NCBI GenBank assembly: GCA_020850355.1
Contig: JADZEX010000037.1
Coordinates: 124,001-188,000 of the forward strand
Direction of reading: 5' to 3'
DNA: 64,000 nt
Source of the DNA: Fimbriimonadaceae bacterium
GTDB lineage: Bacteria > Armatimonadota > UBA10988
Under the pieces are notes generated by a model. That model searched no databases, was not told where the DNA came from, and saw only the letters and a list, made by a program, of their open reading frames with translations. A program made the translations under genes and the position numbers. Positions 1 to 64,000 of this stretch are shown piece by piece. Position 1 is the first letter of the stretch. The number at the start of each line of letters is the position of its first letter.

Positions 1-265
1 GTGCGGGTCGTCGGAGCTGCACGCTGCCCGCACGGCCTCCGTGGCTTCGTCCACCTGGGCGGCGTCGGCAAGGTGGGCCTTGCCGGCACGTTTTAGCTCT
101 TGCAGCATCTGCGCGGCCTGCTTCACCCGCAACAGTTCGGTGGCCAGCCGGCCACCGAACACGAGCCGGCCGTGTGGGCCGCGCAGCCAGGTCCAGACCG
201 GCTTGAAGCGCTGGTCCTGGTCGAACCACCTGGGCTGCCATGTTGGCGTCAATCAGCAGGCACAT
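1..265 (-). pseudogene. PIN-domain-like protein, frameshifted and cut by window edge
   Basis: A minus-strand gene whose ATG (263-265) overlaps the end of the upstream ATPase gene by 17 bases. The first codons read MCLLIDAN, the beta1-Asp motif of PIN-like nucleases. The frame then breaks in a CCC run (232-234): removing one C joins it to a long open frame beginning RWFDQDQRFKPVW, continuing through VFGGRLATELLR, and reaching the edge at SSDDPH, which resembles the SDDPH(I/V)LALA acidic motif of this PIN-like family. The family is predicted to be a metal-dependent RNase (toxin-like). The residues downstream of the edge cannot be seen. The frameshift may be real or a sequencing error. Tight overlap with the DUF3696 ATPase suggests a two-gene module. 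Confidence 0.7.
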
Positions 266-1526
266 ACGGCGCCTCGAGGCCCAGGAAGCGGGCCTGCTCC
301 TGGAGGAAGAACTGCCGGTAGCCCGGCGGCGCGCCGTCCAAGTTGCCTTGTCGGTCCAGGTGGATCGGATGCACCTGCACCTCGGCGCCCTGCCGCTCGA
401 AGTAGAGAATCACGACCTCCTCGGGACGCAACCCGCGGCCTTCGCGGACATCCAGGCAGACCCGGTCGATCAGGTAGTCGCTGTGCGTCTCGACGACGAG
501 CTGCCGTCCGCTCCGCACCAGGCTGCCGAAGAAGGTGCCCAACTCGGCCTGCGCCCGGGGGTGCAGGTGGACCTCGGGCTGCTGCAGCAGGAACCAGGTG
601 CCTGGTTCGGTCCGCAGGCAGTCCAGGAGCATCGGCAGGACCTGGCTGACCCCGTAGCCGACATCCACCAGATTGGCGGTCCGACGTTGACCGGCGATCT
701 TGACATGGATCTGGAACGGATCGCTGTCCCGCTTGCGCGGTCGCTCGACAGCGATGTCCTCCAGCAGACCGCAGGCGTGGCCAAAACGCACAATCGCGTC
801 GCGCAGGGGCTGCCACTCGGTCGGGTCCCCGCCGGCCAGCCTCGCCAGCAGCATCGGCATGTGCTCGCCCGTCGCGACGGGGGTATTGCGCACGGGATCG
901 TAGGTGCGGCGCGGCGCGCTCCGGATCGGGGCGTAGGCGAAGGGCCGTCTGGCCGCCATCCAGCCCATCTGTTCCGCGATCTCGGATGCCAGCCGGGTAA
1001 CGCCATTCTCGGTCTGGCCAGCCGTGATCCGCGAGAGCGTCAGTGGGAGCGCATCGTCCTGTCTGGCGCCAGGAGCTTCGAGCGCGTGCCACGGTGCGCG
1101 CAGGACTTCCCGCCACGCCACTGCCAAGGTGCCGTCTACGGTTCGCTGCACCCGCATCTCCCAGCAGTCGGTCCCGAAAGTGCTCTCCACGATGCCCGGC
1201 TGGCCAGAAACTGCTTCGAAGGCGGCTTCCACCCGAAGCTCAGGTGCGCCTGGGCCAGTTGCATCGAGGCAGATTGAGAATCTCGGGGCGCGCTTGCCCT
1301 GGCCGCCGTGGTACCGCGAGACCTCGTTGAACGATCCAAGGCGGAACGGCTCCTCATTGAAATCGAGGTCGCGCCTGCCGCTGGCGAGGTCCCACGCCAG
1401 CCGTAGCAGCGCCAGGAAACTGGTCTTCCCGGTGCTGTTCTCGCCCACCAGAATCGTGAGCGGCGCCAACGGGGCGTCGACCTTTTGGAAGCAGCGCACA
1501 TCGCGCAACTGCAGCGTCAGCATCAT
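249..1526 (-). CDS. AAA family ATPase, DUF3696 type (RecF/OLD-like)
   Basis: A 425-residue P-loop ATPase of the OLD/RecF-like class. The Walker A is GENSTGKT (residues 28-35). The C-terminal half has FLLQQPEVHLHP, where most relatives of the wider class have an acidic residue before QPE, then VVETHSDYLIDR. The tail LYFERQGAEVQVHPIHLD fits the DUF3696 C-terminal region. Such ATPases occur with nucleases in defence or stress modules. Here the partner is the overlapping PIN-like protein. The start is the ATG pair at 1521-1526, 43 bases past a TTGACC-17-TACAGT promoter. An inverted repeat sits on that promoter. Function as a defence module is inference. Confidence 0.85.
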   Translation of the reverse strand: MMLTLQLRDVRCFQKVDAPLAPLTILVGENSTGKTSFLALLRLAWDLASGRRDLDFNEEPFRLGSFNEVSRYHGGQGKRAPRFSICLDATGPGAPELRVEAAFEAVSGQPGIVESTFGTDCWEMRVQRTVDGTLAVAWREVLRAPWHALEAPGARQDDALPLTLSRITAGQTENGVTRLASEIAEQMGWMAARRPFAYAPIRSAPRRTYDPVRNTPVATGEHMPMLLARLAGGDPTEWQPLRDAIVRFGHACGLLEDIAVERPRKRDSDPFQIHVKIAGQRRTANLVDVGYGVSQVLPMLLDCLRTEPGTWFLLQQPEVHLHPRAQAELGTFFGSLVRSGRQLVVETHSDYLIDRVCLDVREGRGLRPEEVVILYFERQGAEVQVHPIHLDRQGNLDGAPPGYRQFFLQEQARFLGLEAPYVPAD

Positions 1527-1553
1527 GGCGCTCGATTCCCGGCCTCACGCCGG

Positions 1554-1568
1554 AGTCACGCAGTGACT
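1554..1568. repeat. Perfect inverted repeat over the ATPase promoter
   Basis: The 15-base sequence AGTCAC-GCA-GTGACT has two perfect 6-base arms around a 3-base spacer. It overlaps the predicted -10 hexamer (1566-1571) and the expected start site of the ATPase-PIN transcript, which is the usual place for a repressor operator. No regulator gene is adjacent. Confidence 0.5.
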
Positions 1569-1594
1569 GTAGCGGGCGGCACCCGGCCGGTCAA
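1566..1594 (-). promoter_or_regulatory. Sigma-70-type promoter for ATPase-PIN genes
   Basis: On the minus strand TTGACC (1589-1594) is followed after 17 bases by TACAGT (1566-1571). It lies in the 75-base gap upstream of the ATPase gene. Confidence 0.65.
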
Positions 1595-1601
1595 GCGGGC
1601 G

Positions 1602-2057
1602 TCACAGCCAGCGGCGGACCTGTTGGCGGTAGGCCTCGTACTCGGCTCCGAAGCGGGCGGCCAGCATGCGCTCCTCAACCACGATCACACGACGCGTGAG
1701 CAGTGCGACGAAGACCGGCGGCACCAGCCAGGGGCTGAGGGTGCCCCAGCCGACCGCGCCGGCGACCAGGTAGAGCAGCAGCGCGAAGTAGATCGGGTTG
1801 CGACTGTGCCGGTAGAGCCCCGTGGTGATCAGCGCCTGGGAGGGCTGGAACGGTTCGATGGTGGTGCGGTGGATCCGGAAGTGCCACGCCGCGGCGACGG
1901 CGAGCAGGGTGGCGACGGCTGCCAGCGCGGCGCCGGCGGTTATCCAGGGCGGGCCCCAGAGGGTCGCCAGCGGGAGCTGGCGGTGTAGCAACCACTGCAG
2001 CAGGCCGCCCGCGGCGAGGTAGACCGGCGGATAGACCCGTGGCCAGCGGTGTTTCAC
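1602..2057 (-). CDS. Isoprenylcysteine carboxyl methyltransferase-like membrane protein
   Basis: A 151-residue membrane protein with about four hydrophobic segments. The conserved core is TTGLYRHSRNPIY followed by EERMLAARFGAEYEAYRQQV and a terminal RRWL, the signature of the bacterial ICMT/PEMT-like methyltransferase family, which uses S-adenosylmethionine. The substrate cannot be inferred. The ATG overlaps the TGA of the upstream phzF-like gene (ATGA, 2054-2057), so the two are translationally coupled. Confidence 0.85.
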   Translation of the reverse strand: MKHRWPRVYPPVYLAAGGLLQWLLHRQLPLATLWGPPWITAGAALAAVATLLAVAAAWHFRIHRTTIEPFQPSQALITTGLYRHSRNPIYFALLLYLVAGAVGWGTLSPWLVPPVFVALLTRRVIVVEERMLAARFGAEYEAYRQQVRRWL

Positions 2058-2893
2058 GCGATGCCGGTGCTGACCAGGACGGCCTCACCGCCGACCTCGG
2101 CCACCAGCGGGGTGTCGGTTTCGGGGTCGATCCGCAGACGCAGCCAGACCTGACCCTGCCGGCCGGCCGGGTCGCCCTGATGGCTCAGCGCCCGCAACTC
2201 CTCGGGGAAGTGCTCGAAGATCTGCATCTGGTGCAGGTAGACAGCGATTGCCGAGTGGACGCTGCCGGTGACCGGGTCCTCGGGTACGCCGAGGTGCGGG
2301 GCGAAGAAGCGGACGCGGCACTCGTGGATGGTATCGCCCGGCACCGCCAGGGCGCAGACGCCCCGGAGGCCGGCCGCCCGGGCCGCGGTCGCCAAGGCGG
2401 CCGGGTCGGGCCGCAGGTGCTCGACTTCGGTGTACGGGTGAAGCGGCACCAGCAGGTCGCCGTCGGCGGTGACCACCAACGGCAACTCGCGGTCGAGCCG
2501 CGGGTGGCCGAGCGCCGCCAGCAGCGGTTCGGCCGGCCGCTCCAGAGCCTGCAGTTCCGGGGCCGGGCGGCAGTACCAGTAGACCGTCGTGCCGCCAATC
2601 GTCTCGGGCCGCACCGTGACCTCGCCGGCCTGCGTCTGGTAGCAGGTCGGGCTGTCGATCCGCGCAGCGCAGGCGGCCGCCAGGGTCGCGTGGCCGCAAC
2701 TGGCCACCTCACAGGCCGGTGTGAAGTAGCGCAGGCGGGAGCCGCACAGGAAGCTCGTTTCGCTGGCCCCGAGGCGCGCCGCAAGCTGCTGCATCGTGGC
2801 CTCGTCAAGGCCGTCGGCCTGCAACACCACGCCGGCCAGGTTGCCCTGACCGGGCTGGGCCGTGAAGACATCGACCAACTGGTAGGAGATCAT
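2054..2893 (-). CDS. PhzF family isomerase/epimerase
   Basis: A 279-residue PhzF-fold protein. The N-terminus (QLVDVFTAQPGQGNLAGVVL) matches the family start, and GASETSFL places Glu45 at the position of the catalytic glutamate of PhzF. The second-half motifs CGHATLAAA and EDPVTGSVHSAIAVYL are present. The family includes phenazine-pathway isomerase and many enzymes of unknown substrate. No other phenazine gene is nearby, so a role in phenazine synthesis is unlikely. It is the first gene of a pair with the downstream methyltransferase-like gene and is divergent from the 2997 gene. Confidence 0.88.
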   Translation of the reverse strand: MISYQLVDVFTAQPGQGNLAGVVLQADGLDEATMQQLAARLGASETSFLCGSRLRYFTPACEVASCGHATLAAACAARIDSPTCYQTQAGEVTVRPETIGGTTVYWYCRPAPELQALERPAEPLLAALGHPRLDRELPLVVTADGDLLVPLHPYTEVEHLRPDPAALATAARAAGLRGVCALAVPGDTIHECRVRFFAPHLGVPEDPVTGSVHSAIAVYLHQMQIFEHFPEELRALSHQGDPAGRQGQVWLRLRIDPETDTPLVAEVGGEAVLVSTGIA

Positions 2894-2943
2894 GCCGGCA
2901 GCTTCGCGCGCGCCGCGCGGGATCCTGCGGACGTGGCCAACCG

Positions 2944-2954
2944 GATGTTACATC
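2944..2954. repeat. Short inverted repeat in divergent promoter region
   Basis: GATGT-T-ACATC is a perfect 11-base inverted repeat in the 103-base gap between the divergent phzF-like gene and epimerase gene. It is short enough to occur by chance, and no convincing promoter hexamers frame it. Confidence 0.25.
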
Positions 2955-2996
2955 GGCCAGCCCGCGCACGGCCCATACTGTCGGCGAGGCCCGCCG

Positions 2997-4358
2997 ATGA
3001 TCACCTACGAACGCCGCACCAAACTGCCGGTCAGCGCCGCTGAGCTGGCTGCCTGGCACGATCGCGAGGGCTGCTTCGAGCGCCTGGCGCCGCCCTGGGA
3101 GCAGGTCCATCTGGTGCATCGGCCGGGACCGCCGAGCGCCGGCGGTCGCTGGCAGTTGGCGGTCCGCAAGGGCCCGCTGCGCTTCAACTGGCTGGCCGAG
3201 CTGTCCGCGCTGGACGGCGAGCGCGGCTTCCGCGACACGACGCGCCAATGGCCGCTGAACTACTGGGAGCATACCCACCGCTTCCTGGACCGCCCCGACG
3301 GCGGCAGCGAGCTGGTCGACGCGCTGCGCACGGCGCCCTTCGGCGGGGCCCTGGCCGCGCCGCTGGTGCGTCAGGCGGTGGCCCAGTTGTTCGCCTGGCG
3401 ACACGCCGTGACCGCTGCCGATCTGGCGCAGCAACACCGCTGGCCGGCGTTCCGGGGCCGGCGGGTCCTGGTCAGCGGCGCGTCCGGGCTGGTCGGCCGC
3501 GCGCTGCTGCCCCTGCTGCTGGCGGCCGGCCACGAGGTGGTCACCTTGAGTCGGCACTCCGGCCGAGGGCGGGTCGGCTGGGACCCGGCGCACGGGCGCC
3601 TCGACCCCGCGGTGGTCACCGGCTTCGACGCGGTGGTGCACCTGGCCGGTGAGCCGCTGGCCGCGGGACGCTGGAGCGCGGCCCGCAAGGAGCGGATCCG
3701 ACAGAGCCGCTCCGCCGGCACGCGGCTGCTGGCGGCGGCGCTGGCGGCAGCCGACCGGCCACCCGCGGTGCTGGTCGCGGCCAGCGCCGTCGGCTGGTAC
3801 GGCGACCGCGGTGACCAGGAGCTGACCGAGCAGAGCACGCCCGGCAGCGGCTTCCTGGCGGAGGTCTGCCGCGACTGGGAAGCTGCCTGCGACCCGGCCC
3901 GCGAGGCCGGCCTGCGGGTCGTCAACTTGCGGCTGGGCGTGGTGCTGAGCCCCGCCGGCGGCGCCCTGGCGAAGATGCTGCCGGCGGCCCGGCTGGGGCT
4001 GGGCGGCCCACTCGGGAACGGTCGCCAGGTGGTCAGTTGGATCGCCCTCGACGACGTCATCGGCGCGATCTACCACGCGTTGGCCGATCCGACGCTGAGC
4101 GGGCCGGTCAACCTGACCGCCCCCACCCCAGTCACGAACCGCGAGTTCGCGCTGCGGCTGGGTCAGGTGCTGCGCCGGCCGGCGATCTTGCCGGCCCCCG
4201 CCGCGGCGTTGCGCCTGGCGCTCGGCGAGATGGCCGACCTGCTGCTGGGCGGCCAGCGGGTGCTGCCGGCCGCGCTGCAGGCCGCTGGCTACCAGTTTCG
4301 GCTGCCCGACCTGGAAGGCGCCCTGCGCCATGTCCTGGGCCGGCGGGTCGACACCTAA
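2997..4358 (+). CDS. TIGR01777 family epimerase with N-terminal SRPBCC-like domain
   Basis: A 453-residue protein. Residues 1-145 look like a ligand-binding SRPBCC (START-like) domain (YERRTKLPVSAAELAAWHDR, LNYWEHTHRF). Residues from about 155 form a Rossmann-fold NAD(P)-dependent epimerase of the TIGR01777/YfcH type, with VLVSGASGLVGRALL, then VAASAVGWYGDRGD, which carries the SAVG.YG active-site region. The C-terminus (NLTAPTPVTNREFALRLGQVL, LLLGGQRVLPAAL) matches DUF1731. The substrate of this family is not established. The start is ATG 2997 with a GGCGAGG Shine-Dalgarno just upstream. Confidence 0.88.
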   Translation: MITYERRTKLPVSAAELAAWHDREGCFERLAPPWEQVHLVHRPGPPSAGGRWQLAVRKGPLRFNWLAELSALDGERGFRDTTRQWPLNYWEHTHRFLDRPDGGSELVDALRTAPFGGALAAPLVRQAVAQLFAWRHAVTAADLAQQHRWPAFRGRRVLVSGASGLVGRALLPLLLAAGHEVVTLSRHSGRGRVGWDPAHGRLDPAVVTGFDAVVHLAGEPLAAGRWSAARKERIRQSRSAGTRLLAAALAAADRPPAVLVAASAVGWYGDRGDQELTEQSTPGSGFLAEVCRDWEAACDPAREAGLRVVNLRLGVVLSPAGGALAKMLPAARLGLGGPLGNGRQVVSWIALDDVIGAIYHALADPTLSGPVNLTAPTPVTNREFALRLGQVLRRPAILPAPAAALRLALGEMADLLLGGQRVLPAALQAAGYQFRLPDLEGALRHVLGRRVDT

Positions 4359-4433
4359 TCGCAGCATCTCGCGGGAACGGATCGGCCGGGCCTGGCGCTC
4401 TGGGAGGTAGCAGGGGAATGCTGGAGGCGGACC

Positions 4434-4712
4434 ATGAGCGAACCATCGCGAGCCGCCCTCGAAGCGGCCAAAGCGTACCTGGCAACGGCCTCGGAGCATG
4501 TCCAGCAGTGTGCCCTGGTTTACGGCGAGGCGCGCGTCCACCGGGGCGTGCCGGCCTCCCGCGATTGGGCGGCAATCCCCCTGTGTCGCGCGCTGCACGC
4601 CACGTTGGAGGCCCTCGAAGCGATGCAGCAGCGGCTCGACGAGCTGGAGGCGCGGCTGGAGACACCCTGGCCGGTGGCCGGGCTCAGACCGCCGGCACCA
4701 GTGGCACGGTGA
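4434..4712 (+). CDS. Small hypothetical protein with a helical tail
   Basis: A 92-residue unknown protein. It is mostly alpha-helical by composition, with a probable coiled-coil segment near residues 55-75 (LEALEAMQQRLDELEARLE). There is no signal peptide or recognisable domain. A strong ribosome site (GGAGGCGG) precedes ATG 4434, supporting translation. Its 3' end overlaps the convergent kinase gene by 29 bases. I do not recognise a family. Confidence 0.5.
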   Translation: MSEPSRAALEAAKAYLATASEHVQQCALVYGEARVHRGVPASRDWAAIPLCRALHATLEALEAMQQRLDELEARLETPWPVAGLRPPAPVAR

Positions 4713-6354
4713 ACGCCGCAGCGCAGCCCTGGCCCTCGCCCGCGCTGTAGAGGTCCAGTTGGCCGCCCATCATCTCGACCAGCGCACGGCCGATCACCAG
4801 GCCCAGCCCGAGGCCGCCGTGGCGGCGGGTGTCACCGCCGTCGGCCTGGACGAACTTCCGGAACAACAGCGGCCGCCGCTCCGCGGAGATCCCGACCCCG
4901 TGGTCGGTCACCGTCACCTGCGCAAAGCGCGGCTCGCCAGCAGCCGGCAGAGCGCCGTTGAGCTGTGGCGTCGGCCCGGGCCGCAGGTCCACCGCCAACT
5001 CGACCTGACAGCCGGCGGCCCCGAACTTGACGGCGTTGTCGAGCAGGATCTGGGCCACCTGGACCAGCCGGTCGGGCTCCGCCAGCACCAACGGCTGGAC
5101 CGCGGTCGCCACCGGCAGGACCCGCAACTGCTGCGTCGCTGCCGTCTCCAGCACGGCCCGCCGGGCCGCGTCGACGGCATCCAGCAGCAAGGTTGGCCGG
5201 GCATCCAGGGCCACTCGACCCGCCTCAAGCCGAGCCAGTTCGAGCAACTGCAAGATCAGCCGTTCCAACCGTCGGCCGCCCTCCAGGGCGATCTCGGCGT
5301 ACTCCCGCTGGCCACTGGTGAGCGCGTCCGGGATACCGTCCAGCAGCAGCTCGACGTACCCCATCACCATCCCAAGTGGCGTCCGCAGCTCGTGGCTGAC
5401 GGTCGCCAGAAACTCCGATTTGAGGCGGTCGGCCGCGGCCAACTCGGCGTTGACGCGCTCCAGGTCGCCGGTGTGCCGGCGTAGCTCCTGGTTGGTCAGC
5501 GCCAGCTCCCGCGCCTGCCGGACCACCACGCTGACATCGCGCAGGACGCCCGCGGCGCCGGTGATCTGCCCGGTGTCGCTGCGCACGATGCGTGCCTGTA
5601 CGTCCATCCAGCGGAGCTTGCCGTCGGCCATCTGAAACGGGATGGTCTGCCGCCCGATCACACTGCCGCGCGGCACCAGCGCTTCGAGTCCCTGGCCGAT
5701 CCGGCTGCGCTGCTCCGGCGCCACGTAGAGCTGCATCCGGCGGCCCAGCGCGACCGCCACCGGCTCGCCGATGGTCTCCTCCCAGGCCGCGTTGAGGTAG
5801 GTCCAGCGCCCGTGGGCGTCGGTCCGGAAGATCACATCGCGGGTGTCGTTGAGGATCCCGCGCAGTTGCTGGAAGCGCTCGGCGTTGTCGATGGCGACGG
5901 CAATGTGCTCGGCCAGCCGGCGGCCGACTTCGATCGGCGGCAAGTCGGCCGGCGAGCAGCCGTAGCCGCCCACCAGAATCACGCCGACCAGCTCACCGAC
6001 GATCCTCAGCGGAAGGCTCAACCAGGCTTTGTTGACCAGGTCGGCCGGGCCGTGTTCGCCGCTGCCGTCACCCAGTTGCGCGACGAACGGCCGCTGCGCC
6101 CAGGCCGCCTCAGTCAGCGGCAGCACCGCGCCCGGGGCGCCCGGCACGCTGAGCCCGCGACTGGCAACCCGGATCAGGTAGTCGTGCCGCCGGATGTAGA
6201 GGCAGCCAAAGTCGAGCCCGAGGTGTTCGAGGGTCTGGTCGAGGCAATAGGAGACGGTGCCGTCCAGCGACATCCCGTCGCGGACCGCGGTCGCGACGGT
6301 GCGGAGGGCCATCAGCTCAAGCTGATCCGCATCCAACACCCGACGTTTCGCCAT
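4684..6354 (-). CDS. Sensor histidine kinase (GAF-PAS-HisKA-HATPase)
   Basis: A 556-residue cytoplasmic sensor kinase without membrane segments. A GAF-type domain covers roughly residues 15-170, a PAS domain about 185-310, then HisKA with SHELRTPLG (intact phosphoacceptor His) and HATPase_c with LLDNAVKFG (N box), DHGVGI (G1) and GGLGLGLVIGRALVEMMGG (G2). All catalytic motifs are present, unlike the hybrid protein at 38372. No response regulator is adjacent, so it is an orphan. It is the last gene after korA-korB and a small unknown gene, so its signal may relate to redox or carbon state, which is inference. I chose ATG 6354. Upstream in-frame codons lie in a low-quality extension. Confidence 0.88.
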   Translation of the reverse strand: MAKRRVLDADQLELMALRTVATAVRDGMSLDGTVSYCLDQTLEHLGLDFGCLYIRRHDYLIRVASRGLSVPGAPGAVLPLTEAAWAQRPFVAQLGDGSGEHGPADLVNKAWLSLPLRIVGELVGVILVGGYGCSPADLPPIEVGRRLAEHIAVAIDNAERFQQLRGILNDTRDVIFRTDAHGRWTYLNAAWEETIGEPVAVALGRRMQLYVAPEQRSRIGQGLEALVPRGSVIGRQTIPFQMADGKLRWMDVQARIVRSDTGQITGAAGVLRDVSVVVRQARELALTNQELRRHTGDLERVNAELAAADRLKSEFLATVSHELRTPLGMVMGYVELLLDGIPDALTSGQREYAEIALEGGRRLERLILQLLELARLEAGRVALDARPTLLLDAVDAARRAVLETAATQQLRVLPVATAVQPLVLAEPDRLVQVAQILLDNAVKFGAAGCQVELAVDLRPGPTPQLNGALPAAGEPRFAQVTVTDHGVGISAERRPLLFRKFVQADGGDTRRHGGLGLGLVIGRALVEMMGGQLDLYSAGEGQGCAAAFTVPLVPAV

Positions 6355-6418
6355 GACTGCTAGAACCACCCCGTGCCTCGACGGGCTGTGATTCCATCGG
6401 CCATCGCGGCGTTGGACT

Positions 6419-6718
6419 TTATGCCGGGTCGGCGCTGCCGTCGGCCAGCTCGGCCAGGCGGTCGAGGATCTGCTGGCGCGCCCAACTGGCCGCCAGCGCC
6501 TGCTCGATGAACCCGGCGATGGCCTCTTCCTCGCGCAACACCGCCAACTGCTCGCGCAACTCAGCGCTGTCGGTCCACTGGGCGTCGACCGGCTCGCCGC
6601 GCTGGCGCGCGACTGCGGTGCGAGCCACCCGCTGCTCCAGCGCGCGGCGCAGGTCACGCACCTCGGCTGCGGTCAGCTCGCCGTCGAAGACCGCGGTCAC
6701 CAGTTCGTCACGGTCCAT
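6419..6718 (-). CDS. Small hypothetical protein between korB and sensor kinase
   Basis: A 99-residue acidic, helix-rich protein beginning MDRDELVTAVFDGELTAAEV, reminiscent of the short N-terminal segment of anti-sigma-factor-like proteins (the DGEL.. motif), but no zinc-binding His/Cys pattern and no membrane segment follow. It starts 8 bases after the korB stop and precedes the kinase by 64 bases, so it is probably co-transcribed. A role in the kinase pathway is only a guess from position. Confidence 0.6.
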   Translation of the reverse strand: MDRDELVTAVFDGELTAAEVRDLRRALEQRVARTAVARQRGEPVDAQWTDSAELREQLAVLREEEAIAGFIEQALAASWARQQILDRLAELADGSADPA

Positions 6719-6726
6719 CGGCCGAC

Positions 6727-7611
6727 TCAGGAGTAGCGGTCGAGCACCGCTTCCAGCGTGGCCGGCCGCCCACCGACGGCGAGTTGCTTGAGGTGCTCGA
6801 ACTGGTCGGTCAGCGTCGGCCGGTCGGGATCGCGGTAGAACTCGCCCAGCCAGACGTGCTTGCGGTCGTAAGCCAGCATCAAGGCGCCGTTGCGGTCGTG
6901 GATGTTGTGGTCTTCTTCGATTGGCCGCACCCGCGGGGTCATCGTCTTGTACGAGTTGTAGAAGGTGGTGCAGGGGCTGATCACCTGCACGAAGCTGAAG
7001 CCCTGGTGGCGGAAGGCGCGGCTGATCACGCTGGTCAGCTCCTTGCGTTGCGCGCTGTAGGCGCGGGCGACGTAGGAGGCGCCGTAGCTGAGGGCCAGCC
7101 CGACCGGGTTGATCGGCTGCTCCCAGGTGCCGTGCGGCGAACTGAGCGCCTTGCGGGCCAGGCTGAGGTCGGTGGTGGTCGGCGAAATCTGGCCCTTGGT
7201 GAGGCCGTAGATCTCGTTGTCCAGCAGTAGATAGGTCAGGTTGACATTGCGCCGCGCGGCGTGGGGAAAGTGCCCCGCGCCGATCGACAGGCCGTCGCCG
7301 TCACCACCCACCACCAGCACCTTCAGCTTGGGGTTGGCCAACGCGACGCCGGTCGCCACAGGCAGGGCGCGACCGTGGACGCTGTGGAAGCCGTAGCAGC
7401 TCAGGAACCCTGGGAAGCGGCTGGAACAGCCGATCCCCGAGACGATCACCACCTCGTCGGGGTTGACCTGTTGCTCGGCAAAGACTTCGCTGACCGCCGC
7501 CAGCACGCCGAAGTCGCCGCACCCTGGACACCAGATCGGGTCCAGGTCGCTACGGTAATCCTTGGCCTTGCGAACCTGCGGCTCGCTGCCGGCCGTCATC
7601 GTCTGAGCCAT
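6727..7611 (-). CDS. korB: 2-oxoacid:ferredoxin oxidoreductase, beta subunit
   Basis: A 294-residue thiamine-diphosphate-binding subunit. WCPGCGDFGVL holds Cys28/Cys31 of the [4Fe-4S] cluster region. VSGIGCSSRFPGF and GDGDGLSIGAGHF (the TPP/Mg motif, near residues 100-112) follow, then DNEIYGLTKGQISPTT. The enzyme oxidatively decarboxylates a 2-oxoacid, typically 2-oxoglutarate, to the acyl-CoA with reduction of ferredoxin. The exact 2-oxoacid is not fixed by sequence. It starts 3 bases after korA. No separate ferredoxin (delta) gene is in the operon. Confidence 0.92.
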   Translation of the reverse strand: MAQTMTAGSEPQVRKAKDYRSDLDPIWCPGCGDFGVLAAVSEVFAEQQVNPDEVVIVSGIGCSSRFPGFLSCYGFHSVHGRALPVATGVALANPKLKVLVVGGDGDGLSIGAGHFPHAARRNVNLTYLLLDNEIYGLTKGQISPTTTDLSLARKALSSPHGTWEQPINPVGLALSYGASYVARAYSAQRKELTSVISRAFRHQGFSFVQVISPCTTFYNSYKTMTPRVRPIEEDHNIHDRNGALMLAYDRKHVWLGEFYRDPDRPTLTDQFEHLKQLAVGGRPATLEAVLDRYS

Positions 7612-7614
7612 TCC

Positions 7615-9345
7615 CTACACCTCCGCCCGCAACGCCGCTTCGATCTCACCCGGCGTGAACGGGATCCCGTCGTACTTCCGAATCAGCCCTGGCTTGAGGT
7701 CCATTTCGGCGCGGATGATCCGCTGCAACTGCCCGCTGTAGTTCAGCTCCAGCACCACCAGCTTGTCAACCGACGCCGCGAACGCCTCGATCTCTTCGAC
7801 CGGCAACGGCGAGAGCATCCGCAGGTGCAACGCCCGGATCGCCGTACCAGCGGCGTTCAGCCGCTCGACCGCCTCGTGCAGCGCGCCCTCCAGGCTGCCC
7901 CAGCCGATCACCCCGAGCTGGCCGCGCTCGGGGCCGAACAGCCGGCTCCAGCCCGACTCGAAGCGCGCCGAGGCAATCTTGCGGCCGCGCTTGTCCATCA
8001 TCGCCGCGCCGAGGTCGCCGTCGTTGGTCGCCGGGTTGCCCTCCTCGTCGTGGCTCAGCCCGGTGATGGTGTAATACGGGCCGCCCGGCGAGCCGGGCAG
8101 CAAGACCGGGGAGATCCCGTCGGCGGTCAACGCGTAACGCTTGTAGTGCGGGTCGTGCTTCTTCTGCAGCTTGCGCGTGACCAGCTTGACGGCGCCCAGG
8201 TCAGGCCGCTCGATGGCCTGCGTGCGCATCGCCATCGACTGGTCGGTCAGCACAATCACCGGGGTCTGGTACTTCTCCGCCAGGTTGAACGCGCCGATCG
8301 TGTCGTGCAGACAGTCGTGGATGTCGGCCGGGGCCAGCACGATTTTCGGGGCATCCCCGTGGGCGCCGTAGACCGCCAGGTTGAGGTCGCCGTTCTCGCA
8401 CTTCGTCGGCAGCCCGGTACTCGGCCCGCCGCGCTGCGCGTCGACGATCACCGCCGGCAGCTCGGCCATCACACCCAGGCCCAGCATCTCCACCATCAAC
8501 GACAGCCCGGGACCGCTGGTTGCGGTCATCGACTTGGCACCGGCGAAGGAGGCGCCGAGCACCACGCCGAGGGCCGAGATCTCGTCCTCGGTCTGGATCA
8601 TCGTCCCGCCGAGCCGCGGCAGGTGCTGCGCCAGCCAGTGCATGATGTCGGAAGCCGGGGTGATCGGGTAGCCCGCATAGACATCGAGCTTGGCCGCCGC
8701 GGCGCCGATGGCCACGGCCTCGGAGCCGTCGACCACAATCCGCCGCACCGTGGCCATCGCCGGGTTGGAGGTGAATCCGAAACTGTCACGCTTCGCGACG
8801 TTGTCCTGGGTCCAGGCGTGGCCGGCCTCCATCGCGGCGTGGTTGAGCGCCACGGCGTCGGGGTTGCGCTTGCCGAACTTGTCCTGCACACACTGCTTGA
8901 GCGTCTCCAGCGGCAGCCCGAAGAGCGCGCTGACGACCCCCAGCAGCACCATGTTCTTGGTCCGGCGCTCCTTGATCTGATCGGCGGCGATGCTGCTCAG
9001 GGGGACCCCGTAGGCGACACAACCGTTGAGGTGATCGTCGAGCGTGACGCTGTCACGGTCGTAGACCAGCACCCCGCCGTCGGGCCGTAGCTCGCGGAAC
9101 AGCTCGTCGTAGGACTCCTGGTTCATGCAGCAGAGCACATCCGGCCCGTCGCCCTGCGAGTGCACGGCGCCGTCGCTCATCCGAACCTGGTAGGTCGCCA
9201 GGCCACCCTTGATCTCGGCCGGGAACGTCCGCAGCGTGAAGACGCTGTTGCCCTCGCGAATCGCGGTGGAGGTGATGAACTCCCCGGCGGTCGTCGGCGA
9301 GTCGCTGCCTCCCTCGCCCCCTACCTTGACCACCAAATCCGACAT
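7615..9345 (-). CDS. korA: 2-oxoacid:ferredoxin oxidoreductase, fused gamma-alpha subunit
   Basis: A 576-residue fusion. Residues about 1-190 form the gamma domain (GGEGGSDSPTTAGEF, FPAEIKGGLATYQVRMSDG), and the rest is the alpha domain with YPITPASDIMHWLA, QTEDEISALGVVLGASFAG and TATSGPGLSLMVEMLGL. This is the usual two-gene KorAB arrangement for 2-oxoglutarate:ferredoxin oxidoreductase. The start at 9345 follows AAGGAGG with 5-base spacing. An in-frame GTG 18 bases upstream (9363) would place the ribosome site inside the gene. A promoter-like element lies at 9402-9431. Confidence 0.92.
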   Translation of the reverse strand: MSDLVVKVGGEGGSDSPTTAGEFITSTAIREGNSVFTLRTFPAEIKGGLATYQVRMSDGAVHSQGDGPDVLCCMNQESYDELFRELRPDGGVLVYDRDSVTLDDHLNGCVAYGVPLSSIAADQIKERRTKNMVLLGVVSALFGLPLETLKQCVQDKFGKRNPDAVALNHAAMEAGHAWTQDNVAKRDSFGFTSNPAMATVRRIVVDGSEAVAIGAAAAKLDVYAGYPITPASDIMHWLAQHLPRLGGTMIQTEDEISALGVVLGASFAGAKSMTATSGPGLSLMVEMLGLGVMAELPAVIVDAQRGGPSTGLPTKCENGDLNLAVYGAHGDAPKIVLAPADIHDCLHDTIGAFNLAEKYQTPVIVLTDQSMAMRTQAIERPDLGAVKLVTRKLQKKHDPHYKRYALTADGISPVLLPGSPGGPYYTITGLSHDEEGNPATNDGDLGAAMMDKRGRKIASARFESGWSRLFGPERGQLGVIGWGSLEGALHEAVERLNAAGTAIRALHLRMLSPLPVEEIEAFAASVDKLVVLELNYSGQLQRIIRAEMDLKPGLIRKYDGIPFTPGEIEAALRAEV

Positions 9346-9401
9346 CCCTACCTCCTTCACCAAAAACCACTGCCAGCACCAACGCCGCGCAACCTTTGCG
9401 C

Positions 9402-9431
9402 AGTATGCAGGCTACCACCCCAGACTGTCAA
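9402..9431 (-). promoter_or_regulatory. Probable promoter of korA operon
   Basis: On the minus strand TTGACA (9426-9431) and CATACT (9402-9407) are separated by 18 bases, about 57 bases before the korA start. It sits in the 130-base gap after the upstream hydrolase gene. Confidence 0.55.
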
Positions 9432-9475
9432 ACCCTGCGGCCGCGGATCTGGCGCAAGCGGTGATCGAACGGCGG

Positions 9476-12475
9476 TCAGCGGGCGGCGGTGACGCGGTAG
9501 AGCCCGGTCCCCGCCGCCGGCAGATCGACCTCGAACTGCGTCAGCCGCTCGCCCAGCAGCGCGCCGCTGAAGAGGTCGGTGACCCGCGCCGCCGCCGGCA
9601 GCCGCACGGTCCGGCGCCCGGCGCCGCTGACGTTCAGCCCGAGCAGTTCGCCAGCCGCCCAGACGATGTCGCCAGGGTCGCGGTAGCGGTGTACCCCGGC
9701 CCGATCGGCCAGGGCGGCCAGCAGCTCGGCCGGCAACGGACCGGCGGCGCTGTAGACCGCGGTCCAGGTCGGGTAGCGCCGCAGCACCAGGCCGGGCTGG
9801 CCGTCCGGCAGCGTGCCCAAGACCGTCGCCGCCGGGTCGTCGACCAGCCATTGCGGCCGCGCCGCGCGGCTGGAGCCGTACGATCCGCTCAAGCCGGGCA
9901 AAAGGTTCTGGCCCGCTGCGTAGGTCACCCGCAACGGCTGCGCCTGGTCGCTGCGGCGCAGCTTGAGGCCGCAGACGGCCGCCACACCGGCGTCGTCCCA
10001 CTCGCCATCGCGCAGTGGCGCCGGGGCGTAGACGAAGACCAGCACGCGGCCCTCGCCCTGCAGCGCCGCCACCTGCCGGCGCTGCTCGGCGGAGGCTTCC
10101 CAGAGCCCGGCGAAGACAATCAGCTTGTGCCGCCGCAGGGCCGGCAGGTCGGTCAGATCGAAGTGGCCCAGCGGCGCCCCGAGGCGCGCGGCCGGGGGCA
10201 GTTGGTGCAGCATCAGCTCGCCGGTCAGCGGTTCGCCGACGTTCACCGCCGCCAGGCCGCGGGCATCGACCACCAGGGCGACCTCCTCGCGCGGCGTACG
10301 GTCGAGCTGGCCGACCTGCCCGGCGAGGCGGGTCAACTCGCCCAGCCGCTGCATCAACTGCGGGTCGTCATAGCGGTTGCGGCCGACATCGAACCACCAT
10401 TGCGCGGCCCCGTGGACCAGACTGTGCGCCAGGTCGCGGTTCTGCTGCACGATGTCCCCAGCCACATCCGCCGCGCGCCCCCACTCGCCGACCGCGCCGG
10501 GCGCCAGTGAGGTGCGGATGTCGTTCTCGTTGAACCACAACTTGCCGTGCGCCAGGACACTGCCGTGCGGCGCCATGAAGTGGGTGGTGCCGCTGCCAGG
10601 GGCGCGGAAGGCGTAGCTGGTCGGGCTGCAGACGAAGTCGATGTCACGGCTCCGCAGCACGGCGTCCAGGGCGAGGTGCCCGGCGTTCTGCTGGCGCTGC
10701 CCGAAGAGCTGCAGGCTGTAGCCGTAGAACACCCCACACAGCCGTTGCCGGGCGGTGGCGTCCTTGACCGTCGCCGCGAAGCCGTTGATGGTCTCCGCCG
10801 TGAGGTCGCTGAGGTAGCGCGCGTAGTCGGTGCTCGGTGTGTCGGTCGCCGGGTCACGCAGCACGCCAGCCGACCTGGCACGTTCCTGGCGCGTTGGGAT
10901 GGCCGCCGTCGCGAAGCCCACCGCCGGCTGCCGCCAGGCCGTCTGCAGCCGCTCGGCGGTGCTGTAGCGGCGCTGCAGCCAGGTCCGGAAGCCCGCCGCC
11001 GCGGCCGGCGAGTAGTCGGTCCAGCAGTCGTCGTTGGCGCCCCACATCATCCACTCTTCGGTGGTGCCGCTGGCCAGGTGGTAGCCGATCACGCGGTCGG
11101 CGTAGGGCTGCGCCTCGACATGGGCGATCAACTTGCGCAGCGCGGCGTTGGTGGCCTCCCGCCAGGGCAGCGAGGCCCACGAGGGGATCAGCCGCCCGCC
11201 CTGCCGGAAGGGCACCGGGCGGCCGTCGCCCGGGTCGTAGAGCACCGCCGCCTCAGGGTGCTGATCGAGCCACCAGCTCGGCGCCGCGAGGTAGAGCCTT
11301 GGGAACAGCCAGGCCTCGGGGCACTGGTCCAGCACCATCCGAAAGCGCTGGTCGAGCTGCTCGTAGTCGAAGGTGGTCGGGTCCAGCCAGCAATCGACGG
11401 CCAGGCCGTAGCCGTGGGCGGTCGGCGTACCCATGATGCTGAAGAGCCGCACGCCGGCGTTACCGAACTGCCGGAAGACCTCCGGAGTAGGCCCGTAGGC
11501 GGCGTAGGCCGTGCTGTTGACCGGGCGTCCGTTGACCAGCAGCGCCGGCACTCCGCCGACTGCCGCGACCTGCGCCTGCGGCGGCCGACCGACCGGGCGG
11601 CCAACCACCTGACAGGCCGGCAGCGCCGCAACCGTGGCGCCGGGCAGCTCAAACAGCCAGCGGTGCTCGCCGCCGGGCAGCCAGCGCGAGCAGTGCAGCC
11701 GGGCGACGCCCTGCACCGGCTGACCAGGCACCCAGGCGCTCAGCGGCCGCTCCCACGCGACAATCGCCGCGGCGGTCAGGTCCTCGCCGCGCAGCAACCC
11801 CAGGCGGGCGACCTGCGGCCCGAAACCCGCGGCGGGCAGGGCGGCCGACAAGGTGAGCTGCAGCGGCACCTGCAGCGGTTCGCCGGCGCTGACCCGCCGC
11901 GGCAGGTCGGCCCGTAGCGTCGCGGCGACCGCCGGGCCGGGCGTCGTGGCGAGGCCGGCAAGCTGCACCTGATACCGTGGACCAGGCCCGACCCCGAAGG
12001 CGATCAGCGCCAGGTACTGCGTCGGGAAGTCGAGTCGCCCGTCGGGGTCTTTGGACCAGCCCGCGACCCGCCAGTCAGCCGCCGGGAAGTCGACCGCGCG
12101 CCACGCGGCACTCGTCGGCAGGTCGACCGGCGCGACGGTCCACTCGGCGCCGCCGGCGTCGGCCAGCTTGACGGCCAGCTTCAGCGGCGCGCCAAGGTTG
12201 CGCAGGCGCAGCCGCAGGTTGCCGAAGGGCGCGGCGATGGGCCGCCGCCAGAAGATGTCGGCAAAGCCGCCTTCGCGAAGCTGGAAGGCCCAGTCGAGGT
12301 GCTCCGGGGCGGTGCCGGGAGTCAGGGTCAGCAGGCTGAACTCCCGTTCGATCCGCCCCTGCTCCCGGGCAAAGTCCCAGGCGCCGCGGTCCAGCGCTCC
12401 GCGCAGCGGGGACTCCTCTTGCGCCATCGCCAGCAGCGGCAGGCAGGCGACCAGCAGGGGCCAGGGGCGGGTCAT
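9476..12475 (-). CDS. Secreted glycoside hydrolase, GH42-like
   Basis: A 999-residue protein with a signal peptide (MTRPWPLLVACLPLLAMAQ). After a beta-rich N-terminal half, a (beta/alpha)8-type region starts near residue 350 (VPALLVNGRPVNSTAYAAYG). Candidate catalytic glutamates are in HLASGTTEEWMMWG (acid/base) and LWFNENDIRT (nucleophile), spaced as in clan GH-A, GH42-like enzymes. A flavodoxin-like trimerisation-type region (HKLIVFAGLWEASAEQRRQV, GRVLVFVYAPAPL) and a small C-terminal beta domain follow. The natural substrate is unknown. The start at 12475 follows GGCAGGAG. A longer open frame runs upstream over the divergent asnB-like gene and is not likely coding. Confidence 0.75.
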   Translation of the reverse strand: MTRPWPLLVACLPLLAMAQEESPLRGALDRGAWDFAREQGRIEREFSLLTLTPGTAPEHLDWAFQLREGGFADIFWRRPIAAPFGNLRLRLRNLGAPLKLAVKLADAGGAEWTVAPVDLPTSAAWRAVDFPAADWRVAGWSKDPDGRLDFPTQYLALIAFGVGPGPRYQVQLAGLATTPGPAVAATLRADLPRRVSAGEPLQVPLQLTLSAALPAAGFGPQVARLGLLRGEDLTAAAIVAWERPLSAWVPGQPVQGVARLHCSRWLPGGEHRWLFELPGATVAALPACQVVGRPVGRPPQAQVAAVGGVPALLVNGRPVNSTAYAAYGPTPEVFRQFGNAGVRLFSIMGTPTAHGYGLAVDCWLDPTTFDYEQLDQRFRMVLDQCPEAWLFPRLYLAAPSWWLDQHPEAAVLYDPGDGRPVPFRQGGRLIPSWASLPWREATNAALRKLIAHVEAQPYADRVIGYHLASGTTEEWMMWGANDDCWTDYSPAAAAGFRTWLQRRYSTAERLQTAWRQPAVGFATAAIPTRQERARSAGVLRDPATDTPSTDYARYLSDLTAETINGFAATVKDATARQRLCGVFYGYSLQLFGQRQQNAGHLALDAVLRSRDIDFVCSPTSYAFRAPGSGTTHFMAPHGSVLAHGKLWFNENDIRTSLAPGAVGEWGRAADVAGDIVQQNRDLAHSLVHGAAQWWFDVGRNRYDDPQLMQRLGELTRLAGQVGQLDRTPREEVALVVDARGLAAVNVGEPLTGELMLHQLPPAARLGAPLGHFDLTDLPALRRHKLIVFAGLWEASAEQRRQVAALQGEGRVLVFVYAPAPLRDGEWDDAGVAAVCGLKLRRSDQAQPLRVTYAAGQNLLPGLSGSYGSSRAARPQWLVDDPAATVLGTLPDGQPGLVLRRYPTWTAVYSAAGPLPAELLAALADRAGVHRYRDPGDIVWAAGELLGLNVSGAGRRTVRLPAAARVTDLFSGALLGERLTQFEVDLPAAGTGLYRVTAAR

Positions 12476-12527
12476 CGAGAGCTCCTGCCGGGCCTTTCGC
12501 CAGACCGCGCGGCCGGCCTTCCGCAGA

Positions 12528-12556
12528 TTGACGAAGCCCGCCGGCACTGCTACAAT
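12528..12556 (+). promoter_or_regulatory. Promoter of asnB-like/GT4 operon
   Basis: TTGACG (12528-12533), 17 bases, TACAAT (12551-12556). The expected transcript start, near 12563, would lie directly at the ATG of a short leader frame (12565). Confidence 0.7.
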
Positions 12557-12564
12557 CGCCGGCC

Positions 12565-12633
12565 ATGAAGCGCTCTGCGAGCCCCTTCCGCGCCGCCTTC
12601 CCGGCCGCTGCGGCGGCCGCCAGGGGGCGGTGA
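12565..12633 (+). CDS. Possible leader peptide, 22 residues
   Basis: A short frame reads MKRSASPFRAAFPAAAAAARGR and stops 3 bases before the next ATG. It would be almost leaderless relative to the predicted transcript start. The Ala/Arg composition resembles neither a clear signal peptide nor a known attenuator. It may instead be chance in GC-rich DNA. If translated, it would couple to the downstream gene. Confidence 0.25.
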   Translation: MKRSASPFRAAFPAAAAAARGR

Positions 12634-12636
12634 TCC

Positions 12637-14526
12637 ATGTGCGGTTTTGCTGGTCTCCTGCGGCTGGACGGCGCCCCTCCCGACCCCACGGTGCTGGCCC
12701 GGATGAACGCCGTGATCGAGCACCGCGGCCCCGACGACGGCGCCGTGGCGATCGACGGTCCCTGCGGCCTCGCCAACCGCCGCCTGGCAATCCTGGACCT
12801 GCGTCCCGAGGCCGCCCTCCCGATGCGCCGCGGCGCCGCTGTGCTGGCCTACAACGGCGTGTTCTACAGCTACCAGGAGGCCCGTCAGCGGCTGGCCGCG
12901 GCCGGCCACGAGTTCACCACCAGCGGCGACAGTGAGGTGCTGCTGGCCCTCCACCGCGAACACGGTGAGGGCTTCTGCGAGCACCTCCGCGGCATGTTCG
13001 CCTTCGCGATTTGGGACAGCGCCCGGCAGGAGCTGCTGCTCGGCCGCGACCCGGCCGGCAAGAAGCCGCTCTACTGGTACGCCGACGGGCAGCAGGTGGT
13101 CTTCGGCTCCGAGATCAAGTCGTTGCTGCAGGTGCCCGGCGTGCCGCGCCGGCCGCGGCTGGATCTGTTGCCGTTGCTGCTGGCCTATGGCTACGTGCCC
13201 TCGCCGGAGACCGCATTCGAGGGCATTCAGATGCTGCCGCCGGGGCAGTTGCTGGTGATCCGCGCCGATGGGTCGCAGCGCGTCGCCCGCAGCTTCGGGG
13301 TCCGCCTGACCTGCAGCAGCGGTGACGGCGACCCGCAGCTCTGGTCCGAGCAGTTGCTCGCCGCGCTCCGTGACGCGGTGCGCCTGCGGCTGATCAGCGA
13401 CGTGCCCCTCGGCGCTTTCCTCAGCGGCGGGCTCGACAGCAGCTTGATCGTGGCCCTGATGCGCGAGCTGGTCAGCGGGCCGCTGCAGACCTTCAGCATC
13501 GGGTTCGCCAGCGACGCCTCGTGGGATGAGACCGCCCACGCCGAGACCGTCGCGCGGCTGTTCGAGACCGTCCACCAGTCGTTTCGGGTCGACCCGCCGC
13601 AGGTCGCGGCCCTGCTGCCGGAGCTGGTTTGGTACCACGACCAGCCCTTCGGGGACAGCTCGGCGATCCCCACCCTGCTGCTCTGCCGGCTGGCCCGACC
13701 GCATGTCACGGTCGCCCTCAACGGCGACGCCGGCGACGAGCTGTTCGCGGGTTACGAACGCTTCAAGGCGGCCCGGCTGGCGCACCAGCTCGGTGCTCTG
13801 CGCGGCCTGGCCGGCCTGCTGGCGGCGGTCGCCGGGCGCGTGCCGCAAGGCATCGGCTACCGCGACACCATCCGGCGGGCCTGGGAGTTCGCCGACGGCG
13901 CCCGCCGACCGCTGCCCGACGCCTACTTCCGGTGGGTCCGCATCGCCACCGACGAGAGCCTCGCCGCGCTCTGCCAGGGCCCGCTGAGCCCCGATCCGCG
14001 GGCGCTTTTCCGGACGCACTTCAGCCCTGGGGACACCCGCGACTGGGTCAGCCGGATCCTCGACGTCAACTACCGCACCTACCTCCACGACGACCTGCTG
14101 ATCAAGTCCGACCGGATGAGCATGGCCGCCAGCCTGGAGGTCCGCTCGCCGTTCCTCGACAGCGCCGTGGTGCAGCTCGCCAGCGCGCTGCCGACGGGGC
14201 TCAAGCTACGCGGCGGCAGCACCAAGTGGATCCTCAAAGAGGCCGCCCGCCGCCTGCTGCCCGACCGCATCATCGACCGTCCGAAGCACGGCTTCGGCGT
14301 CCCGCTCGGGGACTGGTTCCGCGGCTCGCTGCGCGGCTACGCCGAGGAGCTGCTGCTGGACCGCCAGGCCACCAGCCGCGGCTGGCTGCGAGCAGCCGGC
14401 GTCCAGCAGGTGCTCGCCGAGCATGTCGCCGGGCGGCGCAACCACGGCCATCTGCTGTGGACCCTGTGTACCATCGAGCAGTGGTTCCGTCTATTCATCG
14501 ATCCCGCCACCTTGAGCCGCCCATGA
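12637..14526 (+). CDS. asnB: Asparagine synthase-like amidotransferase with altered glutamine site
   Basis: A 629-residue class II amidotransferase/synthetase. It has the N-terminal MCGFAGL (catalytic Cys2), ANRRLAILDL, SGDSEVLL and, in the synthetase half, GAFLSGGLDSSL (PP-loop) and STKWILKEA. The glutamine-site motif normally written NGEIYN is NGVFYS here, with Val75 replacing the Glu that binds the substrate amino group, so glutaminase activity may be weakened or ammonia used. Neighbouring GT4 (ATGA overlap) suggests surface polysaccharide modification rather than free asparagine synthesis, as in many EPS clusters. Function in that pathway is inference. A GGGGGCGG site precedes ATG 12637. 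Confidence 0.85.
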   Translation: MCGFAGLLRLDGAPPDPTVLARMNAVIEHRGPDDGAVAIDGPCGLANRRLAILDLRPEAALPMRRGAAVLAYNGVFYSYQEARQRLAAAGHEFTTSGDSEVLLALHREHGEGFCEHLRGMFAFAIWDSARQELLLGRDPAGKKPLYWYADGQQVVFGSEIKSLLQVPGVPRRPRLDLLPLLLAYGYVPSPETAFEGIQMLPPGQLLVIRADGSQRVARSFGVRLTCSSGDGDPQLWSEQLLAALRDAVRLRLISDVPLGAFLSGGLDSSLIVALMRELVSGPLQTFSIGFASDASWDETAHAETVARLFETVHQSFRVDPPQVAALLPELVWYHDQPFGDSSAIPTLLLCRLARPHVTVALNGDAGDELFAGYERFKAARLAHQLGALRGLAGLLAAVAGRVPQGIGYRDTIRRAWEFADGARRPLPDAYFRWVRIATDESLAALCQGPLSPDPRALFRTHFSPGDTRDWVSRILDVNYRTYLHDDLLIKSDRMSMAASLEVRSPFLDSAVVQLASALPTGLKLRGGSTKWILKEAARRLLPDRIIDRPKHGFGVPLGDWFRGSLRGYAEELLLDRQATSRGWLRAAGVQQVLAEHVAGRRNHGHLLWTLCTIEQWFRLFIDPATLSRP

Positions 14527-15692
14527 ACCGTCCGATCAAGATCGTCAACATCATCGCCCGCCTCAACGTCGGCGGGCCCGCGATCCATGTCTCGCTGCTC
14601 AGCGCGGCGCTGGGCCCGCCGGAGTTCGCCAGCCTGCTGGTCGCCGGGCGGGTGCCGCCCGAAGAGGGCGATATGTCGTACGTCGCCGCCGAGCATGGCG
14701 TGGAGCCGCTCTACCTGCCGGCGATGTCGCGCGAGGTCTCGGCGTTGGATGACCTGCGGGCGGTCTGGCAGCTCTACCGCCTGCTCCGCCGCGAGCGGCC
14801 TGACGTGGTGCATACGCACACCGCCAAGGCGGGTTTCGTCGGTCGCCTGGCGGCCTGGCTGGCGGGCGTGCCGGTGATCGTCCACACCTTCCACGGGCAT
14901 GTCTTGCGGGGCTACTTCGGACCCCGCAAGGAGGAGCTGTTCAGGCGCCTGGAGCGCTGGCTGGCTCGCCGCAGCAGCGTCGTGCTGGCGGTCAGCGCGC
15001 AAGTGCGGCAGGAGCTGCTGGCGATGGGCATTGGGCAGCCCGAGCGGTTCCGCGTCATCGAGCTGGGGCTGGAGCTGCAGCGCTTCGCGGCGACGCCGCG
15101 CCACGGCGGCGTGCTGCGGGCCGAGTTGGGGATCCCGCGCGAGGTGCCCCTGATCGGCACCTGTGGCCGGCTGGTACCCATCAAGAACCAGGCCCTCTTC
15201 CTGCGCGCCGCGGCGGCTCTGCGGCAGCGCCTGCCCGCGGCGCAGTTCGTGCTGATCGGTGATGGCGAGCTGCGCGCCGAGCTGGGTGCCCTGGCCGCGG
15301 AGCTCGGCCTGGCCGACGCGGTACACTTCCTGGGCTGGCGGGCCGCGACCGCGCCGCTGCTGGCGGACCTCGATCTGTTTGTCCTGACGAGCCTCAACGA
15401 GGGCACCCCGGTGACCATTCTGGAGGCCGCGGCGACCGGCGTGCCGGTGGTCTCGACGGCGGTCGGCGGCGTCCCCGACATCCTCACCGCGGGCCACAGC
15501 GGCTGGCTCGTGCGAAGCGGCGACGAGGCCGCGCTGACCGCGGCAATGGCCGCGGCGCTGGCCGCCCCGGAGGCCGCCGCGGCGGTCGCCGCGGCGGCCC
15601 AGGCAGCGGTCTTGGAGCGCTTCGACCGCCGCCGGCTGGCGGACGAACTGGCGGCCCTGTACCGCGAACTGCTGGCCGCCCGCGGGAGCTAG
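14523..15692 (+). CDS. GT4 family glycosyltransferase
   Basis: A 389-residue GT-B fold enzyme. The N-terminus NIIARLNVGGPAIHVSLL is the acceptor-domain glycine-rich start. VVHTHTAKAGFVGRLAAW and VIVHTFHGHVLRGYF match the WbnK/PglA-like GT4 type. The donor site includes GTCGRLVPIKNQALF, the LGWR segment, and the E-x7-E motif in LTSLNEGTPVTILEAAATG. It probably transfers an activated sugar to a lipid-linked or polysaccharide acceptor at the cytoplasmic membrane face. Its ATG overlaps the asnB-like stop (ATGA). No other polysaccharide gene is in view. Confidence 0.9.
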   Translation: MNRPIKIVNIIARLNVGGPAIHVSLLSAALGPPEFASLLVAGRVPPEEGDMSYVAAEHGVEPLYLPAMSREVSALDDLRAVWQLYRLLRRERPDVVHTHTAKAGFVGRLAAWLAGVPVIVHTFHGHVLRGYFGPRKEELFRRLERWLARRSSVVLAVSAQVRQELLAMGIGQPERFRVIELGLELQRFAATPRHGGVLRAELGIPREVPLIGTCGRLVPIKNQALFLRAAAALRQRLPAAQFVLIGDGELRAELGALAAELGLADAVHFLGWRAATAPLLADLDLFVLTSLNEGTPVTILEAAATGVPVVSTAVGGVPDILTAGHSGWLVRSGDEAALTAAMAAALAAPEAAAAVAAAAQAAVLERFDRRRLADELAALYRELLAARGS

Positions 15693-15708
15693 GCCGGGGC
15701 GGCGCAGC

Positions 15709-15737
15709 TTGCCAGCCGCCCCGGCGCGTGCTATACT
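15709..15737 (+). promoter_or_regulatory. Promoter of rimP-nusA-infB operon
   Basis: TTGCCA (15709-15714), 17 bases, TATACT (15732-15737). The transcript should start near 15744, leaving a leader of about 108 bases that contains the hairpin at 15766-15789. Confidence 0.75.
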
Positions 15738-15765
15738 CGGCCGCAGCGAAGGGTCGGTCACCGGA

Positions 15766-15789
15766 GCGTGGGAGTTTCCCGCGCTTTTT
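15766..15789 (+). terminator. Intrinsic terminator/attenuator in rimP leader
   Basis: GCGTGGGA and TCCCGCGC form an 8-base-pair stem (one G-T wobble) around the loop GTT, followed directly by TTTTT. It lies between the promoter at 15709 and rimP, so it would cap a transcript of about 45 bases unless readthrough is allowed. It could also end transcription of the upstream glycosyltransferase gene. Similar hairpin-plus-U elements precede rimP in many bacteria, from memory. Confidence 0.65.
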
Positions 15790-15851
15790 GTGTCTTGCGA
15801 CCTTGGAGCGCCGCTGGGACGGCCCGGCCGCGCGTCGCGAGGAGGCCGCCG

Positions 15852-16379
15852 ATGCCCGATTGGCGGGCGATCGAGGCCGATCTCGAGGGGATCCTTGAGA
15901 CGGCCGGCTTCGAACTGGTGCAGTTGGAGGTCACCACGGGCCGCGGTGCCCGGCTGGTGGTCCTGGCCGACGTCAGCGCGACGCCGGGCAGCCTCAACCT
16001 CGACGACTGCGCCGCCATCTCGCGGCTGCTGGCGGCCTACCTCGACCAGGCGGATCCCTTCGCGGGACCGTACCGGCTGTTGGTCTCGTCGCCGGGGGTC
16101 GACCGCCCGCTGACGAAACTGGCGCACTGTCAGCGCTCTGTCGGCCAGCAGGTGAAGGTCCGCTTTCGCCGTGACGGCCGCCCGGCGACGATCACCGGGC
16201 GGCTCGAGGCCGTCGCCGCCGAGACGTTGCAGGTGGCGGTCGACGGCGAGATGTTGACGGTCGACTGGTCCGAGATCGAAAAGGCGAACGTCGTCTACCG
16301 CTGGGACGACGACGAGCCACCGGCCAGCCGCGGGAGAAAAGATGAACATTCTGGAACTGCTGCAACAACTCGCACGTGA
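15852..16379 (+). CDS. rimP: Ribosome maturation factor RimP
   Basis: A 175-residue protein of usual size. It needs late 30S subunit assembly contacts and acts in the cytoplasm. The N-terminal domain (ILETAGFELVQLEV, GSLNLDDCAAISRLL) and the SSPGVDRPL motif near residue 85 are diagnostic, followed by the small SH3-like C-terminal domain (VGQQVKVRF, DWSEIEKANV). An AGGAGG-like site (GAGGAGG) precedes ATG 15852. Its 3' end overlaps nusA by 38 bases. Confidence 0.93.
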   Translation: MPDWRAIEADLEGILETAGFELVQLEVTTGRGARLVVLADVSATPGSLNLDDCAAISRLLAAYLDQADPFAGPYRLLVSSPGVDRPLTKLAHCQRSVGQQVKVRFRRDGRPATITGRLEAVAAETLQVAVDGEMLTVDWSEIEKANVVYRWDDDEPPASRGRKDEHSGTAATTRT

Positions 16380-17421
16380 GAAGGACGTGCCTTTCGAGCG
16401 GCTGGTCGAGAACTTCCAGAAGGCGCTCGTGGCCGGCTACAAGAAGCAACAGGGCGGCCGCTTCGAACAGGAAGTGACCGTCGAGTTGGACGAAAGCTCG
16501 CCGGCCGGCTTTCGCATCTGGGCGGAGAAGAAGGCCGTCGAGCAGGTCCTCAACCCGCAGATCGAAGTCGCCCTGGCGGAAGCCCGCGCCGAAGACCCGG
16601 AGACCGAGCTCGGCGACAGCATCGACTGGGACGTCACCCCCGATGACCTCAGCGAACTTGGGCGGATCGCCGCGCAGACCGTCAAGAAGGTGATGACCCA
16701 GGGGATCCGCGAGATCGAGCGCGAGGTCGTCTACAACGAGTACATCGACCGGGTCGGCGAGATCCTGCCGGGCGTGGTGCAGCGCACCGAGGCCGGCAAG
16801 GTGCTGATCAGCCTCGGCAAGACCGAAGCCGTGCTGCCGCGGTCGGAGCAGATGCGCGGTGACGAACACCGCTTCGGCGACCGCCTGGAGGTCTACATCC
16901 TGCGGGTCGACGAGACCAGCCGCTCGCCGCAGGTGATCGTCAGCCGCTCGCATCCCAACTTGCTGCGCCGGCTGTTCGAACGCGAAGTGCCCGAGATCCA
17001 TGAGGGCATCGTCGAGATCGCCAGCCTGGCGCGTGAGGCCGGGGTCCGCTCGAAGGTCGCGGTCGCCACGCGCGACGCCAATGTCGACCCGGTCGGCGCC
17101 TGTGTCGGTCACCGCGGCAGCCGGGTGACCGCCGTGACCAACGAACTTGGCCCCGAAAAGGTCGACGTGATCCGGTACTATGAGGACCCGCGGCAGTTCA
17201 TCCAAGAGGCCCTGCAGCCAGCCAAGATCGCCAAGGTGATCCTCAGCGACGATGGCAGCTCGGCGACGGTGGTGGTGCCGGACGACCAGCAGTCGCTGGC
17301 CATCGGGCGGGCCGGACAGAATGTCCGCCTGGCGGCGCGACTGACCGGGCTGAAGCTCGACATCCGGAGCGAGACGCAGATGGCCCTCGGCGAAGGGCCA
17401 CCGCCCGCACCGAGCGAATGA
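16342..17421 (+). CDS. nusA: Transcription termination/antitermination factor NusA
   Basis: A 359-residue NusA, lacking the C-terminal acidic repeats seen in Proteobacteria. N-terminal RNA-polymerase-binding domain (1-125, with an insertion-free KALVAGYKKQ), S1 domain (LPGVVQRTEAGKVLISLGKTEAVLP), KH1 (DPVGACVGHRGSRVTAVTNEL) and KH2 (AIGRAGQNVRLAARLTG) are all present. It binds nascent RNA and modulates pausing, termination and antitermination. Gene order rimP-nusA-ylxR-infB is the classic nusA operon. The start follows GGGAGAAAAG. Confidence 0.95.
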   Translation: MNILELLQQLAREKDVPFERLVENFQKALVAGYKKQQGGRFEQEVTVELDESSPAGFRIWAEKKAVEQVLNPQIEVALAEARAEDPETELGDSIDWDVTPDDLSELGRIAAQTVKKVMTQGIREIEREVVYNEYIDRVGEILPGVVQRTEAGKVLISLGKTEAVLPRSEQMRGDEHRFGDRLEVYILRVDETSRSPQVIVSRSHPNLLRRLFEREVPEIHEGIVEIASLAREAGVRSKVAVATRDANVDPVGACVGHRGSRVTAVTNELGPEKVDVIRYYEDPRQFIQEALQPAKIAKVILSDDGSSATVVVPDDQQSLAIGRAGQNVRLAARLTGLKLDIRSETQMALGEGPPPAPSE

Positions 17422-17732
17422 TGCCGAAGCACGTACCCGAGCGCAGTTGCGTAGCCTGTCGGCGGGTCCGACCGAAGCGCGAACTGGTGCGGGTGGTACG
17501 CGCCCCGGACGGCACGCTGAGTGTCGATCCGAAGGGCAAAGCGCCAGGCCGGGGGGCCTACCTCGGGCCGGCGCGCGAGTGTTTGCGATTGGCGTTGGAA
17601 CGGCGCGCCTTGCAGCGTGCCCTGGGTGTCGAGCTGAGTGCGGCCGACACGGAGATGTTGGAGGCGGAGCTATACAAACGGCGGGCTAGCTGCCCGTGGC
17701 GCGAGGAGGCTGATATGTCTTCCGAGGCTTGA
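17418..17732 (+). CDS. ylxR: YlxR/RnpM family RNA-binding protein (DUF448)
   Basis: A 104-residue small protein with [22 protein letters not shown] near the start and [14 protein letters not shown], the two family motifs. Family members bind RNA, and RnpM modulates RNase P in Bacillus. It starts at ATG 17418, overlapping the nusA stop. The ylxQ/L7Ae-like gene that often follows in Firmicutes is missing. Confidence 0.92.
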
Positions 17733-17768
17733 GCGGGGGCCCGGGCGGGCCAGATGAGGTGATGGGGC

Positions 17769-19814
17769 ATGGCACAGGAAACCGTAGCAGACCTGGCAAA
17801 AGAGTTTCGGATGGGCGTCCAAGAGGCGCTCGACCTGTTGGTAGGGCTCGGCGTCGAGGTGGAAGCAGCCACCAGCCAGGTCGAAGAAGCCGACGCCGAG
17901 ATCTTCCGCGAGTTGGTGGCCGAAGAGCGCCGGCAGGTGCGCGAACAGGCCCACAAGCAACGGCGCCGCCAGGCGGGCGACCTGCTCGCGGGCGAGGTCC
18001 GCTTGGACGAACGCACGGCTGAGGAAGTCGCCGAGGCGAAAGCCGCGGCCGACACCTCGGCGATCGAGATTCCGGCGACCGTCTCGCTGCGGCAGTTCGC
18101 CGAGATCGTCAAAGAGAACCCCGGCAGCTTGATGTTGATGCTGCAGGCCGACGGGAAGCCGGCCTCGATCAACATGAAGTTCAGCGCCGAGGACGCCATC
18201 TCGCTGGCCGCCGAACGCTTCAACCTGCGGTTGCGCAAGCAGACCGCGACCGCCGCGCCGGAACCCGTCAAGAAGACCACCGGCCGGAAGGGCGTCGATC
18301 CGGTGCCGCCGGTGGTCACCGTGATGGGGCACGTCGACCATGGCAAGACCACCCTGCTCGACACGATTCGCCACGCCAACGTGGTGTCGGGCGAAGCGGG
18401 GGGGATCACGCAGCACATCGGCGCCTACCAGGTTGAGCACAACGGCCACAAGATCACCTTCATCGACACCCCCGGCCACGAGGCGTTCACCGACATGCGG
18501 GCGCGCGGCGCGAAGGTCACCGACATCGTCGTCCTGGTGATCGCCGCCGACGACGGCGTGATGCCGCAGACGGTGGAGGCCATCAACCATGCCAAGGCCG
18601 CTCAGGTGCCGATCCTGGTGGCCGTCAACAAGTGCGACGTGCAGGGCGCCGACCCGCAGCGGGCCAAGCAGCAGCTGCTCGAGTACAACCTGATCGCCGA
18701 AGACTTCGGTGGCGAGGTGATCTGCGTCGAGACCTCGGCCAAGGTCGGCACCGGGGTCGGCGACCTGCTCGACAGCATCTTGCTGGTCGCCGAGGTCGAA
18801 GAACTCTCCGGCAACCCGCGCCTGAACCCGGTCGGGACGGTGATCGAGGCGCATCTCGACAAGGGCCGCGGGCCGGTCGCCTCGGTGCTAGTCCGCGACG
18901 GGACGCTCAAGAAGGGCGACTCCCTGGTGGTCGGCACGGCCTGGGGCCGGGTCCGGACGATGCTCGACCATCTCGGCCGCGAGATCACCTCGGCCGGTCC
19001 CTCGACGCCGGTCGAGGTGCTCGGCTTGAGCGAAGTCCCGGCCGTCGGCGAGCCGATCGAGGTCGCCAAGAACGAAAAGCGGGCCCGCAAGCTGGCCGAG
19101 GACTACGCCTCCGACGCCCGCGACGAGGTCACCGGCGCCCCGACCACGGCAGCCACGCTGGAAGACTTCCTGGCGCAGGTGCAGGCCGGTGAGGTCGACA
19201 AGCTGAACGTCGTGCTGAAGGCCGACGTGCAGGGCTCCATCGAGGCCATCCTGCACAAGCTGGCCGGCTTCAAGACCAGCGACGTCGCGGTCGATGTGAA
19301 GCACTCCGCGGTGGGACCGATCAGCAAGAGCGATGTCGACCTTGCCAAGACCACTGGCAGCATCCTGATCGGCTTCAACACCTCGGTCGAGCCGCAGGTC
19401 CGCGCCCTGGCCGACGACGAGGGCGTCGAGATCCGGCTGTACGCCGTGATCTACCAGCTCCTCGACGATCTGCGCCAGGCGCTGGAGGGGATGCTGGCCC
19501 CGGAGGTCACCGAAACGGTGCTCGGCCATGCCGACGTGTTGCAGGTCTTCAAGATCAGCGGCGTCGGCAACATCGCCGGCTGCAAGGTCAGCGACGGCTG
19601 GATGCGGCGCAACGAGAGCGTGCGAGTCTTCCGCGCCGAGAGCCTGATCTTCGACGGCAAGCTGACCACCTTGAAGCGCATCAAGGAAATGGTCAGCGAA
19701 GTGATCGAAGGGCTCGAGTGCGGCATCCACCTGACTGGCTACCGCGATATCAAACCCGGCGACCGGTTGGAGTGTTACACGGTCACCGAGACGGCGCGCA
19801 GCCTCGACCTCTAA
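17769..19814 (+). CDS. infB: Translation initiation factor IF-2
   Basis: A 681-residue IF-2, short because the linker between N-terminal domain and GTPase is compact. The N-terminal ~60 residues ([25 protein letters not shown]) are the IF2_N module, with an IF2_N-like repeat near 95-150. The GTPase has GHVDHGKTT (G1, near residue 188), DTPGHEAF (G3) and NKCD (G4). The initiator-tRNA-binding C2 domain ends in [15 protein letters not shown]. It recruits fMet-tRNA to the 30S subunit. ATG 17769 follows GAGGTGATGGGG. Confidence 0.96.
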
Positions 19815-19817
19815 GCG

Positions 19818-20099
19818 ATGCACATCGGGATCGCCGAGCTGACCTTCCGGCTCGACGGCTGCCGCTCTCTGAAGGAGAAGCGGCACGTCGTGCGGAGTCT
19901 GGTCGACCGGCTGCGCCACCAGTTCAACGCCTCCGTGGCCGAGGTGGCCCACCAGGACGAGTGGACCCTGGCAGGCGTCGGCCTGGCGCTGGTCAACAGC
20001 GACCGCCGGCTGGTCGAGCGGCTGCTCGAACAGGTGGTCGACTACGCCGAGCGGACCTGTGAAGCGGAGCTGATCGGCCTCGAGACGGAGCTGCTCTAA
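19818..20099 (+). CDS. ylxP: DUF503 family protein YlxP
   Basis: A 93-residue protein starting MHIGIAELTFRLDGCRSLKEKR, the family signature, with VAEVAHQDEWTLAGVGLALVN in the middle. It is usually encoded between infB and rbfA in the nusA operon, and the molecular role is unclear. Here it is 3 bases after the infB stop. The next gene is a membrane protein, so rbfA and truB are not in this position. Confidence 0.92.
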   Translation: MHIGIAELTFRLDGCRSLKEKRHVVRSLVDRLRHQFNASVAEVAHQDEWTLAGVGLALVNSDRRLVERLLEQVVDYAERTCEAELIGLETELL

Positions 20100-20120
20100 G
20101 CGATCGGCGGGAGGTGGTCT

Positions 20121-22079
20121 GTGGACCCAGCGACGCGGCGGCCAGTGACGGTCCGCGCCGTGCTGCTGGGGCTGCTGGCGACGACCGTGCTCTGCGCGCT
20201 GACGCCCTACAACGACTACAAGATCGCCGCCACTTACGTCGCCGGCAACCATCTACCACTGGGCAGCTTCCTGGTGCTCAGCACGCTGGTCCTGGGGGTC
20301 AACGTGCTGTTGCGCCGACGCTGGCCGCGGTGGGCCTTGCAGCCGGGCGAACTGCTGACCGTCTGGGCGATGACGGCGGCTTCCAGCGGGCTGCCCTCGT
20401 CGGCGTTGTTCCGCTACCTGCCGCCGCACATCATCGCCGGCTGGCGCTACGCCACGCCCGAGAACGGTTGGGGCGAGCGCGTGCTGGCGCATCTGCCGGC
20501 CGCCCTGCAGATCCGCGATCCGGCCGCCGTGCGCTACTTCTTCGAAGGGCTGCACGGTCGCGCGGCGCTGCCTTGGCACCTCTGGTGGCGGCCGTTGCTG
20601 GTCTACAGCGTGTTCTGCGTCGCGCTGCTGGCCTGCTTTGTCTGCCTCAGCGTGCTGTTGCGCCGGCAGTGGGTGGACCACGAGCGGTTCACCTTCCCCA
20701 TCGCCCAGTTGCCGGTCGAGATGGCCGCCGACCCGGGCCCGGGGCAGGTCCTGCCGACGTTCTTCCGAGAACCATCGCTGTGGGCGGCGGTCGCCGTGCA
20801 GACGGTGATTCACACGCTCAACGGGCTGCACCGGTTCTTCCCCAGCCTGCCGGAAGTCTCGCTCTACGGCAACCAGATCCTGGGCTTCGCCGACCGCGGC
20901 TGGCGGACGCTCAATGGCACCTGGCTGTGGGTCTACCCGCTGGTGATCGGCTTCAGCTACCTGCTCACCAACGAGGTGCTGCTGAGCCTCTGGCTGTTCT
21001 ACCTGCTCTACAAGCTGCAACTGGTGGTTGCCGACGGCTTGGGCGTCACGCCGGCCCGGGTCGGCGCCGGCTACGGCGCCGAGGCCTTCGCCTCGCAGCA
21101 GGCGGCCGGGGCCGCGGTGGCGCTGGTGCTCTGGATGCTCTGGTCCGGCCGCCAGCACTTCGCCGCTGTCCTGCGCCGCGCCCTGGGCGGGCCGGCGACC
21201 GCGGGTGAGGCCCACGAAGCGCTCTCACCGCGGCTGGCGGTCTGGGGCTTGCTGGGCTCGCTGGCGGTGATGCTCGGCTGGCTGGTCTACTTCGGGGGCG
21301 ACGTCGGCCTGCCGGTCGGGGTGCTGGCCTTCGCGGCGGCCTCCAGCATCACACTGACCTGGTTGGTGGCGCAAGCCGGGCTGCTCTTCGTGCAGCCAGT
21401 CTGGGCCGGGCGCGAGGTCTTGGTGCGGCTGTTCGGGTCGGGCAGCTTCAGCCCGCGCGGCATCCTGGTCAACTCGCAGATCGAGCACCTCGTGGGGCTG
21501 GACCTGCGCGAGTTCCTGCTGCCGCACCTGCTCAACATCCAGAAAGCCGCCGACCCGCTCGGGGTCAGCCGGCGCGGGCTGCTTGGCGCCACCGTCCTGG
21601 CGCTGGCGGTCGGTTACCTGGTCTCGGCCTGGGCGACCATCGACTTGCCCTACCGCTACGGCGCCGAGGTCGGGCTGAACAACATCTGGACCTACAACAT
21701 GTCGCCGCAGTTGCCGCTGAAGTTCCTGGAGAGCCTGCTGACCGCCCCGCAGCAGCCGCAGGCGAGCGCCTGGTACCAGGTGGCTGGCGGCCTGCTTGGC
21801 ATGTGGGCGGTGCTGCTGCTGCGGACCCGCGTGGCCTGGTTCCGCCTGCATCCGGCCGGCTTCATCATCGCCAGCGGCTACCCGCTGCGCTGCTTCTGGT
21901 TCTCGTTCCTGCTCGGCTGGATCGTCAAGAACGCCATCCTGCGCAGCGGCGGGCTGCGGTTGTACCGCCGGGCGCGGCCGTTCTTCCTCGGCCTGATCGT
22001 CGGCGACTGCCTGAATGGCGCGCTCTGGGCGGTGATCTCGGCGCTCGGGCGGATTCGTTACGCAGTGCTGCCCGGATAG
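20121..22079 (+). CDS. Polytopic membrane protein, DUF6785/DUF6784 type (OPT-like)
   Basis: A 652-residue integral membrane protein with about 14 hydrophobic segments. The N-terminal half has TPYNDYKIAATYVAGNHLPLGSF and GELLTVWAMTAASSGLPSSAL, and the C-terminal half has GYPLRCFWFSFLLGWIVKNAIL, both typical of this family found in Armatimonadota/Planctomycetota relatives, distantly related to oligopeptide transporters. The substrate is unknown. The start is GTG 20121 after GGGAGGTGG. It follows ylxP by 21 bases, so it is probably in the same transcript, an unusual placement. Confidence 0.75.
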   Translation: MDPATRRPVTVRAVLLGLLATTVLCALTPYNDYKIAATYVAGNHLPLGSFLVLSTLVLGVNVLLRRRWPRWALQPGELLTVWAMTAASSGLPSSALFRYLPPHIIAGWRYATPENGWGERVLAHLPAALQIRDPAAVRYFFEGLHGRAALPWHLWWRPLLVYSVFCVALLACFVCLSVLLRRQWVDHERFTFPIAQLPVEMAADPGPGQVLPTFFREPSLWAAVAVQTVIHTLNGLHRFFPSLPEVSLYGNQILGFADRGWRTLNGTWLWVYPLVIGFSYLLTNEVLLSLWLFYLLYKLQLVVADGLGVTPARVGAGYGAEAFASQQAAGAAVALVLWMLWSGRQHFAAVLRRALGGPATAGEAHEALSPRLAVWGLLGSLAVMLGWLVYFGGDVGLPVGVLAFAAASSITLTWLVAQAGLLFVQPVWAGREVLVRLFGSGSFSPRGILVNSQIEHLVGLDLREFLLPHLLNIQKAADPLGVSRRGLLGATVLALAVGYLVSAWATIDLPYRYGAEVGLNNIWTYNMSPQLPLKFLESLLTAPQQPQASAWYQVAGGLLGMWAVLLLRTRVAWFRLHPAGFIIASGYPLRCFWFSFLLGWIVKNAILRSGGLRLYRRARPFFLGLIVGDCLNGALWAVISALGRIRYAVLPG

Positions 22080-22083
22080 CAGC

Positions 22084-22111
22084 GCGCCCTCCGGTGAAGA
22101 GCGGAGGGCGC
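22084..22111. terminator. Bidirectional hairpin between convergent genes
   Basis: GCGCCCTCCG and CGGAGGGCGC form a perfect 10-base-pair stem with an 8-base loop in the 57-base gap between convergent genes. There is no U tract on either side, so it may act as a barrier or processing hairpin rather than a classic intrinsic terminator. Confidence 0.55.
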
Positions 22112-22136
22112 ACCTTCAGGCGAACTCGAGGGCCGC

Positions 22137-23525
22137 TTACTTGGCAGCGCTCGGGACCAGCACCACCACCAGCTCGGTCCCTGGGGTCGCCGTGCCGTAG
22201 ATCGGCCCGATCAAGGGCAACTCGGCGAACAGCGGGCAGGCATCGGGCGGGCGATAGTCGGTGACCGGCACGAAGCCACGGAGCACGATCGCCTGGCCCG
22301 GCGCCGCGGCGACCATCGTGGCGAGGTTCGGCACGGCCGTCAGCAGCGTCGCCGCCGGGCGGTTCGGGTCCCGCGCCAGGCAGGCCTGAGCGTCGCCGAA
22401 GACCGGGTCCACCACCAGGTGGATGGCGCTCTTGCCGGCCATCGGGGTGAGCTTCACGTCGACCGTCGCGAGCACCGCGCCGAGCGCCTTGGTGACCTCG
22501 GGATCGACTCCCGCGCAAGCCACCGCCGCCGGGTCGGCGACGGTGGTGCGGGTCAGGGCCAGCACCGCCGACGTCCCGCCCGACAGGTTCAGGCTCGGGC
22601 CAGCCAGCCAGCCGTCGGCCGGCAGCTTGTCGAGCGGCATCACCCCACTGCGCAGCGACGCGATGCCCAGCCCGGCGCTGGTGACGCTCCAACTGGCCGG
22701 CCAGCCATCCAGTGCCGTGGAGGCCAGGGCAGCGACCTTGACGTCGATCACGTATTTGCCGGCAGCCTGGTCGAGCTCTTTGACCGTCTCGGCGAACTTC
22801 GCGACGGCGGCTTCCTGGCCGACCACGATCAACGACTTGTTGGGGTCGTAGCCGATCAGCACGGCGATTCCGGCCGGGAGCGGCAGAAAGCCAGCCGCGG
22901 CGCGGTCGCGCCGGGCGGTGGCGGCGACCCAGCGCTGGCGCAGGCGGTCCATCACGCCAGTCCGGGCGCTGGCCTTGGCGGCAACCACATTGGCCGGCAG
23001 ATTGGGTGCGTCCGGCAGCCAGGCATGGACCAACGCCGGCAACGCTTGCGGCGGCCGATTCAGGTGCATGCCCTTGGCATCGGCGCTAAGGCCCGACTGG
23101 CCATAAAGCGCCGCAATCCGACTCGGCAGGGCCGCGGTGCAGGCGAGCTGCACCTTCTTCACTTCACCGCGCTTCAGCTTCGACCAGTTGGCCCCGCCGA
23201 TGCCGGCGCTGCCGCCACTGCCGCGGCGCAGCACGTAGAGACCTTCGGAGGTGACCACCTCCAACCCGGAAACCTCCGCAACCAAGGCCAACGCCAACAT
23301 CACCGGAGCTTGTTGGATCTCGAGGCTGATCCGCGGATTGCCGACGGTGCGCTCGACGACCACGTTGATCTGGCCGAGCCGCGACAGCTCGCCAGCGACC
23401 GTGACCAGCGGCGTATCCTGCACCCGCAGACTCACCAGGCGTTCCTCGTGGTCGGCGGCCCGCGCCATAGTTCCGATGGAGGCGACGGCCGCCAACAGCA
23501 GCCACAGCCTGCGATGCCCGCACAT
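22137..23525 (-). CDS. Secretin-like protein, short (STN/N0-like plus secretin-like C-terminus)
   Basis: A 462-residue exported protein (signal MCGHRRLWLLLAAVASIGTMARA). Residues about 28-95 (VSLRVQDTPLVTVAGELSR, VVVERTVGNPRISLEI) resemble an STN/N0 domain. The C-terminus (GQAIVLRGFVPVTD, PLFAELPLIGPIYG, ELVVVLVP) parallels the conserved secretin beta-barrel end (V.GG..., P.LG.IP.LG..F, TEL.I...P). It lacks the usual multiple N domains and is shorter than typical secretins (600+), and no pilus or type II genes adjoin it, so it may be a derived or orphan outer-membrane protein. The start follows GAAGGAGAGG. Confidence 0.6.
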   Translation of the reverse strand: MCGHRRLWLLLAAVASIGTMARAADHEERLVSLRVQDTPLVTVAGELSRLGQINVVVERTVGNPRISLEIQQAPVMLALALVAEVSGLEVVTSEGLYVLRRGSGGSAGIGGANWSKLKRGEVKKVQLACTAALPSRIAALYGQSGLSADAKGMHLNRPPQALPALVHAWLPDAPNLPANVVAAKASARTGVMDRLRQRWVAATARRDRAAAGFLPLPAGIAVLIGYDPNKSLIVVGQEAAVAKFAETVKELDQAAGKYVIDVKVAALASTALDGWPASWSVTSAGLGIASLRSGVMPLDKLPADGWLAGPSLNLSGGTSAVLALTRTTVADPAAVACAGVDPEVTKALGAVLATVDVKLTPMAGKSAIHLVVDPVFGDAQACLARDPNRPAATLLTAVPNLATMVAAAPGQAIVLRGFVPVTDYRPPDACPLFAELPLIGPIYGTATPGTELVVVLVPSAAK

Positions 23526-23538
23526 GGGACCTCTCCTT

Positions 23539-23554
23539 CGAGCGCGCGCGCTCG
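23539..23554. repeat. Perfect 16-base palindrome upstream of the secretin-like gene
   Basis: CGAGCGCGCGCGCTCG is fully self-complementary. It lies 13 bases before the secretin-like start and just upstream of its ribosome site. It could be an operator, a cruciform or a chance GC-rich palindrome. Confidence 0.3.
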
Positions 23555-23650
23555 GGTCAACAGATCCTGTCCCACCCCACGGTGGGCGGCGAGCGATTCC
23601 CCATCCGACATTACGACATTACCCCGCCCGGTTCCTCGTTGCGCCGGTGG

Positions 23651-25309
23651 CTATTGCGGCTGTATGGTGGGTACCGCTGCCGGCGAGTCCGATGGAACCG
23701 GCGGATCCGGCGCGAAGACCTCTTCGAAAGCCATTCCACGCTCCTGTCGGGCCGCTTCGAAGGCCGCCGTTGAGTCTGCTGGCCGCCGGGTCCGGAAGCC
23801 TGGGAGGCGATGGAAGGTCAGCAGATTCGCGTCGTGGGCGTTGTGCGCGCCGCCGAGTCCGTCGTCGTAGGCCGTCCGGGAGACCAGCAGCAGGTCGTCG
23901 CCGACGATCTGGAAGTCCGGATACTGGAACCCATGGGCCCCGGGGTCCGGGTGGTAGAGCTCGATGCTGTGGATCTGCCAGACTCGCAGATCCGCGGAGC
24001 TGACCAGGGCCAGGACGTTGCGGACCCCGCCCGGCGAGAGTCGGCGCAGCCACCGTGGCACCGGGTTGGTCAGGCTCCAGTAGCGGCGCGAGACCGGATC
24101 GAACCGGATGCTGAACTTCATCGCCCCGCCCGGGAAGTCCACGAAGGCGCCGGAGGGGTCGAGTGCCAGGGCCTGCCCCGGGCCGGTCGTGGTCAGCAGC
24201 GCAGCCTTCTCGGCACCGCTGAGGCGGTCGACTCGCAGCAGGTTGGCGACCGTACCGGCCGGGGTCACCACGGCGTTGCCTTCCAGCCAGCCGCGCCAGC
24301 CAGCCGGCAGCCAGGCCGGGTCGCTGGCCAGCGGTGGCGAGGACTGCCAGTTGGCGGCCTGCAACAGGTCGGCCTGGGCCGGCGCCGCCAGCAGCAGCGC
24401 GCGGAACTGCTGGGGCCATTGCCGCGGCGTGCCCTCCTGGTCCTCGACGGCCCGCCAGAGCCAGCCCTGGTGCTCCACCAACGGCATCGGCGCGGTGTGG
24501 TAGCGGCCGACCCGCAGCAGGCCGCTGGCGGCATCGCGCGGCTCGCTGAAGCGCTGCTGCACAGCGTCGTAGCGCCGGATCACCAGGTCGCTGCGCCCGG
24601 GGACCGTGGCGCAGACACCCATCGCGTAAAGCGCGCCGCGGTGCCAGAACAGATTCGTCCACCACTGCCGCGGCAGCTCGGTGACCAGCCACCAGGTGGC
24701 GCCCTGGTCGCGGCTCTCGAACATCCGGAACACCGGCTCGCCGCGGCCGAAGGTGTCGTGACTGGCCAGCAGCCGCCCGTCGGGCAGGACCGCCAGCGTA
24801 GGCGAGCCAACGTAGACGCCCGCGCTGGCCGGCAGGTGCGCGATGACCTTGCCGGGCACGCTGCTGAGGTCGAGCTGGAGCGGTTGGCTGCTGCCGCTGA
24901 GGTCCGCCGCCAGGACCATCGTGCCGGTCCAACCCACCTGCGGCACGGTCCAGTCGAGACCGGCCGGGCAGTCGCGGCGGAGCACCTGGAGGCTGGTTCG
25001 CCCGCCGTCGCGGTAGCGGAAGGCCAGCGCAGGCTGCGGCACCCAAGCCGGGTCGGCGAGCAGGTTCGACGGCCCGTGGGCGAGGTAGACGGTGGTCGGC
25101 TGGTGGACCCGCAGCCGCAGCACGGCGGTCACGCCACCCTGCAGACGGGTGTAGCGCAGCCCGCGCAACGCCGCCGGCAGGCCCTCGAAGACATAGGCCC
25201 GGTTGCTGAAGGCGATCCCGCCTTCCTGCAGCTCGGCCAGCTCGAAGCGGGCCCCAGCCACTTCGACCGGCGCGGTCAGCAGCAGGGCCAGCACTGACAA
25301 GGTGAGCAT
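23651..25309 (-). CDS. Secreted sialidase-like beta-propeller protein
   Basis: A 552-residue protein with a short signal peptide (MLTLSVLALLLTAPVEVAGA). A beta domain precedes a propeller containing an Asp-box (SRDQGATWW, matching SxDxGxTW), LAVLPDGRLLASHD and GRYHTAPMPLVEHQGWLWRA. The fold is that of sialidases and other BNR-repeat proteins. The arginine triad of true sialidases is not evident, so activity is uncertain. It starts at 25309, 10 bases after the lactonase stop, with the overlapping AGGAG serving as ribosome site. Confidence 0.7.
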   Translation of the reverse strand: MLTLSVLALLLTAPVEVAGARFELAELQEGGIAFSNRAYVFEGLPAALRGLRYTRLQGGVTAVLRLRVHQPTTVYLAHGPSNLLADPAWVPQPALAFRYRDGGRTSLQVLRRDCPAGLDWTVPQVGWTGTMVLAADLSGSSQPLQLDLSSVPGKVIAHLPASAGVYVGSPTLAVLPDGRLLASHDTFGRGEPVFRMFESRDQGATWWLVTELPRQWWTNLFWHRGALYAMGVCATVPGRSDLVIRRYDAVQQRFSEPRDAASGLLRVGRYHTAPMPLVEHQGWLWRAVEDQEGTPRQWPQQFRALLLAAPAQADLLQAANWQSSPPLASDPAWLPAGWRGWLEGNAVVTPAGTVANLLRVDRLSGAEKAALLTTTGPGQALALDPSGAFVDFPGGAMKFSIRFDPVSRRYWSLTNPVPRWLRRLSPGGVRNVLALVSSADLRVWQIHSIELYHPDPGAHGFQYPDFQIVGDDLLLVSRTAYDDGLGGAHNAHDANLLTFHRLPGFRTRRPADSTAAFEAARQERGMAFEEVFAPDPPVPSDSPAAVPTIQPQ

Positions 25310-25319
25310 CGCGCGGCTC

Positions 25320-26183
25320 CTACAGCCCGATCCGCGACCGGAACTCCGGGCCGCCAAGGATGCCGAGATTGAGGTGGAAGAGCGCCCCGGCGCCAGCTCC
25401 TTCGGTCGCCTTGGCGTCGCCGCCCGCGGTGGTGACCCAGAGGTCGCTGCCGTCCGGGCCGCCGAAGGTGACGCTGGAGACCTTGCGGGCCGGGAACTCA
25501 ATGCGTTGCAGCAACTCGCCCGCGGGGCTGTACTGAACCAGGCAGCCGCCGTCCCAACGGGCGCTCCAGACGCAGCCGGCGGCGTCGACGGTCATCCCGT
25601 CGGGCACCCCCTCGCCGGCGGGCGTCCGCACGAAGGGGCGTCGATTGGCGATGGCGCCGGTGGCCTGATCGTAGTCGAACCGATCGATTTCGCGAGCCAC
25701 GGAGTCGGTGTAGTAGAGCCCCTCCCGGTCGGGCGTGAAGCCGAGGCCGTTGGAGCAGCCGACGCCGTCGACCACCACCTCGAGCGTGCCGTCGAGGTCC
25801 AGCCGATAGAGCCGGCCGGGGGAACTGCCCTGGCACATCGTGCCGCAGAAGACCCGCCCGGCCGGATCGGCGATCACATCGTTGAACCGGCTGCTCGCCT
25901 CGGCGGGCAGTTCGTCGCGCAGCAGTTCCAGCCGCTGACCGTCCCAGAGGCCGATCCCGCCGCGGTCCAGAAACAGCAGCAACTGACCGTCGGCCTGCAG
26001 CGTGAAGCCGCCGACGACGCGGCCCTCGTAACAGCACTCCGCGGCGCCGCTGGCGACGTCGAGCCGGAACAGCCGGCCGGCCGGGATGTCGGTCCAGTAG
26101 ACGCAGTGCCGCTCGGCGTGCCACAACGGGCCCTCCCCGATGCGGCAGGCAAAGTCGGCGACCAGGCGCGGCGTGACGCTCAT
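25320..26183 (-). CDS. SMP-30/gluconolactonase family lactonase
   Basis: A 287-residue six-bladed propeller enzyme. IGEGPLWHAERHCVYWTDIPAGRLFR carries the metal-ligand Glu in GEGPLW, SRFNDVIADPAGRVFCGTM the ND motif, and SNGLGFTPDREGLYYTDS and MTVDAAGCVWSARWDGGCLVQYSP complete the ligand set. Family members hydrolyse sugar lactones. It heads a minus-strand pair with the propeller gene. The start is ATG 26183 after GGGAG. A longer open frame extends upstream but is not supported. Confidence 0.88.
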   Translation of the reverse strand: MSVTPRLVADFACRIGEGPLWHAERHCVYWTDIPAGRLFRLDVASGAAECCYEGRVVGGFTLQADGQLLLFLDRGGIGLWDGQRLELLRDELPAEASSRFNDVIADPAGRVFCGTMCQGSSPGRLYRLDLDGTLEVVVDGVGCSNGLGFTPDREGLYYTDSVAREIDRFDYDQATGAIANRRPFVRTPAGEGVPDGMTVDAAGCVWSARWDGGCLVQYSPAGELLQRIEFPARKVSSVTFGGPDGSDLWVTTAGGDAKATEGAGAGALFHLNLGILGGPEFRSRIGL

Positions 26184-26338
26184 CAACAGCTCCCGCGCCG
26201 CGCTTCGGACGGCAGCCGGGCGATCCTCCCGACGGCTGCCAGACGCGCCGGCCGGCCATCGAGAATCCTGCCCCGGACACCTGTCCGCTGGCCGCCGCGA
26301 GAGCATACTTGAGCGGTGAGAAACCCCGGCCAGGGCGG

Positions 26339-26365
26339 CCTGCGGCGCGGTTGACAGGCCGCAGG
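26339..26365. repeat. Inverted repeat flanking the nuo promoter -35 box
   Basis: CCTGCGGC (26339-26346) and GCCGCAGG (26358-26365) are perfect 8-base arms around 11 bases. The -35 hexamer TTGACA (26351-26356) lies inside the spacer, an arrangement expected for a transcriptional operator. Confidence 0.45.
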
Positions 26366-26379
26366 GAGTCGTTTAGACT
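26351..26379 (+). promoter_or_regulatory. Promoter of nuoJKLMN
   Basis: Consensus TTGACA (26351-26356), 17 bases, TAGACT (26374-26379), about 28 bases before nuoJ. This is one of the best promoters in the window. Confidence 0.8.
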
Positions 26380-26406
26380 GCCCGCGTTTCTCCCGAAGGA
26401 TCGCTC

Positions 26407-27069
26407 ATGACGACCGGCTTTGCGATCTGCTTCCTGGTCCTTGCCGCCGTCGCTTTGGCGGCCGCGGCGAAGATGATCTTCAGCCACCACCCTGTCCACA
26501 GCGCACTTTACCTGGTTCTGAACCTCTGCGCCTCGGCGCTGATCTACGTGCTGCTGGGCGCGCCCTTCATCGCCATCGTGCAGGTGGCGGTCTACGCGGG
26601 CGCGATCATGGTGCTGTTCCTGTTCATCATCATGTACCTCAACCTGGGCTTGGCGCAGGATGTCGCCGACGCCCGCAGCCGCCGCGCGACAGCCTTGGCC
26701 ACCGCCGGGCTGCTGGCGGTGCTGCTGCTGGCCGGGGGCGTGGTGCGCTGGAGTGGTGACCTCGCCGGCCGCCCGCAGCAGGTCGCCGCCGGGCAGCAGG
26801 CCCTCGCCGCCGGCCAGGCCGGCCTGCCGGGCGCCCCGGCCGCGACTCCCGACGCCCAGGCAGCACTGCAGGCGGCCCGCGCCGCCGCCCAACCGCAGCC
26901 GGGGCAGGCCGTCACCGTGGAGCAGATCGGCGTGGCGCTGTTCAGTCGCTACGCCCTCCCCTTCGAGGTCGCCAGCCTGCTGATCCTGGTGGCGATGATC
27001 GGCGCCCTGGTGATCGCGCGGCCGCAGTTGCAGCGTGAATCCGCCCTGCGCAAGGAGGTCTCGTCGTGA
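26407..27069 (+). CDS. nuoJ: NADH-quinone oxidoreductase subunit J
   Basis: A 220-residue membrane subunit with five hydrophobic segments. [51 protein letters not shown] is the invariant core (shown in pieces: [20 protein letters not shown]). Between segments 4 and 5 is an Ala/Gln/Pro-rich insertion of about 60 residues (roughly 115-175), making it longer than usual (165-200). It forms part of the proton-pumping membrane arm of complex I. First gene of a JKLMN set. Its stop overlaps nuoK (GTGA). Confidence 0.93.
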
Positions 27070-27368
27070 CTCCTCCCGGCCTCACCCTGGCGCTCAGCGC
27101 CCTGCTCTTCGGCCTCGGCGTGACCGGCGTCCTGGTCCGGCGCAATGTGCTGGTCGTCTATATGTCGATCGAGCTGATGCTGAACGCCGCCAACCTCGCC
27201 TTCATCGCCTTCGGGCGCTTGCACGGCGGGCTCGACGGGCAGCTCTTCGTGTTCTTCTCGATGGTCGTCGCAGCCGCCGAGGTGGCGGTCGGGCTGGGCA
27301 TCGTGGTGGCGGTCTACAAGCAGCTTCACAGCGTCGACGTAGACCAGCTCAACCTGCTCAAGTTCTAA
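27066..27368 (+). CDS. nuoK: NADH-quinone oxidoreductase subunit K
   Basis: A 100-residue protein with three membrane helices. [32 protein letters not shown] contains the conserved Glu of helix 2 (IELMLNA), and [17 protein letters not shown] carries the second conserved Glu. The start is GTG 27066, overlapping the nuoJ stop. Small membrane-arm subunit of complex I. Confidence 0.95.
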
Positions 27369-27381
27369 GCGAGGGGCCCAC

Positions 27382-29421
27382 ATGGCGCACGCCTGGTTAC
27401 TGATCCTGCTGCCGCTCTTCGGCGCGGGCTACCTCGCCTGGCAGGGCCGGCACCTCCGCGAGGAGCAGATCGGCACGATCGCCGCTGGCGCGGTCGGCGG
27501 CAGCTTCGTGATCGCGGTGCTCTGCTGGCTGCAGGTCTACGCGCTCCGCGGCGGGCCGGTCGACCACCTGATCGCCGGGGGGCCAAGCTGGCTGGCGGTC
27601 GGCAAGCTGACCGTCGACTACCACCTGCTGCTCGACCCGCTGTCCACGGTGATGACGCTCGTGGTGACCGGGGTCGGGCTGGTGATCCACCTCTACGCCC
27701 GCGGCTACATGCATGGCGACCCGCACTTCCCGCGGTTCTTCGCGCTGCTCAACCTGTTCATCGCCGCGATGCTGGTGCTGGTGCTGGGCGAGAACCTGGC
27801 GCTGCTGTTCGTCGGCTGGGAGGGCGTCGGGTTCTGCAGCTACATGCTGATTGGCTATTTCACCGAAAAGCAGAGCGCCTCGCAGGCTGGTAAGAAGGCC
27901 TTCATCGTCAACCGCATCGGTGACCTCGGCTTCCTGCTCGGCAGCTTCCTGCTGTACCGCGCCACCGGCACGCTGAGCCTGCCAGAGATCGTCAAGGCGC
28001 TGCCCGCCGAGTACGCTGTCGGCAACCCGCAACTGACCGCCGCGGCCCTCTGCTTCTTCGTCGGCGCCTGCGGCAAGTCGGCGCAGTTCCCGCTCTACAT
28101 CTGGCTGCCCGACGCGATGGAGGGCCCAACGCCCGTCTCGGCGCTGATCCATGCCGCCACGATGGTCACCGCCGGCGTCTACCTGACCGTCCGGCTGAGC
28201 GTGCTCTACGCGCTTTCGCCGTTCGCCAGTCAGGTGGTCGCGGTGATCGGCGTGCTGACCGCCCTGCTGGCGGCGCTGCTGGCGCTGGTGCAGCACGACA
28301 TCAAGAAGGTCCTGGCTTACTCGACGGTCAGCCAGCTCGGGTTCATGTTCCTGGCGGTCGGCGTCGGGGCGTACGCGGCGGCGATCTTCCATCTGGTCAC
28401 CCACGCCTTCTTCAAGGGCCTGCTGTTCCTCTGCAGCGGCAGCGTGATCCACGCCATGGAGCACGCCCTGCACCACGCGCACGAGAGCGGTGACCCGCAG
28501 GACATGCGCCAGATGGGCGGCCTGCGCGAGAAGCTCCCGCAGACCCATTGGACGATGCTGATCGGCGGCGCGGCGATCGCTGGTCTGCCACCGCTGGCGG
28601 GGTTCTTCTCGAAGGACGAGATTCTGTTGCACGCCGGGCAGGGCCACCTCCTGTTGTGGGCGGTCGCCACGGGCGTGGCGCTGTTGACGGCGTTCTACAA
28701 CGCCCGGCTGCTCTACAAGACCTTCTGGCAGCCGACCAGGATGAGCGCCGCGGCCTATGCGGCGGTCGAGGAGAATGGGCCGACCCTGATCCTGCCGCTG
28801 CAGATTCTGGCCGGCCTGGCAGCGCTCGGCGGGCTGCTGAACCTGCCTGGGCACGGCCTCTGCAGCCAGCAACTGGCGCGCTTCCTGGACCCGGTGACCG
28901 CGCCGGCGTTGCACGTGCTCGGGGCCCATCACCCCTTCACATTAGGCCAAGAAGTGCGCGGGATGCTCTTCAGCGTCGGCGTGGTGATGGTCGGCCTGGG
29001 GCTGGCCGCCTGGGGCTACCGTGAGGCCAACCAGCGGATGGGTCAACTGGCGGCGCGCTACCCGCGCTGCTACCGCCCACTGGTCAACCTCTACGGGCTG
29101 GATGAGTTCTACCAACGCTGGGTGGTGCGGCCGGGTCACCAGTGCGCCGAGTGGCTGGCCCGCGAGTTCGACGCCGGGGTGATCGATGGGCTGGTCAACG
29201 GCGTCGGCAGCTTCTTCAGCGACAGTGCGGAGTTCACCCGCCGCTATCAGCCCGGCCTGGTGCGCTCGTATGCGCTCTGGTTCACGCTCGGCGCGGTCGG
29301 CCTGCTGGCGGCACTGGCCCTGCGACCGGCCCCGGCCGTGGTCCAGGGGGTGGTCGGCGGGCTGCTGCTACTGCTGGCGGGCGGCACCGTCTGGGTGATG
29401 CGGCCGAGGAGCGAGGCGTAA
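27382..29421 (+). CDS. nuoL: NADH-quinone oxidoreductase subunit L
   Basis: A 679-residue antiporter-like subunit with about 16 membrane segments. VGWEGVGFCSYMLIGYF (Glu in helix 5), GACGKSAQFPLYIWLPDAMEGPTPVSALIHAATMVTAGVYL (quoted to show Lys and the WLPDAM.GPTP motif in its two parts GKSAQFPLYIWLPDAM and GPTPVSALIHAA) and DIKKVLAYSTVSQLGFMF are all present. The C-terminal helix and long lateral region are retained. It pumps protons at the distal end of complex I. 13 bases separate it from nuoK. Confidence 0.95.
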   Translation: MAHAWLLILLPLFGAGYLAWQGRHLREEQIGTIAAGAVGGSFVIAVLCWLQVYALRGGPVDHLIAGGPSWLAVGKLTVDYHLLLDPLSTVMTLVVTGVGLVIHLYARGYMHGDPHFPRFFALLNLFIAAMLVLVLGENLALLFVGWEGVGFCSYMLIGYFTEKQSASQAGKKAFIVNRIGDLGFLLGSFLLYRATGTLSLPEIVKALPAEYAVGNPQLTAAALCFFVGACGKSAQFPLYIWLPDAMEGPTPVSALIHAATMVTAGVYLTVRLSVLYALSPFASQVVAVIGVLTALLAALLALVQHDIKKVLAYSTVSQLGFMFLAVGVGAYAAAIFHLVTHAFFKGLLFLCSGSVIHAMEHALHHAHESGDPQDMRQMGGLREKLPQTHWTMLIGGAAIAGLPPLAGFFSKDEILLHAGQGHLLLWAVATGVALLTAFYNARLLYKTFWQPTRMSAAAYAAVEENGPTLILPLQILAGLAALGGLLNLPGHGLCSQQLARFLDPVTAPALHVLGAHHPFTLGQEVRGMLFSVGVVMVGLGLAAWGYREANQRMGQLAARYPRCYRPLVNLYGLDEFYQRWVVRPGHQCAEWLAREFDAGVIDGLVNGVGSFFSDSAEFTRRYQPGLVRSYALWFTLGAVGLLAALALRPAPAVVQGVVGGLLLLLAGGTVWVMRPRSEA

Positions 29422-29422
29422 G

Positions 29423-30952
29423 ATGCTGACCTTGCTGATCTGCCTGCCGCTGCTGGGTGCGCTGCTGCTGCTGCGGCGGAGCGAGGCCGAGCGTGAGGCG
29501 CTGCGGCTGGAAGCCTTGCTGTGGACCCTGCTGACCGGCGTCCTGAGCATCTTCGCCTATTTGCACGTGATCGACGTCTGCACCGGCGCGCCCGCCAACA
29601 CCTTCGCCTACGAGGTCAACGCGCCGCTGATCCCGCGGTTCGGGGTGACCTACCATCTCGGCCTGGACGGCATCAGCGGCCTGTTGGTGATGTTGACCGG
29701 GGTGCTCGGTTTCGTCTGCGTGCAAGGCGCCACGGCCGGAGTCAAGGACGGCCTGAAGGGCTTCCTGGTCGCGCTGCTGGTGCTCGAGAGCGCCATCCTC
29801 GGCGTCTTCTGCGCTCTCGACCTGTTCGTCTTCTATATCTTCTGGGAAGCCGTGCTGATCCCGATGTACTTCCTGATCGGCTGCTGGGGCGGCGACCGGC
29901 GGATCTACGCGGCGGTGAAGTTCTTCCTGTACACCCTGGTGGGCAGCCTGCTGATGCTGGTGGCGCTGCTCTTTGTGGCCTACCAGGGCCAGCAGCCGAC
30001 CTTCGATTTGACCGTGTTGTACCGGCAGCGCCTGGCCCCGGACCGCCAGCTTCTGCCATTCCTGGCGTTTGCTCTGGCTTTCGCCATCAAGGTGCCCTTG
30101 ATGCCGTTCCACACCTGGCTGCCCGACGCTCACACCGAGGCGCCGACGGCCGGCTCCATCATGCTGGCCGGGGTGCTGCTGAAGATGGGCACCTACGGCT
30201 TCATCCGGATCGCCATCCCGCTGTTCCCCGATGCTGCCCTGCACTTCGGGCCCTGGTTCGTGACGCTGGCGGTCTGTGGCATCCTCTATGGCGCGCTGGT
30301 GGCGCTGGTGCAGCCGGACGTCAAGAAGTTGGTGGCCTACTCCTCGGTGGCCCACCTCGGGTTCGTGATGCTCGGGCTGTTCTCGTTCAACCTGCTGGGG
30401 CTGCAGGGCGGGATGATCCAGCAGGTCAACCACGGCGTCAGCACTGGCGCGCTGTTCTTGCTGGTCGGGCTGATCTACGAACGGCGCCACTCGCGGCAGA
30501 TTGCCGACTTCGGCGGGCTGTTCACGCAGATGCCGCTCTACTCGCGGCTGTTCTTGCTGACGGTGCTGGCCAGCGTCGGGCTGCCGGGGCTGTGCGGCTT
30601 TGTCGGCGAGTACCTCGTGCTGTTCGGCGCCTCGCAGCGCTCGATGGCGGTGGCGGCCCTGGCCGGGGTCGGGGTGATCCTGGCGGCGGCGTACTTGCTG
30701 TGGATGTTCCAGCGAGTCTTCTACGGCCCGGTCGCCTCGGACGAGGTGCGGGCGATGCCGGACATCACCCGGCCGGAGTTGCTCAGCTTCGTGCCGCTGG
30801 CGGTCTTGATGGTGGTGCTGGGGCTGTTCCCCAGTGTCTTCTTGAAGGCGGCGGAGCCGACCATGCAGTGGGTCCAACAACAGGTCCCGCTGACCGCCGC
30901 GGCGGCCGTGCCGGAGACTGGCAGCAAGCTCCGCCGCGGCGTGGCGCACTGA
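29423..30952 (+). CDS. nuoM: NADH-quinone oxidoreductase subunit M
   Basis: A 509-residue antiporter-like subunit. FYIFWEAVLIPMYFLIG includes the conserved Glu of helix 5. FAIKVPLMPFHTWLPDAHTEAPTAGS carries the proton-path Lys and the WLPDAHTEAPTAGS motif. DVKKLVAYSSVAHLGFVMLG follows. Starts one base after the nuoL stop. Pumps protons in the membrane arm. Confidence 0.95.
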   Translation: MLTLLICLPLLGALLLLRRSEAEREALRLEALLWTLLTGVLSIFAYLHVIDVCTGAPANTFAYEVNAPLIPRFGVTYHLGLDGISGLLVMLTGVLGFVCVQGATAGVKDGLKGFLVALLVLESAILGVFCALDLFVFYIFWEAVLIPMYFLIGCWGGDRRIYAAVKFFLYTLVGSLLMLVALLFVAYQGQQPTFDLTVLYRQRLAPDRQLLPFLAFALAFAIKVPLMPFHTWLPDAHTEAPTAGSIMLAGVLLKMGTYGFIRIAIPLFPDAALHFGPWFVTLAVCGILYGALVALVQPDVKKLVAYSSVAHLGFVMLGLFSFNLLGLQGGMIQQVNHGVSTGALFLLVGLIYERRHSRQIADFGGLFTQMPLYSRLFLLTVLASVGLPGLCGFVGEYLVLFGASQRSMAVAALAGVGVILAAAYLLWMFQRVFYGPVASDEVRAMPDITRPELLSFVPLAVLMVVLGLFPSVFLKAAEPTMQWVQQQVPLTAAAAVPETGSKLRRGVAH

Positions 30953-30971
30953 CGAACCAGGGAGTGCGGTC

Positions 30972-32429
30972 GTGGACTTTCGACCACCGGACATGAACCT
31001 CTGGGCAGCGTTGCCGACGGCGGTCGTCGGTGCCACGGCCCTGGTGACGCTGCTACTGAGCGTGCTGCGGCCCGCTGGCGCCGCGCGGCGGAGCATCAGC
31101 TTCACCCTGTTTGGCCTGGCCCTGGCGGCGGTCGGCTGTCTGCCGGCGGCGATCTTCCGCCCCGGGCCCAGCTTCCAGGGCATGCTCGTGCTTGACCCCG
31201 CGGCGGTGCTGCTGAGCCTGCTGCTGCTTGGGGCGACTGCGGTCTGCGTGCTGCTGGCGTCGCGCTACCTGGTCCATGACGGCGTCGACGCCGCCGAGGC
31301 GGCCGTGCTGCTGACGCTTGGCTGCGCCGGCATGTTGTTCATGGTCTCGGCCGGCAACCTGTTGATGGTCTTCATCGGCCTCGAGACGATGTCGGTGGCG
31401 CTCTACATCCTGGCCGGCCTGGCCGGCGCCCGCGACCGCACCTCGCACGAGGCTGCGCTGAAGTACCTCCTGCTGGGCGCCTTCGCGACCGGGTTCCTGG
31501 TCTACGGCATGGCCTTCGTCTACGGCGCCACCGGCAGCCTTGACCTCCGGGAAATCGGGGCTCGCATCGCGGGCGGCGGCGCCGCGCCGGGCTTCCTGGC
31601 CGTCGGGCTGGCGCTGCTGCTGATCGGGCTCGGCTTCAAGGTGGCGCTGGTGCCGTTCCACATGTGGGCGCCCGATGTCTACGAAGGTGCCCCGACCACC
31701 GTCGCGGCCTACATGGCCGTGGGGGTCAAGGTCGCCGCCTTCATGGCGCTGCTGCGGGTCTTCAACGTGGCGGCTGGCGGGGCCGCGGCCAGTTGGCAGG
31801 CGGCGGTCGCCTGGCTGGCCGTCTTGACGATGCTGGTGGGCAACCTCGTGGCGCTGGCCCAGACCAGCCTGAAGCGGCTGCTGGCCTATTCGAGCATCGC
31901 GCACGCCGGCTACCTGGCGGTCGGTCTGGCGGCCGGCGGCGCCGCGGGGGCGCAGGCGGTGCTGTTCTACAGCGTCGCCTACGGCTTCATGACCCTCGGC
32001 GCGTTCGTCGTGCTGCTGGCCTTGGAGCGCGCCGACGACAAGCCACAGCTCGACGATCTGCGCGGCCTGCGGCGCCGGCATCCGCTGTTGGCGGCCGCCC
32101 TGGCGACCTTCATGTTTGCGCTGGCCGGCATCCCGCCGCTCTCGGGCTTTCTCGGCAAGTGGCTGCTGATCTCGGCCGCGGTCCAGGCGGGCCAGGTGCC
32201 GTTGGCCGTCGCCGCGGTGCTCTGCAGTGCCATCGCCGCCTTCTACTACCTGCGGATCGTGGTCTACAGCTACATGCGCGAGCCGGCCGACGACGCCAGC
32301 CCGGTGACCCTCGCAGCCGAAACGCGGCAGGCGCTGGCCGCCTGTCTGATCGGCACGCTGCTCTGCTCGTTCCCGTTCGGGTTGTGGCTGCTCAGCGCGG
32401 CCGGCTGGGCGGCGGGCGCGCTGCGTTAG
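30972..32429 (+). CDS. nuoN: NADH-quinone oxidoreductase subunit N
   Basis: A 485-residue membrane subunit. MVFIGLETMSVALYILAG (conserved Glu), GLGFKVALVPFHMWAPDVYEGAPTTVAAYM (conserved Lys and the MWAPDVYEGAP signature) and LKRLLAYSSIAHAGYLAVG are clear. The start is GTG 30972 after GGGAG, and an ATG seven codons in is a weaker alternative. Last gene of the visible nuo set. The nuoA-I genes are not in the window, so the full complex is split or elsewhere. Confidence 0.95.
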   Translation: MDFRPPDMNLWAALPTAVVGATALVTLLLSVLRPAGAARRSISFTLFGLALAAVGCLPAAIFRPGPSFQGMLVLDPAAVLLSLLLLGATAVCVLLASRYLVHDGVDAAEAAVLLTLGCAGMLFMVSAGNLLMVFIGLETMSVALYILAGLAGARDRTSHEAALKYLLLGAFATGFLVYGMAFVYGATGSLDLREIGARIAGGGAAPGFLAVGLALLLIGLGFKVALVPFHMWAPDVYEGAPTTVAAYMAVGVKVAAFMALLRVFNVAAGGAAASWQAAVAWLAVLTMLVGNLVALAQTSLKRLLAYSSIAHAGYLAVGLAAGGAAGAQAVLFYSVAYGFMTLGAFVVLLALERADDKPQLDDLRGLRRRHPLLAAALATFMFALAGIPPLSGFLGKWLLISAAVQAGQVPLAVAAVLCSAIAAFYYLRIVVYSYMREPADDASPVTLAAETRQALAACLIGTLLCSFPFGLWLLSAAGWAAGALR

Positions 32430-32459
32430 GATCGCCCCCTTCACCTCTTGACCCCTGTG

Positions 32460-32474
32460 TCAGCATATCGCTGA
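32460..32474. repeat. Inverted repeat upstream of phyH pair
   Basis: TCAGC-ATATC-GCTGA has perfect 5-base arms and a 5-base spacer, 13 bases before the first phyH start. TTGACC at 32448 lies just upstream but no -10 hexamer is at proper spacing, so this may be an operator or the 5' leader of a weak promoter. Confidence 0.3.
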
Positions 32475-32487
32475 AACGGGGTGGTGG

Positions 32488-33321
32488 ATGCCTCAGCCAA
32501 CGGTCAGCGTGACGCCGGAACAGGTTGAGTTCTTCCGGCGCGAGGGTTATCTGGCGGTCGGTGGTCTGTCGACGCCGGCCGAGCTGGCCCGCACGGCAGC
32601 GGTCTACGACCGGCTGTTCGAGGAGCGGCGCGGCTGGGAGGAGGGCAACGCCTTCGACCTGGCCGGGACCGACGATGACGCGGCTGCCGCGCTGCCGCAG
32701 ATCCTCGGGCCGTCGCGCTACGCGCCGGAGCTGCGCGACACGCTGTACTGGGCCAACGCGCACCAAATCGCGCGGCAGTTGCTCGGGCCGGAGTGCCAGA
32801 TGGGTGGCGATCACGCCATTCTGAAGCCGGCGACGCACGGCGCCGCGACGCCCTGGCACCAGGACGAGGCCTACTGGAACCCGGCGCTGGACTACCACAG
32901 CCTCAGCGTCTGGGTGCCGCTGCAGGATGCCCCCATTGCCAACGGCTGCCTCTGGTTCATCCCGCGGACCCACACGCTGCCGGTGCTGCCGCACCACACT
33001 GTCAACCACGACCCGCGGATCCACGCGCTGGAGGTCGATCCCAGCCCGCAGTTCGAGGCGCTCTTGGCCCAGGCGGTGGCCTGCCCATTGACCGCTGGCG
33101 CGGCGACCTTCCACTACTCACGGACCTTCCACTACGCCGGCCCGAACCACACCGGCGGCGTCCGGCGGGCGCACATCCTGGGGTTCAGCACCCCCGCCAC
33201 CCCGCGCACGGACGGTCGGCGATTCCCGTGGAACGAGACCAAGCAGACTGCTCGCGAGGCTCGGCGACGAGAGTTTGAGGCGGCCCAGCGGGCCGCGGCA
33301 GCGGCGGAGGAGCTGGCATGA
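32488..33321 (+). CDS. Phytanoyl-CoA dioxygenase (PhyH) family protein, first copy
   Basis: A 277-residue Fe(II)/2-oxoglutarate dioxygenase-like protein. WHQDEAYW holds the HxD metal motif, NGCLWFIPRTHTLPVLPHH the core, and FHYAGPNHTGGVRRAHIL the distal His and 2-oxoglutarate Arg region. The substrate is unknown; the family hydroxylates diverse lipids, sugars and metabolites. Its last codons overlap the second copy (ATGA-type, 33318-33321). Ribosome site GGGGTGGTGG precedes ATG 32488. Confidence 0.88.
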   Translation: MPQPTVSVTPEQVEFFRREGYLAVGGLSTPAELARTAAVYDRLFEERRGWEEGNAFDLAGTDDDAAAALPQILGPSRYAPELRDTLYWANAHQIARQLLGPECQMGGDHAILKPATHGAATPWHQDEAYWNPALDYHSLSVWVPLQDAPIANGCLWFIPRTHTLPVLPHHTVNHDPRIHALEVDPSPQFEALLAQAVACPLTAGAATFHYSRTFHYAGPNHTGGVRRAHILGFSTPATPRTDGRRFPWNETKQTAREARRREFEAAQRAAAAAEELA

Positions 33322-34181
33322 GCGCCTTGGATGACGGCATTCGAGTCAACGTCTGGTCGCCCGACGGTGGCACGCCCGCCGGGCTCTACCGCTTCGATCA
33401 ACCGGCAGAGCTGCTCGACAGCTTTGACGAGGTCGACGCTGCGGCGTTGGCGCGGTACCAGCGGGACGGCTTTCTGGCCTTCCGGCAGGCCTTCAGCGCC
33501 GCGGAGACGCGCGCCGCCCTACGCGGTCTGATGGCCTGCGTGGCCGGCAAGAAGAAGGGCTTCGACCTCAACGTCGAGGCTGGGGTGAGCGACTGGGACA
33601 AGGTCCGCGACCCGCGCGCCCGGCTGCGGCGGGTGCGCAAGCTGAACGCCTTCATTGACGCCGACGAGCGGTTGAAGCACCTCGCCGAGCACCCCAAGCT
33701 GCTGGCGCTGCTGGCCGCGCTGATGGGCGAGCCGCCGGCGATGTACTCCAACCAGGCGCTGCTGAAGCCTCCGCTGATTGGCAGCGAGAAGCCCTGGCAC
33801 CAGGACATGGCCTACTTCAACGTCCCCGCCGACTGCCACGTCGTGGGCTGCTGGATCGCGTTGGATGAGGCGACCGCCGAGAACGGTTGCATGCACGTGA
33901 TCCCCGGCTCGCACCGCGACGGCCCGGTGCCGCACCACCGGATCCGCGACTGGCAGCTCTGCGACAATCAGATCCCGGTGGCGCACGACCAGATGGTGCT
34001 GCTGCCGCCGGGCGGGGCGCTGATCTTCAGCGGGCTGCTGTGGCACGGCACCCCGCCGAACCACTCCCCGCAGACCCGGCGGGCGCTGCAGTTCCACTAC
34101 TATCCGGCCAGCGTCGCCAGGATCAGCGCTGAACAGCGTCTGGCGGTGTGGGGTGCCGAGGGCCTGGGCGTCGAGTGCTGA
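33318..34181 (+). CDS. Phytanoyl-CoA dioxygenase (PhyH) family protein, second copy
   Basis: A 287-residue paralogue of the preceding gene, with low overall similarity. It has WHQDMAYF (HxD), NGCMHVIPGSHRDGPVPHH, and SGLLWHGTPPNHSPQTRRALQFHY with the distal His and Arg. Metal and cosubstrate ligands are intact. Tandem pairs of this family often accompany carbohydrate genes, here a GH130 enzyme and a DUF4091 protein. Substrate unknown. Confidence 0.88.
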   Translation: MSALDDGIRVNVWSPDGGTPAGLYRFDQPAELLDSFDEVDAAALARYQRDGFLAFRQAFSAAETRAALRGLMACVAGKKKGFDLNVEAGVSDWDKVRDPRARLRRVRKLNAFIDADERLKHLAEHPKLLALLAALMGEPPAMYSNQALLKPPLIGSEKPWHQDMAYFNVPADCHVVGCWIALDEATAENGCMHVIPGSHRDGPVPHHRIRDWQLCDNQIPVAHDQMVLLPPGGALIFSGLLWHGTPPNHSPQTRRALQFHYYPASVARISAEQRLAVWGAEGLGVEC

Positions 34182-34230
34182 GCGGCAGGTAGGGCGGCGC
34201 GGCCGGCGAAGCTGGCTGCGGAGAGCTGCC

Positions 34231-35271
34231 GTGCCGCTGCCGCGCTTCGAGCGCCATCCCGCCAACCCGATTGTCTGGCCCGGGGACTTGCCGTGGCGGA
34301 TGGCGGTCACCTTCAACCCGGGGGTGATCCACGACGAGGGTCGGTTCTGGCTCTACGAGCGCACCGCCGGCTCGCTCTACCCGTTTCACTGTGTGATCGG
34401 TCTGCGCGTCAGCGACGATGGCGTCCACTTCAAACCGGTCGGCGACCAGCCCGTCTGGACGCCGCAGCAGGCCGGCAGTGCCGTCGGCAGCGTGCAGGAC
34501 CCGCGCGTTGTGCGGATCGACGACCGCTACCTGATGACGTATGCCTACCGGCCCTTCGCCTACAACTATCATCCCACCGGCCGCGGCGTGCCGGACGTCA
34601 CGACCCCGCCCTACCCCGACTTCAGCGGCCGAGCCGAAGACAACCAGACGCGCTCCGGGATCGCCGTGTCGACCGACCGGCGGCACTGGGAACACCTCTG
34701 CTGGCCGACCCCCGCCGAACTCGACGACCGCGACGTGATCCTGTTTCCGGAGCGGATCGGCGGGCGCTATGCCCTGCTGCGTCGACCGTTGCAGTACGTG
34801 GGACCCGCCTACGGGACGCTGCAGCCCGGGATCTGGATCACCTTCAGCGACGACCTGCAGCGCTGGGATCCGCCGACCCTGCTGATCCGCCCGGAGTTCG
34901 CCTGGGAGGACGGCCGGATCGGCGGCTCGACGCCGCCGCTGCGCACCGCGGCGGGCTGGCTGGTGCTCTACCACGGCGTGGAGTACGCCGATCCGGCGAC
35001 GCGCCGGGTGATCTACCGGGTTGGCGCGCTGTTGCTCGATCTGGAAGACCCACGCGTGGTGCGCTGCCGCACGCCGCACTTCGTGATGCAGCCGGAGGCC
35101 TACTACGAGCAGCACGGGCTGTTCATCCCCCACGTGGTCTTCCCCACCGCCAACGTGGTGGTGGACGGTCGGCTGTACCTCTACTACGGCTGCTGCGACA
35201 CGGCGATTGGCCTGGCCACCGTGTCGCTGGACGAGTTGCTGGAGCATGTGCTGGCGTACCCGGTGCGCTGA
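34231..35271 (+). CDS. GH130 family glycosidase/phosphorylase
   Basis: A 346-residue five-bladed propeller enzyme. RHPANPIV and FNPGVIHDEGRFWLYERTAG open the family, SVQDPRVVRIDDRYLMTY contains the candidate catalytic Asp of the DPR motif, and LFPERIGGRYALLRRP, GGSTPPLRTAAGWLVLYHG and FPTANVVVDGRLYLYYGCCD complete it. GH130 enzymes phosphorolyse or hydrolyse beta-1,2- or beta-1,4-mannosides; this cannot be resolved here. GTG 34231 is the start, after a GCGGAG site. Confidence 0.92.
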   Translation: MPLPRFERHPANPIVWPGDLPWRMAVTFNPGVIHDEGRFWLYERTAGSLYPFHCVIGLRVSDDGVHFKPVGDQPVWTPQQAGSAVGSVQDPRVVRIDDRYLMTYAYRPFAYNYHPTGRGVPDVTTPPYPDFSGRAEDNQTRSGIAVSTDRRHWEHLCWPTPAELDDRDVILFPERIGGRYALLRRPLQYVGPAYGTLQPGIWITFSDDLQRWDPPTLLIRPEFAWEDGRIGGSTPPLRTAAGWLVLYHGVEYADPATRRVIYRVGALLLDLEDPRVVRCRTPHFVMQPEAYYEQHGLFIPHVVFPTANVVVDGRLYLYYGCCDTAIGLATVSLDELLEHVLAYPVR

Positions 35272-35284
35272 AGCGAGGTCGCTG

Positions 35285-36802
35285 GTGAGTGTCGCGCGAT
35301 TCTGGAATCCCGGTCCCTGGCAGCACGTCGTCGCGGGCAGTCCGGAGTGGACTGGCGACGTCGAGTTGGCCTGCAACGAGCAGCGGTCGGTGCAGTTGGC
35401 GGTTGAGCTGACGGCGCCGCTGCCGGCAGCCGAGCTCCGCTTGAGCGGCGATCTGGCCGCGCTCGACTGGCGGCTCCACCGGGTCGGACGAGTGCAGACC
35501 AAGGAGGCCGGTGCGGTTGCCGATCAACTGCATCCCTGGCTGGGCAGCGCGGACCTGGCGGCCGGCCTGCAGCCCTGCTGGCTGATCGTCCGCAGTGCCG
35601 CCCCAGGCCTCTTCAGCGGCTGCGTCGAGCTCTGGTCGGCGGGCGCTGTGGTGGCCGCGCTGCCGCTGACCGTGAGGGTCGATCCGGTGCGGTTGCCCGA
35701 TCCGACCGACTGGGCGTTCTACCTCGACCTCTGGCAACAGCCGACCGCGTTGGCCGACGAGCTGGGTCTGCCGCGCTGGAGCGACGCGCACTTCCACGCC
35801 CTGCAACCGTACCTGCGGGACCTCGCGCGGGCGGGCCAGAAGCCGCTGACCTGTACCATTCTGGACGAGCCGTGGGGTCACCAGACGCACTACGACTTCC
35901 CCTCGATGGTGCGCTGGCAGCGCCGCGGCGAGGGCTGGGGGTGGGACTTCGCGGTCTTCGACCGGTACGTCGAACTGGCGACGGTTTGTGGCCTGCGGGG
36001 CCCGATCTCCTGCTATTCGCTGGTCCTGGGCCCGGGCGACCGGACCGACTGCGTGTTCCTGGGCGAGGGCGGTGAGCGGGAGGTCTGCGAGGTCGGTGAC
36101 GAGGTCTACCGGCGCACCTGGAGCGCCTTCCTGCGGTGCTTCCGCGACCACCTCGACCGCCGCGGCTGGCTCTCGCGGACGCAGCTTGGGTTCGATGAGA
36201 AGCCGCCCGCGGTGATGGCGGCGGCGCTGGGCTTGGTCCGCGAGGTGACCCCGGAGTTGCGCTGCGCGCTGGCCGGCAACTGGATGCCGGAGCACGACGC
36301 GGGCATCGCCGACTACTGCGTGATCTACCCCGGCCCGCCGCCAGAGGCCTGCGCCGCGCGACGGGACCGGGGGGTCACCACCACCTTCTACACCTGCTGC
36401 GGGCCGGCCTTCCCGAACACCTTCCCGTTCTCGCCGCCGCTCGAGAGCACCTTGCTGCCCTGGATTGCGGCCGCCCTGGGCGCCGACGGTTACCTGCGCT
36501 GGGCCTACGCCAGTTGGCCGGCCGACGCGCTGGCCTGCAGCGACTTCGGACCGTGGCCCTCGGGCGACACGTTTCTGGTCTACCGCGGCCCGGACGGCCC
36601 GCTCTCGACACCGCGCTACGAGATGCTGCTGGAGGGCGTGCAGGACTACGAACTGGTCCGTCTGGCCGCCGCCACCGGCTCGCCACAGGTCGCCACGGCG
36701 GTGGCGTTGGGGCAGCGGCAGCATGATGGCCGGGTCAAGGACGGGCGTGACCTGGAGCAGGCGCGCCGCTGGCTGCGGGCAGTGGTGGCGGCGGGGCAAT
36801 GA
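35285..36802 (+). CDS. DUF4091 protein, GH123-like glycoside hydrolase
   Basis: A 505-residue protein. An N-terminal beta domain is followed by a TIM-barrel catalytic region (WAFYLDLWQQPTALADEL, LTCTILDEPWGHQTH, LGFDEKPPAVM) with candidate acidic residues in ILDEPW and FDEKP. The C-terminus (YEMLLEGVQDYELVRLAA) is the DUF4091 signature. GH123 enzymes act on N-acetylgalactosaminides, but no substrate can be assigned here. GTG 35285 follows a GAGG site. It is 13 bases after GH130. Confidence 0.78.
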   Translation: MSVARFWNPGPWQHVVAGSPEWTGDVELACNEQRSVQLAVELTAPLPAAELRLSGDLAALDWRLHRVGRVQTKEAGAVADQLHPWLGSADLAAGLQPCWLIVRSAAPGLFSGCVELWSAGAVVAALPLTVRVDPVRLPDPTDWAFYLDLWQQPTALADELGLPRWSDAHFHALQPYLRDLARAGQKPLTCTILDEPWGHQTHYDFPSMVRWQRRGEGWGWDFAVFDRYVELATVCGLRGPISCYSLVLGPGDRTDCVFLGEGGEREVCEVGDEVYRRTWSAFLRCFRDHLDRRGWLSRTQLGFDEKPPAVMAAALGLVREVTPELRCALAGNWMPEHDAGIADYCVIYPGPPPEACAARRDRGVTTTFYTCCGPAFPNTFPFSPPLESTLLPWIAAALGADGYLRWAYASWPADALACSDFGPWPSGDTFLVYRGPDGPLSTPRYEMLLEGVQDYELVRLAAATGSPQVATAVALGQRQHDGRVKDGRDLEQARRWLRAVVAAGQ

Positions 36803-36860
36803 GGTCGAAAGACTCGACTTGCCAGCGGACTCGGTCTATGCTTGCGGCAGGAGAGCGGCG

Positions 36861-37304
36861 ATGGCCGACGTGACCGGTCTCGTGAAGGAGATTGCTGAGC
36901 GGCTCGGCGGGAGCGCCCAGCAGGAAGAAGACGACACCTGGTCGCTGGAAATCCTCGACGGCGAGGAAGTCGTCTCGCAGGTGACCATCTACTCCGACCG
37001 CATCGACGAGGGCCCGGCCGAAGGGCGGGAGCTGCTGGTGGTGCGGGCCGCCGCCGGTGAACTCGAAGAGTCGATCGAGACCTTCCTGGCCGAAGAAGCC
37101 GCCGGCACCTGGTTCTCGCGCGTCTACCTCGAAGACGACGGCGACGGCGACGGCGACGGCCGCCCGGTGGTGATCGTCGAGGCCGCGATGCCGCTGGAAG
37201 GCCTGAGCGTCGCCCTGGCGCACCACGCCGTCTTGGAAGTGGTCGACCTGGTCGAGCACGCCCAGGACTTCGTGATTGAGTACGACGAGGACGAGGAAGA
37301 GTAA
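36861..37304 (+). CDS. Small acidic protein, YbjN-like
   Basis: A 147-residue acidic protein. The layout (helix, beta-sheet, helix, acidic tail) resembles the YbjN/type III chaperone-like fold, but I do not recognise a family. The central region has a run of GACGGC repeats (37137-37160) encoding DDGDGDGDG. GCAGGAG precedes ATG 36861. No membrane segment or signal peptide. Confidence 0.55.
   Translation: MADVTGLVKEIAERLGGSAQQEEDDTWSLEILDGEEVVSQVTIYSDRIDEGPAEGRELLVVRAAAGELEESIETFLAEEAAGTWFSRVYLEDDGDGDGDGRPVVIVEAAMPLEGLSVALAHHAVLEVVDLVEHAQDFVIEYDEDEEE
37137..37160 (+). repeat. GACGGC tandem repeat, 4 copies, in coding sequence
   Basis: Four perfect copies of GACGGC encode an Asp-Gly linker in the small acidic protein. 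A hexamer repeat keeps the frame when the copy number changes. Confidence 0.9.
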
Positions 37305-37322
37305 CCTCGCCCTCGTCGCCAA

Positions 37323-38168
37323 CTAGCTGCGGCGCCCCAGGATGTAGTCCAGGGCGGTCGACGTATGGTAGGCGACGGCCCGACTGTGGTAGCGATAGCC
37401 GCTCATCTCCGCCGTCAGCGGGCCGCTGTAGCCAATCTCGCGGAGCGCGTTGACGACCGGCTCCCACGGCACATCGCCCGACAGCAACGGCACAAAGCCG
37501 TTGATGTTGCCAATGCTGCGCTTGAAGTCCTTGACGTGGACCCGCTTGATGCGAGTGCCCAGGATACGGATCCAGTCGACCGGATCGCCGAACGGCAGGA
37601 TGTTGCCGACATCGAAGTAGGCGCCGACGCGCGGGCTGCCGATGCCGTCGACGAAGGCGGCGAACTCGCAGGGGCTCAGGAGGAAGCCGTTCCAGACGTT
37701 CTCGATGCCCACATCGACGCCGGTCTCCTCGGCCATCGCGGCGATCTGGTCGAACGCCTCGCGGGCGCGTTCGAGGGCCGCGTCGTAAGCGACCTGGCGC
37801 GGCGGTTCACCGCCGTGGGGCAGGTAGACCACCGCCGGCACGATCAGCACGCAGCCGGCGCCGAGGGCCTTGGCGACCCGCAGGCAGTCGCCGGCGTAGC
37901 CGACGGCCTGTTCGCGAACGGCCGGATCGTCGGCCGTCAGCGAGTATTGCCAGAAGACGCCGCCGAGGGTCGAGCTGAGCTGCAGCCCGGCCGCCGCGGC
38001 GGTGGCCCGCACCGCTTGCAGGTCGGCCTCGGAACTGTCCAGCGCTGGCGCCGCACCGCTCGCCGCGGTTGCGAACTCCACCGCCTCGAAACCGGCCGCG
38101 GCGGCCAGGTCGAGCTTCTCGGCGACGGTCGCGCCGGCCAGGCTGCCGGCGCAGATGCCCTTCAACAT
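37323..38168 (-). CDS. Sugar phosphate isomerase/epimerase (AP endonuclease 2 fold)
   Basis: A 281-residue TIM-barrel protein of the xylose isomerase-like superfamily. Metal-ligand motifs are GIENVWNGFLLS (Glu), YFDVGNILPF (Asp/His region), HVKDF and AEMSGY (Glu). Members isomerise or epimerise hexoses, inosose or hydroxypyruvate. The substrate is unassigned. ATG 38168 is the start; a GCCGCACGTGCGGC palindrome lies 17 bases upstream. Divergent from the hybrid kinase-like gene. Confidence 0.82.
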   Translation of the reverse strand: MLKGICAGSLAGATVAEKLDLAAAAGFEAVEFATAASGAAPALDSSEADLQAVRATAAAAGLQLSSTLGGVFWQYSLTADDPAVREQAVGYAGDCLRVAKALGAGCVLIVPAVVYLPHGGEPPRQVAYDAALERAREAFDQIAAMAEETGVDVGIENVWNGFLLSPCEFAAFVDGIGSPRVGAYFDVGNILPFGDPVDWIRILGTRIKRVHVKDFKRSIGNINGFVPLLSGDVPWEPVVNALREIGYSGPLTAEMSGYRYHSRAVAYHTSTALDYILGRRS

Positions 38169-38184
38169 ATGTGGATCCCCGTGC

Positions 38185-38198
38185 GCCGCACGTGCGGC
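38185..38198. repeat. Perfect 14-base palindrome in divergent promoter region
   Basis: GCCGCACGTGCGGC is fully self-complementary and sits just upstream of the isomerase start. It is a plausible operator for one or both divergent genes. No promoter hexamers are convincing next to it. Confidence 0.4.
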
Positions 38199-38235
38199 CC
38201 GGCAGGAATCTACGACAGCGCGGCGAGACTCCTGC

Positions 38236-38257
38236 CAGGCGAGGCGAAGCTCGCCTG
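38236..38257. repeat. Inverted repeat with 6-base loop
   Basis: CAGGCGAG and CTCGCCTG are perfect 8-base arms around GCGAAG, in the divergent gap of 203 bases between the isomerase and the hybrid kinase-like gene. It can form a hairpin in either transcript and has no U tract. Confidence 0.45.
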
Positions 38258-38371
38258 CGTGACTGCTGTGTGACCTCGATTCGGGGCGACTCTGCGGCAC
38301 AAGCCGATGTAGAGTGAGTGCGTGGCGGTCGGCTCAGCGACCGTCGCACGGTGGCCAGGTGGAGGACCGTG

Positions 38372-41155
38372 GTGCTGGGGTGTCCGGGTCAGGACGAGCA
38401 CGGGGTCGACGGCGGCTGGCTGGCGTCAGCCGTGGAGACCGCCGCCGCCGAGTTGGCGGCGGGGGCGGTGACGCTCGGCTGGCAGCGCGCCACGGTCTGG
38501 CAGACCGCGGGCGGCAGCAGTCAGGCTGGGCGCGGCACCGACCAGGACGGGCGCGCCCTGGCGCTGGAGCTGCCCTTCGAGCTGGGCCCGCTGCTGGCGA
38601 CTCCCGCCGGCATCTACCGCGAGCGGCCGCTGGCGCCGACCGGTGCCGGGGCGGTTCCCGGTGACCTGCTGGTCGTACCGCTGGGCCGCGCGCCGGGCCG
38701 CCGCGGCGTGCTGCTGGCCGACCCGCCAACCGCCGGCGGCGCGCCGGAAGTGGCCACCACGCTGGCACTATGCCGCGCCTTTGAGGCCAGTCTGGCCCTC
38801 GCGGCGACCTGCGAACAGCGGCAGGAGCGTCAACAGGCTGGGCTGCGGACGGTCCTCCAGATGGCCGACGCGCTGCTCGACTGCGAGGATGTCAGCGGCT
38901 TCTGCCGCGCCGCCGTCGAGACCGCGCGGGCGGGCCTCGGGGTCGAGCGGTGCGGCGTGTTCTTCCGTGACGGCGACCGGGTCCGGCCGACCTTTGGCAC
39001 CGACCTGGACGGTCAGACCACCGACGAGCGGCGCCACTCGTTCGAGCTCAACCATCTTTGGCGCGCCTGGTTCGGCGAGCCGGCCGACCTCGACCGGCCG
39101 TGGATCGTGGCCGAACGGAACCACACCAACTGGACCGGCCACGGCCGCACCGTGATCGGTCGGGGCTGGGTGGCGGTGACGCCGATCCGGGCGCGCGGTC
39201 AGACGCTGGCCCTGCTGCTCAACGACACGGCCATCAGCGGTCACCAGATGGACCCCCTGCAGCAGGACCTGCTGGCCACCTTCTGCGCCCAACTCGGCCC
39301 GCTGCTGGAGCGCGTGCAGCTCGTCGAACGCCTCCGCACCAGCGAGGCCCGCTACCGCGAGGTGGTGGAGGACCAGACCGAGCTGATCTGCCGCTTCCGC
39401 GCCGAGGGCGAGCTGCTGTTTGTGAACGAGGCCTACTGCCGTTACTTCGGCCGCCTGCGCGACGAACTGCTTGGTCGGTCGTTCTTCGAGCTGGTGCCCC
39501 CGGCCGATGTCGCAGCGATCCGGGCGCACCTCGGCGCGCTGGGAGCCAAGCGACCCAGCGCCACCGTGACGCACCGCGCGCTCCGTGGTGACGGCAGCAT
39601 CGTCTGGCAGCAGTGGGTCGACCAGGTCGTCCTGAACGACGCCGGGGAGGTCGTGGCATTCCAGTCGGTGGGCCGTGAGGCTGGCGGGCAGCTCAGCGGG
39701 CCAACCGCGGCCAACGGTCTGCTGACCAGCCACGGCGCTGCCGGGGGCCTGCCGGGCGGGTTCACGCTGCAGAGCGTCTGCCAGGAACTCGACCGGCCGC
39801 TGCGGGCCCTCAGCGCGTACGCGGGCGAGGCCCGCGATCCGGAGCTCGGGCTGGCGGTCCGGCAGACCCTCGAGGGCGTGGGCTGCATCGCGCGCTGCCA
39901 GCGTGATCTGTTGGCCGCGCTGCAGACCGACCCGGCGTTGCCGACGCCCTGGCAGGAGCCCCTGGCGGCGCCCTGCCGCCTGCGCGAAGTGCTCTGGGAC
40001 CCACTCCTGGCCCTGGGCCCGCTGGCTGCCGAACGCGGCGTCGAACTGCTCTGCCAACTCGACCCCGCGACGCCCTGGTCGGTGCTGGCCGATGCCCGGC
40101 TCTTGCGCGAGACCGTCGGGCATCTCCTGTGCCACGCCCTCCATAGCGCGGTCGACGGGCATCTGGTGCTCTCCGCCAACGCCGTGCCCGCGGCCGACGG
40201 TTGGCGGCTGGCGATCCGTGTCGAAGCGCTGGGCAGCGCCTGGGCGGGTGCCGATCCGCCGGCCGCCGCCGGTGACTCACTGCGGCTGGCGCTGGCTGAT
40301 CGCGCCGTCGCCGCCCTGGGCGGGCGCCTCGAAATCGACCGCCGCGAGGGCCGCAGCACCTGCTGGACGGTGCTCGTGGGGCTGACGGCCGACCCCGACC
40401 AGAGCGAGCCGCTGGTCTCGCGCGCGGTGGCCGGGCAGCAGGTCTGGCTGCCCGATGCCGACGACCCGACCTACCGCACCTACGCCGAGTTGCTGGCGAG
40501 CTGGGGCGTCGAGGCCGTCCGCGAGCGCCCGCTGCAGTCGCCGCTGGCCGCGCTCGTCTGCAGCAGCCCGGCCGCCTGGCCCGCGGTGCGGCAGGTCGTC
40601 GGCGAGCTACCCGTGGTCCACCTGATCCGGTGCGGTGAGGAGCTGCCGCCCGACCTCGGCGTGGTTCGCCTGCAGCGTCCGATCCGCCCGCACTTCCTGC
40701 ACCGGGCCCTGCTGCAGATCGCGGGAGCCAGCGTCGAGGAAGCTCTCGGCGGCCTGACTGGTGACCGCCGCGCGATCCGCGTCCTGGCGGTCGAAGACAA
40801 CCCCACCAACCGCGAGCTGCTGGCCTTGATGTTGGAGAAGCGCGGCTACCGCTGCACTGCCGTCAGCAGCGGCGAGGCCGCGCTCGAGTTGTACCGCCAG
40901 CAGCCCTTCGACGTGGTCCTGCTGGACCTCCAGATGCCCGGCATGGACGGCTTCGAAGTGGCCGCGCAAATCCGGGCGATGGCGCTCCCGGCGGCGGCGA
41001 CGGTGCCCATCATCGCCGTCACCGCCCGCGCGATGCGCGAGGACCGGGAGCGCTGCCTCGAGGTCGGGATGGACGCCTACCTGCCCAAACCGGTCCGCGG
41101 CCAGGACCTCGTCGAGGCGCTCGAAACGGCCCTGCGCCGGCGCGCCGCAGTCTAG
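38372..41155 (+). CDS. Hybrid histidine pseudokinase with GAF, PAS and receiver domains
   Basis: A 927-residue cytoplasmic protein: N-terminal region (1-150), a GAF-like domain (~155-320), PAS (~330-440), then kinase-like, pseudo-receiver and receiver domains. The expected HisKA box is CQELDRPLRAL with Gln471 in place of the phosphoacceptor His. The ATPase-like domain lacks the N-box Asn (LLCHALHSA), a G1 DxGxG, and the G2 motif (G634DSLRLAL instead of GxGLGL). The C-terminal receiver is intact (VEDNPTNRELL, Asp852 in VVLLDLQMPGMDG, VTARA, PKPV). An earlier segment (~685-785: VWLPDADDPTYRTYAELLASWG, PIRPHFLHRALLQIAG) is a receiver lacking the acidic pocket. It is likely a signalling scaffold or phosphate acceptor, not a kinase. 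The start is GTG 38369/38372 after GGTGGAGG. Confidence 0.85.
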   Translation: MLGCPGQDEHGVDGGWLASAVETAAAELAAGAVTLGWQRATVWQTAGGSSQAGRGTDQDGRALALELPFELGPLLATPAGIYRERPLAPTGAGAVPGDLLVVPLGRAPGRRGVLLADPPTAGGAPEVATTLALCRAFEASLALAATCEQRQERQQAGLRTVLQMADALLDCEDVSGFCRAAVETARAGLGVERCGVFFRDGDRVRPTFGTDLDGQTTDERRHSFELNHLWRAWFGEPADLDRPWIVAERNHTNWTGHGRTVIGRGWVAVTPIRARGQTLALLLNDTAISGHQMDPLQQDLLATFCAQLGPLLERVQLVERLRTSEARYREVVEDQTELICRFRAEGELLFVNEAYCRYFGRLRDELLGRSFFELVPPADVAAIRAHLGALGAKRPSATVTHRALRGDGSIVWQQWVDQVVLNDAGEVVAFQSVGREAGGQLSGPTAANGLLTSHGAAGGLPGGFTLQSVCQELDRPLRALSAYAGEARDPELGLAVRQTLEGVGCIARCQRDLLAALQTDPALPTPWQEPLAAPCRLREVLWDPLLALGPLAAERGVELLCQLDPATPWSVLADARLLRETVGHLLCHALHSAVDGHLVLSANAVPAADGWRLAIRVEALGSAWAGADPPAAAGDSLRLALADRAVAALGGRLEIDRREGRSTCWTVLVGLTADPDQSEPLVSRAVAGQQVWLPDADDPTYRTYAELLASWGVEAVRERPLQSPLAALVCSSPAAWPAVRQVVGELPVVHLIRCGEELPPDLGVVRLQRPIRPHFLHRALLQIAGASVEEALGGLTGDRRAIRVLAVEDNPTNRELLALMLEKRGYRCTAVSSGEAALELYRQQPFDVVLLDLQMPGMDGFEVAAQIRAMALPAAATVPIIAVTARAMREDRERCLEVGMDAYLPKPVRGQDLVEALETALRRRAAV

Positions 41156-41156
41156 C

Positions 41157-41618
41157 TCACCAGCCGAGCAGGGCCCGCAGGTGGTCGCGGGTCGAGTGCA
41201 GGCGCTGCGAGGCCAGGTCGGTGAGGTGGTCCATCACGCGGTAGCCAAGCTGCGGCGTGGCCTCCATCAGCTCGCGCAGCGGTGCCGCCGGGATTCGCAG
41301 CACCTCGGCCGGGCCGACCGCCACGGCTTGCGCACTGAGGCGCTGCTGCCGGGTCAGGGCCGACCATCCGAAGACCTCGCCGGGCTGCACCTGCTTGATC
41401 TGTACATGCAGCTCCTGCCCGGCATGAAGAAACGTGAATGACAGGCCGACCAGTCCACGGTGTAGCAGGAAGATGTCGGTGGCCGCTTCGTTCTCACGGA
41501 AGATCACCTGGTCGGCCTGGTACTGCTCGACCCGCGCCAACGACTCGACCGCCGGGAGCAAGTGGTCAGGCAGACCGCGGAAGAGCGCGTAGTCGGTCAG
41601 ACGGGTGGCGGTGAGCAT
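41157..41618 (-). CDS. Cyclic nucleotide-binding domain protein
   Basis: A 153-residue Crp/FNR-like cNMP-binding domain protein. LFRGLPDHLLPAVESLARVEQYQADQVIFREN, DIFLLHRGLVGLSFTF, VQPGEVFGWSALTR and LRELMEATPQLGYRVMDHL match the domain. No helix-turn-helix follows, so it binds a ligand or partner rather than DNA. It runs convergently into the hybrid pseudokinase with only 1 base between stop codons. The start is ATG 41618 with AGGAG ten bases upstream. Confidence 0.85.
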   Translation of the reverse strand: MLTATRLTDYALFRGLPDHLLPAVESLARVEQYQADQVIFRENEAATDIFLLHRGLVGLSFTFLHAGQELHVQIKQVQPGEVFGWSALTRQQRLSAQAVAVGPAEVLRIPAAPLRELMEATPQLGYRVMDHLTDLASQRLHSTRDHLRALLGW

Positions 41619-41699
41619 CGCGGTTGGTCTCCTGTCAGTCGATCGCAAGGCAGTATGTAGCCGACCGGCAGGTCGGGTTTGGCGGCAGCGTTGCGAAGG

Positions 41700-41729
41700 T
41701 TGCCAAACGGCGTCAGCGGCGACTATGAT
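41700..41729 (+). promoter_or_regulatory. Promoter of murC operon
   Basis: TTGCCA (41700-41705), 18 bases, TATGAT (41724-41729), 17 bases before the TTG start of murC. Confidence 0.65.
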
Positions 41730-41746
41730 GCAGTGAGGAGCCCGGA

Positions 41747-43129
41747 TTGGAGAGGCAGCCTGGCGGGTCGGAAGCCGTCCACATCGTCGCCGTCGGCGGC
41801 GTGATGATGAGTGCCATCGCGCGCTTGCTGGTCGAGACCGGCCACCGGGTCAGCGGCTCCGATCTCGAGGAGTCGGCCTACACCACGGCGTTACGCGCGC
41901 TCGGCGTCGCTGTGACGATTGGCCATGCGGCGGCCAACGTGCCGCCCGACTGCGCCTGGGTCGGCATCTCGTCGGCGGTGCGGCCGGACAACCCCGAGGT
42001 GCAGGAGGCGCAGCGGCGCGGGTTGGCGGTGCTCAAGCGCGACGCCGTGCTGGGCCGCCTGATCAACCCACGGCGCGGCTGGGCCGCCGCTGGGACGCAT
42101 GGCAAGACCACCACCTCGGGACTGGGTGCCGTGCTGCTGACCGAAGCGGGCCTGCAGCCGACCTTCCTGGTCGGCAGCACGGTCAGCAACTACGGCGTCA
42201 ACGGCCGGGGCGGCGCCGGGCAGTGGGTGGTGGTCGAAGCCGATGAGTACGACCGCGCCTTCCTGACCCTGCAGCCCGAGGTGGCGCTGGTCACCAACTT
42301 GGAGCACGATCACCCCGACGTCTACCGTGACCTGGACGACCTCCGCGAGACGTTCCGGCAGTTCCTGTCGCAGGTCCGCCCGGCGGGCCGGGTGATCCTC
42401 AACGCCGACTGCCCCAACACGCCGCGGCTGCGCGATGCCGCTGCCGCGCCGGTCGAGACCTTCGGCTGGGCGCCGCAGGCCGACTGGCGGATCCTGTCGC
42501 AAGACCCGCGCGGCCTGGCCAACTTCGCACTGCGCGATCCGCTCGGCGTGGTGCATCAGGTCGAGACGCGGCTGCTGGGCCGGCACAACGTCGCCAACTG
42601 CGCCGCGGCGTTGGCAGCGGCCGCCGCGGCCGGCGTGCCGATCGCCCAGGCCGTCGAGTTGGCAGCGCTGTTCCAAGGTACCGGCCGGCGCTTGGAGGTG
42701 TTGGCCACCGCCGGTGGGCTGCGCGTGGTTGACGACTACGCCCACCACCCCACCGAAGTCGCCGCCACGATCGCCGCGGCGCGCGCCTGGGGTGGCCGGT
42801 TGCGGGTGGTCTACGAGCCGCACCAGTATGCCCGCACGCGGGAGCTGTTGGCCGACTATGCCGGCGTCTTCGAGGCGGCCGACGAGACGCTGATCTGCGA
42901 CATCCACGTCGCTCGCGAGACCGACCTGAGCGGCGTCAGTGCCGCCGACGTCGCCCGCGTCGCCGGCGGCGCGGCGGCGGGCGTGCGCTACGTCGGGCCG
43001 CCCGCGGCGGCCAAAGAGGCGCTGCTGGCGAGCGCCGGCCGCGAGGAGACCTGGCTGGTGATGGGCGCCGGCAACATCACCCACCTGGCGCACGAGCTGG
43101 CGGCCTGGGTGCGGGAGCCGGTGCGATGA
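41747..43129 (+). CDS. murC: UDP-N-acetylmuramate--L-alanine ligase
   Basis: A 460-residue Mur ligase. The N-terminal Rossmann domain (VHIVAVGGVMMSAIARLL) is followed by AAGTHGKTTT (P-loop, G116-T122), VVEADEYDRAFLTLQPEVALVTNLEHDHPD (quoted in part: VEADEYDRAFL, VTNLEHDH) and DDYAHHPTEV with EPHQYARTREL. It adds L-alanine to UDP-MurNAc in peptidoglycan synthesis. The VEADEYD form, with Tyr, is common in several phyla. The start is TTG 41747 after GAGGAG; no ATG is near. The gene has a GxxGxxG-like VGGVMMSA variant at the N-terminus. Confidence 0.9.
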   Translation: MERQPGGSEAVHIVAVGGVMMSAIARLLVETGHRVSGSDLEESAYTTALRALGVAVTIGHAAANVPPDCAWVGISSAVRPDNPEVQEAQRRGLAVLKRDAVLGRLINPRRGWAAAGTHGKTTTSGLGAVLLTEAGLQPTFLVGSTVSNYGVNGRGGAGQWVVVEADEYDRAFLTLQPEVALVTNLEHDHPDVYRDLDDLRETFRQFLSQVRPAGRVILNADCPNTPRLRDAAAAPVETFGWAPQADWRILSQDPRGLANFALRDPLGVVHQVETRLLGRHNVANCAAALAAAAAAGVPIAQAVELAALFQGTGRRLEVLATAGGLRVVDDYAHHPTEVAATIAAARAWGGRLRVVYEPHQYARTRELLADYAGVFEAADETLICDIHVARETDLSGVSAADVARVAGGAAAGVRYVGPPAAAKEALLASAGREETWLVMGAGNITHLAHELAAWVREPVR

Positions 43130-43965
43130 TTGATCTGCACACCCACACCACCTGCTCCGACGGCACCGACCGGCCCGCGGAACTGCTGGCCGCCGCGGCC
43201 GCCGCCGGGCTGCGGGCCGTGGCGATCACCGATCACGACACGGTCGCGGCGTACCAGCAGGTCGCCCCTGGCGGCAGCGCGCCCGAGCTGATTGCCGGCG
43301 TCGAGATGAGCTGCGACCTGGAGCCGGCGATGCTGGACGTGCTGGGCTACCACGTCGAGCCGCAGCACCCGGTCCTGCAGACGACGCTCCGCGCGCTGCA
43401 CGACTGGCGGGAGGAGCGCAATGTGCAGATCGGCGCCAGGTTGCAGGCGTTGGGCCTGCCCGCCGACTACGCGGCGGCCCGCGCCCTGGCCGGTGACGGC
43501 GAGCTCGGCCGGCCGCACTTCGCGCGGGTCCTGCTGCAGCGCGGCGCGGTCGAGAGCATCAGCGAGGCCTTCGACCGCTGGCTCGGGAGCGGCAAGCCGG
43601 CCTACCTGCCGAAGTCGCGCCTGACGATTGGCGAGGCGATCGACAGCATTCACGCCGCTGGCGGCGCGGCGGTCGTGGCGCATCCCTGCTTCCTGCGCCT
43701 GGCTGACACGGCGCTGGCACGCCAACTGCGCGAGTGGCGGAGCCTCGGCCTGGACGGCTTGGAGGTCCACTACCCCGAACACACCGCGCGGCAGCGCCAG
43801 CTCTATGCCGAGCTGGCGACCGCACTGGGACTGCTGATCACGGTCGGGTCGGACTACCACGGCAGCATCAAGCCGCAGATCACCCTCGGTGGGCTGTACC
43901 CGCCGCTGCCGGCCGACGAGGCCGTGCTGGACCCGCTGCGGGCCGCGGCGGAGCGCTGGCGATGA
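43126..43965 (+). CDS. PHP domain phosphoesterase (RNase AM/TrpH-like)
   Basis: A 279-residue PHP-type metal-dependent phosphoesterase. IDLHTHTTCSDGTDRPAELL, ITDHDT, GVEMSCDL, HFARVLL, VVAHPCFLRL, GLEVHYPEHT and GSDYHGSIKP are the PHP metal-binding motifs in order. The family member RNase AM (YciV) trims 5' ends of rRNA, and others are DNA-polymerase-linked phosphatases. Substrate here is not decided. ATGA overlap with murC. Confidence 0.9.
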   Translation: MIDLHTHTTCSDGTDRPAELLAAAAAAGLRAVAITDHDTVAAYQQVAPGGSAPELIAGVEMSCDLEPAMLDVLGYHVEPQHPVLQTTLRALHDWREERNVQIGARLQALGLPADYAAARALAGDGELGRPHFARVLLQRGAVESISEAFDRWLGSGKPAYLPKSRLTIGEAIDSIHAAGGAAVVAHPCFLRLADTALARQLREWRSLGLDGLEVHYPEHTARQRQLYAELATALGLLITVGSDYHGSIKPQITLGGLYPPLPADEAVLDPLRAAAERWR

Positions 43966-44546
43966 GGCGCCGCTGGCCGCTGCTGCTGCTGTTGCTGGGC
44001 CTGCCGCTGGCGGTGCTGGGCTGGCGGCAGCAGGCCGACTGGGCGGGTCACGGGCGGATTGTGGCAGTCACCGCGCAACCGGTGGCTGGCTCGCCGCCGT
44101 GGCAACTCACGGTGCCAGTGCCGGTCGCCGGGGAGCAGTACCTGCTGGAGCTGACGGTCCACCTGCCGGCGCCACCGCAACGCGAGGTGGTGCCGCGGCT
44201 GGCGCCGGTGCTGCGGCTGACCGCGCCGGACGGGCGCCGCGCTGACCTCGACCTGACACCCTGCACGGCCGGCCGGACCGTCTTCCGGGGAGGCCAGGCG
44301 GTGGTCACCAACCACTGGTGGTGGCGCGCGATGGCAGCCGGGGCGCACCGGCTCACCGTGGTCGACCTGAACGGCGAGCCGGCTGGCCTGCGGCCGACGG
44401 CGGTGCGCTGGCGGCTGGCGGCCGAGGCCCCGCCGGAGCCGCCCCGCAGCGCGTTGCTGGCGATCGGCTTTGGGCTGCTGGCGGTCGGCTTCCTGGTGCT
44501 GGTCTGGCGCTCGCGAGGAGAAACCGATGGCGCCCTGGCCCGCTGA
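43962..44546 (+). CDS. Small hypothetical protein with terminal membrane anchors
   Basis: A 194-residue protein. An N-terminal hydrophobic segment (RRRWPLLLLLLGLPLAVLGW) and a C-terminal one (SALLAIGFGLLAVGFLVLVW) bracket an extracytoplasmic beta-rich region without recognisable motifs. Its ATG overlaps the PHP stop (ATGA, 43962-43965), so it is part of the operon. I do not recognise a family. Confidence 0.7.
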   Translation: MRRRWPLLLLLLGLPLAVLGWRQQADWAGHGRIVAVTAQPVAGSPPWQLTVPVPVAGEQYLLELTVHLPAPPQREVVPRLAPVLRLTAPDGRRADLDLTPCTAGRTVFRGGQAVVTNHWWWRAMAAGAHRLTVVDLNGEPAGLRPTAVRWRLAAEAPPEPPRSALLAIGFGLLAVGFLVLVWRSRGETDGALAR

Positions 44547-45198
44547 GCTGAGCGCGGCGGCGCTGTTTGAGCTGGCCGACTGGCGACCGGAGCTGTTCGA
44601 CCCGGAGTTGCCAGCCTGGGCCGCGCTGGACCGCCTGAGCGCCTACCTGGCCGCGCTGACCGCCGGTCGCGGCCACCCGCCCGCCCCGCCCGGCGTCCAC
44701 TTCGAGGGCGACATCGTGATCGGCGACGGGGTGGTGATCGAGCCGGGCGTCTTCGTGCGCGGACCCGCGGTGCTCGAGGCGGAGGTGACCTTGCGGCAGG
44801 GCGCCTACCTGCGGGGCGACGTGCTGCTCGGTCGCGGCGCGCTGCTGGGGCACTGCAGCGAGGCCAAACACAGCATTCTCTGGCCGGGCGCGCACGCCCC
44901 GCACTTCAACTATGTCGGCGACAGCATCCTCGGCCGGCGGACCAACCTCGGGGCGGGCACCGTGCTGAGCAACGTCCCACTGGCCGGCGGCACCGTCGCC
45001 GTGCGGTACGGCTCGGAACGGCTCGACTCCGGTCGGCGCAAGCTCGGCGCCCTGCTGGGCGATGGCGCTCAGACCGGCTGCCAGGCCGTGCTGAACCCTG
45101 GCACGGTGGTCGGCCGCGGCGCCCGGATCGGGCCGCTCGCCAATGTCGTCGGCTTTGTGGCGCCGGGCAGCGTGCTGCGGACGCCGCGCGACGAGTGA
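44527..45198 (+). CDS. Left-handed beta-helix (hexapeptide) acyltransferase-like protein
   Basis: A 223-residue protein rich in hexapeptide repeats (GDIVIGDGVVIEPGVFVRGPAVL, GDVLLGRGALLGHCSEAKHSI). SILGRRTNLGAGTVLSNV, GTVVGRGARIGPLANV and an isoleucine/valine every sixth residue give the left-handed helix. Family members (GlmU C-terminal domain-like) acetylate sugars; the N-terminal 50 residues contain no nucleotidyltransferase domain. Overlaps the previous gene's end by 20 bases. A CGAGGAGAAA site precedes ATG 44527. Confidence 0.85.
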   Translation: MAPWPAELSAAALFELADWRPELFDPELPAWAALDRLSAYLAALTAGRGHPPAPPGVHFEGDIVIGDGVVIEPGVFVRGPAVLEAEVTLRQGAYLRGDVLLGRGALLGHCSEAKHSILWPGAHAPHFNYVGDSILGRRTNLGAGTVLSNVPLAGGTVAVRYGSERLDSGRRKLGALLGDGAQTGCQAVLNPGTVVGRGARIGPLANVVGFVAPGSVLRTPRDE

Positions 45199-45259
45199 GT
45201 TGGCGGGGCCGGCAGGGATCGCCACCAACCGGCCGAAGGTCCGGGCGGGAGCGGCTGCG

Positions 45260-46372
45260 ATGGCCACGATGACCTCACGCGAACGGCTGGTCGCGGCGTT
45301 CGAGCACCGCACGCCCGACCGCGTGCCAGCCTACGACCTGCTGCGCAACGATGGAGCCATCGCCCACTACGCTGGCGAGCGCGTCACACCGGAGAACTGG
45401 CAGACCGTCGTACCGCGAGCGGTCAGCCGCTGTTTGGACCTCACTCGCAGCCTGCGCGGACCGCGCCACCCGGAGCGGGTCGAGCACCCCGACGGCAGTG
45501 TCGAGGTGCACCAGCGCTGGACCACCTGGCACCCGGTGAAGCGCATCCGCAGCGTGGACGAACTGCTGAGCAACTTCCGCCGCGTGGCAGAGGCCCCGCT
45601 GCCGACCGCGGCCCAGGCCCGCGAGGCGGCCCAGCAACTGCTGGCGCAGCACCTGCACTGGCAAGCGCTCTGCGAGCCTTGTCTGCTGGTCTGGCAGATC
45701 GGCGGCGTGGGGCTGATGGGCGCCTACGGTCTGGCTGGTTTGGAGTTGTTTAGCTACGCCCTGGCCGACGATCCGGAGACAGTCTCGGCCTACCTCGCCG
45801 CAGTTGCCGAGCGGCATATCCAGCGGGTCCACGCCGTCGCCGCCGCGGTCACCCCGGAGCTCTACCAGCGGCTGGCCCCCATCGCCTTCGTCGGCGACGA
45901 CGTCGCCCACACCCAGGGCCCGATGTTCGGCCAGGCCGTCTTCGAACGCGACTTCTACCCCCACCTGAGGCGGATCGTCGAGGCGTACCACCAGCACGGC
46001 ATCTTCGTGATGTTCCACAGCGACGGCAACCTCTGGCCCATCCTCGACCGGCTGGTGGACACCGGGATCGACGGTCTCAACCCGATTGAGGTCAACGCCG
46101 GCATGGACCTCGCGCGGCTGAAGCAGCAGTACGGCCCGCGGCTGACCTTCTGCGGCGGGGTCGACATCCACCGGCTGGTGCGCTACGGCAGCCTGACCGA
46201 GGTGATCGAGGGCGTGCGCAGCGCGATGCGCGAGGCCGGTGCCGACGGCGGCTACCTCTGCGGCAGCAGCACCGAACTCGATCACGAGCTGCCAGCGCAG
46301 AACGTGGTCGCGTTGCTGGAGACGATTCGCCAGGAGGGGGGCTACCCCGGGGTCCTGCAGGAGGCTCACTGA
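45260..46372 (+). CDS. Uroporphyrinogen decarboxylase family protein, first copy
   Basis: A 370-residue URO-D-fold protein. TSRERLVAAFEHRTPDRVP opens the family. FVMFHSDGNLWPIL contains His but not the Cys of the HxC zinc motif, and DGGYLCGSSTELDHELP holds a Cys near the C-terminus, so its zinc site differs from the downstream copy. The fold is shared by porphyrin decarboxylases and methylcobamide:CoM methyltransferases. No corrinoid protein or heme gene is adjacent. Function is not assigned. Start ATG 45260. Confidence 0.85.
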   Translation: MATMTSRERLVAAFEHRTPDRVPAYDLLRNDGAIAHYAGERVTPENWQTVVPRAVSRCLDLTRSLRGPRHPERVEHPDGSVEVHQRWTTWHPVKRIRSVDELLSNFRRVAEAPLPTAAQAREAAQQLLAQHLHWQALCEPCLLVWQIGGVGLMGAYGLAGLELFSYALADDPETVSAYLAAVAERHIQRVHAVAAAVTPELYQRLAPIAFVGDDVAHTQGPMFGQAVFERDFYPHLRRIVEAYHQHGIFVMFHSDGNLWPILDRLVDTGIDGLNPIEVNAGMDLARLKQQYGPRLTFCGGVDIHRLVRYGSLTEVIEGVRSAMREAGADGGYLCGSSTELDHELPAQNVVALLETIRQEGGYPGVLQEAH

Positions 46373-47382
46373 TGACGGCACTCGAGCGCTACCGCGCCAC
46401 CCTTGCCGGGCAGCCGGTCGACCGGCTACCGGCGCACCCGGTCACGATGATGTTCGCCAGCCGGCTGATCGGCCGCACCTTCTACGACTACATCATGGAC
46501 CATCGCGTGATGGCCGCCGGGCAGTTGGCGATGGTCGAGCAGTTCGACGTGGACTGCGTCCAGACCATCTCCGACCCCTGCCGCGAAGTGGACGACCTCG
46601 GCGGCGAGTGTACCTACTTCACCGACGAGGCGCCCGCCAACGATGCGCGGCTGGCGCTCTTGCGCGACAAGGCGCGGTTGGTGGACCTGCGGCCGGCCGA
46701 CCCGCTGGGCGGCGGGCGGATGCACGACCGGGTGCAGGCCGTGGCGTTGCTGCGGCAGCAGTGCGGACCCGACTTCAGCGTACAGGGCTGGGTCGAGGGC
46801 CCGATCGCCCTGGCGGTCGACCTGCGCGGGATGCAGGACCTGATGACCGACACGGTCGACGACCCGGACTTCGTGCGTGACCTGTTCGCCTTCAGCGTCG
46901 ACCAGGAGATCGCCTTCGCCCGGGCGCAGGTCGCGGCTGGCGCCGACACCATCGGCGTCGGCGACGCCGCCGCCTCGCTGCTCGGTGGCAGCACCTACCG
47001 CGAGCTGGTCTGGCCCGAGGAGCGGCGGCTGGTGGACGCCATCCACGAGCTCGGGGCGCTGGTCCGGCTGCACATCTGTGGTCGCACGACGCACCTCGTC
47101 GAGGAAATCAACAAGCTGGGCTGCGACTACGTCGACATCGACTTCCTGTGCGACCTCACGAAGGCCCGCGCGGCGCTGCCGGAGACGGCCATCCTGGGCA
47201 ACCTGGACCCCACCAGCGTGCTGCTGCGGGGGACCCCCGAGCAGGTCTACGACGGGCTGGCGGCGTGCCATGCGATCTGCGGCCGCCGCTTCGTGGTCGG
47301 CGCCGGCTGTGAGGTGCCCAACGCCACGCCCCACCTGAATCTGCAGGCGCTGGTCGCCTACGCCAAGGACCACGGCGCCTGA
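46372..47382 (+). CDS. Uroporphyrinogen decarboxylase family methyltransferase-like, second copy
   Basis: A 336-residue URO-D-fold protein of the MtaA/MtbA/CmuA type. RLHICGRTTHLVEEI (HxC) and FVVGAGCEVPNATPHLN (Cys) give the His-Cys-Cys zinc set used to activate a thiol or methyl acceptor. TGATG overlap with the first copy implies translation coupling and a possible two-subunit or two-step enzyme. A corrinoid partner would be expected but is not in the window. Ribosome site GCAGGAGG. Confidence 0.88.
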   Translation: MTALERYRATLAGQPVDRLPAHPVTMMFASRLIGRTFYDYIMDHRVMAAGQLAMVEQFDVDCVQTISDPCREVDDLGGECTYFTDEAPANDARLALLRDKARLVDLRPADPLGGGRMHDRVQAVALLRQQCGPDFSVQGWVEGPIALAVDLRGMQDLMTDTVDDPDFVRDLFAFSVDQEIAFARAQVAAGADTIGVGDAAASLLGGSTYRELVWPEERRLVDAIHELGALVRLHICGRTTHLVEEINKLGCDYVDIDFLCDLTKARAALPETAILGNLDPTSVLLRGTPEQVYDGLAACHAICGRRFVVGAGCEVPNATPHLNLQALVAYAKDHGA

Positions 47383-47392
47383 GGAGTCGGCG

Positions 47393-47917
47393 ATGCGTGC
47401 CACCGTTGCTGCGCTGCTGCTGGGCGCCCTGGCGGGCTGCGCGCCGGAGCCCACCGCACGGCCGTCGTTGCCGCTGATCGAGGTCCTCGGCTGGCCACCA
47501 GGCGGCCGGTTGCCCGCCGCCTGGACCTGTCGCGGCGGCTCGCAGCGGCCGGCGGCGCGCTGGCGCTTCGAGCGGCCCAGCGCGGCCTTCGCGCTGATTC
47601 TGGAGGATCCCGACGCACCGGGCGGGACCTGGTACCACTGGGTCGCCTGGAACCTCACCACGCCAGCCCTGCGCGGCGGCGCGGAGCCCGAACCGGAGCA
47701 GCCGGCGATGCGCGAGGGCACCAACTCCTGGGGCCGGAGCGGCTACGGCAGTCCGTGTCCGCCAAGCGGCGAACACCGCTACGTGCTGCACGTCTGGGCG
47801 CTGTCCGAGCGCCTGGAGCTGCCTGCCAGCACCACCGGGCCCGCGCTGCGCGAAGCCTTGCGGCGGGTCGCCGTGGGCCACGGCAGCCTCCTCGGCCGGG
47901 TCGCTGCCGACCCGTAA
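47393..47917 (+). CDS. PEBP (YbhB/YbcL) family lipoprotein
   Basis: A 174-residue lipoprotein with a lipobox (LLGALAGC, Cys16). The mature part is a phosphatidylethanolamine-binding protein fold: LILEDPDAPGGTWYHWVAWNL is the DPDAP...HW core (shown in parts DPDAPGG and WYHWVAWNL) and GYGSPCPPSGEHRYVLHVWAL the GPCPP.GH.Y motif. Bacterial members are of unclear ligand. It follows the URO-D pair by 10 bases. Confidence 0.88.
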   Translation: MRATVAALLLGALAGCAPEPTARPSLPLIEVLGWPPGGRLPAAWTCRGGSQRPAARWRFERPSAAFALILEDPDAPGGTWYHWVAWNLTTPALRGGAEPEPEQPAMREGTNSWGRSGYGSPCPPSGEHRYVLHVWALSERLELPASTTGPALREALRRVAVGHGSLLGRVAADP

Positions 47918-47958
47918 CAAGCGGCTTGCGGTGCGGCACTCTAGCGGTGGACGGCGGT

Positions 47959-47987
47959 TTGACCTGCCTTGGGGCGGGTGCTATAGT
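47959..47987 (+). promoter_or_regulatory. Promoter of the unknown pair/bshC operon
   Basis: TTGACC (47959-47964), 17 bases, TATAGT (47982-47987), 28 bases before the first gene. Near-consensus and located just after the lipoprotein gene. Confidence 0.75.
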
Positions 47988-48015
47988 ACGCGGCGGGATC
48001 CGGTGAGGACGGTTC

Positions 48016-48489
48016 ATGGCGGATGAGCAGTGGCCGGCTTTGCAGAAGCAGCTTGCCGAGCTGGTCAGCGGCTACGCCGGCCGGGTGGAGTACGGCAACC
48101 TGCGGCTGGAGGTCTATGAATCGGCCAACGAAGGTCGCATCGCGCTGGCCTACGAGACCCCCGGGGGCTCCACCAACCAGTTTGGCATCACCTTCACCAG
48201 CGGTGAGTTTCACATGCTCGACGCCACCGCCGAGCACGAGATCGTCAGCCCCGATCCAGCCGCGGTGACCGCCCACATGGCGGCCCTGCTGGCGGGCATT
48301 CCGGAGGCCCGCGCCGGGCGGCTGCGCCAGGACATCGACCAGTTGCTGCAAGACGGTTCGACCCGGCGCGAGGTCTTGAGTGAGCTGAACCGCCTGATGC
48401 GCCTGGGCACCGAGTTCCGCGGCGGCAGCCTGACGGTCGACGAGTTGACCGCCGCCTGCCGCTTTCTGTACGCCCGCACGGGAGGCTGA
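48016..48489 (+). CDS. Hypothetical protein, first gene of bshC operon
   Basis: A 157-residue soluble protein with no recognised domain. The first half is beta-rich (YGNLRLEVYESANEGRIALAYETPG), and the second half contains helices with basic and acidic patches (GRLRQDIDQLLQDGSTRREVLSELNRLM). No signal peptide, membrane segment, or metal motif is visible. It is preceded by a strong promoter and precedes another unknown gene by 2 bases, so the two are probably partners. Confidence 0.6.
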   Translation: MADEQWPALQKQLAELVSGYAGRVEYGNLRLEVYESANEGRIALAYETPGGSTNQFGITFTSGEFHMLDATAEHEIVSPDPAAVTAHMAALLAGIPEARAGRLRQDIDQLLQDGSTRREVLSELNRLMRLGTEFRGGSLTVDELTAACRFLYARTGG

Positions 48490-48491
48490 CG

Positions 48492-49241
48492 GTGCGCCTG
48501 GCCGACGTCCAGGCCGATGCCCTGGCCTTCATGTACGCCCACGAGTTTGTCGAGCAGAGCATTGAGGAGAAAGACCTCCACAATCCGCTGCTGCACGATA
48601 TCGAGTACCCCACCAAAGCCCCGCTCTCCGACCGCGTGATCGACCGCAACGAGGTGGCCGAGAAGGTGATCTTCGTGGCCTTGGCCGACCTCGTGGCGCA
48701 GCGGCGGCTGAAACTGACCTTGGAGCCGCCGCGCGCGCCGCTCGGGCAGCGCTGGCTGTTGCCGCTGTTGCGCCTGGCTGGCGCCGGGCGGCCGCTGCTG
48801 CTGGTGCAACGCGATGGCAGCTTCCCGGCGTCACCGCTGAACAAGGCGCTGACGGACCTCTTCGATTCGCTCTGGCAGCCCGGCAGCGACTTCATCAGCG
48901 AACCGCGCTTACCGCTCCGACGGTTGCTGAAGCTGCTCTTCCAGCGGCGTGAGAAGGAGCGCGATCCGTACCACGACGTGCTCCAATGGGTCGGCGACGA
49001 GTTGGTCGACGAGGGTTTCTACAACGAGAGCACGGAGGTGGCGGTGGGTGCCCTGCCCTTCAAGGAGGCGCATCCCGACAAGGAGAAGATGCTCAGCGTG
49101 GCGCCGCGGGTGGAGGCCCTCAAGGAGCGGCTGACCACGCTGCAGCGGCGGGATCCCGAGCTTTACGAGGCGTTGCGGAGCACCGTCAAGGAGACCATCA
49201 AAGAGATCTCCGTGCTCTTCGCGCGCCGCTACTCGCTGTGA
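48492..49241 (+). CDS. Hypothetical protein, second gene of bshC operon
   Basis: A 249-residue soluble protein. A hydrophobic-to-helical N-terminus (ADALAFMYAHEFVEQSI) is followed by a mostly helical structure with a conserved-looking PYHDVLQWVGDELVDEGFYN and a C-terminal ETIKEISVLFARRYSL. I do not recognise a family. GTG 48492 follows GGAGG with six-base spacing. It is followed by a membrane protease gene after 2 bases. Confidence 0.6.
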   Translation: MRLADVQADALAFMYAHEFVEQSIEEKDLHNPLLHDIEYPTKAPLSDRVIDRNEVAEKVIFVALADLVAQRRLKLTLEPPRAPLGQRWLLPLLRLAGAGRPLLLVQRDGSFPASPLNKALTDLFDSLWQPGSDFISEPRLPLRRLLKLLFQRREKERDPYHDVLQWVGDELVDEGFYNESTEVAVGALPFKEAHPDKEKMLSVAPRVEALKERLTTLQRRDPELYEALRSTVKETIKEISVLFARRYSL

Positions 49242-49243
49242 CG

Positions 49244-50338
49244 ATGCGTCTCGCCGCAGCGCTTCGGCGGTTCTGGGAGGCTGAAGTGCGGCCCGCCGGC
49301 CAGCGCTGGTCACCGCCAATCGCCCTCGCCAGCGTGGTCGGGTGTGCCTTGTTGATGAACAAGCGCTACCTCGCCGACCGCAGCATCGTCGATCTGCCGG
49401 TCCTGCGCTGGCAGGCCGTGGCCGCCTGGCTGGCGGCGCTGGCGGTGGCGTTCCTGGTGAGTGGGCGCGCCAACCGCGTCACCGGCGCGCTGCTGGCGGT
49501 CGGCGGCGGCCTGGCGGCGATGGCGGCCGTGCTCGCCGTGGCGCAGTTCGACTCGCACAGTGTCCGCACGCTGGCCGCCCGCCGCGCCGAGGTCGGGCTG
49601 ATGCTGACCCTGGTCTGGGTGGTGGTCGCCCCGGTGTTGGTCTACGCCGCCAACCCGGCCGCCCGGCCGCGGCGCGCGGCCCTCCTGGCGGCCCTGGCGG
49701 CGGGGGCGCTGTTGGCGCTGCGGGCGCTGCCCGGGCCCTGGCAACGGCTGCTCATCGACGCCCGCTACGACAAGTTCAACTGGGGCCTGCTGACTTTCGC
49801 CTGGCTCTGCGCGGTGCCGCTGTTGGTCTCGGCCGGCTGTGATGGCCGGCGGCCGCGGGCTGACGGGCTGGGCCTGGGCCGCTGGCGCTTCTGGCTGGCG
49901 CCGACCGCGGGCTGTACGCTGCTGATGGTCGTGCTGATCGTCGCCTTCGCCGGCCGCCAGCCGAGCTTTCAGATCTACTACCCGATGTTCCGCGGGGACT
50001 TCCCGGGCTACAACCCCTGGGAGGTTGGCTGGGGCTACTTCGTGGGTTACGAGCTGACCTACGCCGCCTACTTCGTGGCCTGGGAGTTCTTTTTCCGCGG
50101 TTGGATGTTGTTCCGACTGGAGCGCCACTGCGGCCCGACGGCCATCGTCTGGCAGACCATTCCGTTCGTGCTGCTGCACATCGGCAAGCCGGGGCCGGAG
50201 TTCCACAGCTCCCTGCTGGCGGGCCTCGTGCTCGGCTGGCTGGCCTGGCGCGGGCGCTCTTGTTGGCCCTGCTTCCTGTTACACTTCACCGCGGCGTTCA
50301 CGATGGACTTGACCGCACTGCTAGGTGGGGCACGATGA
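49244..50338 (+). CDS. CPBP family intramembrane metalloprotease-like protein
   Basis: A 364-residue polytopic membrane protein with about eight helices. The C-terminal third has the CPBP (CAAX/ABI) motifs: AWEFFFRGWML (Glu and Arg of the EExxxR motif, first Glu replaced by Trp), FVLLHIGKPGPEF (His of FxxxH) and LLHFTAAFTMD (HxxxD/N). Family members are intramembrane proteases or scaffolds, often involved in processing peptides. ATG 49244. It overlaps bshC by ATGA. Confidence 0.82.
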   Translation: MRLAAALRRFWEAEVRPAGQRWSPPIALASVVGCALLMNKRYLADRSIVDLPVLRWQAVAAWLAALAVAFLVSGRANRVTGALLAVGGGLAAMAAVLAVAQFDSHSVRTLAARRAEVGLMLTLVWVVVAPVLVYAANPAARPRRAALLAALAAGALLALRALPGPWQRLLIDARYDKFNWGLLTFAWLCAVPLLVSAGCDGRRPRADGLGLGRWRFWLAPTAGCTLLMVVLIVAFAGRQPSFQIYYPMFRGDFPGYNPWEVGWGYFVGYELTYAAYFVAWEFFFRGWMLFRLERHCGPTAIVWQTIPFVLLHIGKPGPEFHSSLLAGLVLGWLAWRGRSCWPCFLLHFTAAFTMDLTALLGGAR

Positions 50339-51987
50339 TCGCCGATCGGCTGACCTGTGAACTGACCACGCTGCCGCTGGCCGAGGTTTGGACTCCGGCG
50401 CAGGCGCGGGATCTGCTGCGGGGACGCCCCGAGCTGGTCGCGTTGTACGGCGCAGCCTGGGGACCGGCCGCGTTGGCCAACGCCGGCGCGGCGCGGCGCC
50501 GGCAAAGCTGGCGGGCCGAGCCCCGGGCAGTGGCCGCCGCCTGTGCCGCGCAGGTGCCCCCGCCGGGCCCGACACCGCAGCAGCAGGAGCACCTCAGTTG
50601 GCTGCTCGACCCGGCCACGGTGGTGATCGTCGCGGGGCAGCAGCCGGGCCTCTTCGGCGGTCCCCTTTACAGCTTCTACAAAGCGCTGACCGCCGTCGTC
50701 ACCGCGGCCCGCTTGACCGCCGCCGGGCAGCCGGCGGTGCCGGTCTTCTGGATCGCCAGCGAGGATGACGACTTCGAGGAGGTAGCCAGCACCTGGCTGC
50801 TCGACAACCAGGACGCGCCACAGCACCTGCAATGGGACGGCCAGCGGGTGGCCGGGCAAGCGGTCGGGCGCTACGAACTGCCGGCCGAGGCGCTGGACGA
50901 GCTGCTGGCCGGCCTGGCGGCGGCCTGCGCCGGGCGGCCCGACCTGCCGACCGTCGAGGCGGCGTTGCGGCACGACTACACCGGGCGCGGCCTCGGCGCG
51001 GCGTTCGCGGCCTGGTTGCAGCGGCTCTTGGGTGGCCACGGTCTGCTCACCCTGGACCCCACCACGGCCGATCTCCGGGCGCTGGCCGGGCCGTTCCTGG
51101 AACGCGTGCTGCAAGCGCCGCTGCGGCCGACCGAACTGGCCAACGCGGCCGGCGACCGGCTGCTGGCGCTGGGTTACGAAGTCCCGACGCACCGGCCGGC
51201 CGGGTTGTGTGCGCTCTACTGGCTGGACGACGCCGGCCTGCGGCGCCGGCTCTGGTTGGATGGCCCGGCGGTGATCACCGACCGCGGCGAGCGGCTCGAC
51301 CTGGCCGCGCTGCAGCAGATTGGCCGCGACAGTCCCGCCCGGTTCAGCACCAGCCTGTTGCTGCGGCCGGTCTTGCAGGACTACCTGCTGCCGACCGCCG
51401 GCTTCGTGGTCGGGCCGGGCGAGATCGGCTACGCCGCGCAGGTCGGGCCGATCTGGGACCACTACGAGGTGCCCCGTTCGGCGCTGCTGCCGCGCTTCAG
51501 CGCAACTTTGCTGGAGCCGAAGGTGGCGAAGCACCTGCAGACCTATCGGCTGACGCTCCCCCAGACCTGGGAGGACCTGCCGCGGCTGGTCAGTCTGGTC
51601 TCGCAGGCCGGCGAGGGGCAGTCCACCAGCACCCTCTTCCGGGTCGCGCTGGAGCAACTGCAGGAACCGCTGATTCGCCTGCAGCGGCACGCCCAGAGCA
51701 TCGATCCGAGCCTGGAGGGCAGCGGGGCGGCGCTGCTCAGCAAGGTGCAACAGGAGGTCTCCCGGTTGGAGGAGAAGGTGCAGCGGGCGCTGCGCCAGCG
51801 CGACGAGACCCTCAACCGGCGGCTGGCAGCGGTGCATCATCACCTCTGGCCGGGCAACGGTCTGCAGGAGCGCCGCTACGGTCTGAGCGGCTACCTGGCG
51901 CGGTACGGCTGGGGCCTGGTCGATAGCCTGCGCGAGGCGGCCACAGCGGTCCGCGCCGACCAGCACGCCGTGCTGAGGATCCTCTGA
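50335..51987 (+). CDS. bshC: Bacillithiol biosynthesis cysteine-adding enzyme BshC
   Basis: A 550-residue protein. VAGQQPGLFGGPLYSFYKALTAV, VFWIASEDDDFEEVAS, FVVGPGEIGYAAQVGPIW and a coiled-coil C-terminal segment (LLSKVQQEVSRLEEKVQRAL) are hallmark BshC features. It joins cysteine to GlcN-malate in the last step of bacillithiol synthesis. The bshA and bshB genes are not in the window. The ATGA overlap with the CPBP gene and TGATG overlap with gpsA define an operon. ATG 50335 follows AGGTGGGG. Confidence 0.92.
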   Translation: MIADRLTCELTTLPLAEVWTPAQARDLLRGRPELVALYGAAWGPAALANAGAARRRQSWRAEPRAVAAACAAQVPPPGPTPQQQEHLSWLLDPATVVIVAGQQPGLFGGPLYSFYKALTAVVTAARLTAAGQPAVPVFWIASEDDDFEEVASTWLLDNQDAPQHLQWDGQRVAGQAVGRYELPAEALDELLAGLAAACAGRPDLPTVEAALRHDYTGRGLGAAFAAWLQRLLGGHGLLTLDPTTADLRALAGPFLERVLQAPLRPTELANAAGDRLLALGYEVPTHRPAGLCALYWLDDAGLRRRLWLDGPAVITDRGERLDLAALQQIGRDSPARFSTSLLLRPVLQDYLLPTAGFVVGPGEIGYAAQVGPIWDHYEVPRSALLPRFSATLLEPKVAKHLQTYRLTLPQTWEDLPRLVSLVSQAGEGQSTSTLFRVALEQLQEPLIRLQRHAQSIDPSLEGSGAALLSKVQQEVSRLEEKVQRALRQRDETLNRRLAAVHHHLWPGNGLQERRYGLSGYLARYGWGLVDSLREAATAVRADQHAVLRIL

Positions 51988-52985
51988 TGCCGCCGCTGGC
52001 CGTGGTCGGCGCCGGGAGTTGGGGCACGGCGCTGGCCTGGCTGCTGGCCAGCAGCGGCCGCCCGGTGCGGTTGTGGGGCCGCGACGCCACGCTGGTCGCC
52101 GAACTGCGCGCGGCGCGCGTGAACCGGCGCTACCTCCCCGAGGCCGAGCTCCCCGCCAGCGTCCAGCCGACGGCCGACCTGGCCGCCGCCGTGGCGCACG
52201 CCGAGCTGGTGGTGGTCGCGGTGCCGTCGGTCGGCGTCCCGGCGCTGGCCACCGCGCTGGCCACCACGGTCGCGCCGGGAGCGTTGGTGGTCTCGGCGAC
52301 CAAGGGGTTGGACCACCAGTCGGGGCAGCGCATGACGACGGTCCTGGCCACGGCGCTCGGCCCGCGGGCGACCGTCGCGGCGCTGTCGGGGCCGAACCTG
52401 GCGCACGAAATCGTCGCCGGGCAACCCGCCGCCTCGGTCCTCGCCGCCGGCGACCCAGCGGCCGCGGAGCGGGCGCAGCGGCTCCTCACGACGGCCACCT
52501 TCCGGGTCTACCGCAGCGCCGACGTGGCCGGGGTGGAGCTGGGCGGGGCGCTCAAGAACCCGCTCGCCATCGCGGCCGGCATCGTCGACGGGCTGGGCTT
52601 CGGGGACAACACCAAGGCCACGCTGCTGACCCGTGGAATGCACGAAGTGCGCCGCCTGGGCGTGGCCCTGGGCGCCGACGAGCGGACCTTCGCCGGGCTC
52701 TGTGGGCTCGGCGACCTGCTGGCGACCTGCCAGAGCCGCCAGAGCCGTAACCGCAATCTCGGCGAGCAGCTCGGCCGTGGCCGCGCGCTGGCCGATCTGC
52801 TGGCGGCCACCTCACAGGTCGCCGAAGGCGTGCCGACCTGCCGCACCGCGCTCCGGCTGGCCGCCGCGCAGGGCATCGAGATGCCGATCTTGTCGCAACT
52901 CCAGGAAGTGCTCTTCGCCGGCAAGCCCGCCGCCGCCGCCGCCCGTGACCTAATGCTGCGCGACGTCACCGAGGAGTGGCGATGA
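51987..52985 (+). CDS. gpsA: Glycerol-3-phosphate dehydrogenase [NAD(P)+]
   Basis: A 332-residue enzyme. VVGAGSWGTALAWLLA is the nucleotide-binding start, VSATKGLD and LSGPNLAHEIVAG follow, GGALKNPLAIAAGIVDGLGFGDN carries the catalytic Lys and the conserved GxGxN region, and GLGDLLATCQSRQSRN completes the family. It reduces dihydroxyacetone phosphate for glycerolipid synthesis. TGATG overlap with bshC; ATGA overlap with the cysteine synthase gene. Confidence 0.95.
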   Translation: MPPLAVVGAGSWGTALAWLLASSGRPVRLWGRDATLVAELRAARVNRRYLPEAELPASVQPTADLAAAVAHAELVVVAVPSVGVPALATALATTVAPGALVVSATKGLDHQSGQRMTTVLATALGPRATVAALSGPNLAHEIVAGQPAASVLAAGDPAAAERAQRLLTTATFRVYRSADVAGVELGGALKNPLAIAAGIVDGLGFGDNTKATLLTRGMHEVRRLGVALGADERTFAGLCGLGDLLATCQSRQSRNRNLGEQLGRGRALADLLAATSQVAEGVPTCRTALRLAAAQGIEMPILSQLQEVLFAGKPAAAAARDLMLRDVTEEWR

Positions 52986-53935
52986 GCGTCGCCAACAGCG
53001 TGCTGGACCTGATCGGCCAGACCCCGCTGGTCGATCTGAGTTGGCTGCTGGCCGACCGCTCCCGCCGGCTGTTGGCAAAGGCCGAGTTCCTCAACCCCGG
53101 CGGCAGCATCAAGGACCGGGTGGCCGCCCACCTGATCGCCCGGGCCCTGCAGACGGGGCGCCTGGCGCGCGGTCAGACCGTCGTCGAGCTGACTTCGGGC
53201 AACATGGGGTGCGGGCTGGCACTCGCTTGTGGGCACCACGGCCTGCCCTTTGTGGCGGTGATGTCGGCCGGCAACAGTCCGGAGCGCGCCGCGATGATGC
53301 GTGCGCTGGGCGCCACGGTGGAGCTGGTCCCGCAGGCGGCCGGGGGGCTGCCGGGTCAGGTCTCGGGCGCCGACCTGGCGCTGGTGGCGGCCCGCGCGGC
53401 GGAGTTGGTGGCCGCGACCGACGGCTGGTACGTCGACCAGTTCCACAACCCCGACAACGTCGGCGCGCACGAGAGCAGCACCGGTCCGGAGATCTGGGAG
53501 CAGTCCGGTGGCCGGGTCGACGCTGTTGTGGCGGCGGCCGGCACGGGCTGTAGCTTCGTCGGTGCGATGCGCTACCTGCGCCGCCAGCAGCCGCTGGTGC
53601 AGGGTTGGGTGGTCGAGCCGGCCGGCGCCGCCGTGCTGGCTGGGGAGCCGGTCACCAAGCCGGGTCACGTGATCCAGGGCACCGGCTACGGCAGCGTGCC
53701 GCCGCAGTGGGAGCCGGCCCTCTGTACCGGCAGCCTGGCGGTCAGTGACGACGCGGCGCGCCGCCTGGCGCGGCGGTTGGCGGCCGAGGCGGGGCTCTTC
53801 GTCGGCTTCTCGGCAGGGGCCAACGTGGCGGCCGCGGTGCGCCTGGCGAGCCACCCCGCCGCGCCGCGCTGCCTGGTGACGTTGCTGCCCGACAGCGGGC
53901 TGAAGTACCTGTCGACCGACCTCGTGCCGGCCTGA
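52982..53935 (+). CDS. PLP-dependent cysteine synthase family protein
   Basis: A 317-residue fold-type II PLP enzyme. LNPGGSIKDRVAAHLI places the Schiff-base Lys at 44, ELTSGNMGCGLALA is the phosphate-cradle variant of TSGNTG, and AGTGCSFVGAMRYL and GFSAGANVAAAVRL match the cysteine synthase/cystathionine beta-synthase group. It likely makes cysteine or a related product from O-acetylserine. Position directly after bshC-gpsA suggests supply of cysteine for bacillithiol. ATG 52982. Confidence 0.9.
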   Translation: MSVANSVLDLIGQTPLVDLSWLLADRSRRLLAKAEFLNPGGSIKDRVAAHLIARALQTGRLARGQTVVELTSGNMGCGLALACGHHGLPFVAVMSAGNSPERAAMMRALGATVELVPQAAGGLPGQVSGADLALVAARAAELVAATDGWYVDQFHNPDNVGAHESSTGPEIWEQSGGRVDAVVAAAGTGCSFVGAMRYLRRQQPLVQGWVVEPAGAAVLAGEPVTKPGHVIQGTGYGSVPPQWEPALCTGSLAVSDDAARRLARRLAAEAGLFVGFSAGANVAAAVRLASHPAAPRCLVTLLPDSGLKYLSTDLVPA

Positions 53936-53938
53936 CGC

Positions 53939-54862
53939 TCAGTCCAGCCGCAGCAGCCCGGCCGCCGCGGCATCGAGGTCCGGTGGCAGCGCTGTCGGGC
54001 GCCAGCCCGAGGCGGTATAGACGGCGCCCTGCAGCGTCGCGCCGGTCAGGTCGGCCGTCCGCAGATCAGCGTAGCTGAGGTCGGCGCCGCTGAGGTCGGC
54101 GCCACTGAGGTCGGCCCCGGCCAGATCGCTGCGGCTGAGATCGGCGCCACTGAGGTCGGCCCCGCGCAGGTCGACCCCTCGCAACCAGGCGTAGCTGAGA
54201 TCGGCGCCACTGAGCGGCGGCGCAGCGGCGGCGCCCTGGTGCAGCTCCCAGACCAGCCGCCACTTCGGGTCGAAGAGCGTTGCCGCATCGGCCGTGACGC
54301 CGCTCAGGCGGGCTTCCCGCAAGTTGGCCCCACGCAAGTCCGCGCCCCGCAGATCGGCCTGGTCGAGGTTCGCCGCCGCCAGGTTAGAGGCCTGCAACCG
54401 CGCCTGCCGCAGGTCGGCCAGTTGCAGGTTGGCCCCCGCCAGGTGGGCCTCGGCGAGGTCTTGCCTGACCAGCTTCTGCCCACTGCTGCCGCGGTTCACA
54501 AGCTCCCAGACCAGCCGCCACTTCGGCGGCAGGACGGTCGCCTCGTCGAGCCGGGCGCCGCTCAGATCGGCGGCCGCCAGGTCGACCTCGCCGAGGTCGG
54601 CCCCGAGCAGGATGGTCTCCAGCAGGAAGGCGCCCCGCAGCACCGCCCGGAAGGCGCCGGCGCCGCTGAGGTCGGCGCGGGCCAGGTTGGCGCCGCTGAG
54701 GTCGGCCTCGAATAGGCTGGCTTCGCGCAGGTCGGCGCGGCTGAGCTGCGCTCGGCAGAACCGGGCGTGGTTCAGGTTCTGGCCTCGGAGACGCGCCCCG
54801 CGCAGGTCCTGGTCAGTGAGGTCCGGCAGGCGCGCCAGGATTTCGTCTCGGCTCAGTGGCAT
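53939..54862 (-). CDS. Pentapeptide repeat protein with two PKWRLVWEL linkers
   Basis: A 307-residue protein of A(D/N)LxX pentapeptide repeats forming a right-handed quadrilateral beta-helix. Two linkers (residues 113-121 and 199-207) read PKWRLVWEL and interrupt the helix, splitting it into three blocks, each preceded by similar spacing. Similar linkers occur in cyanobacterial pentapeptide proteins, from memory. Some pentapeptide proteins mimic DNA (gyrase inhibitors), but that is not shown here. ATG 54862. An upstream in-frame extension to 55123 has poor composition and is rejected. Confidence 0.85.
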   Translation of the reverse strand: MPLSRDEILARLPDLTDQDLRGARLRGQNLNHARFCRAQLSRADLREASLFEADLSGANLARADLSGAGAFRAVLRGAFLLETILLGADLGEVDLAAADLSGARLDEATVLPPKWRLVWELVNRGSSGQKLVRQDLAEAHLAGANLQLADLRQARLQASNLAAANLDQADLRGADLRGANLREARLSGVTADAATLFDPKWRLVWELHQGAAAAPPLSGADLSYAWLRGVDLRGADLSGADLSRSDLAGADLSGADLSGADLSYADLRTADLTGATLQGAVYTASGWRPTALPPDLDAAAAGLLRLD

Positions 54863-54994
54863 CGTCCCACCGCTCGACTCCTCGGCAGCGACCACGGCCC
54901 AGTTGGCCTCAGCCGGCCGGGCTCCTCCCGCCGCCGGCGGCCGGGCGTCACGGGTTGGCGCGACCCAATCGGGCGGCAGCTTCGCCCCGAGTGC

Positions 54995-55023
54995 TTGACG
55001 GCAGGCGTTCAGAGCACTACCGT
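54995..55023 (+). promoter_or_regulatory. Probable promoter of the 55100 gene
   Basis: TTGACG (54995-55000), 17 bases, TACCGT (55018-55023). The -10 is weak, but the spacing is ideal and the position fits a 70-base leader to the next gene. Confidence 0.4.
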
Positions 55024-55099
55024 AAGGCCTGTCGCAAGCATCGCAACCTAACAGCCGAAGAGCTAGCTTAGCAGGCGGTGCCAGCAGGAGGAGTGCGCC

Positions 55100-55597
55100 A
55101 TGGCGCGGGTCGGCGGTGATCAATCAACTCTGGAGGCCTTGCTCAAGGAGCAACAGGCCGCCGTATCCGAGGTCCACCGGCTGGTTGCCCGCCTGCTGGA
55201 GCTGACGCCACAGTTGCAGCGTCGCATGCGCGACGAACTGGCGCTCCACGTCGAACCCGATTACAGCCTGCTGAGCGAGGCCCTGACTCGCCTGCAGGCC
55301 GCCACCCGCCGCTCCGCGCAGCCCGCTTCGCCGCGCCGCAGCAAGCCACGGCGCTTCATGCTGGTCCACCGCGGCAACGGCGAGCCGGTGCTTGGGCCGG
55401 ACGGCCAGCCGTTGACCTTCCGCACCAAGTTGCAGGTCCTGCGCGGTCCACGTTACGCGGCCCTGCTGGGCAGCGATGGGGTGCAGCAGGTGCAAATCGT
55501 CGACACGCAGCGCGACAATGCGGTGGTGGTCGATCGACTGCGCCTGGGACCCGCGCCCGGCGGGCGCCGGCGACGCGAGAATCAACCTGAGGAGTAG
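55100..55597 (+). CDS. Hypothetical protein with basic middle region
   Basis: A 165-residue protein. Residues 1-70 are helical (LEALLKEQQAAVSEVHRLVARLLEL), followed by a proline/arginine-rich linker (SPRRSKPRRFML) and a beta-rich C-terminal portion (LMLVHRG-like, QLTFRTKLQVLR). Its end overlaps the 3' end of the convergent tRNA gene by 3 bases (stop TAG 55595-55597). Ribosome site GCAGGAGGAG. I do not recognise a family. Confidence 0.6.
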   Translation: MARVGGDQSTLEALLKEQQAAVSEVHRLVARLLELTPQLQRRMRDELALHVEPDYSLLSEALTRLQAATRRSAQPASPRRSKPRRFMLVHRGNGEPVLGPDGQPLTFRTKLQVLRGPRYAALLGSDGVQQVQIVDTQRDNAVVVDRLRLGPAPGGRRRRENQPEE

Positions 55598-55668
55598 CGA
55601 GGGAGGGACTCGAACCCTCGACCTAGCGATTATGAGTCGCTCGCTCTAACCGGCTGAGCTACCTCGCC
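55595..55668 (-). tRNA. tRNA-Met(CAT), elongator-like
   Basis: Cloverleaf reads GGCGAGG...CCTCGCT with a G1-U72 wobble, D-arm AGCTCAGCCGGTTAGAGC, anticodon stem GCGAC-TCATAAT-..., T-arm GAGGGTTCGAGTCCCTC, and discriminator A. The anticodon CAT is at 55632-55634. 74 bases, no encoded CCA. The AGCTCAG...TTAGAGC pattern is typical of elongator Met rather than initiator, but tRNA-Ile2 (CAU) is not excluded. Its own promoter is at 55681-55709. Confidence 0.92.
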
Positions 55669-55680
55669 AAACAGGGCTGC

Positions 55681-55709
55681 ACGATACCACCGCTGCCCCG
55701 CCGCGTCAA
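55681..55709 (-). promoter_or_regulatory. Promoter of tRNA-Met
   Basis: On the minus strand TTGACG (55704-55709), 17 bases, TATCGT (55681-55686), 12 bases upstream of the tRNA 5' end. Confidence 0.65.
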
Positions 55710-55780
55710 TCCCACGCCGGGCCGCGGATCGGGGCAGGTGGCCGCCTGGCGACGGCCAATCCGAGCCTTGGGAGCAGGTG

Positions 55781-58213
55781 ATGCTAGCTGGGCTCTGGAC
55801 GATCTTGCCGGTGGCACTGAGTGCCGCCCCGTTGCTGCCGGCGGTCGAAGCCGAAGGCCTGATCTACGAGGCTGGCAACGCCAACAACGGGTCGGGACCG
55901 TTGTGGTGCTACGGCAGCACGGTCCTGGCGCGGATTGGCGAGCAGGTCTTCGCCAGCGGCATGGAGGTCCTGCCCGACCAGCAGCCGCTCCACAACACGC
56001 GCTGGGTGCTTTGGCAACTGGTCGACGGCCAGTGGCGGACGGCGCAGGCCGATCCCACCGGCCGGCAGCGCGAGCCCTGTCCGCTGGGCGTCTTCCGCGA
56101 CGGCCGCCTGCTGCTCACTAGCAACCCCACCCTCACACCGCCGGGGACCTACAGCGGCGCAGCCCGGCCGACCGTGCTGGTCTTCGACACCGCCCAGCCG
56201 AGCGCCGCGCCACGGCTGCTCGAACCACGGTGGGAGGGCGCGCCGGCCTTCACCGAGCACAGCTACCGCGGCTTCTGTGTCGATGGGCCCAACCAGGAAG
56301 CGCTCTACTTCAACAACCTGGGCTATGACAGCATCTACTGGAGCTTCCTGGACCGTCAGGGGCAGTGGTCGCGTTCCGGCCGGCTGGCGGTGCCCTGGGG
56401 CGCCGAGTTTGAGGTGCCGGAGCCGGTGCGGATCTGCTACCACAACATGGCCCTGCGCGACCGGGCCGCGCACACCCTCGGCGTCAGTGACATCATCGAA
56501 CCCGTCAAGGCCTGGCGGGAGTACAAGCTGATCCTGAACAACGGCCAGAAGTGGGACTACGACTTCCGGCGGCTCTACTACTGCTACACCCCCGACATCA
56601 CCAGCACCGCCTGGCAGCCTTGGGTCAAGGTGGCCGACTGCGACGCGACCTGCGGCCACATCACGAATCTCGACCTGTGGCTCGACGCCGCGGGGCGGGC
56701 GCACCTGCTCTGGATCGAGAGCAGTGTCTGGAACCCCAAGGTGCGCGACAAGTTCTTCCCCGAGGTGCCCGCCACCAAGACCCTGATGTATGGACTGATC
56801 GAGCAGGGCAAGGTGATGCGCAAGGTGGCCCTGCTGAAAGGCGGCGAGCGGCAGCCGTCGCAGGTCCTGCCGGGGTATGCACGGTTCCAGGCCACTCCCG
56901 ACGGCCGGCTGCTGGTGATCAGCTACGCCAGCGGCAGCGCCGACGGTCTGCCGATCAATGAGAACCGGGTCCAGGAGTTGCTGCCGGATGGCAGCTTCAC
57001 GCCCTCGGTGCGGGTGCCGCTGCGGAACCCCTTCACCGCCTTCATGACCGCCAGCGAGCGGGGTGGCTCGGCGCCGTCGGCGACGCTCGACCTCCTGGGA
57101 CAGGTCAGCGGTCAGGGCGGCATCCATTACGCCCGCATCGGACTGTTGAACCAGGTGCTCGCCGACTTCGAGGCAGCGGTCGAGTGGAGTGCCGACGGGA
57201 CAGTGCTGGCGCTCGACGGCCGCCCTTCGCGGGCCGTGCAGGGCGAGATTGCGGAGTACCAGTGGCAGGTCGGCGAGCAGCGCGCCAGCGGGCCGCAGGT
57301 GCGCCTGGCAGCCGGCCGCGGCAAGCAGGCGACGGTCGCGTTGACCGTGCGCGACGCGGCCGGCCACCAGCAACGGGCGACCCGCACGGTCAACCTGCCG
57401 CCGCATCCCAGCGACTTCGGTCTGGCGCGCTGGGGCACCGTGCTGCGGCTGGAAGCCGAGCAGTTCGCCGCGGAGGGTGGCGGCAGCGGGCAGGTGCGCG
57501 ACGACAAGCTGCAGACGAGCGGGCTGTCGCTGTCGCACAGCGATGCCGCGGGCCACTGGCTGGAGTGGGAGTGTCGGGTGCCGACCGCCGACCGCTACTA
57601 CCTGCTGGCGCGCTACGCCGTGCCGACGGACACCGCGCGGGACCTGACCATCGACGGTCAGCCCGGCGGCGAGCTGGCCTTCGCCAGCACCGGGGGCTAC
57701 GGCAGCAGCGTGGCTGACGATTGGCGGTTGGCCGCCCCGCTGGTCGGCGCTGCGCCGCTGGTGCTGCCGCTGAGCGCTGGGCCGCACCGCCTGCGGCTGA
57801 CCAACCGCAACGGCCGCGGCCTGAACTTGGACTACCTCGAGCTGGTCGCCGCGACGGCCCCCGCGGTGGAGCTGGAGCCGGCCGGCTGGCGGCTCTTGGA
57901 GCACCGCGGCTGGCGCTACCTGGCACCGCTCGAGGGCACGCTGGCGCCCTCGCGGATGCGGCCGGACAGCGGGCAGGCTTACGTGGTGGTGCTCGGTCCG
58001 CAGTTCGTCGGCGACGGGGTGGCCGGGCAGCCGGCCTCCCGGCTGGAGCTGTTCGAGAACGGCCAGCCGCTCACCCGCAACAATGTCCACGCCGACATCC
58101 GGGCCAAGAGCGGGCTCTACTCGCACTGGTCGACGGTGGTCTACTTCAGCGCCAGCGACGGCAGCGACCCGCGGGCCAACGGGCGGCGTTACACCTGGCG
58201 GCTGACGCGCTGA
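55781..58213 (+). CDS. Secreted beta-propeller protein with C-terminal CBM-like domain
   Basis: An 810-residue exported protein (signal MLAGLWTILPVALSAAPLLPA). The first ~450 residues are propeller-like (GSTVLARIGEQVFASG, LWLDAAGRAHLLWIESSVWNPKV). A PKD/Ig-like piece (EIAEYQWQVGEQRASG, ALTVRDAAGHQQRATRTVNLPPHP) follows, then a carbohydrate-binding-like domain (LRLEAEQFAAEGGGSG, HWLEWECRVPTADRYYLLARYA, LDYLELVAA). Likely binds or degrades polysaccharide outside the cell; no catalytic motif is clear. ATG 55781 after GGAGCAGG. Confidence 0.7.
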   Translation: MLAGLWTILPVALSAAPLLPAVEAEGLIYEAGNANNGSGPLWCYGSTVLARIGEQVFASGMEVLPDQQPLHNTRWVLWQLVDGQWRTAQADPTGRQREPCPLGVFRDGRLLLTSNPTLTPPGTYSGAARPTVLVFDTAQPSAAPRLLEPRWEGAPAFTEHSYRGFCVDGPNQEALYFNNLGYDSIYWSFLDRQGQWSRSGRLAVPWGAEFEVPEPVRICYHNMALRDRAAHTLGVSDIIEPVKAWREYKLILNNGQKWDYDFRRLYYCYTPDITSTAWQPWVKVADCDATCGHITNLDLWLDAAGRAHLLWIESSVWNPKVRDKFFPEVPATKTLMYGLIEQGKVMRKVALLKGGERQPSQVLPGYARFQATPDGRLLVISYASGSADGLPINENRVQELLPDGSFTPSVRVPLRNPFTAFMTASERGGSAPSATLDLLGQVSGQGGIHYARIGLLNQVLADFEAAVEWSADGTVLALDGRPSRAVQGEIAEYQWQVGEQRASGPQVRLAAGRGKQATVALTVRDAAGHQQRATRTVNLPPHPSDFGLARWGTVLRLEAEQFAAEGGGSGQVRDDKLQTSGLSLSHSDAAGHWLEWECRVPTADRYYLLARYAVPTDTARDLTIDGQPGGELAFASTGGYGSSVADDWRLAAPLVGAAPLVLPLSAGPHRLRLTNRNGRGLNLDYLELVAATAPAVELEPAGWRLLEHRGWRYLAPLEGTLAPSRMRPDSGQAYVVVLGPQFVGDGVAGQPASRLELFENGQPLTRNNVHADIRAKSGLYSHWSTVVYFSASDGSDPRANGRRYTWRLTR

Positions 58214-58242
58214 GGCACCTGCGCAAAGCACGGGAACGACCC

Positions 58243-58248
58243 TACAAT
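58243..58248 (+). promoter_or_regulatory. Possible -10 box upstream of MoaD/ThiS-like gene
   Basis: TACAAT is 20 bases before the ATG at 58269. The -35 region at proper spacing (TGCGCA) is poor, so this is only a tentative promoter. Confidence 0.35.
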
Positions 58249-58268
58249 GGGCTGGGGATGCCACAGCG

Positions 58269-58499
58269 ATGACGGTGACGGTGCGGGTCTATGCGCAACT
58301 CCGCGAGTTGGTGCCGGGCGGCCAGCGCCAGACCACCTGCGCGTTGCCCAGTGGGGCGACGGTGCTGGAGCTGGCCGACCGCCTGGGAATCGGCGACCAG
58401 CCGCTGGAGGTGATGGTCAACGACCAGCGCGCCCACCACGGCATCCGGCCGGCGGACGGCGACGTGGTCAGCTTCTTCCCGGCCCTCGCTGGCGGCTAG
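58269..58499 (+). CDS. MoaD/ThiS-like ubiquitin-fold sulfur carrier protein
   Basis: A 76-residue protein with the beta-grasp pattern MTVTVRVYAQLRELVPG, LPSGATVLELADRLGI, VMVNDQRAHHGIRPADGDVVSFFPALAGG. The C-terminal Gly-Gly is the activation site for adenylation and thiocarboxylation. Members act in molybdopterin, thiamine or other sulfur transfer. No moaA/E or thi genes are near, so the pathway is unassigned. Confidence 0.85.
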   Translation: MTVTVRVYAQLRELVPGGQRQTTCALPSGATVLELADRLGIGDQPLEVMVNDQRAHHGIRPADGDVVSFFPALAGG

Positions 58500-58501
58500 A
58501 C

Positions 58502-60553
58502 CTGCGCCCGACGCTGCTGCTGTTGCTGCTGCCGGCGCTGGCTGCGGCCGAACTCGAGCCGTTCGACGACCAGCCGCTGGCGGGCCGCCAACCGGTCGTG
58601 CTGCTGCACGGCTGGAACAGCGGGCCCAGGATCTGGGACGACCTGCGCGACAGCACGGCGCAGGATGTGCTGCTACGGCAGCGCTGCCGGCTCTACCGCT
58701 GGCGTTACGACTGGTCGGAACCCCTGGCAGCCAACGGTGCGCGCCTCGGCGCCGAACTGCTGGCGCGACCGGAGCTGGTCGACCGACCGGTGGTGCTGGT
58801 GGGCCACAGCATGGGCGGACTGGTGGCCCGGGCCTACCTCGAAAGCGACCCGGCCGCGCTCGACCGCGTGGCGCTGTTGATCACCTGCGGCACGCCGCAC
58901 CACGGGTCGCCGAGCAGCTCGCTCGATTGGCTCGGCGAGAGCAACCGGGTGCTCGGCACCCTGCCCTTCGTCGGCGGCTCGAAGACGCTCCAGAAGTACC
59001 TGCCCGTGCTGGCGGCGGCGGCGACCGCCGGTGGCCGGCAGCTCGGCTGGGACAACCTCACGCAGACGATGCCGGCGTCGGTCTGGCAACGCGCCGACCG
59101 CACGCTGCGGCTGCTCAACGAACGGCTGGCCAGTCACCCGGCCCGGACCGAGCTGCTGGCCCGCTATCGCCTCTACGCCGGCTACCTGCCGCGGGTGCCG
59201 ACGCTGACCGACCGCGCCGCCCTGGCGGCGCTCCTGAAGGGCCAGCCGTACCCACTCGGCGCGGCCGTGCTGGCGCGCTCGTTCGTCGACGCCGGCCGCC
59301 AACCGATCAGCGCCTGGCTGGCCAACGACGGCGTGGTGCCCTTGGAGTCGGCCCTGCTGTTGCAGCCGGGCGAGTCCATCGCCGGTTGGCAAGACGGACG
59401 GGTGGCGCTGCGCCGCGAGGTGATCCAGCGCCGTTTGCCTGCCGCGACCGTGCCCTGGCAGGTCTGGCCGGAGGTCGACCACAACGCCCTGGCGACCGCC
59501 CCGCCGCTGCTCGCCGAGCTGCGGCGCGAGCTGGCCGCCAGCGATGCCAATGGGCTGCTGCTGCAGCGCGGCGAGCAGCTCTGGCTCGTCCGGCCCACCG
59601 GCGGCGAGCAGCCGATGGGTCCCGGGCGCTGGCTGGCCAGCGCCGTCAACCGCCTGCTGCTGGCCCAGGACGAGGGCCTGGTGGTGCGCCAGCCCGGCGG
59701 AGCGCGGTGGCTTTCGCGCGGCGCCGCGTCACACTGGGAGGTCTCGCCGGCGGCCACCTGGGCGCTCTCCAGCCGCGGTCTGCTGCTGGGCTGTGAGCGT
59801 CCCGCCGCCCGGCCGCTGGCGCCACCCAACGGCGCGGCCTGCTGGTCGCCGGAAGGGCAGTGGCTGCTCTACCCGGCCGCCTCCGGCGTGCAGCGGGTCC
59901 ACCTGCCCAGCCTGACGGTAACGGCCGAGCCGCCCGGGCAGCAGCCGCTCGGCTTTCTGCCCGACGGCCGCCTGCTCTGGGCCAGCGGGCCAGCCCAGTG
60001 GCGCGGCGTCGGCGGCCTGGCGGTCTGTTGGCTCGCCGGCGGCTCCCTCACCGCCGGTCTGCCGAGCGCCGCTCCCAGCCCGTTGGCGCTGGTCGGGCCA
60101 CGGTCCGGTCTGTATCTGCTACCCGCCGGCGGCGACGCGTTGCGGCTGGCTGACCAGGACTGCCAGCCCGTCGGCGATGGCGTGACCTGGCTGGCCTGGC
60201 CGACGGCGCAGGGCGTCGCGGTCTGGCGCGGCCGCGGCATCGAACCGCTATCGACAGGCGCGGAGGGCCCCTCGCAGCTCGCCGCCGCCGGACCGTGGCT
60301 GCTGGTCGCCCGCGGCCGGCAGGTGGCTGGCTTCCGGATGCCGGCCGGCACGCCGCTCAGTCTGTCGCCGCTGGCTGCGCCCGCGGACGGGCCGGGCCTG
60401 GCCAGTGCCGACGGCCGCTGGCTGGCGCGGCCCTGGGGCAGCCAGACCTGGCTCTGGCGGACCGACTCGCTGCAGGCCAGCGTCCTCCCTGGCCGTCCCG
60501 TCGCCTGGTTACCGGCGCCGGTGGCGCGGATCTGGGAGACTGCACCACACTGA
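58502..60553 (+). CDS. Secreted alpha/beta hydrolase fused to a beta-propeller-like domain, CTG start
   Basis: A 683-residue protein if started at CTG 58502, two bases after the MoaD-like stop. The N-terminus reads LRPTLLLLLLPALAAAEL, a signal peptide whose first residue is this CTG; no ATG, GTG or TTG lies near enough in frame (the only TTG is inside the hydrophobic core). The hydrolase domain (about 20-340) has VVLLHGWNSGPRIWDDL, the nucleophile elbow GHSMGGLVARAYL, HHGSPSSS and VDHNALA. The rest is repetitive beta-strands resembling a propeller (LLLQRGEQLWLVRP, LLLCGCERP-type repeats). Lipase/esterase-like. A CTG start or a sequence error explains the missing start. Confidence 0.75.
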   Translation: MRPTLLLLLLPALAAAELEPFDDQPLAGRQPVVLLHGWNSGPRIWDDLRDSTAQDVLLRQRCRLYRWRYDWSEPLAANGARLGAELLARPELVDRPVVLVGHSMGGLVARAYLESDPAALDRVALLITCGTPHHGSPSSSLDWLGESNRVLGTLPFVGGSKTLQKYLPVLAAAATAGGRQLGWDNLTQTMPASVWQRADRTLRLLNERLASHPARTELLARYRLYAGYLPRVPTLTDRAALAALLKGQPYPLGAAVLARSFVDAGRQPISAWLANDGVVPLESALLLQPGESIAGWQDGRVALRREVIQRRLPAATVPWQVWPEVDHNALATAPPLLAELRRELAASDANGLLLQRGEQLWLVRPTGGEQPMGPGRWLASAVNRLLLAQDEGLVVRQPGGARWLSRGAASHWEVSPAATWALSSRGLLLGCERPAARPLAPPNGAACWSPEGQWLLYPAASGVQRVHLPSLTVTAEPPGQQPLGFLPDGRLLWASGPAQWRGVGGLAVCWLAGGSLTAGLPSAAPSPLALVGPRSGLYLLPAGGDALRLADQDCQPVGDGVTWLAWPTAQGVAVWRGRGIEPLSTGAEGPSQLAAAGPWLLVARGRQVAGFRMPAGTPLSLSPLAAPADGPGLASADGRWLARPWGSQTWLWRTDSLQASVLPGRPVAWLPAPVARIWETAPH

Positions 60554-60569
60554 CGCCGAGGGTGTCACC

Positions 60570-60863
60570 GTGAGTGTCTGCATCGAGTTCCCCCCGCCGG
60601 GCGCCGTGCTCGGCCCGGCCGACGGCGAGTTGGACGGCCAGCAACTGCGGATCGAGGTCCGCGGCAGCGGCCCGCGCGACGTGCCGCTGTTCGTCAACGA
60701 AGAGGTGTTGCAGACGGCCGCCGATGGCCGCTTCACCTGCCCCGTGGCGCTGCCGCCCGGCGACGGCTGGGTGGTCGTCGGCCTGCTCAGCGGCTGCGCC
60801 TGTGTCACCAACCGGGTGCCGGTGCGGGTCGCCCTCGACCCATCAGAGCCCCGCCCCGCGTAG
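60570..60863 (+). CDS. Small Ig-like domain protein
   Basis: A 97-residue beta-sandwich-like protein (IEFPPPGAVLGPADGELDGQQLRIEV, VPLFVNEEVLQTAADGRFTCPVAL, GWVVVGLLSGCACVTNRVPVRV). The pattern resembles the Ig-like domain often fused to glycoside hydrolases; here it is a stand-alone gene. It contains four cysteines but no signal peptide. GTG 60570 follows GAGGGTG. Its 3' end overlaps the convergent next gene by 21 bases. Confidence 0.5.
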   Translation: MSVCIEFPPPGAVLGPADGELDGQQLRIEVRGSGPRDVPLFVNEEVLQTAADGRFTCPVALPPGDGWVVVGLLSGCACVTNRVPVRVALDPSEPRPA

Positions 60864-63800
60864 CTCCAGGAGCGCCACCTCGCCCGGCGGCAGGCGCAGC
60901 GTGAGGGCGTTGCCGCGTCGTTGCAGCGGTAGCTTGCGCCAGGTCTCGGTGGCGCCGCTCAGCTTGCCGCGCCGGACCGTCAGCGTGCCCTGCCAGGCGG
61001 CGAACAGGTCGTTGTTGAAGAGCCCCACCAGCAGGCGGTCGCCGCGGTCGAAGTAGCAGGTCTGCAGGCCCAGCCCGGCCGGCGTCGCGGCCACCGGCGC
61101 CAGCGAGTCGAAGTACCCACCGAGGGCTGCCGTCAGCCCCTGCAGCAGACGGTACGGGGACTCGATATTGACCAGCTCCGGCCGCTGCCAGGTCAGCTTG
61201 TCGCTCTGCCAATGGTCCACGGCGCTCACCACGACGCGGCCCGGGCCTGCCGCGTGGACGGTCAGCAGCGCCTCGCCCGCGTCGCTCAGCAGCAGGGGCT
61301 GAGCCCCCCGCAGCGCCAGCCGGCGGTAACGGTAGGGCGCTTCGTCGAAGACGCGGCCGTTGCCGGCGAGCAGCTTCGAGGCGCAGCCCGTGGCGACCTC
61401 GCCGACCTGCACCCCAGCCAGCTCCGGCGGCAGCGCCGCGGCGTGCTGCGCGTCGAGCAGCAGATCGCCCCCGCCCGCCACGAAGGCGCGCAGCGCGGCG
61501 ACGAACTCCGGGGTCAGCTCCACCTCGCCCGCCAGCAGCAGCGCGCGGTACTGCCGCAGGATCGCCGGGTGGCAGCGGTTGGTCACCACATCGAAGCTGT
61601 CGCCGAAGGGCGTCGGCGTCAGGAAGCCGCGTTCGTTGCGCAGGTAGCTGGCGTCCTGGTAGCCCGGCCAGATCAACCGGAACAGGTTGTCGAGGCCGTA
61701 GTCGCCCGGCTCATAGGCGAACTTGCCCCAGATCTTGTAGCGGTCACTGCGGTAGAGATGCCGCGGCATGTTCCAGCCGTGGTGGAAGTCCAGCACCACC
61801 GCCAGCGGCGTCTCCGGCACGCCACGCGCGGGGTGCTCGCGAGTCCACTTCAGGATCTCCAGGTGCTGCCGCCCGAGCGGGCTGAGCTCCGGGGCACCCG
61901 ACGGCAGGCGGTCGGCGGTGAACTGCCCGGTCTCGGTGCCGCCGATGCTGTGGCCGCCCAGGAACCCGCTCAGCAGCAGGCGGCGGTGCAGGCTCAGCGA
62001 GCAGCCCTTGTGCGGCCCGTAGCCGTAGCCGTTGGCCCCTTCGGTGTGGTGGCCGGTGTAGAGGTTGTAGCCGTAACGGTTCCAGACGCTGGTCGCCTGG
62101 TAGGTCAGCCGCCCGTACTGCCGCCCGGCGCCGCGCAAGAAGGCGAACAGCAGCGTGTCGCTGGGCAAGCCCTGGGCGGTCTCCAGGCCCAACAGCCGCG
62201 CCCCGCGCTCGCCGTAGTAGTGGCTGAAGTTCAGCGAGCCGGTGGCGTTCATGAAATCCTGGTGGTCGCCCGCGATGCGCCGGTCCCAGGCCAGGAAGTC
62301 CTGCCAGCCCTCACGCCGTGTCTGGGCCGGCCCGCGGTCGGCGTAGGCGCCGATGTAGCGGCCGTCCTGCTCACCGTTGTCGAAACCCAGGAAGCGGTCG
62401 CCGCAGACGCGCTGCAGGATCGCCTTGTGTTCCGGCGCGACGACCCACGGGAAGTCGGGGTTGTCGGGCACGTAGCCCCAGACATCGAAAAGCAGCAGCC
62501 CGCGGCGCTGCACCTCCCGCAGTTGCTGCTCGAAGCTGCTCAACGCCGCCTGCCAGGCCGCCTCGTCGCGGTACCTGGCGCGCTGCGGGCAGATGCTGAG
62601 ATGCGGCCAGCAGACGCTGCCAAAGTCGTAGTGGCGGTGGAAGTCGTCCAACGTGTCGGGGTGGATGCCCCGCGCACCGGTCATCTGGAAGCCCGCACCC
62701 AGCGTGGCCCGCGTCACCGGGCGCGGCTCCGTGGTCGCGAACAGGGGATGCTCCTCGGGCACCACCGGCCGGTTGAGCGGGCGACCCGGCCGCGCCCGCA
62801 GCACCGCCGCCGGCTCCTGCAGCCGCGCCAGGCTGGCCCGCGCCGCCGCCTGGCGCGCGGCGTAGCCAGCGGGCCAGACCACCTGGTCCCGCCGCACCAG
62901 CCGCAGATCCCGCAGTTCACCGCTCCAGCGGTTGACGCTGCCCGTCCGCACGTTGCCCTCGTCGAGGTCCAGGCAGACCGCCACGACATGCCCCGGATCG
63001 AACACGTCGTTGCCCTCGAACGAGAGCCCGACCTGGATCTCGCGGTCGCCGGCCACCTCGTCACGGCCGAGCCAGAGTAGCTTCTCGTCGCCCTTGGCAT
63101 CGATCAGCCGCCAGGCTGCGACATGCCCGCTGCCGCTGCCCCGCCACCGGAACTCCAGCGCGCCGAACGGCTCCAGGTCCCACTGCCCGGCCAGCCGCAG
63201 GCGGAGCGCATCGCCCGCTGCCAGCTCCGCGGCGGCCGTGTTGCCGAAGGTCGCGCGCCAGGTCACGCCGTCCCGCGCCGGCAGCGCCGCGCCGCTCGGC
63301 GCGCCGTGCAGCGGACTGGCCACCCAGCCCGTGGCGGTAGCCAGGAACGTGCCGTCGGGCACCGCGTAGCGCGCCCAGGGCAGCGTGGTCGCCGGCCGGC
63401 TCGCCACCGGGTCGAGGCGCAGCCCGGCGACGTCTGGCAGCACGTCCTGCAGCCGCAGCCAGTGCGCCCCAGCCGCCAGCCGTACGGTGCCCTGGTAGCG
63501 CCAGAGCGCGTCGAGCGGCTCGGCCGACGGCGTGGTCTCGCGGGCCAGCATGTGAAAGGCGTGCAGGTCCTGGCCATCGAGCAGCAGGTCGCAAGGCCGG
63601 AGGGCCGGGCTGACGTACTGCAGGTAGACCCGGTAGTCGGCCGCGCTGGGCGTGTCGATCCACCACTCCGCGGCGCCGTCGCCCGAGAGCAGCTCCGGCA
63701 CCCCATCGGCCGCCGGCAGCAGGTCCAGTTCCCCGCTCCGCAGGGCCGTGGCGGGCCGCAGGACGACCTGCCGCGCTGGCGCGGCCAGGCGCGCGGCGGG

Positions 63801-64000
63801 GCCCACGCGGAGCGGCAGCAGCAGCGTCGGCCGGTCGGTGCGGCGCGAGCTGAGCTCGCCGCGCCAGGCCGCCAGTTCGCGTTCGCCACGCCGCAGGCCC
63901 GCGCTGGTCAGGGTCAGGTAGCCGTCCAGCCTGGTCGGCTCCAGGGCCAGCAGGTAGACGCCCTCCGGGCCCACCTCGTCGCTGACGTCGCAGGTCAGGC
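60843..64000 (-). CDS. Large secreted glycosidase-like protein, N-terminus beyond window edge
   Basis: At least 1051 residues are visible, open to the right edge. An upstream beta domain includes a CBM-like segment (AEWWIDTPSAADYRVYLQY). The central region has a TIM-barrel-like stretch (HYDFGSVCWPHLSICPQRAR, LLLFDVWGYVPDNPDFPW, FLGFDNGEQDGRYIG, GLPSDTLLFAFLRGAGRQYG). The C-terminal third resembles a glutamine-amidotransferase-like/trimerisation domain (RALLLAGEVELTPEFVAALRAFVAGGGDLLL) and a terminal beta domain (LRLPPGEVALLELRG). Exported glycosidase is likely, but the family cannot be named from the visible motifs. Confidence 0.65.
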   Translation of the reverse strand, partial: LTCDVSDEVGPEGVYLLALEPTRLDGYLTLTSAGLRRGERELAAWRGELSSRRTDRPTLLLPLRVGPAARLAAPARQVVLRPATALRSGELDLLPAADGVPELLSGDGAAEWWIDTPSAADYRVYLQYVSPALRPCDLLLDGQDLHAFHMLARETTPSAEPLDALWRYQGTVRLAAGAHWLRLQDVLPDVAGLRLDPVASRPATTLPWARYAVPDGTFLATATGWVASPLHGAPSGAALPARDGVTWRATFGNTAAAELAAGDALRLRLAGQWDLEPFGALEFRWRGSGSGHVAAWRLIDAKGDEKLLWLGRDEVAGDREIQVGLSFEGNDVFDPGHVVAVCLDLDEGNVRTGSVNRWSGELRDLRLVRRDQVVWPAGYAARQAAARASLARLQEPAAVLRARPGRPLNRPVVPEEHPLFATTEPRPVTRATLGAGFQMTGARGIHPDTLDDFHRHYDFGSVCWPHLSICPQRARYRDEAAWQAALSSFEQQLREVQRRGLLLFDVWGYVPDNPDFPWVVAPEHKAILQRVCGDRFLGFDNGEQDGRYIGAYADRGPAQTRREGWQDFLAWDRRIAGDHQDFMNATGSLNFSHYYGERGARLLGLETAQGLPSDTLLFAFLRGAGRQYGRLTYQATSVWNRYGYNLYTGHHTEGANGYGYGPHKGCSLSLHRRLLLSGFLGGHSIGGTETGQFTADRLPSGAPELSPLGRQHLEILKWTREHPARGVPETPLAVVLDFHHGWNMPRHLYRSDRYKIWGKFAYEPGDYGLDNLFRLIWPGYQDASYLRNERGFLTPTPFGDSFDVVTNRCHPAILRQYRALLLAGEVELTPEFVAALRAFVAGGGDLLLDAQHAAALPPELAGVQVGEVATGCASKLLAGNGRVFDEAPYRYRRLALRGAQPLLLSDAGEALLTVHAAGPGRVVVSAVDHWQSDKLTWQRPELVNIESPYRLLQGLTAALGGYFDSLAPVAATPAGLGLQTCYFDRGDRLLVGLFNNDLFAAWQGTLTVRRGKLSGATETWRKLPLQRRGNALTLRLPPGEVALLELRGAGL

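Follow-up and report, generated by a model that had tools for sequence, protein, structure and literature searches.

We found that the gene at 38372-41155 (+ strand) of the window, the whole 64,000-nucleotide stretch of DNA analysed, encodes a histidine pseudokinase of the hybrid type: it has kinase homology, the catalytic residues are missing, and the reading frame has been maintained. By every sequence criterion its DHp and ATPase domains are inactive, and its terminal receiver is intact. Pseudo-histidine kinases as a class are already known from DivL, RetS, and an evolved ChrS variant (PMC4211667, PMC5992135, PMC9491836), and the His is missing in ~0.9% of HisKA domains (PMC12632262). Our contribution is a hybrid pseudokinase that has been dismantled more completely, and whose positional ortholog, apparently active, occupies the same locus and fixes the order of loss. 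Histidine pseudokinases are few and have mostly been studied singly, and one this degenerate escapes HisKA recognition. The presence of an inactive and an apparently active form at one locus in two genera bears on the consequences of losing catalysis for a hybrid kinase.

The gene and its parts are listed below. Residue numbers follow the 945-aa frame; subtracting 18 gives the numbering of the preliminary description of this DNA (Gln489 is its Gln471).

38372..41155, + strand: whole gene, soluble hybrid histidine pseudokinase (translation; 927 aa from the GTG at 38372)
38318..41155, + strand: alternative longer frame (945 aa from the GTG at 38318)
38375..38806, + strand: N-terminal region, GAF-like by eye, without a Pfam match or family assignment
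38810..39322, + strand: GAF sensor domain, residues 165-335 (PF01590; alignment)
39335..39682, + strand: PAS domain, residues 340-455 (PF08448/PF08447)
39725..39976, + strand: pseudo-DHp, HisKA-like (alignment to intact hybrid kinases)
39977..40408, + strand: pseudo-ATPase (CA) domain (alignment; AlphaFold2 model)
40409..40735, + strand: internal pseudo-receiver (alignment)
40766..41152, + strand: intact terminal receiver (PF00072, 105 bits)

Reading frame and kinase core

The better start is 38372, with a Shine-Dalgarno-like AGGTGGAGG just upstream. No transmembrane-like stretch was found in the protein (maximum 19-residue hydropathy, 1.64). The frame stays open for 945 codons without a stop or frameshift. 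All significant tblastn matches of intact kinases (E to 1e-41) fell in this single frame, and a search of the other reading frames at the locus for catalytic motifs found none, which ruled out a frameshift or assembly artefact. In the degenerate stretch, GC content by codon position was 0.82/0.53/0.91, and the contrast between positions 3 and 2 (z 10.7) indicated strong coding periodicity. The same stretch contains no stop codons (P ~0.012), whereas an unconstrained stretch with this composition would be expected to carry ~4.4. Because coding periodicity was strong and no frameshift was present, we regard the gene as a maintained pseudokinase; a chance ORF, a frameshift, or a fully decayed pseudogene is an unlikely explanation for the degenerate stretch.

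Along its whole length, the region between the PAS domain and the receiver could be aligned with the DHp-CA-REC-REC part of intact hybrid kinases. In the pseudo-DHp, the H box (39773-39811, SVCQELDRPLRAL) carries Gln489 in place of the phosphoacceptor His (codon 39782-39784) and Arg493 in place of the phosphatase-motif Thr at +4; in the alignment, NMSHEIRTPMNG of the intact kinases corresponds to SVCQELDRPLRA of the pseudokinase. In the CA domain, the N box at 40091-40150 has changed from NLxGNAxKFT to HLLCHALHSA, with the Asn replaced by His606 (40133-40135). The G1 region (40208-40234) is without DxGxG (DTGIGI to EALG), the G2 region (40265-40324) is without GxGLGL (GGTGLGLAI to AAGDSLRLAL, within AAGDSLRLALA), and net deletions of 12 aa and 3 aa have removed most of the ATP lid. 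What an active hybrid kinase has, namely the phosphoacceptor His, the N, G1, and G2 boxes, and the ATP lid, was not found here; every residue needed for autophosphorylation is missing, as is the transmitter-phosphatase Thr.

Profile searches gave the same picture. Pfam matched GAF, PAS, and one Response_reg domain in the protein, while no HisKA or HATPase_c match was returned at E<=1; the locus was also missing from both genome-wide lists (75 HATPase_c and 57 HisKA matches, E<=0.01). For a conservation reference, we used a subset of the 85 kinase segments from 80 loci kept in a large reference-genome scan, and took as near-invariant the columns with 90% or more conservation across 33 intact hybrid kinases. 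The pseudokinase kept 4/24 of these columns in the DHp (leave-one-out minimum 0.67) and 10/35 in the CA domain (leave-one-out minimum 0.91), values that describe its distance from intact kinases rather than the rarity of pseudokinases, as the reference homologs were selected for intact H and G2 boxes. An hhalign comparison of the pseudokinase with A1 was left out of the evidence because A1 includes the pseudokinase.

A structural model, which the preliminary description had put forward as a check, gave a kinase-like fold. For residues 456-945, AlphaFold2 returned a mean pLDDT of 79, with most of the CA domain at ~90 and much of the receiver exceeding 90; its input, an alignment of 33 intact homologs, pulls the model toward the canonical fold. 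As modelled, the CA domain is well folded, the fold being kept while the pocket is lost. The best PDB matches of the model in Foldseek were ShkA (6qrj, the best), GacS, RetS, the RetS-GacS complex 7n0e, plant phytochrome A, and DivL (4q20).

Receivers and sensor domains

The terminal receiver retains Glu826/Asp827 (40793-40798), Asp870 (40925-40927), Thr902 (41021-41023), and Lys924 (41087-41089). Every residue for Asp phosphorylation is thus present, and the domain is predicted to be phosphorylatable. It kept 23/25 conserved columns (33 intact hybrid kinases; leave-one-out minimum 0.88) and is the best conserved part of the pseudokinase, the DHp being the worst. It is a receiver of the hybrid-kinase type, closest to those of hybrid kinases. 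An OmpR-type regulator on contig C104 was considered as a close relative and ruled out by alignment. The protein ends after this receiver, without the C-terminal HPt domain of BarA/GacS-type phosphorelay kinases. In the internal receiver, the acidic pair has been lost, the conserved Lys has become Arg787, and a net deletion of 20 aa has taken out beta3/alpha3, including the phospho-Asp.

On the sensor side, the GAF domain retained 15/17 conserved positions (columns conserved in 15 related GAF domains) and belongs to a lineage-expanded GAF type. Most other kinases sharing this GAF type in this and related genomes keep recognisable H, G1, or G2 motifs in a pattern search, whose patterns could not classify some of them, for example one in genome G008. 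The first 144 residues (38375-38806) resemble a degenerate GAF domain by eye and matched none of the Pfam families.

Positional ortholog and order of losses

A positional ortholog of 760 aa was found on contig 427 of genome G002, from a sister genus of the same family (L133:1195-3477). On that contig, a TIM-barrel gene, the hybrid kinase, and a cyclic-nucleotide-binding gene match the window in order and orientation. The two synteny anchors in the window are as follows.

37323..38168, − strand: xylose-isomerase-like TIM barrel (AP_endonuc_2), divergent neighbour, 72% identical in G002
41157..41618, − strand: short cyclic-nucleotide-binding-domain protein, convergent neighbour, 48% identical in G002

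The receiver tree also paired the two hybrid proteins, with support of 99/98. In this tree, branch lengths were 0.39 for the pseudokinase and 1.65 for the ortholog (median 0.53). The kinase-domain tree cannot place the pseudokinase, whose branch is too long (~10, with 2.81 for the ortholog and a median of 0.6), and orthology is claimed from the receiver tree and synteny. Identity between the two DHp domains was 19.5%. Pfam recognised HisKA (58 bits), HATPase_c (82 bits), and a single receiver in the ortholog, whose boxes read SHEIRTP, NLVANGIKF, DTGCGI, and GVGLGL; it is apparently an active kinase. Its architecture comprises a GAF domain, a degenerate internal receiver, and an intact terminal receiver, without HPt or PAS domains. 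With a fast terminal receiver and intact kinase boxes, it is the opposite of the pseudokinase.

Because the ortholog keeps its boxes but already has a degenerate internal receiver, the loss of the kinase is specific to the window lineage and the dead internal receiver is older. Most simply, both the death of that receiver and the lack of an HPt domain predate the loss of catalysis in this lineage, and the branch lengths in the two trees fit this. The order in which the parts were lost can thus be addressed: the internal receiver first, the kinase second, with the terminal receiver kept. A paralog on contig C59 of the same genome is likewise catalytically intact with a degenerate internal receiver.

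These results bear out the core of the preliminary description, which had reported a Gln (its Gln471) at the phosphoacceptor position, unrecognisable N, G1, and G2 boxes, a final receiver with all residues for phosphorylation, and hence a sensor that had apparently lost catalysis and retained its receiver. Its observation that the internal receiver had lost its acidic pocket also stood in the alignment, but not as part of the same loss, given the ortholog and the C59 paralog. The check on conservation in relatives that it had proposed led to the positional ortholog, whose catalytic boxes are intact. Pseudokinase orthologs were sought in 61 relatives and in 291 phylum genomes, and none was found by a search that scored first-look candidates per genome and could miss a very diverged one. 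As no second pseudokinase ortholog was found in the phylum, selection on the inactive form across species is without comparative proof.

The 41157-41618 protein consists of a cyclic-nucleotide-binding domain only; a DNA-binding domain was sought in it and none was detected. Its homolog in G002 adjoins the hybrid kinase locus, and none was found in G001, G003, or G004. Weaker homologs were present in 31 further phylum genomes, and those examined had no nearby hybrid-kinase motif. On the other side, directly upstream of the opposite-strand TIM-barrel gene, 36861-37304 (+) encodes a very acidic 147-aa protein without a Pfam match.

Proposed role and known systems

A phosphoacceptor or allosteric role, as suggested in the preliminary description, still accounts best for these findings, because RetS, the closest mechanistic precedent, follows the same logic and has been tested experimentally (PMC5992135). 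RetS is missing its G boxes and does not autophosphorylate, its REC2 is phosphorylated by the DHp His of GacS, and it also dephosphorylates and inhibits GacS (PMC5992135). Judging from sequence and by analogy, we consider the chances about even that the window protein is a RetS-like phosphoryl acceptor or modulator of other hybrid kinases. Such a protein would no longer make phosphoryl groups, which would have to come from outside. Its terminal receiver would take phosphoryl from the DHp-His or HPt domain of another, probably hybrid, kinase, and the GAF-PAS input would determine the extent to which this other kinase has its output drained or modulated, via the receiver and DHp/CA contacts. As the phosphatase residue has been lost (Arg493), the transmitter-phosphatase mechanism of RetS (mechanism 2) would be closed, and phosphoryl siphoning (1) and inhibitory contact (3) would be open. 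It is also conceivable, though we hold it to be rather improbable, that the dead kinase core is a rigid coupler between input and receiver, with GAF-PAS deciding whether the receiver accepts or holds phosphoryl; the protein would then be a sensory phosphoryl sink, neither kinase nor phosphatase, and the sink's active counterpart would still lie at the same locus in the sister genus.

Candidate donors in the genome are four HPt-bearing hybrid kinases (on C59, C48, C42, and C91), and two other Hpt-domain proteins, including one on C52, are possible donors. The C59 kinase shares its GAF type, as well as its hybrid core, with the pseudokinase, but its receiver is not the closest. L148 (G000:C52:146887-147141) is 373 aa long and combines a hydrophobic N-terminal part with an Hpt domain, without a kinase; it appears to be a membrane-anchored phosphotransfer protein. 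Nothing pointed to the kinase at 4684-6657, which had been named earlier as a possible partner. It lies 32 kb away, is a plain HisKA kinase, and has neither a receiver nor an HPt domain; the four hybrid kinases with HPt domains are no less plausible as partners. No partner was encoded nearby, and none stood out by receiver phylogeny. The donor may be absent, and the receiver may act without phosphorylation.

Among other explanations, the protein might act by contact in the manner of DivL. A partner kinase or response regulator would then form a heterodimer with its DHp/CA part or bind to it, with receiver phosphorylation being secondary or only tuning that contact. In favour of this, the structure search placed DivL and RetS among its best matches, and the CA domain is well folded in the model although its pocket is gone. 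In addition, an evolved ChrS pseudokinase works together with HrrS, its paralog, and the native versions of the two heterodimerise (PMC9491836). However, conservation runs opposite to what DHp contact alone would lead one to expect, being highest in the receiver and lowest in the DHp, including the low DHp identity to the ortholog, and we consider this explanation possible but not probable. Decay of the gene, with the kinase part on its way out and the receiver surviving by recency or chance, would fit the occurrence in a single genome, the lack of any pseudokinase ortholog among the 291 phylum genomes searched, the extreme divergence of the kinase part, and the two deletions in the degenerate part. 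It is nevertheless unlikely, since 945 codons without a stop or frameshift, codon bias precisely in the degenerate stretch, the lack of stops expected under neutrality, and normal constraint on the GAF domain and receiver all argue against it.

Still less likely, in our view, is a receiver-gated output that needs no donor kinase, in which the receiver would use a small phosphodonor or work unphosphorylated on some partner, such as the cyclic-nucleotide-binding neighbour. The gene is an orphan and this neighbour is conserved beside both orthologs, but homologs of the neighbour in other phylum families have no hybrid-kinase motif in their ~1.5-kb flanks, and the receiver is of the hybrid-kinase type. 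Because homologs elsewhere are not near hybrid kinases and the two genes are convergently transcribed, the adjacency may be mere synteny. Some so-called pseudokinases prove active, and the retained CA fold of the model would allow an unusual active kinase with another phosphoacceptor or nucleotide mode. Yet the protein has lost the His, the Asn of the N box, G1, G2, and the greater part of the ATP lid all at once, and its nucleotide site is unrecognisable, which makes cryptic catalysis hardly credible.

Among known systems, several can be set beside the window protein. EspA/EspC of Myxococcus provides an example of a trans-phosphorylated hybrid kinase. DivL of Caulobacter resembles the window protein in being a pseudo-histidine kinase, one that regulates the hybrid kinase CckA, and in its fold (4q20); it carries Tyr at the His position and, to our knowledge, has no receiver of its own. 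The DHp-CA-pseudoREC-REC layout is that of ShkA/BarA-type hybrid kinases, with ShkA giving the best PDB match, but ShkA itself is active as a kinase, and its pseudo-receiver binds c-di-GMP (PMC12632262).

RetS combines a kinase core and two receivers with an HATPase domain without G boxes and a phosphorylatable last receiver (PMC5992135); the window protein has the degenerate HATPase domain and the intact last receiver, and the RetS kinase region and the RetS-GacS complex were top PDB matches of its model. RetS has features of its own, namely a periplasmic sensor, an H-box phosphorylation site, the phosphatase Thr428, and the REC1 phospho-Asp (PMC5992135). Neither the periplasmic sensor/transmembrane region nor the H-box His and phosphatase Thr of the RetS family was found in the window protein, which, unlike RetS, has a soluble GAF-PAS sensor, Gln for His, Arg for Thr, and a dead internal receiver, and comes from an unrelated lineage. 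This raises the question of whether a RetS-like phosphoryl-sink role has arisen outside Pseudomonas.
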